Assembly: GCA_020721205.1 (NCBI GenBank) | Contig: DYNF01000038.1 | Span: forward strand, 1 to 37,577 | DNA length: 37,577 bases | Source: Prochloron sp. SulCav_FS08_3_32_3330 | GTDB lineage: Bacteria; Cyanobacteriota; Cyanobacteriia; Cyanobacteriales; DYNF01 | Direction of reading: 5' to 3' | In this document: positions 1-37,577 of the stretch, piece after piece | Layout of the letters: each line of letters starts with the position of its first letter | Position numbering within the stretch: position 1 is the first letter of the stretch | Position numbers and translations under genes: made by a program | Notes under the pieces: generated by a model | Database searches by the model: none | Told to the model about the DNA's origin: nothing | What the model saw: only the letters and a program-made list of their open reading frames with translations

Positions 1-332
1 TTCACAAATATAATTTAATGATGTCATGCCCCTACAATTTTAAATCTGTAAGGTGAGTAACTTTTTAAGATTTAATGATTAATATTTTTATTCTGATCTG
101 TTGCCTACCCGATCAACTCATTTTTAATAACTGTAGGGGCATGGCATCGTTAATTTATGATCCAAAAAAATAACCTAATAAATGCCATGCCCAACCCCAT
201 TAACCAATAACCAATAATATTTTGTTGTTGTTAATTTAATGATGAGACGGGCATGACAAAATATAATTGATCTTCACAAATATAATTTAATGATGTCATG
301 CCCCTACAATTTTAAATCTGTAAGGTGGGTAA
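1..332. repeat. Three-copy interspersed repeat in the non-coding left edge
   Basis: No gene is visible before 402. Bases 1-59 and 273-331 are near-identical direct copies, differing at one position (base 56). A related copy in inverted orientation starts near 133 with TGTAGGGGCATGGCATC. Further fragments of the same word (GCCATGCCC near 182, GGGCATGAC near 249) lie between them. The arrangement resembles decayed non-autonomous insertion elements. No target-site duplication or transposase is visible, so mobility is inferred. Confidence 0.75.
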
Positions 333-401
333 TGTAGATAATTGGTTAATAAAAATCAAAGTTTAAATCAATAAAACTTAATAAATTTAAGTTTTATTGA
401 T

Positions 402-812
402 TTAAGCAAAGGCAAAATGGTACATAACCCAAAAATTGGCTAAAGGAATAATAAATAACAAAATTAGCCAAGGATTTTTGTCTAATTTTTTAACGATATT
501 GACGAATGCAATTATTAAAATAACGGCGGCGACTAAATTAACTAAAGGAATAAATAAACCGACTAACCACCAAGGAGATTTATCTCCAGCTTTATACATG
601 ATCCAACAATTGAGAAAAGGTACAAAAGCAAACCAAGCATTCGGTTCTCTTAGTTTTTCATATATTTTCATAAAACAATAAGAGCCAAAAATGTACGAAG
701 CTAAACCAAAAAGTACACTGATGGCATTTACTCCACCGTCTGCATTGTTTTGAGCTAAGAAATAAACAGAGGTTAAATCTGACACAAATAGTTGATTAAT
801 GATGTTGTTCAT
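402..812 (-). CDS. Small multi-spanning membrane protein, DUF5684-like
   Basis: The 136-residue product is strongly hydrophobic, with spans at about 29-48, 81-105 and 114-135. Two short related segments, each with an aromatic-rich stretch followed by Pro and Asn (PWWLVGLFIPLVN and NPWLILLFIIPLAN), suggest an internal repeat. Pro/Asn-containing helices like these are seen in small DUF5684-type and signal-peptidase-associated membrane proteins. That family assignment is from memory of the pattern and is tentative. The gene stands alone, transcribed away from murF, with an AT-rich gap of about 145 bp between them. No enzymatic motif is visible and no function is proposed. Confidence 0.7.
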   Translation of the reverse strand: MNNIINQLFVSDLTSVYFLAQNNADGGVNAISVLFGLASYIFGSYCFMKIYEKLREPNAWFAFVPFLNCWIMYKAGDKSPWWLVGLFIPLVNLVAAVILIIAFVNIVKKLDKNPWLILLFIIPLANFWVMYHFAFA

Positions 813-958
813 ATTTTATTTAATAATTTAAGTAAATAATAAAATTGTAATCAATGATCAGAAAAACATTGATTATTGGTGATAAATATTAACAAAAATT
901 ATTATTATTTTGCAAAAAAACCAAATATTTAATCAAAAATTAAACTTGTTTAATTTTG

Positions 959-2311
959 TTAATTTTCACTATAAAAACGGAATTTTTCTACTAATTTATT
1001 TAAGCCGACGGAGTTAGATGCTTTAAATAAAACCCGATCGCCCCGTTGTGCTGTTTCTAATAATGCCTGAAGTAAACTCTCTTGATCCTTAAAACAATGA
1101 GTGGGAATACCCAACGCTCCCTCGGCGATCGCTTCTGCTTCGGGATCATCTATTAAGACAAAAAGATGATCCAGATTGAGATTTTTTGCCTTTTTTCCCA
1201 CTTGATAATGAAGTTCGATAGTTTGATCCCCTAACTCTTTCATTGTGCCTAAAACAGCTAGATGACGGTCTCCGGGCGTTGCTTTGAGTAACTCTAAAGC
1301 CGCTACCATAGATTCTTTTCCGGCGTTATAAGTCTCATCTAAAATGATTAGATCTTGAGGTAAATGATATTTTTGCGATCGCCCTTTTGGTAAATTAATG
1401 GTGATCCCTTGGCTTAAAATATTCCAGTCTATCCCTAAAACTTTCGCTACAGCAAGGGCGGCTAAATAGTTTAAAGCATTATGACGACCGGGTAAAGGTA
1501 GGGGGAAAATTTTACCCTCTACTTCAAGAGTTTCAATATCTATTAATTTTCCTTGGAGATCACCCCCTTCTAAACCATAAGTGAGGGTTTCTCCCTGCCA
1601 AACAGAGGTAGCTGTAGAAATTAACAGAGGATTATCATGGTTTAAAATTGCTACATTAGAAGGATTCATTTGTGATAGAAGTTCACATTTTGCCTGAGCG
1701 ATCGCCAATTCTGAGCCAAGACGACCGATATGAGCCGTTCCTACGTTAGTAATAACGCCCAGCGTAGGAAGGGAAATATTTGTCAATTCCGCAATTTCAC
1801 CTTTTGCCCTCATTCCCATTTCAATTACTGCATAATCATGGTGATTATTTAACCCGAATAAAGTCTTAGGAACACCAATTTCATTATTATAATTAGCTAC
1901 AGTTTTGAGAACATTTCCTTGAGTGGATAATACCCCTGAAATTAATTCTTTAGTGGTGGTTTTCCCTACGGATCCGGTAATTGCAATCACAGGAATGGAA
2001 AATTGTTTTCGCCACCATTGAGCGATTTGTTGATAACTAATTAAGGTATTTTTAACAATAAATTGGGGAATGTTTAGGGAAAAATCTTCTTCTACAATTA
2101 CAGCGATCGCTCCTTTTTCGAGGGCTAAATTAAGAAAATTATGACCATCAAATTGTTCTCCTTTTAAAGCAAGAAAAACTTCCCCTAGTTGAATAGTACG
2201 GCTATCCGTATTAATACCCGTTACTATTTGGTCTTGATTCATTTTTGTTAAATTTTTAGGCAATACCTCAAGAATTTGAGAAAGTTGAGATAAAGAGACA
2301 GAAAAAGACAT
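959..2311 (-). CDS. murF: UDP-N-acetylmuramoyl-tripeptide--D-alanyl-D-alanine ligase MurF
   Basis: MurF adds D-Ala-D-Ala to UDP-MurNAc-tripeptide with ATP, the last cytoplasmic step of peptidoglycan precursor synthesis. The P-loop TGSVGKTTTKE, the HDYAVIEMGMRAKGEI segment and the GRHNALNYLAALAVA and DETYNAGKESM segments are all typical of Mur ligases. The N-terminal domain matches the MurF substrate-binding region (TDSRTIQLGEVFLALKGE). The frame stays open back to 2401, but the first 30 residues of that version are hydrophobic and unlike MurF. I chose the ATG at 2309-2311 (MSFSVSLSQL), which gives 450 residues, the usual family size. It is a single gene with no obvious operon partner. Confidence 0.95.
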   Translation of the reverse strand: MSFSVSLSQLSQILEVLPKNLTKMNQDQIVTGINTDSRTIQLGEVFLALKGEQFDGHNFLNLALEKGAIAVIVEEDFSLNIPQFIVKNTLISYQQIAQWWRKQFSIPVIAITGSVGKTTTKELISGVLSTQGNVLKTVANYNNEIGVPKTLFGLNNHHDYAVIEMGMRAKGEIAELTNISLPTLGVITNVGTAHIGRLGSELAIAQAKCELLSQMNPSNVAILNHDNPLLISTATSVWQGETLTYGLEGGDLQGKLIDIETLEVEGKIFPLPLPGRHNALNYLAALAVAKVLGIDWNILSQGITINLPKGRSQKYHLPQDLIILDETYNAGKESMVAALELLKATPGDRHLAVLGTMKELGDQTIELHYQVGKKAKNLNLDHLFVLIDDPEAEAIAEGALGIPTHCFKDQESLLQALLETAQRGDRVLFKASNSVGLNKLVEKFRFYSEN

Positions 2312-2401
2312 AAAAAAACCAAATTTGCTGAAAATTAAGAAAATTAAGATAATAAAGTTAGATGATTCAGAGTTATATTGATAATCAGTGATAATGATCA
2401 C

Positions 2402-2716
2402 AGCAAAATCAATGATTTTATGTTATCTTATCATCGTGCAGAAAACTAGATAAAATTTAAGAACAAAGCAATTTTCGAGAGGAATTAGTTAACCACTTAA
2501 GTATTTTTTTTGTACAGAAATATTAAGATAAAATATTATAATAAAAATATTTACATAAAATATTAAGATAAAATATTTACATAACAATAATCCTTACCAT
2601 TGATTAAATCATGTTCTCAATTAAAAGCCAAATATTATTAAATAATAAATGTGAGACTGAAGACTGTCAAGGGTCAACAGTTAGTTACCTTGTACTAAGA
2701 GGGAGGATTTAAAAAA
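2402..2716. repeat. AT-rich intergenic region with a 40-bp-period duplication
   Basis: This 315-bp gap separates divergent genes. Within it TATTAAGATAAAATATT occurs at 2521 and again at 2561, giving a partial tandem duplication of period 40 that extends to about 2583. The region presumably holds promoters for both flanking genes, but the AT content makes individual boxes unreliable. A GGGAGG ribosome-binding site at 2701-2706 precedes the GTG start of the plus-strand gene. Confidence 0.6.
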
Positions 2717-4015
2717 GTGGAACAAGTGATTAATAAGAATAATTATCTCAGACAAAATCAAACGGATGAACAAAACCTTTATGATTATTTTTTATACTCA
2801 GTACAAGAAGAATCGTCTAAAGACGTTTTGCAAAATTTTCGCACGGTTTTTGTAGAAGGATCAAGCCTTAAAAATGAACTAATTTATTCGGTGTTAGAAA
2901 AAGTTTTAAAAGGGGAAAATATTGAACAAAATTATAAATTTATTTTAAATCGTTGTTGTCATATTTTAGTTAATAGATGGCAAATGCAACCCCAAACTCA
3001 AGGGGCAATTCCCGAATTGATAAGTTTATTTGATGAGATTCGTTTACCTAGAAATTCTGCCCCTCGCACGGCTTGTCAAATTCGTCAATTAGCAAAAGAT
3101 TTTACCACTACAGATCAATATTTAGCATTAAAAAGATTAGCAAGGGTAATTGATCAAGGAAAAACGAAAAAAGAAGCGGGAGAAAAAAGTCAAGTTGGTA
3201 ATTTAATTAATCGTTATCCTTACTTATATGAACATTGTTTATTAACCGAAAATAGTAGTTATGAAAATCAACAAACTGTCAGAAGAATCCAAACAAAAAT
3301 ACAGCATAAATTTGAATTAGATCTGTCTCATTATGTTGCTTATCAAGTAAGATTAGGACAATTAGCACGTCAACTTAGATCCGTGCCAAAAGCACAACAA
3401 TTACTACAGGGAAAAACTTTAACAAATCCGACTTTATTAACAGAAAGAGAATTAGGGAATGCTTTAAAACAGTTTACAGGTAGAGTACAGGGTGGTTATA
3501 GTTATCGAGATCTTTCTCAAAGTTTTCTATCTCATTCAATTCAGTTAACTTCTTATGAAGATTTTAAAGATGATTTATATGAATATTTAGTAACATCTGT
3601 GGATCCTATTTATGGGAAAAGAAAATTTAATGATCGTCTTTATAATGCGATTCAAAATATTTTACCTCAATGTAATGATAAAAAATTAGATCAATTTTTA
3701 CTTTTGCGTACATCTTCTCAACTTTTAAATTTTTTAGTAGTCACGGGAAAAACTAATCCTAATCATTATGTTTTTGTAGATTTAATTACTAATTTAGGTC
3801 CTACTTCTACGGTGGGATTATTATTAAAAGTATTGTTACTTTGTCATAAAGTTAGACCTTATTTAGAAAAAAGATTTTCCATTTTATTTAATCATTATGA
3901 ATATTCTACAGAGGAAGGTGTACCTTGGTTGATTCAATCTTTAGAAAATTTGCACGTTGCTTTAAGTGTACATTTTGGTCAAGCTGATGTTTCTTGTTTA
4001 AAACAAATTATGTAG
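2717..4015 (+). CDS. Conserved-looking cyanobacterial protein of unknown function
   Basis: The 432-residue protein has no signal peptide, membrane span or nucleotide-binding motif that I can see. It starts with GTG, supported by GGGAGG about 10 bases upstream. It reads as a largely helical soluble protein rich in Leu, Gln and Arg. Recognisable blocks are NRCCHILVNRWQMQP near residue 77 and a hydrophobic Leu-rich stretch (VGLLLKVLLLCHKV) near 370. The composition and clean reading frame support a real gene. I believe similar proteins occur across cyanobacteria, but I cannot name the family. Its stop codon lies inside a perfect 30-bp palindrome. Confidence 0.75.
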   Translation: MEQVINKNNYLRQNQTDEQNLYDYFLYSVQEESSKDVLQNFRTVFVEGSSLKNELIYSVLEKVLKGENIEQNYKFILNRCCHILVNRWQMQPQTQGAIPELISLFDEIRLPRNSAPRTACQIRQLAKDFTTTDQYLALKRLARVIDQGKTKKEAGEKSQVGNLINRYPYLYEHCLLTENSSYENQQTVRRIQTKIQHKFELDLSHYVAYQVRLGQLARQLRSVPKAQQLLQGKTLTNPTLLTERELGNALKQFTGRVQGGYSYRDLSQSFLSHSIQLTSYEDFKDDLYEYLVTSVDPIYGKRKFNDRLYNAIQNILPQCNDKKLDQFLLLRTSSQLLNFLVVTGKTNPNHYVFVDLITNLGPTSTVGLLLKVLLLCHKVRPYLEKRFSILFNHYEYSTEEGVPWLIQSLENLHVALSVHFGQADVSCLKQIM

Positions 4016-4056
4016 AGACGTACCATGGTACGTCTCTACATTGGTACGTCTCTACA
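4011..4056. repeat. Perfect 30-bp palindrome plus a half copy, overlapping a stop codon
   Basis: Bases 4011-4040 are a perfect self-complementary palindrome centred on CCATGG with arms reading TGTAGAGACGTAC. The right half is repeated at 4041-4056. The TAG stop of the upstream gene (4013-4015) is part of the left arm. It sits between convergent genes and could act as a bidirectional terminator or be a dispersed repeat that supplied the stop codon. Confidence 0.85.
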
Positions 4057-4071
4057 TTTGTTATTTGTTAA

Positions 4072-4494
4072 TTATTTATGATATTTTTGATTATTAATAA
4101 TTGTATTTGCCCGATAAATTTGTTCTACTAATAATAATCTAGCGATTTCATGGGGAAAAGTCATTTTTGATAAACTGAAGATTTTATCAGCAGAATCTTT
4201 TAATTTTTGACTAATTCCTTCCGCACTACCGATCGCAAAAACAAAAGAAAAAAACATTTCATTTTCAATCAAATGGGCTAATTCAACGCTGGTGAATAAA
4301 GTCCCTTCTTCTGATAAAACAATTAACTTTTCATGAGGTTTAATTACACTAATAATTTTTTCAGCTTCTTGATGTTTATTACTATCTTTAATCTCAATAA
4401 TTTCAAGGTTATTTAATCGTTTAAGATATTCTTTTATTCCTTGATCAATCCAATCTTTTTTAATTTTACCCACCGCAATAATTTTAATTTTCAT
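4072..4494 (-). CDS. rlmH: 23S rRNA (pseudouridine-1915 N3)-methyltransferase RlmH
   Basis: RlmH is a small SPOUT-fold methyltransferase that uses S-adenosylmethionine to methylate pseudouridine 1915 in helix 69 of 23S rRNA within assembled ribosomes. The start MKIKIIAVGKIKKDWI and the C-terminal block FAIGSAEGIS... SLSKMTFPHEIARLLLVEQIYRA... YHK are diagnostic: they form the knotted cofactor-binding region and the conserved C-terminal Tyr-His-Lys. At 140 residues it is a little shorter than the Escherichia coli form (155), as I would expect for cyanobacterial members. It lies 32 bp downstream of a same-strand membrane-protein gene and could be co-transcribed with it. Confidence 0.95.
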   Translation of the reverse strand: MKIKIIAVGKIKKDWIDQGIKEYLKRLNNLEIIEIKDSNKHQEAEKIISVIKPHEKLIVLSEEGTLFTSVELAHLIENEMFFSFVFAIGSAEGISQKLKDSADKIFSLSKMTFPHEIARLLLVEQIYRANTIINNQKYHK

Positions 4495-4526
4495 CTTATT
4501 GTTTTCCCTTTAAATTAACATTATTT

Positions 4527-5294
4527 CTATTCATAATCAAGAGAAGTTTCTACTTGTTTAAGTTTAATTTTAGCAGGAGTTTTACTAAAATTAAGGGGAA
4601 TTTGTAAAGGTTTTTTTGTACAATTTAAGTCCTCTAAACTTTCTAATAAAGCTTTTTGTAAAATAATTTCTTGTTCATAAGATAACATAATTTGAAAATA
4701 ATCATTTAATTGTTTTTGTTGAGATTCATTTAAGCGATTTTGTAAAAATAAATCTGTTAATTTCCGAATGGTAATCAATCTTTTTAACTGATTTGTTGAG
4801 GTTAAATTATCTAATAATTGCTCAAAATTTTCTCGATTTTTTAACTTTTGATTATGGGTACTTTGCCATAATAATAACCCCGCAATCAATAAAGTAATTA
4901 AACCTTGTAAAATTGCCCCTGTTGCCAACCACCGATTTTCAGAGCTTAACCAGATTGTTGTCACTAGATAAACTACAAAAGCACTTAATCCTCCTATTCC
5001 TACAGAAACACTGAAACGACTGTTAAAGTCTTGAAACCATTGGTGAAACTCAGAATAATAATTTTCCCAATTCCAGCCTTGTATGATATAGGTAAAAGCC
5101 ATCATGCCTACTCCGGCGGAAGTAGCGAGTAATAAAGTCCAATTCCAGAAAAATAACCCAATAATTACAGTTAAATAGAAGAATCCGTATATTTTGCGAC
5201 GGAAACTTTTAGAGTGCCATTTTTGAGAGGAAAATAGTTGTTTAAATTGGCGTTTATATATTTTTCTTAATTGTTTTAAAGATGAGTTTAACAT
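4527..5294 (-). CDS. Membrane protein with four spans and a helical C-terminal domain
   Basis: The 255-residue product starts with a basic segment (about residues 1-35). It then has hydrophobic spans at roughly 36-52, 54-70, 95-115 and 122-143. A soluble helical C-terminus (about 145-245) contains the Leu/Gln-rich stretch TSTNQLKRLITIRKLTDLFL, which could be an armadillo-like repeat. I recall cyanobacterial proteins of this shape being annotated as armadillo-type fold proteins, but I cannot confirm that here. It lies just upstream of rlmH on the same strand and about 106 bp downstream of dnaG. No catalytic motif is seen. Confidence 0.7.
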   Translation of the reverse strand: MLNSSLKQLRKIYKRQFKQLFSSQKWHSKSFRRKIYGFFYLTVIIGLFFWNWTLLLATSAGVGMMAFTYIIQGWNWENYYSEFHQWFQDFNSRFSVSVGIGGLSAFVVYLVTTIWLSSENRWLATGAILQGLITLLIAGLLLWQSTHNQKLKNRENFEQLLDNLTSTNQLKRLITIRKLTDLFLQNRLNESQQKQLNDYFQIMLSYEQEIILQKALLESLEDLNCTKKPLQIPLNFSKTPAKIKLKQVETSLDYE

Positions 5295-5400
5295 ATTTAT
5301 TTTTTCTCAATCACGTTATCAATTAAAGTAATATTTTACGAAGATGGAATGAATAAATCAAATAATTATTATATCACAGGATGTCTCAAATTAATTATTT

Positions 5401-7335
5401 TTATTCTTCTTTAACTATTTCAATAAAATTAAATTGACGTTGTTGATCTAATTCTTTAATTTTTTGTTTTGCTTGATAAAATTCTTCAACATAATATTTA
5501 AAATCTTTTTCATCTTTACTTTGATCAAGATTTTTCCATTTTTCAAAACAATAACGACAATATTTTTCGTTCATCACTCTTTCTAAAGTGGCGATCGCCG
5601 AGCGAATCATTAAATTTATTTTGTAAAGATCTTTCTGATTAAATTCATTAGGATAAAATAAATGATTAACCTGAGAAATTTGATCTGGAAAGTCCATTAA
5701 ATGTTCTTGTAAAAGTAAATAAAGCTGGTTATTATAGTCGTTTAAAGTTAAATTCATTTCTTGTTCAATTTTATTTATTTGTTGCCAGAGAAAACGATAG
5801 GAATTTTTGGTAAATAATAAATCTTTTTCTTCTAAAGAATTAATAATTTCCTGACGATATTCCGGGCAATGAAGATAAATTATTAGTAATAAACTTTCAG
5901 CATTTTCTAATAATTTATTTTCTTCTAGTACAGGAATTTTAGCAAAATTAGAAGGTTGATTTTCCTCCGATTTAATAGTAGGTTTTTTTAATTGTTTATT
6001 AAGATTTTCCGTATAAAGACTAATTAAACGATGTTCACCTTGACTTAAAAGTTCGGCACAATAACGAATATAATAAGTTTTTTGATTAACATTTTCTATT
6101 TTATTTAAAATATTAATAATTTCTTGAAAAACTATTTGAAATTGATCCGCTTGTTTGAGATCTTTATTATTAATAATTTGCTGAATTTCCCAATCTAACC
6201 ATAAGGGTGCTTTTTCTAAAGCCGTTTGATAAATTTCAGCAGAATAGGGGCTAGATTTTAAAAATTCATCGGCATCTTTACCCCCGGGTAAGTTTAAAAT
6301 TCTGAGGTTTACTTGCCCTGTATAAACTAATTTTTCGATCTCACTAATCGCTCTTTTTGTGGCATTAATTCCGGCTTTATCCGCATCAAAATTTAAAATT
6401 ATTTGTTTAGATTCTGTATATTTTAATAATGCTTTAATTTGTCTTTCACTTAATGCTGTACCTAAAGAAGCAACAGTTTGATTTATCCCCGCAATATGTA
6501 AAGCGATCGCATCAAAATATCCCTCAACTATTACCACTTGATCTTTTTTTATGATCGCATTTTTTGCCTTATCTAAAGCATATAAAGTTCTACCTTTATC
6601 AAATAAAGGGGTATCAGGAGAGTGTAAATATTTGGGTTCTTCATCTGTTAAACTACGACTACCAAAAGCGATTATTTTACCTTGAGGATCATGAATAGGA
6701 ATGATCAATCTATCTCTAAAATAATCATAGTAACCATGTCCATTTTTTCTAGGTTTAATTAACCCCGCTTTCTCTACTAATTCAAGGGGATAGCGTTTTT
6801 GTTCTACTAAATAATTATACAATGTTTCCCAACCCGCAGGGGCATAACCTAAATCAAATTTTTGGATATTTTCATCGCTTAAACCTCGTTTTTCAGTAAT
6901 ATATTCTAAGGCAATTTTTCCTTCATTTTGTCTTAAAGCGTGTTGAAAGAAACTATTAGTAATCGCTAGGATTTCAAAAAGTTGTTCTTTTTCCGTTATT
7001 TGTCTTTGTAATTCTTGTTTTTTTTCTGGTTCTAATGTTTTAATAGGTACTTGATATCTTTTCGCTAAATTTAACATTACTTCGGGAAAAGATTGTTTAT
7101 TAATTTCCATTAAAAATTTAATTCCATTCCCTCCAGCACCACAACCAAAACAATGATAAAATTGTTTACTAGGATTAACACTAAAACTAGGGGTTTTTTC
7201 ATCATGAAAAGGACAAAGTCCTTGATAGTTTCGCCCCCTTTTTTTTAACACCACATATTCCGAGACGATATCAACAATATCAACTCGATTTTTTACTTCT
7301 TCAATGGTATCAGGATGTAATAAAATTGTTGTCAT
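5401..7335 (-). CDS. dnaG: DNA primase DnaG
   Basis: DnaG makes the RNA primers for lagging-strand synthesis at the replication fork. The N-terminal CHC2 zinc site is complete (Cys41, His44, Cys62, Cys65). The core follows with the YAPAGW segment near 165. The Toprim catalytic centre has EGYFD at 271-275 and the metal-binding DAD at 317-319. The C-terminal third (about 430-644) is Lys/Gln/Asn-rich and corresponds to the helicase-interacting region, which is usually poorly conserved. Total length of 644 fits the family. The ATG begins 6 bases after the stop of the upstream kinase gene on the same strand, so the two are very probably co-transcribed. Confidence 0.96.
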   Translation of the reverse strand: MTTILLHPDTIEEVKNRVDIVDIVSEYVVLKKRGRNYQGLCPFHDEKTPSFSVNPSKQFYHCFGCGAGGNGIKFLMEINKQSFPEVMLNLAKRYQVPIKTLEPEKKQELQRQITEKEQLFEILAITNSFFQHALRQNEGKIALEYITEKRGLSDENIQKFDLGYAPAGWETLYNYLVEQKRYPLELVEKAGLIKPRKNGHGYYDYFRDRLIIPIHDPQGKIIAFGSRSLTDEEPKYLHSPDTPLFDKGRTLYALDKAKNAIIKKDQVVIVEGYFDAIALHIAGINQTVASLGTALSERQIKALLKYTESKQIILNFDADKAGINATKRAISEIEKLVYTGQVNLRILNLPGGKDADEFLKSSPYSAEIYQTALEKAPLWLDWEIQQIINNKDLKQADQFQIVFQEIINILNKIENVNQKTYYIRYCAELLSQGEHRLISLYTENLNKQLKKPTIKSEENQPSNFAKIPVLEENKLLENAESLLLIIYLHCPEYRQEIINSLEEKDLLFTKNSYRFLWQQINKIEQEMNLTLNDYNNQLYLLLQEHLMDFPDQISQVNHLFYPNEFNQKDLYKINLMIRSAIATLERVMNEKYCRYCFEKWKNLDQSKDEKDFKYYVEEFYQAKQKIKELDQQRQFNFIEIVKEE

Positions 7336-7341
7336 TGGTTA

Positions 7342-9993
7342 TTAGTTATTATCTTGTTTATTAGTAAAATTCTGTTGATTAATCGTAAACATATTCTCAG
7401 GAATAGCGGTAGGTAAATCGGTTAAATCTTGATCTTCATTAGGAATAATAGTGGGTAAATCTGTAAAATCTTCATCTTCATTATAGTCTTTATTTGGTAA
7501 ATTTGTTAAGTCTAAATCATTTTGAGGAATGAGAGTAGGATCATTGTTTAAATAGGGATCTTCATTATACTCTTGAGTGGGTAAATCTGTTAAATCAAAA
7601 TCATTTTCAGGAATGAGAGTGGGGGCATCAGGAATATCAGAAATTGAAGGAATTTTAGTAGATAACTCACGACTAGATCCTTGCACAGAATTATAATGAT
7701 TTTCCTTAATAATAGGATTTAATTGACGTTTTTTCAGCAAACTAGAACCAAAATTGTGTTTATATTCTTGTAAATCTTTTAACACTTCTTTCGCATTTTG
7801 ATAGCGTTTTTTAAAATCTCGATTAATCATCTTATTAATAATAGCAACAAATTGAGGAAGTATATCAGTTTCCACATTTTCTTGCCATAATAATTCGTCA
7901 GTTTCCGGATCTTTATCTATTAAAGAAGGATGGAGTAATGTTAATACTTGAATCCCAATCATTCCTAAAGCATAAATATCACTATTGTAGCGCGGACTTC
8001 CTGCTAATTGTTCGGGAGGAGTATAGCCTTTTGTGCCGATCGCAATGGTAAATTTTTTCTGTTCTTCCGTAAGTCTTAATTCCTGTACAATTTGTTGAGA
8101 AAGTTCTTTCACTGTACCGAAATCAATTAATACTAATTTATCATCAGATTTACGTCTAATCACATTAGGAGGTTTAATATCTCGATGAATTACTCCTTGA
8201 CGGTGCATAAAATCTAAAACAGGTAACAATTCCTCTAAAATATTTATTACTCGATCCACAGAAGTATCTAAAAATCGTTGTAATTCTTTACTTAAAGGCT
8301 CACCTTCAATCAATTCTTGAATTAAATAAAACTCCTCTCCATCATCAAAATACGCTAAAAGCTCAGGAATTTGATTATGATGTCCCAACTGTTCTAAAAC
8401 CTTCGCTTCACTCACAAACATTCTCTGAGCTAATTCCCAGTGTTTCGGATTATCTGTCATGGGTTGTAATTTTTTAACCACACATTCCGGTTCACCCGGA
8501 CGCTGTAAGTCTTTTGCTATATACGTTTTACCGAAACCTCCTTCACTTAAAGCCTTTATTATTTGATAGCGTCCTCCTAATTTCCGATTAAGTATTTCCT
8601 GTTCTTTTTCCTGTAATAAATCCTGTAAATCATCTTGACGAGCAATAATTTCTTGGACAATAGGAGAAGACGCATAATGTTTAAAGGTTTTGCGTAATTC
8701 TAACCAATTAAATACCTCTTGTAAAGCTCCATAAACTCCATAAATTAAACCTACGATTAAAACTCCGATTACAGGGGTAGCCATCGGCAGAAAAAGAGAA
8801 CCATAAATAAAACAGAAATAACTCACAATTATCCAAATTGAAACAATAATCAGGGAAATTCGTAAACGATTCCACCAACGTCTTTTCCAGATATAAATTA
8901 TCCCTGTTCCCATAATAGCAGTAAAAGTGAAAAGTCCTCTCCACAGTGGATTTTTAAGCCCCTCCACAATAGCTTTTTCTTCTGTTAAAGAAGCGATCGC
9001 ATTAGCGTGGATTTCGATACCGGGCATTTTTTCATCTGTGGGAGTGCGATGAAAATCTTGACTAATCACAGAAGTAGGACCAATTAAAACAATTTTATCC
9101 TGAAAAAATGCCCCATTTTGATAAGTATTTTCCCACACTTCAGGGGTTAATATATCAACAAAAGAAATATAGGGAAAAGTATTAGCACCACCATAGAAAT
9201 AAAGAAAGTTTTTATTCTCATTTTGTAGGGGAATAAGACTAGCTTTTAAAATAGCTTCGGGGAAAGAGGGAAAAATTCCAATAAATTCTAAAGTTTCAGC
9301 TAAATCAGGTTGATCTTTTGCTAATTTTTTGATATATTGATTAGGAAATTGATGAATACGTCCATCGGCTTCTAAAAGATAATTAATCGTTCCTATAGAT
9401 TGAATTGAACTGTTTAAATTGGGATGAGGTTTAACTACTCGAATAAAATCCCCTAAACGATTTCCCTGTTCTTCTTCATACAGGGCGGCTAAAGTGATTT
9501 TACCTCCATAATCTTCTAAAACTTGATGAAATTTTTGATCATCTTCTACTCCGTAAATACTAGGACTATCAAAGATTAAATCCACTGCCACAGAAGAAGC
9601 CCCACTATCTAATATTTTTTTGACTATTGTACCATAAACTTCTCTTTTCCAAGGGAATTGATGTAGTCCTTTGAGATAAAATAATTGTTCCGATGAACTT
9701 CTTTTTGCGTCTTCAATTCCTTGCTGTAAAGAAAAGTCATCAATGGCAATAATTACAATATTATCGGGAGGTTTTTCTCTCCCTTTAAGCTTAAAAAATA
9801 AGGTTTGTCCTTGTCTTTCTAGCCATTGAATCGGAGTAGAATTAAGCCCCGTTGCGATCGCAATTCCTAAGCCCCAAACTACGACAAAAATTTGTCCTAA
9901 AGTTCTATTTTTTAGGTTATTTTTTTTTCTTTTTTTCTTTAACTTTCCTTTTTCATCTTGAAAAGTGGGTTGATTAGTATTAGTATTAGTCAT
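7342..9993 (-). CDS. CHASE2-domain serine/threonine protein kinase with a repetitive acidic tail
   Basis: This is a membrane receptor kinase. A Lys/Arg-rich start is followed by a membrane span at about 33-50. An extracytoplasmic CHASE2 sensor occupies roughly 55-345 (with IVIIAIDDFSLQ and VDLIFDSPS), and three spans follow at about 353-370, 378-398 and 402-422. The cytoplasmic Hanks-type kinase starts near 475 with Gly-loop EGGFGK (484-489), the VVKK lysine (507/508), HRDIKPPN (603-610), DFG (624-626) and GTKGYTPPEQ. All catalytic residues appear present. The tail from 792 is built of 14-residue units starting TLIP, TQEY, TLIP, NKDY, TIIP, TAIP. The ligand is unknown. The gene is divergent from thiC and immediately precedes dnaG. 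Confidence 0.92.
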   Translation of the reverse strand: MTNTNTNQPTFQDEKGKLKKKRKKNNLKNRTLGQIFVVVWGLGIAIATGLNSTPIQWLERQGQTLFFKLKGREKPPDNIVIIAIDDFSLQQGIEDAKRSSSEQLFYLKGLHQFPWKREVYGTIVKKILDSGASSVAVDLIFDSPSIYGVEDDQKFHQVLEDYGGKITLAALYEEEQGNRLGDFIRVVKPHPNLNSSIQSIGTINYLLEADGRIHQFPNQYIKKLAKDQPDLAETLEFIGIFPSFPEAILKASLIPLQNENKNFLYFYGGANTFPYISFVDILTPEVWENTYQNGAFFQDKIVLIGPTSVISQDFHRTPTDEKMPGIEIHANAIASLTEEKAIVEGLKNPLWRGLFTFTAIMGTGIIYIWKRRWWNRLRISLIIVSIWIIVSYFCFIYGSLFLPMATPVIGVLIVGLIYGVYGALQEVFNWLELRKTFKHYASSPIVQEIIARQDDLQDLLQEKEQEILNRKLGGRYQIIKALSEGGFGKTYIAKDLQRPGEPECVVKKLQPMTDNPKHWELAQRMFVSEAKVLEQLGHHNQIPELLAYFDDGEEFYLIQELIEGEPLSKELQRFLDTSVDRVINILEELLPVLDFMHRQGVIHRDIKPPNVIRRKSDDKLVLIDFGTVKELSQQIVQELRLTEEQKKFTIAIGTKGYTPPEQLAGSPRYNSDIYALGMIGIQVLTLLHPSLIDKDPETDELLWQENVETDILPQFVAIINKMINRDFKKRYQNAKEVLKDLQEYKHNFGSSLLKKRQLNPIIKENHYNSVQGSSRELSTKIPSISDIPDAPTLIPENDFDLTDLPTQEYNEDPYLNNDPTLIPQNDLDLTNLPNKDYNEDEDFTDLPTIIPNEDQDLTDLPTAIPENMFTINQQNFTNKQDNN

Positions 9994-10082
9994 AATTTTA
10001 GTTAATAATATTAAAGTAATATAAAGAAAAATTCAAAATCAAAAAGCCAAATTACTAATTCTATGATATACTTTTTGATTAA

Positions 10083-11568
<1,486 letters not shown>

Positions 11569-11600
11569 ATAATATTTAAACTTTAATCTTTTTTAAATTT

Positions 11601-11628
11601 AAGGTGGGCTATGTCCACCTTTTTTTTA
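11601..11628 (+). terminator. Rho-independent terminator of thiC
   Basis: A 7-bp perfect stem (AAGGTGG at 11601-11607 with CCACCTT at 11615-11621) and a 7-base loop lead into an uninterrupted T run ending at 11628. It lies about 32 bases after the thiC stop on the coding strand, which is a textbook layout. The next gene is convergent. Confidence 0.9.
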
Positions 11629-11636
11629 TTATTTGA

Positions 11637-12500
11637 TCATCGAAAAACTAAGACAGGAATATTACTACTTCTTAAAATTTGAGCGGTGGTACTACCTATA
11701 ACTAATTGACGGATCCGACTATGCCCATAAGCTCCCATCAATAACATACTTATATCATTTTTTTCCTCATATTCAGCGATCGCTTTTTCGGGATGACCTT
11801 CTAAAAGAGTAAAATTAGCAGAAAAATTGGCTTTTTCTACTAATTTTTTGACTTCTTCAAGACGTTTTATTGCTGTGGTATCTTCCTGATTTCTTCCCAC
11901 CGTAATAATATGTAATTCTAAGCTTTCAATTAAATTAGAATCGGCTAAAAATTGAATGATTTTTTGACAGGTAATACTGCCATCATAAGCTAACAATAAA
12001 TTTTTAATTGGTTTAAATTTTTCAGGAATAATTAAACAAGGTTTATGACTACTGCGCACAATTCTTTCCAAATTTGAGCCTAAATGAGATGAAGCAAATT
12101 CAGCATTTTCTCCCTTTTTTCCTAAAATAATTAAATCCGTTTCTTTTTCTAATTCTTGTAATAGATCTACTAAAAAACCTTTTTTATGAATTGAGATAAA
12201 ATTTGTAATACCTTGATGATGGAAAAATTCTTCTGCTTTTTGTAAAATTAATTTAGTTTTTTGATGAGAAAGTTTAGCTTTTTCATGTTCTAAATTAACT
12301 AATTGATTAAGTAAATCTTCCGAAGTTCCTAAACCAATAATACCACTTAAATTCCCCGTAGTTGTCACCTGTTGCGATCGCAAATCTGTTACAGATAAAA
12401 CTTTAATTTGAGCTTCTAATTTTTCAGCAAACCAAGCCCCATAACGGTAAATATTTTCCGCAAAATTAGAGCCATCTGTACAAAGTAAAAAATTTTTCAT
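11637..12500 (-). CDS. Tandem universal stress protein (two UspA domains)
   Basis: The 287-residue protein contains two UspA domains, at about 1-140 and 150-287. Each ends in the ATP-binding pattern G-2X-G-9/10X-G-(S/T). The first reads GKKGENAEFASSHLGSN and the second GAYGHSRIRQLVIGST, so both sites look competent. Usp proteins are cytoplasmic ATP-binding stress regulators without a defined single reaction. The gene is 157 bp downstream of the SulP transporter on the same strand. Usp domains are often linked to ion transporters, so a role in modulating that transporter is a reasonable guess from context only. Confidence 0.92.
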   Translation of the reverse strand: MKNFLLCTDGSNFAENIYRYGAWFAEKLEAQIKVLSVTDLRSQQVTTTGNLSGIIGLGTSEDLLNQLVNLEHEKAKLSHQKTKLILQKAEEFFHHQGITNFISIHKKGFLVDLLQELEKETDLIILGKKGENAEFASSHLGSNLERIVRSSHKPCLIIPEKFKPIKNLLLAYDGSITCQKIIQFLADSNLIESLELHIITVGRNQEDTTAIKRLEEVKKLVEKANFSANFTLLEGHPEKAIAEYEEKNDISMLLMGAYGHSRIRQLVIGSTTAQILRSSNIPVLVFR

Positions 12501-12657
12501 GGTTAATATTTTTCTGGATAAATTTCTGGATAAAATTGTATTTTTTTTGTTTGAAAGTAATTAAATATCAAGCAATTTTCGGATTGAAATTCTCCTAAAA
12601 TAGCTTAAAATAATTATCATAAAATTATATTTGGGCAATGTCTATCTTATCTTTTAA

Positions 12658-14139
12658 TTATTTATTGAGAGTATTCTGCGGATTATGAATAGCTAACCGT
12701 TCAAAAAGAGTTTGACTAGCTTCATTTAAACCGATTAATTCCACCTCAGAGCCATTACGGCGGAATTTAAGCATAATCTGATCCACCGTGGCGATCGCCC
12801 CTTGATCCCAAAGATGAGCATTAGTTAGATCAATCGTAATCCGATCTACGATTTCTTCAAAATCAAAAGCTTCTAAAAACTCCTCTTTTGAGACAAAGAA
12901 AATTTGTCCAGAAACGCTATAAATTCGGTGATTTCCATGATCTTTTAATCCCTTATCAACAAATACTAATTGAGCGATTTTACGGGTAAAAAATACCGTA
13001 CTCATCACGATGCCTAACGCCACTCCAAGGGCAAAATTACGAGTAATAATAATAATAATCATGGTAGTTAACATGACAATATTTTCACTCCGAGGAATAC
13101 GTTTAAAATCCTTGAAAGAAGCCCATCTAAAAGTACCAATAGACACCATAATCATAATCGCAACTAAAGTCGCCATGGGCATTTGTTTAACCCAATCTTT
13201 TAACCCTAAAATCGCAATTAAGAAGAATATACCCGCACAAAAAGTAGAAAGTCTCCCCCTTCCTCCCGATTGCACATTAATAACTGACTGTCCGATCATC
13301 CCACAACCTGCCATTCCCCCAAATAAGCCTGTGATAATATTTGCCAGTCCTTGTCCTTTTGCTTCCTGATTTTTGTCGCTTGGAGTATCCGTTAATTCAT
13401 CTACTAAAGAAGCCGTTAAAAAGGAGGCTAAAAGCCCTACAATTGCTAAAGTTAAAGAATAGGGTAAAATGATTTCTAAAGTTTCTAAATTTAAAGGTAT
13501 TTTTGGTAATAAAAATATCGGTAAAGTTTGGGGTAATTGTCCCATATCTCCCACTGTTGGTACGTCTAATTTAAGAAAAATAGTCGCATTAGTCATGACA
13601 AATAAGGCGACTAAAGGAGAGGGGATAACCTTAATAAAAAGAGGTAAAATATAAATAATAGCTAAAGATAAAGCTGTAATTAAATAAACAAACCAATATT
13701 GACTAACTTTAGTTGGATCTAGTTGGGGTAATTGAGCCAAAAAGATTAAAATAGCTAAAGCATTGATATAACCTACCATTACCGCCCTCGGCACAAAACG
13801 CATTTGACGGGCAAGTTTTAAAAATCCGAAAATAACTTGAAAAATACCCGTTAAAACTGTGGCAACTAAGAGGTATTCTAAGCCATGATCTTTAACTAGA
13901 TCCACCATTAATAAAGCCATTGCCCCTGTGGCAGCCGAAATAGAGCCGGATCTACCTCCGGCAAAAGCCGTCACCACTGCAATGATAAAGGAAGCATACA
14001 GCCCCACTTGGGGATCAACTCCGGCAATAATGGAAAAAGCGATCGCTTCGGGAATTAATGCCAAGCCTACCACGGCTCCGGCTAAAATATCAGCTTTCAC
14101 ATTAGAAAACCATTCCCGTTTGAAAATAGTTGAGTTCAA
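12658..14139 (-). CDS. SulP-family inorganic anion transporter with STAS domain
   Basis: The 493-residue protein begins with the SulP signature ([19 protein letters not shown], then a Gly-rich [10 protein letters not shown] segment). It has about 10-12 hydrophobic spans to residue 390 and ends in a cytoplasmic STAS domain (about 400-485, with [15 protein letters not shown]). SulP proteins move sulfate, bicarbonate or related anions across the inner membrane. The start is a TTG (14137-14139), chosen because a strong AAGGAGG (reverse complement of 14145-14151) lies 5 bases upstream. The sequence does not look like BicA, the SulP bicarbonate transporter, so I leave the substrate open. It lies upstream of a tandem Usp gene. 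Confidence 0.88.
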
Positions 14140-14299
14140 AAAATCCTCCTTTAGATATATTTTTAGTATTAAAATATGAGATAGCAGTTCTAAATAAGTT
14201 GGAGAAAAAGTTAATTATATTGTGATAAATGATAAATAATAAAAGCCTTAACTCTATTGCTTTACAACTGATTTATAACTGCTATTTTATTCAAAAAGA

Positions 14300-14728
14300 T
14301 TACTCATCGAGCCATTTTTTAATACGGAGTAAATTTTTCCAATCTGGTTTTCTCGTTAAACCATCTTCAATACTTTCATTTACTTCTTTAGCACTATCTT
14401 TATCTACTAACATTATTTGTTGTGCTAACTCAATATGATTTCTAACTCCTTTTGAGCCTGATTCTAACTTTGCTAAAGCTAAATTAATTTGAGCTTGAGC
14501 ATCTTGGGCATGAAGTTTAACACTCTTTTTCGCCGCTTCTAAACCTTTTTTCGGGTTATTTTCTAATAAGTATAACCACGCTAAACAAGTCCATGCTACA
14601 GGGCTTTTTGAGGAGCGATCGCAAATTTCTTTGAAAACGGGGATCAAAGTAGAAACAGCTTCGCCATTACGATATCTTTCTAAAGCTTCTTTAAATAGGG
14701 TTTCAACATTGTTAATCGTTTCAGTCAT
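14300..14728 (-). CDS. Small TPR-repeat protein
   Basis: The 142-residue soluble protein carries tetratricopeptide-like helical pairs. The clearest runs from about 41 to 75 (SPVAWTCLAWLYLLENNPKKGLEAAKKSV) and a second from about 76 to 110. There is no signal peptide or membrane span. The C-terminus ends in a basic/aromatic segment (RKPDWKNLLRIKKWLDE). TPRs mediate protein-protein contacts; no partner can be read from the sequence. It lies upstream of the SulP gene on the same strand with about 160 bp between. I believe it is widely conserved in cyanobacteria but cannot name an ortholog. Confidence 0.8.
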   Translation of the reverse strand: MTETINNVETLFKEALERYRNGEAVSTLIPVFKEICDRSSKSPVAWTCLAWLYLLENNPKKGLEAAKKSVKLHAQDAQAQINLALAKLESGSKGVRNHIELAQQIMLVDKDSAKEVNESIEDGLTRKPDWKNLLRIKKWLDE

Positions 14729-15035
14729 AGTTTTTTTTGCTTAAATTAATTACAAATTTTCCTTAGCAATTATAATACTTTTGATCACTTTTTTATCTAA
14801 AATATCTAAAAATAATCGCTTTAGCAGATTTTCGCTATAAGCAATGAAATTTATTTCCTTGCGGTTAATCCTAAATCTGATAAATTATTAATTATTTTCA
14901 CAGTTTCTACACTCACTGTAATAATTATAATTAGTAATTAACTTTTCTTTTTTACTTAAACTATTATCAACTTTTGTCTAATAAATTTTTGCTTTGTTCA
15001 TAACTTTTTATCTTAATATTTATTGAAATATTTTT
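14729..15035. other. Gene-free AT-rich gap
   Basis: About 307 bp without a credible gene, between the TPR gene and the RelE-type toxin gene. It must contain the promoter for the TPR gene on the minus strand. The only coding-like patch is about 20 codons on the minus strand around 14860-14925 (reading ETVKIINNLSDLGLTARK then stop), too short to call. Confidence 0.6.
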
Positions 15036-15317
15036 TTAATAAACCTGATCATGAGAACCTAATGTTAATAAATTAATTCCTCGCTCATTACTATTAGGAT
15101 CATTGACAATTTCAAAAATAATACGATTACTATAATCAATAGAACATGACCAACATCCTTCCAAATCTCCTTTTAATTTATGGGTTTTTAAACTAGGATC
15201 AAAACAATTTTGAGATAGGTTTTCTAAAGTAGTTTCAACAGAAAAATGAAGGCTCGGATTTTGGCGAATTAAACGCTTAAAATCTCTAACAAATCTCTTA
15301 CTCCAAAATAATTTCAT
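15036..15317 (-). CDS. RelE/YafQ-type toxin of a type II toxin-antitoxin pair
   Basis: The 93-residue basic protein has the RelE/ParE-superfamily layout. It starts MKLFWSKRFVRDFKRLIRQNP, has a central LKGDLEGCWSCSIDYSNRIIFEI strand pair, and ends LLTLGSHDQVY. Members usually cleave mRNA on the ribosome, though some are gyrase-directed ParE toxins. The LKG...W...Y.NRIIF and GSHD.VY pattern favours the mRNA-interferase branch. The gene starts within the last codon of the upstream antitoxin gene (4-bp ATGA overlap), the classic antitoxin-first order. Length and motifs look intact, so it is probably functional. Confidence 0.88.
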   Translation of the reverse strand: MKLFWSKRFVRDFKRLIRQNPSLHFSVETTLENLSQNCFDPSLKTHKLKGDLEGCWSCSIDYSNRIIFEIVNDPNSNERGINLLTLGSHDQVY

Positions 15318-15544
15318 TCTTCTTCTAACTCCGCCATTAAATCAGAAATTGTACCCGTTTTAACCTCTCCTGTAATAAATGCCTGACGAGATTCGTTCAC
15401 CGCTTCTACTAACTCCTTTCTCTGTTTTTCTCTCAGACGTTTTTGAATAATTGAAACTAATTGTTCTTGATCTTCATTAGACAAAGATTCTACCAGATCA
15501 ATTATTTGTTGAAAATTTGATGTTTTCAGATTTTGGACAAGCAT
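15314..15544 (-). CDS. Cognate antitoxin of the RelE-type toxin
   Basis: The 76-residue protein is helical and acidic at the C-terminus (SDLMAELEEE), with a central basic helix (IIQKRLREKQRKELVEAVNESR). This fits an antitoxin whose C-terminal tail wraps and neutralises the downstream toxin. No classical ribbon-helix-helix or helix-turn-helix signature is obvious, so autoregulatory DNA binding is not proven. Identification rests mainly on size, charge, position and the 4-bp overlap with the toxin gene. Confidence 0.85.
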   Translation of the reverse strand: MLVQNLKTSNFQQIIDLVESLSNEDQEQLVSIIQKRLREKQRKELVEAVNESRQAFITGEVKTGTISDLMAELEEE

Positions 15545-15693
15545 ATATAAACCTTATTTTTAAGGGAAAAATGACATTAATTAACTTCGATCATTATATT
15601 ATACAAGAAATTACAATTATTTATAGCAATTCTAAAATTTAATTAATTTTATGTTATTATGGAGTCTTAAGTTTTAAATTAATCAAGAAAATT

Positions 15694-16461
15694 ATGTTAG
15701 CAAAAAGAATTTTACCTTGTTTAGATGTGAAAGCCGGACGAGTGGTTAAAGGCATTAATTTTGTGGATTTAAAAGACGCAGGGGATCCCGTAGAATTAGC
15801 AAAAGCCTATAATGATGCGGGGGCAGATGAATTGGTATTTTTGGATATTACTGCCACTCACGAGGATCGAGGTATTATTTTTGATGTGGTCTATCGTACC
15901 GCCGAACAAGTATTTATCCCTCTTACTGTGGGAGGCGGTATTAATAGTTTAGATCAAATTAAAGAGTTATTAAGAGCGGGGGCGGATAAAATTAGTATTA
16001 ATTCCACTGCGGTGAAAAATCCTGATTTTATTAATCAGTCTAGCGATCGCTTCGGTAAACAGTGTATTGTGGTGGCAATTGACGCAAGACGCAAAAAAGG
16101 CGAACAGGAATCAGGATGGGAGGTTTATGTGCGTGGTGGGCGCGAAAATACGGGTATTGATGCGATAAAATGGGCGATCGAAATGGAGAAAAGGGGCGCT
16201 GGGGAATTATTAATTACCAGTATGGATGCGGATGGCACACAGGCGGGTTATGATTTAGAGTTAACCCGTACGATCGCCGATTTAGTGGAAATTCCCGTTA
16301 TTGCTTCCGGGGGAGCAGGAAATACTCAGCATATTTATGAGGCTTTAACCGAGGGTAAAGCTGAAGCCGCTTTATTAGCTTCTTTATTACACTATGGACA
16401 ATTAACTGTAGCGGAAATTAAAACTTATTTAGCTCAGAATAAAGTCCCGATTCGATTATAA
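15694..16461 (+). CDS. hisF: Imidazole glycerol phosphate synthase cyclase subunit HisF
   Basis: HisF with HisH converts PRFAR plus ammonia into imidazole glycerol phosphate and AICAR in histidine synthesis. The 255-residue TIM barrel is complete: [20 protein letters not shown] with the catalytic Asp near residue 11, [16 protein letters not shown], the second catalytic Asp in VVAIDARR near 130, ITSMDADGT, and [11 protein letters not shown]. All phosphate-binding glycine loops are present. It is a single gene here; hisH and other his genes are not in the window. Its last 6 bases overlap the end of the convergent kinase-family gene. Confidence 0.97.
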
Positions 16462-17316
16462 AATTTGTTGGATCATGCGAGAAGCTTGAGAGGCATAACC
16501 GCCACCAAATAAGTTAAAATGATTGAGAATATGATAAAGATTATACAGAGTTTTACGCTGTTGATAACCTGAATCTAATTGCCATACATCGTTATAACCT
16601 CGATAAAAAGCGGAGGGAAAACCGCCAAAAAGCTCCGTCATTGCCAGATCTACCTCTCGATCGCCGTAATAAGTAGCAGGATCTAAGATTACAGGCTCTC
16701 CTGAAGTGGTAACAGCACTATTACCAGACCAGAGATCCCCATGCACTAAAGAAGGTTGAGGATTATGATGTTTTAAGAGTTCTTTTGTCGCCTCTATAAC
16801 ATCACAATCCTCTGGGAAATTACCACCTTTACGTTTAGCTAATTTTAATTGATAACCGATGCGATATTGAGCAAAAAAATCAGCCCAATTATTTGTCCAA
16901 TTATTAATTTGAGGAGTGGATCCAATAGTATTATTAATATCCCAACCGAATTGAGTTGTTGTAGCTTGTTTGTGCATTTGGGCTAGTTTTTGTCCCATTT
17001 CTAACCATGCCGAACTACTACCAGAAGCAAATTCTAGCCACTCTAAAACAATATAACTATTTTGATCTGTCATCCCGCAACAAATAGGTTGAGGTACACG
17101 AATAGTATGAGTATTAAACATTAGTTGTAAACCTAAAACTTCAGCCTCAAACATTGAAATTTGATGAGCGTGATTAATTTTGACAAAATAGGTTTGTTCA
17201 TTATTAGAAATAGCATAACCTTGATTAATACAGCCTCCACTAACAGAGCGACGGTTTTCTATTTGAAAAGTTTTACCCGTAGTTTGACTAATTTTTTGAG
17301 CAATTTGATTCCACAT
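16456..17316 (-). CDS. Fructosamine kinase family protein (ketosamine-3-kinase-like)
   Basis: Family members phosphorylate protein-bound ketosamines at O3, which leads to deglycation of proteins. The protein shows the aminoglycoside-phosphotransferase-like fold with a substrate segment [13 protein letters not shown] near the start. The ATP lysine is in TYFVKINH, the catalytic loop is [11 protein letters not shown], the metal Asp is in [24 protein letters not shown], and there is an [13 protein letters not shown] tail. The frame is open to 17382, but the first 22 residues of that version are unlike the family. The ATG at 17314-17316 ([10 protein letters not shown]) gives the expected length of about 286. 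It ends convergently with hisF, overlapping by 6 bp. Confidence 0.9.
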
Positions 17317-17722
17317 ATTAATAAATAATAAAGTATGATAGGATTTAAAATTTAAAACTGTTATCATATATAATATCATCAAGATATTAAAATAATGATT
17401 TAATCTTATATTCCCTGCTACATATCCCGCAGAAAATCCCAGAGTTAGAGTGACAAATCTTAATCATAAAAGTAACCAAAAATAATTGTTAAAATCAAAG
17501 TCAAGGAAGTCTATAATAATACCTGTAAAATAGACAATTGATGTTATTAAACAGATAGCTGTCATTCGCTGTAGATTGAGATCAGGACTTAAAATAAAAA
17601 AAACGCTCTTTTTTAGGATTAACAATCTATAATAAAGAAAAAACGACAACATTAAACATATCCTAAGAGATCGCCAATTTATGAGACAATTTCACAATCT
17701 AATTTAATTGGTGGAGGTTATA
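17317..17722. other. Intergenic gap between divergent genes
   Basis: About 400 bp that must hold divergent promoters for the fructosamine-kinase-family gene and the following small gene. A 62-codon minus-strand frame at 17464-17652 is open, but it lacks a ribosome-binding site and looks like chance AT-rich hydrophobic sequence. No hairpin or repeat stands out. GGAGG at 17713-17717 is the ribosome-binding site for the next gene. Confidence 0.55.
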
Positions 17723-18142
17723 GTGGCATATTGGCTTAAAATTGAATTTGAACGCAATCAGTATGTGGTGGATCTAGATCAGATTAACGCTTTTATTTGT
17801 CATCCTCAGGGGAAAATTGATTTTTATTTACCCCATACATCGGTGTTGATTGTTATTAATTATCATAATCGTCCAGATGATTATTATGAAATAATATCTT
17901 ATCTTAATCAAATTACTAATCATTCTTTGATGGGAAATTGGTTAAAATTTCTTTACGAAAGAAAGGAATATATTATTGATCTTAATCGTTTAGGAAGTTT
18001 TTGTTATTCTAAACAAGGAAAAATATCTTTTTGGCTACCCGGAATAACTACACCTTTGATTATAACTCAAGAAGCAGATAATCAAACTTATGCTAAAATT
18101 TTAAATTTTATTGAACGAAAAACTGGACAATCTTTAACTTAA
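17723..18142 (+). CDS. Small protein of two tandem related halves, unknown function
   Basis: I chose the GTG at 17723, which follows GGAGG (17713-17717) by 5 bases, over the in-frame TTG at 17708; this gives 139 residues. The protein is a clear internal duplication. The first half reads YWLKIEFERNQYVVDLDQI...GKIDFYLP...I, the second NWLKFLYERKEYIIDLNRL...GKISFWLPG...I, and each ends in a helix (EIISYLNQIT / KILNFIERKT). The unit of about 65-70 residues looks like a small beta-rich domain with a C-terminal helix. There is no signal peptide or catalytic motif. It lies 96 bp upstream of the coiled-coil gene on the same strand, so they may be co-transcribed. Confidence 0.75.
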   Translation: MAYWLKIEFERNQYVVDLDQINAFICHPQGKIDFYLPHTSVLIVINYHNRPDDYYEIISYLNQITNHSLMGNWLKFLYERKEYIIDLNRLGSFCYSKQGKISFWLPGITTPLIITQEADNQTYAKILNFIERKTGQSLT

Positions 18143-18238
18143 AAATGAACCGAAAAATGAACCGAAAAATTATTTTTTTTACTGAATTTATAATTATTAT
18201 TACTATCACAAAGACTCGCTTAATCTTAAGGTAAAATT

Positions 18239-20260
18239 ATGTGGCAAAAGAATAAAAATACATTACTTGAAAATTCTTGTCTTCTTCTCGCTGGAATGGG
18301 AGGATTGCTAGGATTTTTGTATCAACAAGCATTATCTGTGGCTGTGCCAATGGCGGCAATCTCGATTTATCTGAGTCGTATTCAACGGGAAAAAGCTCAT
18401 AATTATATCGAAAAACTCCAAAGTGATATAGAGCATTTAGAAGGTAAATTAAATGGTCATCTTGAGGATTTTGAGGATTCATTGCAATCTTTACCTAATA
18501 ATATGATTAATTATTATACTCAACGTCTTGCTCCTTTAATTAGTCAGTTACAATCTCAACAAAAAATAAGTCAAGAAAAGATCAGTAAAATAGAAAAAGA
18601 TTTTCAAGAAAATTGGCAATTTATTAATAATTTAGGAACTCATATTGATGAGATAGATGAGAAATTTCAAAAGCGATCGGAAATTAAAGAATTGAAAAAT
18701 ATGAAGGAAGTTATCTCGAATATTTATCATAATTTCCGTAAATATGTGACGGATACAACTTTTCAAGAAGAATTAATAAATTTAACTCAATCTATTAGTA
18801 GTATGAAAGGTCAAGTTGATAAGATAACAAAAGAATTAGAAAACCAAGCTACTATTAATAATAATGTAATTACTGAATCAGATTTAGTTTTTTATGATTT
18901 TGTGAAAAATGATGAATTGAAAAAAATGACGGAAAATTTACAACAAGAATTAACTAAATATATCACGAATCAAGAATTTAGAGACTATCATGAACAAGTC
19001 TGTTCCCTTGTGGCAAAAAATAATAATTCAGTTAATAAGAAAATTATGGAAGAAATAGAGTCTGATATTGCTCAATTACAAATTTCAATTAATAATTTTG
19101 TTACCATAGATACTTTATCTGAGATAATGGATGATTTTCTAGCTAAAGATGATATTGAAGATTTAAAGATTCAAGTTAATCAACTTTCAGAGAAGTTAAA
19201 TCAAAATGAAAATTTAACGGTATTAACGAAAATTAAAACTATTTTAGATCGGTTAGTTAAACAGGAGGATTTAGAATATTTACAAGAGCAATTTCAATTA
19301 CTTCAATATAAATTTAATCATCGTCCTGAACTAAATACTATTGAAAAAATTAAACTTAAATTAATAGAAATGAATCAAAATTTTCTACCTATAGTCTCCT
19401 TAGAAAAAGAAAATCAATTTCTTCAAGAATTTCCGATCACAAGAGAAATAGAAGTTATGAAAGAAAATGAATCTAATATAGAAATTAATAATTCCTTTGA
19501 TCTTCAAGTTCTTAATAATGAAAATCTCGATGAGCAAACTTTTCAAAAAACTATAGATTTAGACTTAGGAAATGAAGAAAATTTAGAATCTTTAATTGTT
19601 CAATCTTCTTCTTCTGCGGGGATTAATAGTTTACTTTTGCCAAATATTCAAGCTCAAATTACATTCTTAAACAATCAAGTTCAACATATATTAGAATTAC
19701 AATCAAATCAAACTAGCATTAAATCGGGTAATCCTTTAATTAGTGATGATTATAATTTAATTAATGAACATTTACAGGATCTTCAAGCACAAATTACTGT
19801 GTTAAATGAGGAGATTAAACATATTCCTTCTGAACAACAAATTGAGCATTTAACTAATTTATTAAGTCAGGTTGAATTTTTAAATATGACGAATAATTTG
19901 GAGGAAAATAGCTCAAATATGGACTTAAATCCTTTTAATGAAGAATATTATGAAATTCTGAAAAATCTTATAATTTTAATGGAAACAAGTATGGACTTTT
20001 TTGTAACATCGGAAGAAATGAAAACTTTAGAAACAAAAATTGATGATTTAAAGGAAAAAGTTAATGAAAAAATGGATATTTTACCTTCCCTTGAACAAAT
20101 TACTGATTTAATTATCGCTTTAAAAGCGATGGTCACAAAAGAAGAATTAAATATAGTGAAAAAAGAGATTAATTTGCAATTTAATGATTATGTGAAGTGG
20201 CAAGATTTAGAATCAGATCATAACAAACTAATTAAAATTAGTTCAATTATGGAAAATTAA
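18239..20260 (+). CDS. Membrane-anchored long coiled-coil protein
   Basis: The 673-residue protein starts with a hydrophobic hairpin-like region: about 12-30 (CLLLAGMGGLLGFLY) and 31-47 (ALSVAVPMAAISIYL), separated by QQ. The rest is almost wholly helical heptad-type sequence rich in Glu, Lys, Asn, Gln, Ile and Leu, with few Gly or Pro. It therefore looks like a long cytoplasmic coiled coil tethered to the inner membrane. A short motif recurs (QAQITFLNNQVQHI and QAQITVLNEEIKHI), showing local repetition. No enzymatic motif is visible. Its neighbour 205 bp downstream encodes a membrane-bound CHAT protein. Possible roles include scaffolding or cell division, but these are guesses. Confidence 0.8.
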   Translation: MWQKNKNTLLENSCLLLAGMGGLLGFLYQQALSVAVPMAAISIYLSRIQREKAHNYIEKLQSDIEHLEGKLNGHLEDFEDSLQSLPNNMINYYTQRLAPLISQLQSQQKISQEKISKIEKDFQENWQFINNLGTHIDEIDEKFQKRSEIKELKNMKEVISNIYHNFRKYVTDTTFQEELINLTQSISSMKGQVDKITKELENQATINNNVITESDLVFYDFVKNDELKKMTENLQQELTKYITNQEFRDYHEQVCSLVAKNNNSVNKKIMEEIESDIAQLQISINNFVTIDTLSEIMDDFLAKDDIEDLKIQVNQLSEKLNQNENLTVLTKIKTILDRLVKQEDLEYLQEQFQLLQYKFNHRPELNTIEKIKLKLIEMNQNFLPIVSLEKENQFLQEFPITREIEVMKENESNIEINNSFDLQVLNNENLDEQTFQKTIDLDLGNEENLESLIVQSSSSAGINSLLLPNIQAQITFLNNQVQHILELQSNQTSIKSGNPLISDDYNLINEHLQDLQAQITVLNEEIKHIPSEQQIEHLTNLLSQVEFLNMTNNLEENSSNMDLNPFNEEYYEILKNLIILMETSMDFFVTSEEMKTLETKIDDLKEKVNEKMDILPSLEQITDLIIALKAMVTKEELNIVKKEINLQFNDYVKWQDLESDHNKLIKISSIMEN

Positions 20261-20289
20261 ACTAATTTGCTTTTAAACTACTTATGTAA

Positions 20290-20308
20290 TACAAGCATCT
20301 TGCTTGTA
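20290..20308. repeat. Small hairpin between the coiled-coil and CHAT genes
   Basis: TACAAGCA and TGCTTGTA form an 8-bp perfect stem around a TCT loop about 30 bases after the coiled-coil gene. It lacks a T run, so it is a weak terminator candidate. Downstream, at 20350-20385, short copies of AATAACGAATAACAA form a degenerate tandem repeat. Confidence 0.6.
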
Positions 20309-20423
20309 ACGCCTCAATTATTATCAAAAATAGGGTAAAAGTATGATAAAAAATAACGAATAACAAATAACGAATAACAAAACTTTTATGTTATTGATCC
20401 ACGACCAATTTAGGACTGCTATA

Positions 20424-20432
20424 TGTTATAAT
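20424..20432 (+). promoter_or_regulatory. Likely extended -10 box for the CHAT gene
   Basis: TGTTATAAT at 20424-20432 is a perfect TATAAT with the TGn extension, ending 33 bases before the ATG at 20466. It suggests the CHAT gene can be transcribed independently of the upstream coiled-coil gene. No good -35 box is visible, as is usual for extended -10 promoters. Confidence 0.5.
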
Positions 20433-20465
20433 AATTGGGATATTAATTAACAATTATGAGCCATT

Positions 20466-22718
20466 ATGCTTCCCCAATTTTTACTTTCTGTCACTCATCT
20501 TCAAGATAATGAATATTTAATTCGCACTGAAAAAGTTGAGCCTTGTGTGCCTTTAGCAGAAGAAAGAAAATTCTGGGACGTAGATCAATGGCTGAATCAG
20601 GCTCAAACTTTAATGAATGATTCTGTTTTATCAGTTTTAAAAAATCATAATAGACAGAGTAAATCACCTTTATTAATTCCTAAACAAGCCCAATTTAATG
20701 AGGAAAATTCTCAGCAATCTTTAATAAATTTAGGGCAAACTCTTTATGATGCTCTGTTTTTCGGGACGATTCGGGATAGTTGGCTCACTGCTCAAAGTTT
20801 AGCTCAAAGTCAAAAAATGATATTACGTTTCCGTTTAGCTCTCAAACATGAGCCTTTGTTAAGTCTTCCTTGGGAAGTGCTACACCCTAGTGCTACGGAT
20901 AGTTTTCGCTTTATTGTTACGGGAACAGAAGTGGCTTTTTCTCGATATCATCCTTACAGATTGACGAAAAATGCTAATTTAATTGTCTCTCCTGTGCCAT
21001 ACGATCCGTTAAAAATTTTAATTGTGATATCATCTCCTGATGATCAGGAAAAACTGGCTTTAAAGCAAGAGGTACAACATTTACAGGCTGAGTTAAAAAT
21101 TAAGTCTTCCCCAGATGCTAGAGATATTGTGTTTAAGGTATTAGAAAATCCGGGGAGAGAAGAATTGACCCAAGCTTTAGAACAGGAACATTATCAGGTT
21201 TTTCACTATGCTGGACATAGTAATATCGGCGGAGCGGGAGGTGATATTTACCTCGTTAATCACAGAACAGGTTTAACTGAAAGCCTTTCAGGAGAAGATT
21301 TAGCGGGTTTATTGGAAAATAATAAAATTTCTATGGCGGTATTTAATTCTTGTCGTAGTGGTGATACGGGTTTTGGGGAAAATCTGCAAACGGGGACGGA
21401 TGTTAATTTAGCTCAAGCGGTAGTTAAACGGGGTATTCCGGCTGTTTTAGCGATGGTTGCCCCTATTCCTGATCAGGTGGCATTAACTTTTAGTCGCTTA
21501 GTTTATCGCAATATTAACCTTGGTTATCCCATTGATGTGAGTCTATCTCGCGCTCGACAGGGTTTATTGTCTGCTTACGGCTCAAATCAACTATATTGGG
21601 CTTTACCTGTGTTATATCTTCACCCTGATTTTGATGGTATTTTAATTAAGGGAGATGAGTCTAATAATCGGGATCCGGCTTGGTATACCAAGTTTGAAAC
21701 TGATGAGTCTTCTTTGAATAGTGATATCTCTCCTAATCCGCCCAAGGTGATATCAGCCTCTGAAAATCCGATCACTCCTTCCGATGAAATGATCGTTAAG
21801 AGTATTTTAGAGGATTTAAAAGAAAAAGACAAGATTAATAATGAGGCAAAAGACACTCTTAACGCTCAATATTCTGTAGAAAATATTACTCCGTTAAAGC
21901 CTTTAAAAATCTGGAAATTTAAACAATTATCTCGTAAAATAAGATTAATAACTTTTGGTGGAGTGGCAATTATTACCCTCATTACTGGTTTATGGTGGTA
22001 TCTTAAAGGACAAACTTCCTCTCAATCTGTTTCTAATTCTTCAAATAATACAACCAAACCTCTTAATTTAGATGATGTAAATACTGCTAATGTAACGGCG
22101 ATCGCGATCGAAAAATTTAGTCAAGGAAATTTAGCACAGGGGAGTTTAGCGGTGGAAAAATTATTAGATCAGGGGCTTGTCTCTTACGCTGAATCAGCTT
22201 TAATACAGGTTGATCCCACTCAGTTAAATGATCCAGAAATTAATTTTTTATTTGGTAGGTTAGCGTGGCAATCTTATTGGTCAGAAAACGATGATTATAG
22301 TTTAGATGATGCGAGACGATATTGGGAAACAGCGATTAAAGAAAATCCTGATCAGATTAAATATTATAATGCGTTAGGTTTTGCTTATTATGCAGAAAAT
22401 GACTTTGAAAGAGCCAATAATAGTTGGTTTAAAGCTTTAGAATTGATTAATCTTAATCCTACCAATACTTTAGATCTGAATAGTTTAAATACTTATGCCG
22501 GATTAGCATTAGGATTAAAAAAATCAGCACAAAATTATCAAGGAAAACAGCGACAAGATTTAATTAATCAATCTCTATCTTTTCGGGAAAAAGTTGTTAA
22601 AAATAATGCCATAAAATTTCAATCGGAAGTATTAGGAAAACCGGAAAATTGGATTTGGTTTGAAACAGCGATAAAAGATTGGGAAAGTTTTTTAGAAGTT
22701 GATTCATCTGAGAAATAA
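20466..22718 (+). CDS. HetF-like CHAT-domain (caspase-like) membrane protein with TPRs
   Basis: CHAT proteins are caspase-like peptidases; the name comes from Caspase HetF Associated with TPRs. The N-terminal region (LLSVTHLQDNEYLIRTEKVEP) and CHAT core (about 80-395) resemble HetF-type cyanobacterial proteins. The predicted catalytic dyad is His247 in FHYAGHSN and Cys296 in VFNSCRSGD, and both are intact. ALPVLYLHPDFDG closes the domain. A low-complexity linker (400-480) leads to one membrane span at 493-513, then a TPR-like region at about 545-660. HetF acts in heterocyst control and cell division in filamentous forms; substrate and role here are unknown. The orientation and neighbourhood suggest a link to the upstream coiled-coil membrane protein. 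Confidence 0.87.
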   Translation: MLPQFLLSVTHLQDNEYLIRTEKVEPCVPLAEERKFWDVDQWLNQAQTLMNDSVLSVLKNHNRQSKSPLLIPKQAQFNEENSQQSLINLGQTLYDALFFGTIRDSWLTAQSLAQSQKMILRFRLALKHEPLLSLPWEVLHPSATDSFRFIVTGTEVAFSRYHPYRLTKNANLIVSPVPYDPLKILIVISSPDDQEKLALKQEVQHLQAELKIKSSPDARDIVFKVLENPGREELTQALEQEHYQVFHYAGHSNIGGAGGDIYLVNHRTGLTESLSGEDLAGLLENNKISMAVFNSCRSGDTGFGENLQTGTDVNLAQAVVKRGIPAVLAMVAPIPDQVALTFSRLVYRNINLGYPIDVSLSRARQGLLSAYGSNQLYWALPVLYLHPDFDGILIKGDESNNRDPAWYTKFETDESSLNSDISPNPPKVISASENPITPSDEMIVKSILEDLKEKDKINNEAKDTLNAQYSVENITPLKPLKIWKFKQLSRKIRLITFGGVAIITLITGLWWYLKGQTSSQSVSNSSNNTTKPLNLDDVNTANVTAIAIEKFSQGNLAQGSLAVEKLLDQGLVSYAESALIQVDPTQLNDPEINFLFGRLAWQSYWSENDDYSLDDARRYWETAIKENPDQIKYYNALGFAYYAENDFERANNSWFKALELINLNPTNTLDLNSLNTYAGLALGLKKSAQNYQGKQRQDLINQSLSFREKVVKNNAIKFQSEVLGKPENWIWFETAIKDWESFLEVDSSEK

Positions 22719-22732
22719 TCAGCAATAATAAG

Positions 22733-22794
22733 GTTTGTTGTTGTGCTTTAGCACTATTTCCATCAATTTTTAGTGCTAAAGCACAACAACGAAC
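22733..22794. terminator. Long inverted repeat between convergent genes, likely bidirectional terminator
   Basis: Arms of 24 bases (22733-22756 and 22771-22794, core TGTGCTTTAGCACTA / TAGTGCTAAAGCACA) pair almost perfectly around a 14-base loop. It lies between the CHAT gene and convergent raf1. A related element occurs at 35840-35894, so this is a dispersed repeat family that may also act as a terminator. Confidence 0.75.
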
Positions 22795-22806
22795 AAGAGT
22801 TAACTG

Positions 22807-23886
22807 TTAATCATCCATTTGCCAAGGCTCAAGTAAATTATTTTCATCTAATATTTTTTTCGGACGTAATACTAAAACTACTAGACCTAAAATCGTACAT
22901 TCTGGTTTATTTTCAAACCATTTTATCTCTAATTTTCCTTCAGTTTCGATTAAAAAATATTGACTAATATTCCATTCTTTAATACTGCGATCTACTAATA
23001 ATAAAACTTCTTCAGGTTTTCCTCCAATAGAAGTAGGAAGTTGATCACTTTGTAAGAAAATCGCCACAGGATCCCCCGCTTTTAACACAGACTGCCACCC
23101 GGGAATCGGCACAATACTACAATTAACCTGAGTATTTACTATACGAAAAGGCTCTTTACTTTCTAAACTAGGGGTTTCTTCAAATTTTGATTTATCTAGG
23201 GGAAAATTTCCAGCTACGGGGACATTGCGAGGTAATTCATTCTCAGATTCTAAACGATATATCGGTAATAAGGGAGCATTAACTTTAGTTATAACTGAAA
23301 AATCACTTAATAATTTCTCAATTGCTTCCCTTGCACTAGGAGAATAAGCATATTTTAATCCTTGCACAATTAACCGAGTTCTTTCCTGTAAATCCCTTTT
23401 ATTTTTTGCCCTTTTCCATGCTAAATAAGCCATCGCATCCCCCGGATGACGGGTAAAGTCGGCGGGAAGTTGAGACAATCGGGAGATTTCTTGTACTGCT
23501 TTCGCTAAATTTGAAGCCTCATCTGCCTCTATTTTTTTCTCATAAGCTACTTGAGAGGATTCTAACCGTTGTTTTTGATTAAGCACTCTCAATTCATATA
23601 ACACATCGCTACGAGGTCCAGAAAAATATTTTAAAAGTTCCTCAGAAGCATTTTCTTTAATTAAACTTTCATAAACATTAAATGCTACTATAATCAGATT
23701 TTGATGACTACTTTGAAAGCCTGTTTGTTCAAAAATATCCTGAGCATTATATCCATTTTTCTGTAAAATTTGACAGTGTTTCCCCCACTCAGTCCAATTT
23801 CCTTCTTTATGTAAGAGCGATCGCATAATTTCTTGGGCTTCTTCTGCGGATATTTGAGATAAAGAGGATTGGGTTTGTTCAGTCAT
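22807..23886 (-). CDS. raf1: Rubisco accumulation factor 1 (Raf1)
   Basis: Raf1 is a dimeric assembly chaperone that brackets RbcL dimers after chaperonin folding and is displaced by RbcS during Rubisco assembly. The 359-residue length and three-part layout fit. There is an N-terminal helix-turn-helix-like region at about 10-65 (EGNWTEWGKHCQILQKNGYNAQDIFEQTGF). A helical alpha domain follows at about 70-195, with SGPRSDVLYELRVLNQKQR and ISRLSQLPADFTRHPGDAMAYLAWKRA. After a linker comes a beta domain at about 215-350 (NVPVAGNFPLDKS... VPIPGWQSVLKAGDPVAIF). It is specific to oxygenic phototrophs with form IB Rubisco. Rubisco genes themselves are not in this window. Confidence 0.92.
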   Translation of the reverse strand: MTEQTQSSLSQISAEEAQEIMRSLLHKEGNWTEWGKHCQILQKNGYNAQDIFEQTGFQSSHQNLIIVAFNVYESLIKENASEELLKYFSGPRSDVLYELRVLNQKQRLESSQVAYEKKIEADEASNLAKAVQEISRLSQLPADFTRHPGDAMAYLAWKRAKNKRDLQERTRLIVQGLKYAYSPSAREAIEKLLSDFSVITKVNAPLLPIYRLESENELPRNVPVAGNFPLDKSKFEETPSLESKEPFRIVNTQVNCSIVPIPGWQSVLKAGDPVAIFLQSDQLPTSIGGKPEEVLLLVDRSIKEWNISQYFLIETEGKLEIKWFENKPECTILGLVVLVLRPKKILDENNLLEPWQMDD

Positions 23887-23958
23887 AAGGCTTATTAGTA
23901 GTAAAAAGATCAGAATAATTTTATGGACTTATTAATTATACAGATCTTTCTTTTTTTT

Positions 23959-24013
23959 CAACGGGTTTTAATGAAGGCAACGGGTTTTAATGAAGGCAAC
24001 GGGTTAAAACCCG
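23959..24013. repeat. Short tandem repeat with CAACGGGTT core
   Basis: A 19-base unit starting CAACGGGTTTTAATGAAGG occurs twice in tandem (23959-23977, 23978-23996). A third partial copy reads CAACGGGTTAAAACCCG, which folds on itself. The same CAACGGGTT / AACCCGTTG word forms a hairpin at 27897-27916. The element lies between leuC and raf1. Confidence 0.8.
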
Positions 24014-24028
24014 ATGCTACTCAAACAA

Positions 24029-24046
24029 AACCCGTCTTTACGGGTT
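24029..24046 (-). terminator. Terminator of leuC
   Basis: Read on the minus strand, AACCCGT and ACGGGTT form a 7-bp stem with a 4-base loop followed by TTTTGTTT. The stem overlaps the leuC stop codon by two bases. It probably ends leuC transcription before raf1. Confidence 0.7.
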
Positions 24047-25364
24047 AAATAAATTGTCGAGGATCCGTAACATAACCAGTTAAAGCAGAAGCCGCCGCCG
24101 TATAAGGAGAAGCTAGATAAATCCCCGCTTGTTTATTCCCCATCCGTCCGGGAAAATTACGGTTAGTCGTCGAAACACATATTTCAGGCTCATTCATTCT
24201 GCCAAAAGTGTCTTTAGGTCCTCCTAAACAAGCGGCACAAGAGGGCGCGGCAGGTTCAAAACAACCTGAATCAATAAATATTTCGGCTAATGTCTGTCCA
24301 TTCTGTTTTATCTTGTATAAATCTTCATATACTTTCTGAGTTGCAGGAACTATATAAGTAGGAACTTTGACTTTTTTACCCTGTAAAATCCGAGCAGAAT
24401 TGACAAAATCCGTAGTTTTACCTCCGGTACAAGAGCCAATATAAACCCGATCAATTTTTACATCCTCACAATCTTTTGCTAATGCTCGGTTATCCGGTGA
24501 ATGAGGTTGAGCCACTACAGGCTCTAAATCCTCTACATTATAACGATGAGTGCTGTAAAAACTAGCGTCCTCATCACTGTAAAAACTCTCAAAAGGTTTA
24601 TCGGTTTTACCCTTTAAATAATCATAAGTAGTCTGATCGGGTGCAATAACGCCGTTTTTACCTCCTGCTTCAATTACCATATTACAGAGGGTCATTCTTT
24701 CTTCCATCGTCATATTTTCAACGGTTTCTCCCGTAAATTCCATTGTTCGATAGGTAGCACCAGCGACGGAAATATCCCCAATTATCTGTAAAATTAAATC
24801 TTTTGCCAATAAATAATCAGGCATTTTCCCTTCTAAAATAAAACGCATGGTCGCCGGAACTTTAATTAATAGTTTACCTGTACCCATGATAAAACCTGCG
24901 TCCGTATTGCCGATTCCTGTGGCAAACTGCCCAAAAGCCCCGGCGTTACAAGTGTGTGAGTCTGTCCCGAATAACACTTCCCCCGGACGAGTATGACCTT
25001 CTTGAGCGAGGGCAATGTGACAAACTCCTTTATAATCAGGATTAACTTTAAAATTACTGCGATCGGTAATATCGTAAAAATATTTTAACTGTTGTTCATT
25101 GGCGAAATCCCTTAATATATCTACATTTCGATTCGCACGTTGATCATTAGTAAAAATATAATGATCAGGAATGATCACAATTTTTTCCTGATCCCAAACT
25201 TTCGCCTCTCTCCCAAACTCTTTTTGAAATACCCCGATCGTGCCGGGACCGCACACATCGTGGGTCATTAGTACATCCACATTAACCCAGACATTTTCAC
25301 CCGGCTTAACTTGATCTTTGTGAGCGGCACGCGCGATAATTTTTTCTGTTAAGGTCATTCCCAT
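24045..25364 (-). CDS. leuC: 3-isopropylmalate dehydratase large subunit, plant-like type
   Basis: LeuC with LeuD isomerises 2- to 3-isopropylmalate in leucine synthesis using a [4Fe-4S] cluster. The aconitase-fold motifs are present: LFGTDSHTCNAGAFGQFATGIG (cluster Cys), DRVYIGSCTGGKTTDF (Cys), SCAACLGGP (Cys) and STTNRNFPGRMG. At 439 residues it lacks the length of the enterobacterial LeuC (about 466). Recalled from memory, it resembles the plant large subunit closely (GVCHIALAQEGHTRPGEVLFGTDSHT, MEERMTLCNMVIEAGGKNGVI). The closely related homoaconitase-type activity is an alternative, but context does not support it. ATGs at codon 1 or 3 are both possible. LeuD is not in the window. Confidence 0.9.
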   Translation of the reverse strand: MGMTLTEKIIARAAHKDQVKPGENVWVNVDVLMTHDVCGPGTIGVFQKEFGREAKVWDQEKIVIIPDHYIFTNDQRANRNVDILRDFANEQQLKYFYDITDRSNFKVNPDYKGVCHIALAQEGHTRPGEVLFGTDSHTCNAGAFGQFATGIGNTDAGFIMGTGKLLIKVPATMRFILEGKMPDYLLAKDLILQIIGDISVAGATYRTMEFTGETVENMTMEERMTLCNMVIEAGGKNGVIAPDQTTYDYLKGKTDKPFESFYSDEDASFYSTHRYNVEDLEPVVAQPHSPDNRALAKDCEDVKIDRVYIGSCTGGKTTDFVNSARILQGKKVKVPTYIVPATQKVYEDLYKIKQNGQTLAEIFIDSGCFEPAAPSCAACLGGPKDTFGRMNEPEICVSTTNRNFPGRMGNKQAGIYLASPYTAAASALTGYVTDPRQFI

Positions 25365-25418
25365 AATTTAATTTTACTCCTGATGAGTTGTCAATCTCTA
25401 AACTTTCAATATTGCTAA

Positions 25419-25427
25419 ATTATAGCA
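25419..25427 (-). promoter_or_regulatory. Likely extended -10 promoter of leuC
   Basis: On the minus strand TGCTATAAT gives a perfect TATAAT with a TGn extension, about 55 bases before the leuC start. It immediately follows a perfect inverted repeat at 25429-25457 that may insulate leuC from the upstream gene. Confidence 0.5.
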
Positions 25428-25428
25428 G

Positions 25429-25457
25429 AAACCAAGTTTCTTGAAGAAACTTGGTTT
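25429..25457. repeat. Perfect 14-bp inverted repeat upstream of leuC
   Basis: AAACCAAGTTTCTT and AAGAAACTTGGTTT are exact reverse complements around a single G. A T run follows only on the plus strand, so it is not a clear terminator for the minus-strand gene before it. It abuts the leuC -10 box, so regulatory binding is possible, but a dispersed repeat is equally likely. Confidence 0.75.
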
Positions 25458-25541
25458 TAAAATTTTAAAATTAGCTTATTTTGTCTTACTTATTTTATTT
25501 TAATTGTTGATATTTTAAATATTAGTTATTACTTAATATTT

Positions 25542-25754
25542 TTATTTTTCCTTTAGTTCGTCCACTGCATCTTCTGTTCTTTTGTTAGGATTTTTAAATT
25601 CTTTTTGTGGAAAAATTCCTTTCACAAAATTATTTATTCCCTCCCGAGTATTCACACTAGCTTGACCTAAACTTCCGGGTAAAAATTTATCTCCGAGAGT
25701 AACAAATATCATAAATATTATAAAAAGATAAGTAAAAACTGTTTTAGGACGCAT
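25542..25754 (-). CDS. Small single-span membrane protein, unknown
   Basis: The 70-residue protein has one N-terminal hydrophobic segment at about 6-21 (VFTYLFIIFMIFVTLG). A short polar region (DKFLPGSLGQASVNTREGINNF) and a charged C-terminus (KNPNKRTEDAVDELKEK) follow. It starts with ATG after GGAGGG, about 5-10 bases upstream on the minus strand, a good ribosome-binding site. I think similar small proteins occur in cyanobacteria but cannot give a name or role. It lies between ruvA and leuC on the same strand. Confidence 0.7.
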   Translation of the reverse strand: MRPKTVFTYLFIIFMIFVTLGDKFLPGSLGQASVNTREGINNFVKGIFPQKEFKNPNKRTEDAVDELKEK

Positions 25755-25888
25755 GATTTTTCCCTCCTGTATTCATTTCTCCTTAATTTAACTTAATTTA
25801 AGTTGTACAATTCTATTATACCCATTTTGATCAAAAAATAGATCATTATGGGTTATTTAGTCCTTTAATACTTGTTTTGAATTATTAA

Positions 25889-26524
25889 CTATTCTTTACT
25901 TAACCAAGCGATCGCATTGCGGATCCATTCTTCCACTGTCGGATTTTTCATTAATAATTGATCCTTACTTAAAATCGAAATTACACTATCAATTTCCTCA
26001 TTAGTATATCCTAAAGCTAAAAGAGTTAATTCTACATCTTCCAAAATTTCTAAAGACGGCATATTTTCCCTTGTAGAAGTAGTAATTCCTGCCCCATTTC
26101 TCCACTGAGAAAGTTTAGTTTTTAACTCCAAAGATATCCTTTCAGCCGTCTTTTTACCCACTCCGGGAGCTTTAATTAATATCCGAATATTTGCCGTTAC
26201 AATAGCTTGTACTAACTCCGATAATTCAAAAGTATCTATTAAAGCGATCGCCAGTTGACTACCGATTCCAGTAACACTAATTAATTGGCGAAATAAATCC
26301 CTTTCAGCTAAAGAAGAAAACCCATATAAAATTTGTTGATCTTCCCTTATTTGTAGATGAGTAAAAATCTGTATATTCTCCTCGGAGTTAACAGAAATTT
26401 GACGACTTAAACGAGAAGGAATTTGGATTTCATAACCAATTCCTTGCACTTCTAAAATGACAAAAAAACGATTGTTACTATTTTTAGCAACTTCAGCCAC
26501 TTTTCCTTTTAAATAACTAATCAT
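25889..26524 (-). CDS. ruvA: Holliday junction branch migration protein RuvA
   Basis: RuvA tetramers bind four-way junctions and load the RuvB motor during recombinational repair. The N-terminal OB-fold (MISYLKGKVAEVAKNSNNRFFVILEVQGIGYEIQIP, about 1-65) carries QILYGF. Two helix-hairpin-helix motifs follow (LISVTGIGSQLAIALI and ILIKAPGVGKKTAERISLEL, about 70-140). After a linker, the C-terminal RuvB-binding domain contains LLALGYTNEEIDSVI. Length 211 fits. ruvB and ruvC are not adjacent, which is usual in cyanobacteria. Confidence 0.96.
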   Translation of the reverse strand: MISYLKGKVAEVAKNSNNRFFVILEVQGIGYEIQIPSRLSRQISVNSEENIQIFTHLQIREDQQILYGFSSLAERDLFRQLISVTGIGSQLAIALIDTFELSELVQAIVTANIRILIKAPGVGKKTAERISLELKTKLSQWRNGAGITTSTRENMPSLEILEDVELTLLALGYTNEEIDSVISILSKDQLLMKNPTVEEWIRNAIAWLSKE

Positions 26525-26528
26525 TATA

Positions 26529-26559
26529 ATTCAAAATCAAAAATTCAAAATTCAAAATA
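26529..26559. repeat. Heptamer run TTCAAAA upstream of ruvA
   Basis: Several TTCAAAA units, the reverse complement of TTTTGAA, lie in the 84-bp gap between divergent ruvA and the lipoprotein gene. The same heptamer forms long runs at 27922-27986 and 28360-28384. Short tandemly repeated heptamers of this kind are known in cyanobacterial genomes. Confidence 0.7.
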
Positions 26560-26638
26560 AATCCAGATTGACCCAAAAGAAAGAATTTTCCCCTGATATA
26601 ATATAATAGTGAAATCTCAAATTATCTATAGGCAATTT

Positions 26639-27100
26639 ATGTTAAAATTACACAAACGATTAACCTTATTTTTGATTACTCTATCTTTAACTACGGGAGT
26701 ATTTTTAACCAGTTGTGGACAAGAAACAACTCCTCCTGAACCGAATAATACCACAGAAGAAACAAAGCCAATTAAAACTGATGAAAAACCCGAAACTCAA
26801 ACTTCTCCTGGGGCAGAAAATAATAGTGAAGAAGAAGAATTTACTTTTTCTATAACTAACAATAATTCTACCGAAATTAAAGAATTATTTATCTCTAATA
26901 ATGGAGAAAATTGGGAACTTTTTGACCTAGGAGGACAAACCATTAAACCAGAGGAAAAAGTAATGTTATTATGGAGTAAAAATACAAAAGAATTAGGTTG
27001 TGAATGGCAAATAAAAGCAAATTTTAACGATGCCAAAGAATCCGATCCCCTTACTTTTAATATTTGTGAACAACCGGATTTAAACTTTCCTCAAAAATAA
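26639..27100 (+). CDS. Putative lipoprotein, unknown function
   Basis: From the ATG at 26639 the 153-residue protein begins with a lipoprotein signal: a basic start (MLKLHKRL), a hydrophobic core (TLFLITLSLTTGVFL) and the lipobox LTSC, with Cys as the lipidated residue. An earlier GTG at 26609 is in frame but would bury the signal, so I prefer 26639. A Pro/Thr/Glu-rich linker of about 45 residues follows. The C-terminal domain of about 90 residues (FTFSITNNNSTEIKELFISNNGENWELFDLGGQ) is beta-rich. It is likely anchored in the cell envelope; no enzymatic motif is seen. Confidence 0.8.
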   Translation: MLKLHKRLTLFLITLSLTTGVFLTSCGQETTPPEPNNTTEETKPIKTDEKPETQTSPGAENNSEEEEFTFSITNNNSTEIKELFISNNGENWELFDLGGQTIKPEEKVMLLWSKNTKELGCEWQIKANFNDAKESDPLTFNICEQPDLNFPQK

Positions 27101-27125
27101 TTAAAAAATAATTAAAAAAACTTGA

Positions 27126-27158
27126 AAACTTCCGAAATTTTCAAAACTTCGGAAGTTT
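27126..27158. terminator. Bidirectional terminator between lipoprotein gene and ybaB
   Basis: AAACTTCCGAA (27126-27136) and TTCGGAAGTTT (27148-27158) form an 11-bp perfect stem in the 85-bp gap between convergent genes. A/T-rich sequence flanks it on both sides (AAATTTTTT after it on the plus strand, poly-A before it), so it can serve both directions. Confidence 0.8.
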
Positions 27159-27185
27159 AAATTTTTTAGTTTAAATTAATTTTAA

Positions 27186-27530
27186 TTACATTCCCGGAAT
27201 ATTTAAACCACTGGTAAGATCTTCCATTCTTTCGCGCATAGTTTGAGTAGAAGTTTGATAAGCACTTGTCATGGCTTCTAAAGTTAATAGAGAAAGCTCC
27301 TCTGCCGTTTTACTCATCGCATCAGCAGAAATTTTAACATTTAAAGGCTCTTGGTTTCCACTCACAACCACTTCCACCAAATTATCCGAACTTGTACCGG
27401 AAATCTGCATTTGTTCGAGTTCTTCTTGAAGTTGTTGCGCCCCTGCTTGAACTTGCTGTGCCTTTTTGAATGCTTCAGCAATTTCTTTCATTTTTCCTAA
27501 GCCAAAACCAAATCCTTTTTGTTCAGCCAT
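27186..27530 (-). CDS. YbaB/EbfC family nucleoid-associated protein
   Basis: YbaB/EbfC proteins are small dimeric DNA-binding proteins associated with the nucleoid. The 114-residue sequence has a Gly-rich start ([37 protein letters not shown]) leading into a long helix. A beta segment follows ([21 protein letters not shown]), then a C-terminal helix ending [10 protein letters not shown]. The typical NPxxxVxIS-like strand is present in altered form. Length matches. It is a single gene on the minus strand with a short spacer to the atx1 gene upstream. Confidence 0.93.
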
Positions 27531-27610
27531 ATTTTTTAGATTTATCTTTTATTGTAATAGTTTACATTTAGAATGTATCATATTTGAGTCATTGTGGACA
27601 ATTTTTGAGA

Positions 27611-27802
27611 TTATTCCACCTCATGACCTGCTTGAATGATAATTTCTTTTAATTGAGTTTCCGTAATTTCATTATTCACAGTAACAATTTTTGTCACTAC
27701 ATCTACAGAAACTTGAGCATTACTAATCTTATTTTTAATAGCATTAGTAATAGTATTTGCACAAACTTCACAGGCAATAGACGGCACTTTTAAGGTAATC
27801 AT
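27611..27802 (-). CDS. atx1: Atx1-type copper metallochaperone
   Basis: The 63-residue protein is a single heavy-metal-associated domain with the metal-binding pair Cys11-x-x-Cys14 in IACEVCAN and the usual beta-alpha-beta-beta-alpha-beta pattern ending AGHEVE. From memory it resembles Synechocystis Atx1 closely (VPTIACEACA... AGHEVE). Atx1 delivers Cu(I) to the P-type ATPases CtaA and PacS for plastocyanin and cytochrome oxidase in thylakoids. No such ATPase is in the window. MerP-like mercury binding is less likely given the C-terminus. Confidence 0.9.
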   Translation of the reverse strand: MITLKVPSIACEVCANTITNAIKNKISNAQVSVDVVTKIVTVNNEITETQLKEIIIQAGHEVE

Positions 27803-27866
27803 AATTAGTTATTTGTTATTTGTTATTAAGTAGGTGATCATAAATATTGTCAGATCTAAAAAATTC

Positions 27867-27916
27867 AACCTGCGTAGGCAGGTTTTGTTTATGTAGCAAC
27901 GGGTTTCAACCCGTTG
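27867..27916. repeat. Two adjacent hairpins upstream of atx1
   Basis: AACCTGC/GCAGGTT (27867-27884) and CAACGGGTT/AACCCGTTG (27897-27916) form two compact stems. They lie between the 82-residue-protein gene and atx1, both on the minus strand. The second belongs to the same word family as the tandem repeat at 23959. Neither has a clear T run on the minus strand. Confidence 0.7.
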
Positions 27917-27921
27917 TCTTC

Positions 27922-27986
27922 TTTTTTGAATTTTTGAATTTTTGAATTTTGAATTTTTGAATTTTGAATTTTGAATTTTGAATTAT
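27922..27986. repeat. Short tandem heptamer/octamer run (TTTTGAA)n
   Basis: About eight units alternating TTTTGAA and TTTTTGAA run without interruption to the stop codon region of the 82-residue gene. The mixed unit length indicates slippage. Shorter runs of the same unit are at 26529-26559 (opposite strand) and 28360-28384. Confidence 0.9.
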
Positions 27987-27988
27987 TA

Positions 27989-28237
27989 TTACCATTTTAA
28001 CACAGAAGCATCCGCTCCCTGTTCAAATCTAATTTTTGCTTCTTTTTCAAACCATTGAATAATTTGATCACAAGTTAAATCTTCAATTTTAACTTCATAT
28101 TCTTGAGCAATAATAGTTAAAAGTTTTAAAGAAGAAACAGTTAAACGAGTTAAAAATTTATCAGAAGAACTAAGCAAAGCTTGATCAACTTTTTCCGATT
28201 CTTCTAAAGTTAAAAATTGAGTAGGATTTTCAGTCAT
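27989..28237 (-). CDS. Small conserved-type protein, unknown function
   Basis: The 82-residue acidic protein is predicted mostly helical with no membrane span: MTENPTQFLTLEESEKVDQALL, then a Leu/Ile-rich helix (FLTRLTVSSLKLLTIIAQEY), then a helix with Trp (DQIIQWFEKEAKIRFEQG). I do not recognise a family with certainty. The regular composition, ATG start and isolated placement between repeats support a real gene. It lies about 145 bp downstream of sufR on the same strand, separated by a strong inverted repeat, so co-transcription with sufR is unlikely. Confidence 0.7.
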   Translation of the reverse strand: MTENPTQFLTLEESEKVDQALLSSSDKFLTRLTVSSLKLLTIIAQEYEVKIEDLTCDQIIQWFEKEAKIRFEQGADASVLKW

Positions 28238-28284
28238 TTTTATTTTACTAAGTAGTGGTTATCAATATTATCATATATAAAAAA

Positions 28285-28335
28285 GTTCGTAGTTGGGCTT
28301 CAGCCCTTAGATTGGGCTGAAGCCCAACTACGAAC
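28285..28335. repeat. Perfect 22-bp inverted repeat downstream of sufR
   Basis: The arms at 28285-28306 and 28314-28335 (core GTAGTTGGGCTTCAGCCC) are exact reverse complements around a 7-base loop. Each arm also contains the smaller palindrome GGGCTTCAGCCC-like core. A strong cruciform or RNA hairpin is expected. It probably acts as a terminator for sufR, but its regularity suggests a dispersed mobile repeat. Confidence 0.88.
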
Positions 28336-28359
28336 CACCTACTTATTCGTTAATCTAAT

Positions 28360-28384
28360 ATTTTGAATTTTGAATTTTGAATTT
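28360..28384. repeat. TTTTGAA heptamer run at the sufR 3' end
   Basis: Three tandem TTTTGAA/TTTTGAAT units run into the sufR stop codon at 28383-28385. The same unit forms the longer run at 27922-27986. Confidence 0.8.
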
Positions 28385-29027
28385 ATTTAGATTTAATTAA
28401 ATAACCACAACTATGTTCACCATTATTAATCCAATGGGTTCTTTCCACAATACAATCAGGCAAAATAGCAGAAAACATTTCTAACTCATGACCACAAATA
28501 TTGGGAAAAGATACAGCCACATCAGAAATAGCACAATTATGTTCAGCTAATACAAATTGTTCCGGTTCTTGAGAGCGTTTAACAATATGTAACTCCGCCA
28601 TATAACCTTCCACTTGACGAATATTAACCAAATTATTAATTCGTTCTTTTATCGTTCCTTGACCAATCTTTTGTCTATATTCTAACGCTTTTCTTTGCCA
28701 TTGTTTCTGTAAAATTTCTGTTACTTGTTCCTCCCCCACCGTTTCCATCAAAGTATCTAAAAAAGAAATAGTAAACTCCCCATAACGATGAGGATAGCGA
28801 TCGCGCCCTAAACGACTGAGTTGATACACATGATTAGGTCTGCCCATACCCGTTTGCACCGATTTAAACTCGATTAAACCCATATCCTCAAGATCTTTAA
28901 GGTGTCTGCGGGTAGCTTGAGGACTAATCTCAAAAGTATCAGCTAACTCCTGTGCCGTGCCTTCTCCCTGTTTCAATAAATAGTCTAAGATATCTTGTTT
29001 AGTGGAAGCGTGTTGAGTGGTTGTCAT
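28383..29027 (-). CDS. sufR: SufR, iron-sulfur cluster-sensing repressor of the suf operon
   Basis: SufR is a dimeric repressor that carries [4Fe-4S] clusters and represses sufBCDS and itself when clusters are sufficient. The N-terminal DeoR/ArsR-like winged helix (about 10-65) contains GTAQELADTFEISPQATRRHLKDLEDMGLIE. The C-terminal four-cysteine set is intact with spacing C-x12-C-x13-C-x14-C (CAISD..., CGHEL..., CIVER..., CGYLIKSK), as known for cyanobacterial SufR. Length 214 fits. It is divergent from sufB across a 289-bp spacer holding two SufR-type operators. This matches the Synechocystis arrangement. Confidence 0.96.
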   Translation of the reverse strand: MTTTQHASTKQDILDYLLKQGEGTAQELADTFEISPQATRRHLKDLEDMGLIEFKSVQTGMGRPNHVYQLSRLGRDRYPHRYGEFTISFLDTLMETVGEEQVTEILQKQWQRKALEYRQKIGQGTIKERINNLVNIRQVEGYMAELHIVKRSQEPEQFVLAEHNCAISDVAVSFPNICGHELEMFSAILPDCIVERTHWINNGEHSCGYLIKSK

Positions 29028-29083
29028 GAATTTTTGCTAGAACGGATGTACTATCCAATTAGTGAGAACTGAAAAAAAATAGT

Positions 29084-29111
29084 TTGACAACATCTTTGTT
29101 GTTAATATACT
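29084..29111 (+). promoter_or_regulatory. Likely sigma70-type promoter of sufB
   Basis: TTGACA (29084-29089), a 16-base spacer and TATACT (29106-29111) form a near-consensus promoter facing sufB. The SufR operator at 29088-29101 overlaps the -35 box and spacer, so repressor binding would block polymerase. The leader to the sufB ATG would be about 200 bases. On the minus strand, TTGTTT with a TATATT box about 16 bases away could serve sufR from the same overlap. Confidence 0.75.
29088..29101. promoter_or_regulatory. SufR operator, perfect CAAC-N6-GTTG
   Basis: CAAC at 29088-29091, six bases, then GTTG at 29098-29101 is exactly the inverted repeat described for the high-affinity SufR site in cyanobacteria. 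It sits inside the sufB promoter. Flanking A and T extend the symmetry by one base on each side. Confidence 0.88.
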
Positions 29112-29128
29112 CTACAATAAGAATAAAA

Positions 29129-29142
29129 CAACAAATTTATTG
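29129..29142. promoter_or_regulatory. Second, imperfect SufR operator CAAC-N6-ATTG
   Basis: CAAC at 29129-29132, six bases, then ATTG at 29139-29142 differs from the perfect site by one base. It is 41 bp (about four helical turns) from the first site, so both would face the same side of the helix. A weaker second site is part of the known SufR arrangement in Synechocystis. Confidence 0.65.
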
Positions 29143-29316
29143 CTTTACTATGATTATAGTATAGTAATTTCACATTTTCAGCATTTATGGATACAGCCTT
29201 ATTTGCTATTCTAGTGCATTGTGACTAATTAGCTATAGTGATTGGGACAATTTTCAACATTTCATAACTTTTTAACCATCTAGTAATCCTAAACCAAGAA
29301 AACAAAACTTAACATT

Positions 29317-30756
29317 ATGAGTACAACCGTTAAAACATTAGTAAATCAAGCATACAAATACGGATTTATTACAGATATTGAATCAGATACCATTCCTCGG
29401 GGTTTAAGTGAGGATATTGTGCGCTTAATTTCTGCCAAGAAAAACGAGCCAGAATTTATGTTAGAATTTCGTCTCAAAGCTTATCGTCAATGGTTAAAAA
29501 TGGATGAACCTGAATGGGCTAAATTAAATCATCCTCCGATTAACTATCAAGATATTATTTATTATTCTGCGCCCAAACAAAGCAAAGAAAAATTAAATAG
29601 TTTAGATGAATTAGATCCTACATTACTCGAAACTTTTGAAAAATTAGGTATTCCTTTATCCGAACAAAAAAGATTAGGAAATGTAGCAGTAGACGCAATT
29701 TTTGATAGCGTATCTGTAGCAACTACCTTTAAAGAAAAATTAGCAAAAGATGGAGTTATTTTCTGTTCAATTTCCGAAGCATTACAGGATCATCCAGAAT
29801 TACTTAAAAAGTATTTAGGTTCTGTTGTTCCCGTAGCAGATAATTACTTTGCGGCGTTAAATTCTGCTGTATTTACTGATGGCTCATTAGTATTTATTCC
29901 GAAAGGAGTAAAATGTCCTATGGAATTATCAACTTATTTCCGTATTAATAATGGTGATACAGGACAATTTGAACGCACATTAATTATCGCAGAAGAAGGA
30001 GCATCGGTTAGTTATTTAGAAGGGTGTACAGCCCCCATGTATGACAGCAATCAGCTTCATGCGGCAGTAGTAGAATTAGTGGCATTAGATAACGCTGATA
30101 TTAAATATTCTACCGTACAAAATTGGTATGCTGGAGATGAAAATGGCAAAGGTGGAATTTACAATTTCGTAACCAAAAGAGGGCTATGTAAAGGGGTAAA
30201 TTCTAAGATTTCTTGGACTCAAGTAGAGACAGGATCAGCTATTACTTGGAAATATCCTAGTTGTATCTTAATTGGCGATAATTCTGTAGGGGAATTTTAC
30301 TCGATCGCCCTAACAAATAATATGCAACAAGCTGATACTGGTACAAAAATGATTCATGTTGGTAATAATACCCGAAGTACGATTATTTCTAAAGGTATTT
30401 CTGCCGGAAATTCTAGTAATAGTTATCGAGGTTTAGTCAAAATTAATCCTAAAGCAAAAGGAGCAAGAAATTACTCTCAATGTGATTCAATGTTAATCGG
30501 CGATCGGGCTTCAGCTAACACCTTCCCTTACATTCAAGTGGATAATAATACAGCAAAAGTTGAACATGAAGCATCCACTTCAAAAATAGGAGAAGATCAA
30601 TTATTTTTCTTTGCCCAAAGAGGTATTTCCGAAGAAAATGCTATTTCAATGTTAGTAGGAGGTTTCTGTAAAGATGTCTTAAATGAATTACCGATGGAAT
30701 TTGCCGCCGAAGCTGATAAACTTTTAAGTTTAAAATTAGAAGGCACAGTGGGATAA
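29317..30756 (+). CDS. sufB: Fe-S cluster scaffold subunit SufB
   Basis: SufB is the core scaffold of the SufBC2D complex on which new iron-sulfur clusters are built from SufS-derived sulfur. The 479-residue protein is complete, from [17 protein letters not shown] through [42 protein letters not shown] and [20 protein letters not shown] to [29 protein letters not shown]. It follows a SufR-controlled promoter. Normally sufC would follow directly. Here about 1.1 kb of inverted repeats plus a toxin-like cassette intervenes. Confidence 0.97.
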
Positions 30757-30762
30757 AGAAAC

Positions 30763-30827
30763 AAAAAGTCGGGGATTTTCCTCAAATAATATTTTTAACT
30801 TAAATATAAAAAAAATCCCCGACTTTT
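30763..30827. terminator. Inverted repeat just after sufB, possible terminator
   Basis: Arms AAAAGTCGGGGATTTT and AAAATCCCCGACTTTT (about 30764-30779 and 30812-30827) pair perfectly around a loop of about 32 bases. The first arm begins 8-10 bases after the sufB stop. It could stop transcription before the inserted cassette. A degenerate relative with the core AAGTTGGGGATTTTT lies after sufD at 34044-34061. Confidence 0.7.
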
Positions 30828-30847
30828 CAAAACCAATATAGATAAAT

Positions 30848-30915
30848 TGTAGGGTGGGCAATGCTATAATAATTTTTAAAATATCATAAATTTATTTAAA
30901 ATTGCCCACCTTACA
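30848..30915. repeat. Second inverted repeat with TGTAGGGTGGGCAAT arms
   Basis: The arms at 30848-30862 and 30901-30915 (TGTAGGGTGGGCAAT, ATTGCCCACCTTACA) pair with one mismatch around an AT-rich 38-base loop. The GTAAGGTGGG word also occurs in the repeats at 1-59 and 273-331. It resembles the ends of a small non-autonomous element sitting next to the toxin cassette. Confidence 0.75.
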
Positions 30916-30973
30916 TTTAATTTATAAAACAGATATCTTATCTGTTTCAAGATCAAAATATTATGAATAAAAA

Positions 30974-31546
30974 ATGCCTAATTTATATATAATTAGCGGT
31001 GCAAATGGTTCAGGCAAAACAACGACAGCTAAAGAAATCTTACCCTATTTTTTAGATGTTTACGAATATGTAAACGCCGATGAAATAGCAAAAGGAATTT
31101 CACCCTTTCGCCCTGAAAATGTAGCAATACAAGCAGGAAAATTAATGTTAAAAAGACTAGATTATTTAGTCAAAAATCAAATAGATTTTGCCTTTGAAAC
31201 TACCTTATCTGGATTAAATTATTTAAAATTTCTCAAACAATGTAAAATTAACAATTATCAAATAAACTTAATTTATTTTTGGTTAAAAAGTCCAAAACTT
31301 GCGATTGAAAGGGTAAAACAAAGAGTTAAAAGTGGAGGACATAATATTCCAGAAGATGTTATAATTAGACGTTATTATCGAGGACAAAAAAACTTAATTA
31401 AATCCTATTTCCCTTTATGTGATACATGGATTATTTATGATAACTCTAGTTTACCAGTTCAACTAATAGCAACTTATACATCAGAAAATATTACTATTTA
31501 TCAATCTCAAATATGGTCAAAAATACAGGAAATTAACAATGAATAA
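30974..31546 (+). CDS. Zeta-toxin-like P-loop kinase
   Basis: Zeta toxins phosphorylate UDP-N-acetylglucosamine and block cell-wall synthesis; related chromosomal kinases may have other substrates. The 190-residue protein has Walker A GANGSGKTT at 9-17 and the catalytic-type Asp36 in YVNADEIAKGISPFRPE. It also has FAFETTLSG (about 73-81) and the ISPFRPENVA and LKSPKLAIERVKQRVKSGGHNIPEDVI blocks, followed by RRYYRGQKNL. All are characteristic of this family. It ends in an 8-bp overlap with a small gene, which suggests translational coupling of a toxin-antitoxin-like pair. It lies between sufB and sufC on the same strand and is probably an insertion into the suf locus. Confidence 0.85.
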   Translation: MPNLYIISGANGSGKTTTAKEILPYFLDVYEYVNADEIAKGISPFRPENVAIQAGKLMLKRLDYLVKNQIDFAFETTLSGLNYLKFLKQCKINNYQINLIYFWLKSPKLAIERVKQRVKSGGHNIPEDVIIRRYYRGQKNLIKSYFPLCDTWIIYDNSSLPVQLIATYTSENITIYQSQIWSKIQEINNE

Positions 31547-31715
31547 TAATCAACTTTGTGAATTACATCAAAAAATTAATCAAGGAGTCGAAAAAGCGAT
31601 CAATAAAGCAATAGAAAGACATAAAAAATTAGGTGAATCTATTGCCATTTGGGAAAAGGATCAAGTAGTGGTTTTATCCGCCGATCAAATTCCGAAAATA
31701 TCAAATAATTCTTAA
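31539..31715 (+). CDS. 58-residue partner of the zeta-like kinase, candidate antitoxin
   Basis: The ATG at 31539 overlaps the end of the kinase gene by 8 bp. The 58-residue product has a helical first part (QLCELHQKINQGVEKAINKAIERHKKLG). It then has a short beta segment (ESIAIWEKDQVVVLSADQIP). This helix-then-strand layout, with KLGESIAIW... and VVLSADQI, is one I associate with small proteins next to zeta-like kinases in cyanobacteria. An antitoxin role is inferred from overlap and size only. A strong terminator follows 15 bases after the stop. Confidence 0.75.
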   Translation: MNNNQLCELHQKINQGVEKAINKAIERHKKLGESIAIWEKDQVVVLSADQIPKISNNS

Positions 31716-31729
31716 CTAAAAAAGAGGTT

Positions 31730-31761
31730 AAAATGTAGAAAAAAAATTTTCTACATTTTTT
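31730..31761 (+). terminator. Intrinsic terminator closing the zeta-like cassette
   Basis: AAAATGTAGAAAA and TTTTCTACATTTT form a 13-bp perfect stem with a 4-base loop and a following T run to 31761. It lies between the cassette and sufC on the coding strand, so read-through from sufB into sufC should be reduced. Confidence 0.8.
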
Positions 31762-31793
31762 CTAAAAATAATGCAAAATAGATCATTTTATGA

Positions 31794-31799
31794 TACAAT
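31794..31799 (+). promoter_or_regulatory. Possible own promoter for sufCD
   Basis: TACAAT at 31794-31799, preceded by TGA (an extended -10, TGATACAAT), lies 54 bases before the sufC ATG and just after the terminator. A weak ATGCAA is 17 bases upstream. It would let sufCD be expressed despite the inserted cassette. No SufR-type CAAC-N6-GTTG is seen here. Confidence 0.45.
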
Positions 31800-31852
31800 A
31801 ATAAAAACATTTTAAAATAAAACTAAACTGAAATTTAAACCAAATTTTAACT

Positions 31853-32650
31853 ATGATTAGAAAAGACGCTCAAACTATTTTATCCGTCAAAAATTTAACC
31901 GCTAATATTAACGATACTCCTATTTTGAAAGGCGTTAACTTAGAAGTAAAAGAAGGAGAAGTTCATGCTATTATGGGGCGAAATGGCTCAGGAAAAAGTA
32001 CCTTTTCTAAAGTATTAGCTGGGCATCCTGCTTATGAAGTAACAGGAGGAGAAATTATTTATAAAGGAGTAAATTTATTGGAAAAAGAGCCAGATGAAAG
32101 AGCATTATCGGGTATATTTTTGGCTTTTCAATATCCTTTAGAAATCCCCGGAGTGAGTAACTTAGAATTTTTAAGAGTTGCCTATAATGCTAAACAAAAA
32201 TATTTAGGTTTAGAAGAAATAGATGTCTTTGAATTTGAGGATTTAGTTGAGGATAAATTAGATATTGTCAAAATGGATCCTGCCTTTCTTCAAAGAAGTT
32301 TAAATGAAGGTTTTTCGGGAGGTGAAAAAAAACGCAATGAGATTTTACAAATGGCATTATTAGAGCCTAGTTTAGCGATTTTAGATGAAACTGATTCGGG
32401 CTTAGATATTGACGCTTTAAGAATCGTTGCTAACGGTGTAAATCAATTAGCTACGCCCTATACAGCCTCTTTAGTTATTACCCATTATCAAAGGTTATTA
32501 GATTATATTGAACCAGATTTTGTTCATGTAATGTATGATGGAAGAATTATTACCAGTGGGGGTAAAGAATTAGCTTTAGAATTAGAAGATAAAGGCTATG
32601 ATTTTTTAGATGAATTGAATCAAAAAGTATTAGTAGAAGTAGGAGGTTAA
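31853..32650 (+). CDS. sufC: Fe-S cluster assembly ATPase SufC
   Basis: SufC is the ABC-type ATPase of the SufBC2D scaffold complex; its ATP hydrolysis drives the structural changes needed for cluster assembly. The Walker [10 protein letters not shown], the Q-loop [12 protein letters not shown], the signature [13 protein letters not shown], the Walker [13 protein letters not shown] and the H-loop VITHYQRLL are all intact. The protein is 265 residues. It is followed after only 5 bases by sufD, whose ribosome-binding site AGGAGG lies within the end of sufC, so the pair is translationally coupled. Confidence 0.97.
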
Positions 32651-32655
32651 TCCCA

Positions 32656-34032
32656 ATGACATTAACAACTAATTTAATCTTTAAACCTGAAGAAATTTCC
32701 TTAAAAGGAGCTTATTTAGGCAAAATTTTAAGACAATGTGAAGAACAAAAAACCGTTTTTAATGTAGAGTTAACGGGATGGATTAAAGAGTTACGTCAAA
32801 AAGCGGCTTATGATGTAGTAAAATCCGATTTACCTACAACAAAAGATGAAGAATGGCGTTTTACGGATCTATCTTCTTTATTAGAAAATGAGTTTAAAAT
32901 TGCATCAGAAACGAAGCTTTCTCTATTCGATCTTGAGGCTTTTATTTATCCAGAAGCCGCCCAAAGTCGTCTCGTTTTTGTTAATGGAATTTATGCCCCT
33001 AAATTATCAAATATATCCGCAATTCCTGAAGGAATTTATGTAGGAAATTTAGAAAATTTAGACTTAACAAATAGCCAAAAATTAGTTAAATATTTAGGGC
33101 AACAAGAAGGCTCAAATGAAGTTTTTACCGCTTTAAATACTTCCGGCTTAAAAGATGGGGCAATTATTTGGTTTAATAAAAATATAGAGACTAAAACCCC
33201 GATTCATCTCTTATTTTTATCAGTTCCCTCTTTTGATCATCCTACGATTGATCAACCGCGCACTTTAATCGTGGCTGAAGCAAACTCACAAATTGAAATA
33301 ATTGAACAATACGGAGCGATCACTTTAGGATGCTCCGATCGTCCTCAGAATCATCCTTATTTTACCAATGCGGTAACGGAGATATTTTTGGAAGATAACT
33401 CTCAAGTTAAACATACGAGGATTCAGAGGGAATCGGGCGACGGTTTTCAGATTGGAAAAACCGCTATTTCTCAGGCAAGAAATAGTCGTTATTCCTGTGT
33501 AGAAGTCAATCTAGGGGCAAAATTATTCCGCCATAATTTAGAAGTTAATCAACAGGGAGAACAAACAGAAACTACTCTTAATGGTTTAACTATTTTAGGC
33601 GGGAGACAAGTGGGAGATACTCACAGTGTAATCAGTTTAAATCATCCTCACGGTACAACTAATCAATTACATAAATATATAATTGACGAATTTGCTCAGG
33701 GTATTTTTAGCGGGAAAGTTTCTGTTCCTCATAACGCTCAATTAACAAATGCTAATCAATTAAACCGTAATTTATTATTATCGCCAAAAGCGAGGATTCA
33801 GACGAAACCTGAGTTACAGATTACGGCGGATAACGTCAAATGTTCTCATGGTGCCACTGTGAGTCAATTAGAGGATGATGAAATCTTTTATTTACGCAGT
33901 CGGGGCTTAAATGAGTATGATGCGCGTCATTTATTAATAGATGCTTTTGCGGGGGAAATTTTAGATTTATTACCGATTGAATCCTTAAATCACCGCTTAA
34001 CTCAATGTGTTGCTTGTCGCACTTTAGAGTAA
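32656..34032 (+). CDS. sufD: Fe-S cluster assembly protein SufD
   Basis: SufD is the SufB paralogue that completes the SufBC2D complex and is needed for iron entry. The 458-residue protein shows the SufB/D beta-helix C-terminal half: EEWRFTDLSSLLE near 75, GAITLGCSDRPQ, GDTHSVISLNHPHGTTNQLHKYIIDEFAQGIFSGKV and SQLEDDEIFYLRSRGLNEYDARHLLIDAFAGEIL. The start is set by the AGGAGG inside sufC. After its stop come a degenerate inverted repeat (34044 onward) and a Phd/YefM-type antitoxin gene before sufS. Confidence 0.96.
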   Translation: MTLTTNLIFKPEEISLKGAYLGKILRQCEEQKTVFNVELTGWIKELRQKAAYDVVKSDLPTTKDEEWRFTDLSSLLENEFKIASETKLSLFDLEAFIYPEAAQSRLVFVNGIYAPKLSNISAIPEGIYVGNLENLDLTNSQKLVKYLGQQEGSNEVFTALNTSGLKDGAIIWFNKNIETKTPIHLLFLSVPSFDHPTIDQPRTLIVAEANSQIEIIEQYGAITLGCSDRPQNHPYFTNAVTEIFLEDNSQVKHTRIQRESGDGFQIGKTAISQARNSRYSCVEVNLGAKLFRHNLEVNQQGEQTETTLNGLTILGGRQVGDTHSVISLNHPHGTTNQLHKYIIDEFAQGIFSGKVSVPHNAQLTNANQLNRNLLLSPKARIQTKPELQITADNVKCSHGATVSQLEDDEIFYLRSRGLNEYDARHLLIDAFAGEILDLLPIESLNHRLTQCVACRTLE

Positions 34033-34139
34033 TTTTTTAGTTAAAAAGTTGGGGATTTTTATTATTATTTCAAAATAAGAATTAATATTATTAAACCTTG
34101 ACTTTTTTCTATTTAAAAATATAAAGGAGAATAAAAATT

Positions 34140-34433
34140 ATGGATGCCGTTTATTATCAAACTTTACCACAAAAATTAGAACAAACTATGGATCAAGTTT
34201 GTGATGATCATAACCCAATTATTATTACTAGAAATGATAAACCATCAGTGGTTATGATGTCTTTAGAAGATTATAATTCATTAGAGGAAACTGCTTATTT
34301 ATTAAGAAGTCCGAAAAATGCTCAACGTCTGTTAGAATCAATCGCAAAATTAGAAAATATAGAAAAGAAAAAAATAAATTATGAACCAATTAGTAAAGTG
34401 AAGGGAATTTTAAAACAAAAAAAAAAGATTTAA
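34140..34433 (+). CDS. Phd/YefM-type antitoxin, probably orphaned and frameshifted at its end
   Basis: Phd/YefM antitoxins bind DNA through an N-terminal domain and neutralise a downstream toxin with the C-terminal tail. The 97-residue protein fits: a start near MDAVYYQTLPQKLEQTMDQV, then the diagnostic DDHNPIIITRNDKPSVVMMSLEDYNSLEETAYLL. An AAGGAG ribosome-binding site lies about 9 bases upstream. The end is odd: KQKKKI lies on a run of ten A (34417-34426). Reading one base further in the neighbouring frame gives DLINYSKEIRQEWE and a stop overlapping the ATG at 34468, a classic antitoxin/toxin junction. The tail has probably been lost by slippage, and the toxin is only a remnant. Confidence 0.85.
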   Translation: MDAVYYQTLPQKLEQTMDQVCDDHNPIIITRNDKPSVVMMSLEDYNSLEETAYLLRSPKNAQRLLESIAKLENIEKKKINYEPISKVKGILKQKKKI

Positions 34434-34467
34434 TTAATTATAGTAAAGAAATACGTCAGGAGTGGGA

Positions 34468-34545
34468 ATGAAATATCTTTATAACACTAATGTTTTTCTA
34501 AAGATGATCAATATGAATTATAATAAAATAACTATTAAATTTTAA
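34468..34545 (+). pseudogene. Remnant of a PIN (VapC-like) toxin
   Basis: The 25-codon frame starts MKYLYNTNVFLKM. It strongly recalls the start of PIN-domain toxins (MKYLLDTNV...), but the first acidic metal ligand Asp is replaced by Asn. The rest reads as AT-rich noise and ends at 34545. The ATG overlaps, as ATGA, the stop that the antitoxin would have if its poly-A frameshift were corrected. This is most simply a decayed toxin truncated shortly after its start. A homologue of the full protein is not present in the window. Confidence 0.55.
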
Positions 34546-34571
34546 CTATTATATTTTAAATAACCACAATT

Positions 34572-35831
34572 ATGCTAACCACAGAAAAAACGATCGCTGA
34601 TCAAGTTCGTACCGATTTTCCGATTTTAAATCAAAAAATTCATGGGAAACCTTTAATTTATTTTGATAGTGCCGCTAGTTCCCAAAAACCGACTTTTGTT
34701 TTAGATAAATTAAGGCATTATTATGAACATGATCACGCTAATGTTCACAGAGGAATACATACTTTAAGTAACAGGGCAACGGAAGCTTATGAAGGGGCAA
34801 GGGATAAGGTAGCAGAGTTTATTAATGCCCGTTTTCGAGAGGAAATTGTATACACAAGAAATGCGTCGGAAGCTATTAATTTAGTTGCTTATACTTGGGG
34901 TTTACAAAACTTAAAGGAAGGGGATGAAATTATTTTATCTATGATGGAACATCATAGTAATATTGTGCCTTGGCAAATGATTGCACAAAAAACGGGAGCT
35001 ATTCTTAAATATGTGGGTTTAACTGAGGAAGAAACTTTTAATTTTGAGGAATATAAATCTTTACTTTCTGATCAAACTAAACTCGTTTCTATTGTTCATG
35101 TTTCTAATATGTTGGGTAATATTAATCCCGTTGAAGATATTATTAAATTAGCTCATGAAAAGGGGGCAAAAGTATTAATTGATGCTTGTCAAAGTACACC
35201 CCATTTACCTATAAATGTACAGGAAATGGATTGTGATTGGTTGGTGGCTTCTGGACATAAAATGTGTGCGACAACGGGCATCGGTTTTTTATATGGAAAG
35301 AAAGAAATATTAGAGGAAATGCCTCCCTTTTTAGGGGGTGGAGAAATGATTGAAGAAGTGTTTTTAGATCATTCTATTTATGGAGAATTACCTCATAAAT
35401 TTGAAGCGGGAACTCCCGCTATTGGTGAGGCAGTCGCCCTTGGTGCGGCGGTAGATTATTTAACTAATATTGGCATGAATAAAATTCATCAATATGAGGA
35501 ACAATTAACGGCTTATTTATATGAAAAATTAGCGAAAATTGAGAATCTTAAAATTTACGGAATTAAACCCACAAAAGAAGGAAAAGGCAGGTCATCTTTA
35601 ACTTCTTTTAATGTTAAAAATATTCACGGGAATGATTTAGCAACTATGTTAGATCAAGAGGGTATTGCGATTCGATCGGGTCATCATTGTACTCAACCAA
35701 TCCACCGTTATTTTAATATTTCGGGTAGTGCGAGGGCAAGTTTATATTTTTATAATACTTTTGCAGAAATTGACCGTTTTATTGAAGTTTTACAGGAAAC
35801 AATTGATTTTTTTACCACTATGATAGAATAA
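34572..35831 (+). CDS. sufS: Cysteine desulfurase SufS
   Basis: SufS is a group II pyridoxal-phosphate enzyme that takes sulfur from cysteine and passes it on for Fe-S assembly. The 419-residue protein begins with a typical [29 protein letters not shown]. Other blocks are the [10 protein letters not shown] segment, the PLP lysine in [20 protein letters not shown], and the active-site cysteine in the [14 protein letters not shown] loop (group II type). Normally last in sufBCDS, it is separated from sufD here by the antitoxin/remnant cassette. No clear promoter stands out immediately upstream. Confidence 0.97.
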
Positions 35832-35839
35832 AAAATTAG

Positions 35840-35894
35840 GTTCGTTGTTATGCTTTAGCACCTCAATTTTTAGCGCTTTAGCGCAACAACAAAC
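35840..35894. repeat. Inverted repeat after sufS, related to the one at 22733
   Basis: Imperfect arms (GTTCGTTGTTATGCTTTAGCA and GCGCTTTAGCGCAACAACAAAC) surround a CAATTTTTA-containing loop. The arm words (GTTGTT-TGCTTTAGCA) match the element at 22733-22794, so both belong to one dispersed family. It may terminate sufS transcription. Confidence 0.7.
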
Positions 35895-35973
35895 TTATTT
35901 TTAATAAAATTATACCATTAAGACAAAAATCAAGTAAAATAGAAAGGTTGTCTATATATGGAAATTTTTTATT

Positions 35974-36153
35974 ATGGCTGTTCCTAAGAAGAAAACCTCT
36001 AAAGCGAAAAGAGACCAACGTAAAGCCCACTGGAAACGGAAAGCTTTTTTTGAAGCTCAAAAAGCTCTTTCTTTAGGTAAATCTATTCTGACTGGTAAAT
36101 CTACTTTTGTTTATCCTAACCCTGAAGAAGATGAAGAAGGGGATGAAGAATAA
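35974..36153 (+). CDS. rpmF: 50S ribosomal protein L32
   Basis: The 59-residue protein begins [25 protein letters not shown], a diagnostic L32 start, and ends in an acidic tail ([11 protein letters not shown]). The acidic C-terminus is typical of cyanobacterial and plastid L32. L32 is a small basic protein of the large ribosomal subunit; this version lacks the zinc-ribbon cysteines found in some other bacteria, as is normal for the non-zinc form. It is a single gene, convergent with trpB and separated from it by a stem-loop. Confidence 0.95.
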
Positions 36154-36173
36154 ATTAATTTTAAATTAAGGAT

Positions 36174-36208
36174 TAAATCCCCTAATTTACTAAAAAATTG
36201 GGGATTTA
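36174..36208. terminator. Stem-loop between convergent rpmF and trpB
   Basis: TAAATCCCCTAATTT (36174-36188) and AAATTGGGGATTTA (36195-36208) pair almost fully around a 6-base loop. It lies in the 67-bp gap between the rpmF and trpB stops and can act in both directions. Confidence 0.78.
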
Positions 36209-36220
36209 ACTCTTATTTAA

Positions 36221-37453
36221 TTAATGGGTTTCTAAGTATTTTGCCACTGTATTAACATCTTTATCTCCGCGCCCGGAACAACTGATCACAATACGAGGAC
36301 TTCCTTCTACTTGGGAACAAAGAGTTTCCAGATATGCTAAAGCGTGAGATGTTTCTAAGGCGGGGATAATCCCTTCTAACTTAGATAAAAGTTGAAAAGC
36401 ATCTAACGCTTGATCATCTGTCACACTGTAATATTCTGCCCGTCCAAGATCCTTTAAATAACTATGTTCTGGACCTACTCCCGGATAATCTAATCCGGCA
36501 CTGATCGAATGGGCTTCAATCACCTGACCATCTTGATCCTGTAATAAATAACTCATCGCACCGTGTAAAACGCCGGGTTCTCCTGCGGTTAAAGTAGCGG
36601 CGTGTTTTCCTGTTTCTACCCCAGATCCGGCGGCTTCAACTCCGATAATTCTCACATTAGGCTCTTTTATAAACTCATAAAACAATCCCATGGCGTTAGA
36701 TCCGCCTCCTACACAAGCGAGGAGAATATCTGGGACACCGCCCCATTTTTCCAGACATTGAACCCGGGTTTCTTGACCGATTACTTGATGAAAGTCCCTC
36801 ACAATCATGGGATAAGGATGAGGTCCTGCCACCGAGCCTAAAATATAATGAGTATGTTCCACATTGGTCACCCAATCTCGGATCGCTTCGGAAGTAGCAT
36901 CTTTCAGCGTTCCAGTTCCGGCGGCGACAGGTTGCACCGTTGCCCCTAATAAGCGCATCCGAAACACATTTAAAGATTGGCGCTCCATATCCTGAACACC
37001 CATATAAATCACGCATTCTAAGCCAAAACGAGCGCATACCGTAGCGGTAGCAACTCCATGTTGACCTGCTCCTGTTTCCGCAATAATCCGCTTTTTATTC
37101 ATCCGTTTTGCGAGTAAAACCTGAGCTAAAGCGTTGTTGATTTTGTGAGCGCCTGTATGGTTTAAATCCTCTCTTTTGAGATAAATTTGTGCGCCTGTAC
37201 CATCAGGTTTAGCATAATGAGTAGTTAATCTTTCTGCAAAATATAAGGGGCTAGGTCTACCTACATAATCTTTCAGTAAACCATTTAACTCTTGTTGAAA
37301 ATCGGGATCATTTTTATATTGATTATAAGCATTTTCTAATTCAGTTAATGCGGGCATTAAGGTTTCAGGTACATATTTTCCGCCATAAATGCCAAAACGT
37401 CCTAGTTGATCAGGTTGAGCAGTACCAGTGTTAATATTAATAGTTGTAGTCAC
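36221..37453 (-). CDS. trpB: Tryptophan synthase beta chain
   Basis: TrpB condenses indole with serine to tryptophan using pyridoxal phosphate, in complex with TrpA. The 410-residue protein has [31 protein letters not shown], the PLP-lysine motif [34 protein letters not shown], the phosphate loop [10 protein letters not shown] and [10 protein letters not shown] near the end. The tail contains the closing YLET segment. Length and motifs indicate the standard TrpB1 form. trpA and other trp genes are not in the window. Confidence 0.97.
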
Positions 37454-37492
37454 AGTTTTTTTGATTAAATAAAGAATAAGTGATTTTAATTT

Positions 37493-37521
37493 TATATAAT
37501 TTTATCTTAAAACCTGTTCAA
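37493..37521 (-). promoter_or_regulatory. Possible trpB promoter
   Basis: On the minus strand TTGAAC (37516-37521) and TATATA (37493-37498) are separated by 17 bases, about 40-65 bases before the trpB ATG. It is the best match in the region, but the AT content makes it tentative. Confidence 0.5.
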
Positions 37522-37577
37522 AACCGCTCTTAGAAACTTAGACAAACTTGGACAACATTAAGTTAGTCCTAAATTTG

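What the first reader, a model, noticed from the sequence alone, without database searches (positions are those of the whole stretch)
34140..34545. Decay of a Phd-PIN module captured at a poly-A frameshift
The antitoxin stops just after a run of ten A. Skipping into the adjacent frame extends it by a coherent tail (DLINYSKEIRQEWE) that ends in an ATGA overlap with a frame starting MKYLYNTNVF. That start resembles PIN toxins (MKYLLDTNV) but lacks the first catalytic Asp, and the frame soon ends. Toxin loss and antitoxin tail loss fit a stepwise decay, leaving an antitoxin that may still bind DNA.
Basis: partly seen in the sequence, partly recalled or inferred. Interest (0 to 1): 0.65.

Follow-up and report, generated by a model that had tools for sequence, protein, structure and literature searches.

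The report
Decayed chimeric antitoxin beside truncated toxin
Between two iron-sulfur assembly genes of what appears to be a cyanobacterium lies the broken remnant of a toxin-antitoxin pair whose antitoxin is a fusion of two unrelated antitoxins, a small example of how such modules are recombined and then lost.

Summary
A 97-aa ORF (34140-34433) stops after ten A; the -1 frame continues as DLINYSKEIRQEWE and meets, through ATGA, a 25-codon frame MKYLYNTNVF.... Homologues of this tail with a PIN-toxin start behind it occur in other genomes: 42 places in 39 genomes of the order. In two, raw DNA matches window 34374-34497 at 79% over 125 columns with a single one-nucleotide gap at the A-run; there the tail reads through...KKKDLIAHTQKLRQEWE, into a full PIN toxin, MKYLYDTNIF.... 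So toxin truncation, Asp-to-Asn change and loss of the antitoxin tail are supported.

Residues 1-73 are YefM, whose relatives are followed by the toxin YoeB (108 of 115 loci), not PIN. The tail belongs to another antitoxin family without a Pfam or NCBIfam match. The gene is a chimera joined in frame near residues 74-78, found in no other genome searched. Its one departure from strongly conserved YefM positions is R10 to P, a residue reported essential for operator binding, so 'may still bind DNA' is doubtful. Decayed modules and hybrid systems are known; interest is modest.

The parts
34140..34358 (+). Residues 1-73: YefM-type N-terminal (dimerisation/DNA-binding) domain; R10 replaced by P, R31 kept
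   Evidence: PF02604 E 4.5e-24; NF008499 YefM E 1.2e-26, residues 1-73, under its cut-off; E. coli YefM 2a6q E 3.1e-19; R10P
34359..34373 (+). Residues 74-78: junction between the two antitoxin parts
   Evidence: YefM similarity ends at residues 71-79 in most of the best hits, with some longer; donor DNA similarity starts at 34374
34374..34415 (+). First part of the donor antitoxin's C-terminal tail, INYEPISKVKGILK, still in the ORF's frame
   Evidence: 32 of 42 nucleotides identical to L262 (INYDKIAQVRGILK); DNA match
34417..34426 (+). Run of ten A, site of the frame break (one-nucleotide gap against homologue L261)
34427..34468 (+). Out-of-frame rest of the donor tail, DLINYSKEIRQEWE; contains GAGTGGGA (34460-34467), a Shine-Dalgarno-like stretch before the toxin start
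   Evidence: GAGTGGGA at the end of the antitoxin frame in 23 of 42 homologous loci
34431..34433 (+). Stop codon that ends the 97-aa ORF
34468..34545 (+). Truncated PIN toxin frame (25 codons): codons 1-10 (DNA match to 34497) homologous to PIN toxins, Asp6 changed to Asn, the rest without detected PIN similarity
   Evidence: full-length homologue P0002 is PF01850 E 8.1e-10; two more homologues PF01850 E 2.5e-16 and 2.9e-13
32656..34032 (+). sufD, upstream neighbour
   Evidence: PF01458 E 1.5e-79
34572..35831 (+). sufS, downstream neighbour
   Evidence: PF00266 E 1.7e-146

Best explanation
This is the relic of a hybrid type II toxin-antitoxin module inserted between sufD and sufS. Recombination joined, in frame and close to the border between the two halves of each antitoxin, the YefM head of a YefM-YoeB module to the toxin-binding tail of an unrelated PIN-toxin antitoxin, bringing along the coupled start of its PIN toxin. 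The hybrid probably worked for a time (inferred): YefM head for dimerisation and operator binding, tail for holding the PIN nuclease. It then decayed. Shown: all but ten codons of the toxin are gone, its first Asp is Asn, the antitoxin tail is cut off by a one-nucleotide length difference at an A-run, and Arg10 of the YefM head is Pro. Inferred: the toxin was lost first, since losing the tail first would have freed the toxin; what is left has no partner and is drifting.
For: Head: PF02604 and YefM NF008499 over residues 1-73. YoeB within 400 nt downstream in 108 of 115 YefM loci, 100 of 101 of those at 50% identity or more. Tail: 42 places in 39 other genomes, 39 of 42 with a different N-terminal half, 41 of 42 with a PIN-start motif within 60 nt; no YefM match in 46 tail loci (some the same place) and no such tail or PIN in 118 YefM loci. 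DNA: 79.2% over 34374-34497 with one gap at the A-run, 105 bits against at most 41 in 500 shuffles. Both modules occur in the same genome in G052 and G096, with full-length YoeB and PIN frames; in G009 the YoeB frame is short (34 aa). Insertion: approximate sufD-sufS gap 539 bp here, -29 to 337 bp in the 26 relatives where both genes were seen. A join of two copies in assembly is unlikely: the tail matches nothing else in this genome. Toxin frames under 100 aa follow the antitoxin in 8 of 39 distinct places (my count), so toxin decay is common in this family.
Against: No YefM-tail hybrid was found in 388 genomes of the order or 386 of the phylum (overlapping samples, own genome in both; the one new hit, in G481, is weak, broken and without YefM). 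That the fusion ever worked is therefore inferred; a dead-on-arrival fusion is not excluded. No relative of the same family was among the genomes shown, so neither the empty site nor intermediate stages can be seen. Protein-level constraint on the transferred segment is weak on few codons (pN 0.17, pS 0.30 over 38 codons against L262; pN exceeds pS after the A-run). The YefM head departs at only 1 of 28 strongly conserved positions, which is little decay for a dead gene.
Confidence: 0.8

Rival explanations
1. The frame break is an assembly or sequencing error in a homopolymer: the chimeric antitoxin is intact in the organism, and only the toxin is lost (a solitary hybrid antitoxin).
For: Draft assembly of 209 contigs; ten-A homopolymer; the out-of-frame tail is as well conserved as the in-frame part (34 of 42 against 32 of 42 nucleotides identical to L262).
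Against: A recent mutation in a replication-prone A-run explains the same data; the Asp-to-Asn change and the toxin truncation next to it show that the module is decaying anyway.
Confidence: 0.25
2. The A-run is a slippage site: RNA polymerase (or the ribosome at A AAA AAG) slips, so both the 97-aa form and a longer form with the tail are made.
For: The -1 frame after A AAA AAG leads straight into the conserved tail. Precedent: an eleven-A run before a stop in Citrobacter rodentium tssM1 is a functional transcriptional slippage site (PMC4256274, abstract); avoidance of A/T runs in bacterial genomes sets in at nine in a large proportion of genomes (PMC1088944, passages).
Against: No partner toxin is left beside it; no close copy of this PIN toxin elsewhere in the genome (best 31% identity); no stimulatory RNA fold (z 0.22); L261 has no comparable run (alignment), so the site is not conserved there. 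PMC1088944 also notes that AT-rich genomes without such avoidance may have suppressed slippage; this was not tested here.
Confidence: 0.12
3. The 97-aa protein is kept as a stand-alone regulator, binding DNA through its YefM head and acting on its own promoter and perhaps on sufS.
For: The head is complete and departs at 1 of 28 conserved positions; it sits between co-oriented suf genes. By eye a TTGACT-N16-TATAAA stretch precedes the ORF.
Against: The one departure is Arg10, reported as essential for DNA binding by YefM-YoeB (PMC4803016, passages). No TGTACA core in the 120 bp upstream; it is present in 66 of 101 relatives, but only in 7 of 23 of the whole-genome loci L002-L039, so this is weak. 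The promoter scan did not report the by-eye site and found no more sites than shuffles give.
Confidence: 0.1
4. An ordinary Phd-PIN module decayed in place, without any fusion.
For: Phd-family antitoxins are known next to PIN genes (PMC2701414, passages); tail and toxin start are genuinely PIN-associated.
Against: The head is closest to the YoeB-partnered YefM, and no PIN-partnered homologue with that head was found among 42 places.
Confidence: 0.08

Closest known systems
YefM antitoxin of YefM-YoeB (Phd/YefM superfamily, PF02604, NF008499)
   Same: Residues 1-73; 59-69% identity to the best hits in related genomes
   Different: YoeB-binding C-terminus replaced by another antitoxin's tail; no yoeB downstream; R10 is P; below the NF008499 cut-off (92.7 against 121 bits)
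Antitoxin paired with a PIN toxin in related genomes (MPIIKIPKQYL-like start, RQEW[DE] end, then MKYLYDTN[IV]F); three members gave no credible Pfam or NCBIfam match
   Same: Last 32-34 residues, ATGA-type overlap, GAGTGGGA and first ten toxin codons
   Different: N-terminal half absent, tail out of frame, toxin reduced to ten codons with Asp6 changed to Asn
VapBC15 of Synechocystis PCC 6803 (ssr2201/slr1327)
   Same: Small antitoxin without known conserved domain, overlapping a PIN toxin gene by 11 nt, in a cyanobacterium (PMC5924515, passages)
   Different: Its sequence was not seen here, so whether it belongs to the donor antitoxin family is untested
Hybrid or composite toxin-antitoxin systems (YefM-YoeB itself; TasA-TasB)
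   Same: Mixing of antitoxin and toxin families (PMC4803016, passages; PMC1626090, abstract)
   Different: As described there, the associations are between whole antitoxins and whole toxins; here the swap is inside the antitoxin

Membership tests
YefM-YoeB module | YefM-type N-terminal domain | tested here: met
   PF02604 84.5 bits (cut-off 29.8); NF008499 over 1-73 but under its cut-off
YefM-YoeB module | YoeB gene directly downstream | tested here: not met
   Only a 25-codon PIN-start frame, then sufS; no YoeB match at this site in the own-genome search
YefM-YoeB module | Operator-contacting R10 and R31 | tested here: not met
   R31 kept, R10 replaced by P; role of the two from PMC4803016, passages
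VapBC (PIN toxin with DNA-binding antitoxin) | PIN toxin with its acidic active site | tested here: not met
   Ten codons left, first Asp is Asn; homologues are PIN by PF01850
VapBC (PIN toxin with DNA-binding antitoxin) | Antitoxin tail of the PIN-paired family in frame | tested here: not met
   Similarity crosses the A-run with a frame change
VapBC (PIN toxin with DNA-binding antitoxin) | Neutralisation of the toxin by the antitoxin | not testable with these tools
   Needs expression in a laboratory strain
   No YefM match in 46 tail loci; 39 of 42 tail places have another N-terminal half, the other 3 are two fragments and one different sequence
Programmed frameshift gene | Slippery run conserved among homologues, with a stimulator | tested here: not met
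   No comparable run in L261; fold z 0.22; transcriptional slippage itself not testable here

The most novel reading that the evidence does not exclude
A natural domain swap inside an antitoxin: the YefM dimerisation and DNA-binding head was grafted in frame onto the neutralising tail of an unrelated, unmodelled antitoxin and so re-aimed from the ribonuclease YoeB to a PIN nuclease; the hybrid worked as a module before it decayed.
Probability: 0.45. Interest if true: 0.5.

Novelty: new variant of a known kind. Interest (0 to 1): 0.32.

Why it matters
Toxin-antitoxin families are known to mix and match, in the papers seen here as whole antitoxins beside whole toxins. This locus shows an exchange inside the antitoxin, with 124 bp of donor DNA still recognisable on one side and a full YefM head on the other, caught with the toxin already gone. 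It also points to a PIN-paired antitoxin family, found in 39 of 387 other genomes of the order sampled, for which three members gave no credible Pfam or NCBIfam match.

Tried and rejected
Rejected: ordinary Phd-PIN decay (head is YefM). Rejected: programmed ribosomal frameshift with a stimulatory fold. Set aside as chance: similarity of 34490-34529 to the middle of the donor antitoxin (E 0.007 under loose scoring), because AT-rich stretches of this genome in L009 and L002 score better (E 6e-4, 0.002). Led nowhere: L178, a DNA hit, read, shows no sufS context that I could see and looks like chance AT-rich similarity; solved structures for the donor antitoxin family, best E 0.19; plasmid search with the tail, one weak hit in a Calothrix plasmid, E 0.2. 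Literature: the listings showed me no title or abstract start describing a YefM-head/PIN-tail antitoxin; the library is limited and listings are short, so absence from print is not claimed. Age test by substitution counts was too small to decide.

Counts: the 42 places are all non-own places. YefM loci: the 118 loci L002-L119 fetched were given to, 115 matched YefM. The conservation count used 74 distinct sequences of 110 that matched; the others were below 50% identity, incomplete or duplicates. Alignment A2 contains the window's own read-through as one of 8 rows; the DNA match does not depend on it. The 41 of 42 PIN count rests on a short motif test within 60 nt, not on a full-length toxin; several toxin frames are short. 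That the organism is a cyanobacterium is inferred: four Photo_RC (PF00124) matches in the genome, a family that rings only in Synechococcus elongatus among 14 controls, and a Rubisco accumulation factor in the window; no record name was seen.

Full report
What is there. The window is a whole contig (C94) of a 4.73 Mb, 209-contig draft genome; the 99 relatives shown are of the same order but other families. The organism is most likely a cyanobacterium (inferred: four Photo_RC matches; Rubisco accumulation factor in the window). The neighbours are sufD (32656-34032) and sufS (34572-35831). Between them lies a 97-aa ORF, 34140-34433, ending ...ILKQKKKI. Ten A stand at 34417-34426. The frame one base back reads DLINYSKEIRQEWE and stops at 34471, overlapping by ATGA a frame that reads MKYLYNTNVFLKMINMNYNKITIKF and stops at 34545.

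Is it more than chance? Raw DNA of the window, with nothing joined, matches two genomes of another family (G259, G316; loci L261, L262) at 79.2% identity over 125 columns, window 34374-34497, with one gap of one nucleotide at the A-run. The score is 105 bits; the best of 500 dinucleotide shuffles is 41, and 27 of 42 homologous loci beat that. The similarity starts at residue 79 of the ORF, runs through the A-run, the frame change and the ATGA, and stops after toxin codon 10.

The tail and the toxin. In L261 and L262 the same stretch reads INYDKIAQVRGILKAKKKDLIAHTQKLRQEWE, then MKYLYDTNIFIDYF..., in L261 a 127-residue protein that matches PIN, PF01850, at E 8.1e-10. Two further toxin homologues match PIN at E 2.5e-16 and 2.9e-13. 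A profile of the tail found it in 40 of 388 genomes of the order, own included, and in 24 of 386 of an overlapping phylum sample, own included; the only new hit there, in G481, is weak and broken. Of the 42 places outside this genome, 41 have a PIN-start motif within 60 nt; 39 have the same kind of N-terminal half (MPIIKIPKQYL-like), two are fragments (L264, L265) and one has another upstream sequence (L258). GAGTGGGA, a Shine-Dalgarno-like stretch written by the codons of the conserved RQEW[DE] end, closes the antitoxin frame in 23 of 42. Pfam and NCBIfam gave no credible match for three members of this antitoxin family. In the window the toxin has Asn where the recognisable toxin starts printed have Asp ([YF]DT[NS]), and nothing recognisably PIN-like after codon 10. 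Downstream frames shorter than 100 aa occur in 8 of the 39 distinct places printed (my count), so toxin loss is frequent in this family.

The head. Residues 1-73 are YefM: PF02604 E 4.5e-24, YefM model NF008499 E 1.2e-26 but below its cut-off, E. coli YefM structure 2a6q E 3.1e-19. Of 118 loci given, 115 have a YefM match and 108 of these have YoeB within 400 nt downstream; at 50% identity or more it is 100 of 101. No YefM locus carries the tail or this PIN toxin, and no tail locus carries YefM. The antitoxin is therefore a fusion of two unrelated antitoxins, joined in frame between residues 73 and 79. This is about where their two-part architecture would be expected to divide: the review PMC4803016 describes the YefM N-terminus as globular and its C-terminus as disordered until it binds YoeB (passages). 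For the donor antitoxin the division is inferred. An assembly artefact from two copies is unlikely because the tail was found nowhere else in this genome.

State of the head. Among 74 distinct homologues, 28 of 73 columns are at least 90% conserved, and the window departs at one: position 10, Arg in 71 of 74, Pro here. Leave-one-out counts for the 74 have a median of 0 and a maximum of 8, so one departure is not unusual in itself; its place is what matters. Arg10 and Arg31 are reported as essential for DNA binding by YefM-YoeB (PMC4803016 citing Bailey and Hayes 2009; passages). Arg31 is kept. TGTACA, the operator core described for E. coli, is absent from the 120 bp upstream here; it is present in 66 of 101 relatives but in only 7 of 23 of the whole-genome loci L002-L039, so this says little.

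How it most likely arose. Both parental modules are found in the order, and two genomes (G052, G096) hold both with full-length toxin frames; in G009 the YoeB frame is short. The approximate sufD-sufS gap is 539 bp here and -29 to 337 bp in the 26 relatives where both genes were found, 3 more lacking sufD in the stretch held, so an insertion in this lineage is likely. That the fusion is in frame, near the domain border, with the coupled toxin start behind it, fits a hybrid that worked; that none of the other genomes sampled has it leaves open that it never did. The order of decay is inferred from the logic of such modules: the toxin must go before the neutralising tail. Out-of-frame tail codons are as similar to L262 (34 of 42 nucleotides) as in-frame ones (32 of 42), so the frame break is recent, an error in a draft assembly, or bypassed by slippage. 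Substitution counts do not prove constraint (pN 0.17, pS 0.30 over 38 codons; pN above pS after the A-run).

Rivals. Slippage at A-runs is documented (PMC4256274 abstract; PMC1088944 passages), but the tail has no partner beside it: the closest PIN match of this genome is 31% identical to the intact homologue, while the same search recovers the toxin in G259 and G316. No RNA fold supports programmed ribosomal frameshifting. A stand-alone regulator is possible but R10P speaks against it.

Novelty and value. Hybrid and composite systems are known (PMC4803016 passages; PMC1626090 abstract; PMC2701414 passages), and loss of toxins is seen here in relatives too. A swap inside the antitoxin, between YefM and an unmodelled PIN-paired antitoxin, is a new variant of that theme as far as the listings show. 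Interest is modest because the product is a relic in one genome.

Noticed in passing
window 30974-31546 and 31539-31715, +: A Zeta-toxin-like gene (PF06414 E 2.4e-13) with a small overlapping 58-aa ORF lies between sufB and sufC, so the suf cluster carries two toxin-antitoxin-type insertions.
   Followed up: partly
window 15036-15317 and 15314-15544, -: A YafQ/YoeB-like toxin frame (PF15738 E 3.3e-8) overlapping a 76-aa ORF in an antitoxin-like arrangement, with no break seen in either frame.
   Followed up: no
L002 (G000 contig C113) and L003 (contig C127): Two other YefM-like antitoxins of the same genome have no YoeB detected next to them; one is followed by a 23-codon stub. Loss of the toxin may be recurrent here.
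   Followed up: partly
L258 (genome G277): A PIN-paired antitoxin with the conserved tail but a different upstream sequence in place of the usual N-terminal half, possibly another swap or a decayed head.
   Followed up: no
L126, L200, L206, L210, L214, L218, L263, L264: Downstream toxin frames shorter than 100 aa behind antitoxins that mostly look intact: toxin decay is frequent in this family.
   Followed up: partly
G000 whole genome: 54 PIN-domain matches at E 0.01 or better in a 4.73 Mb genome.
   Followed up: no
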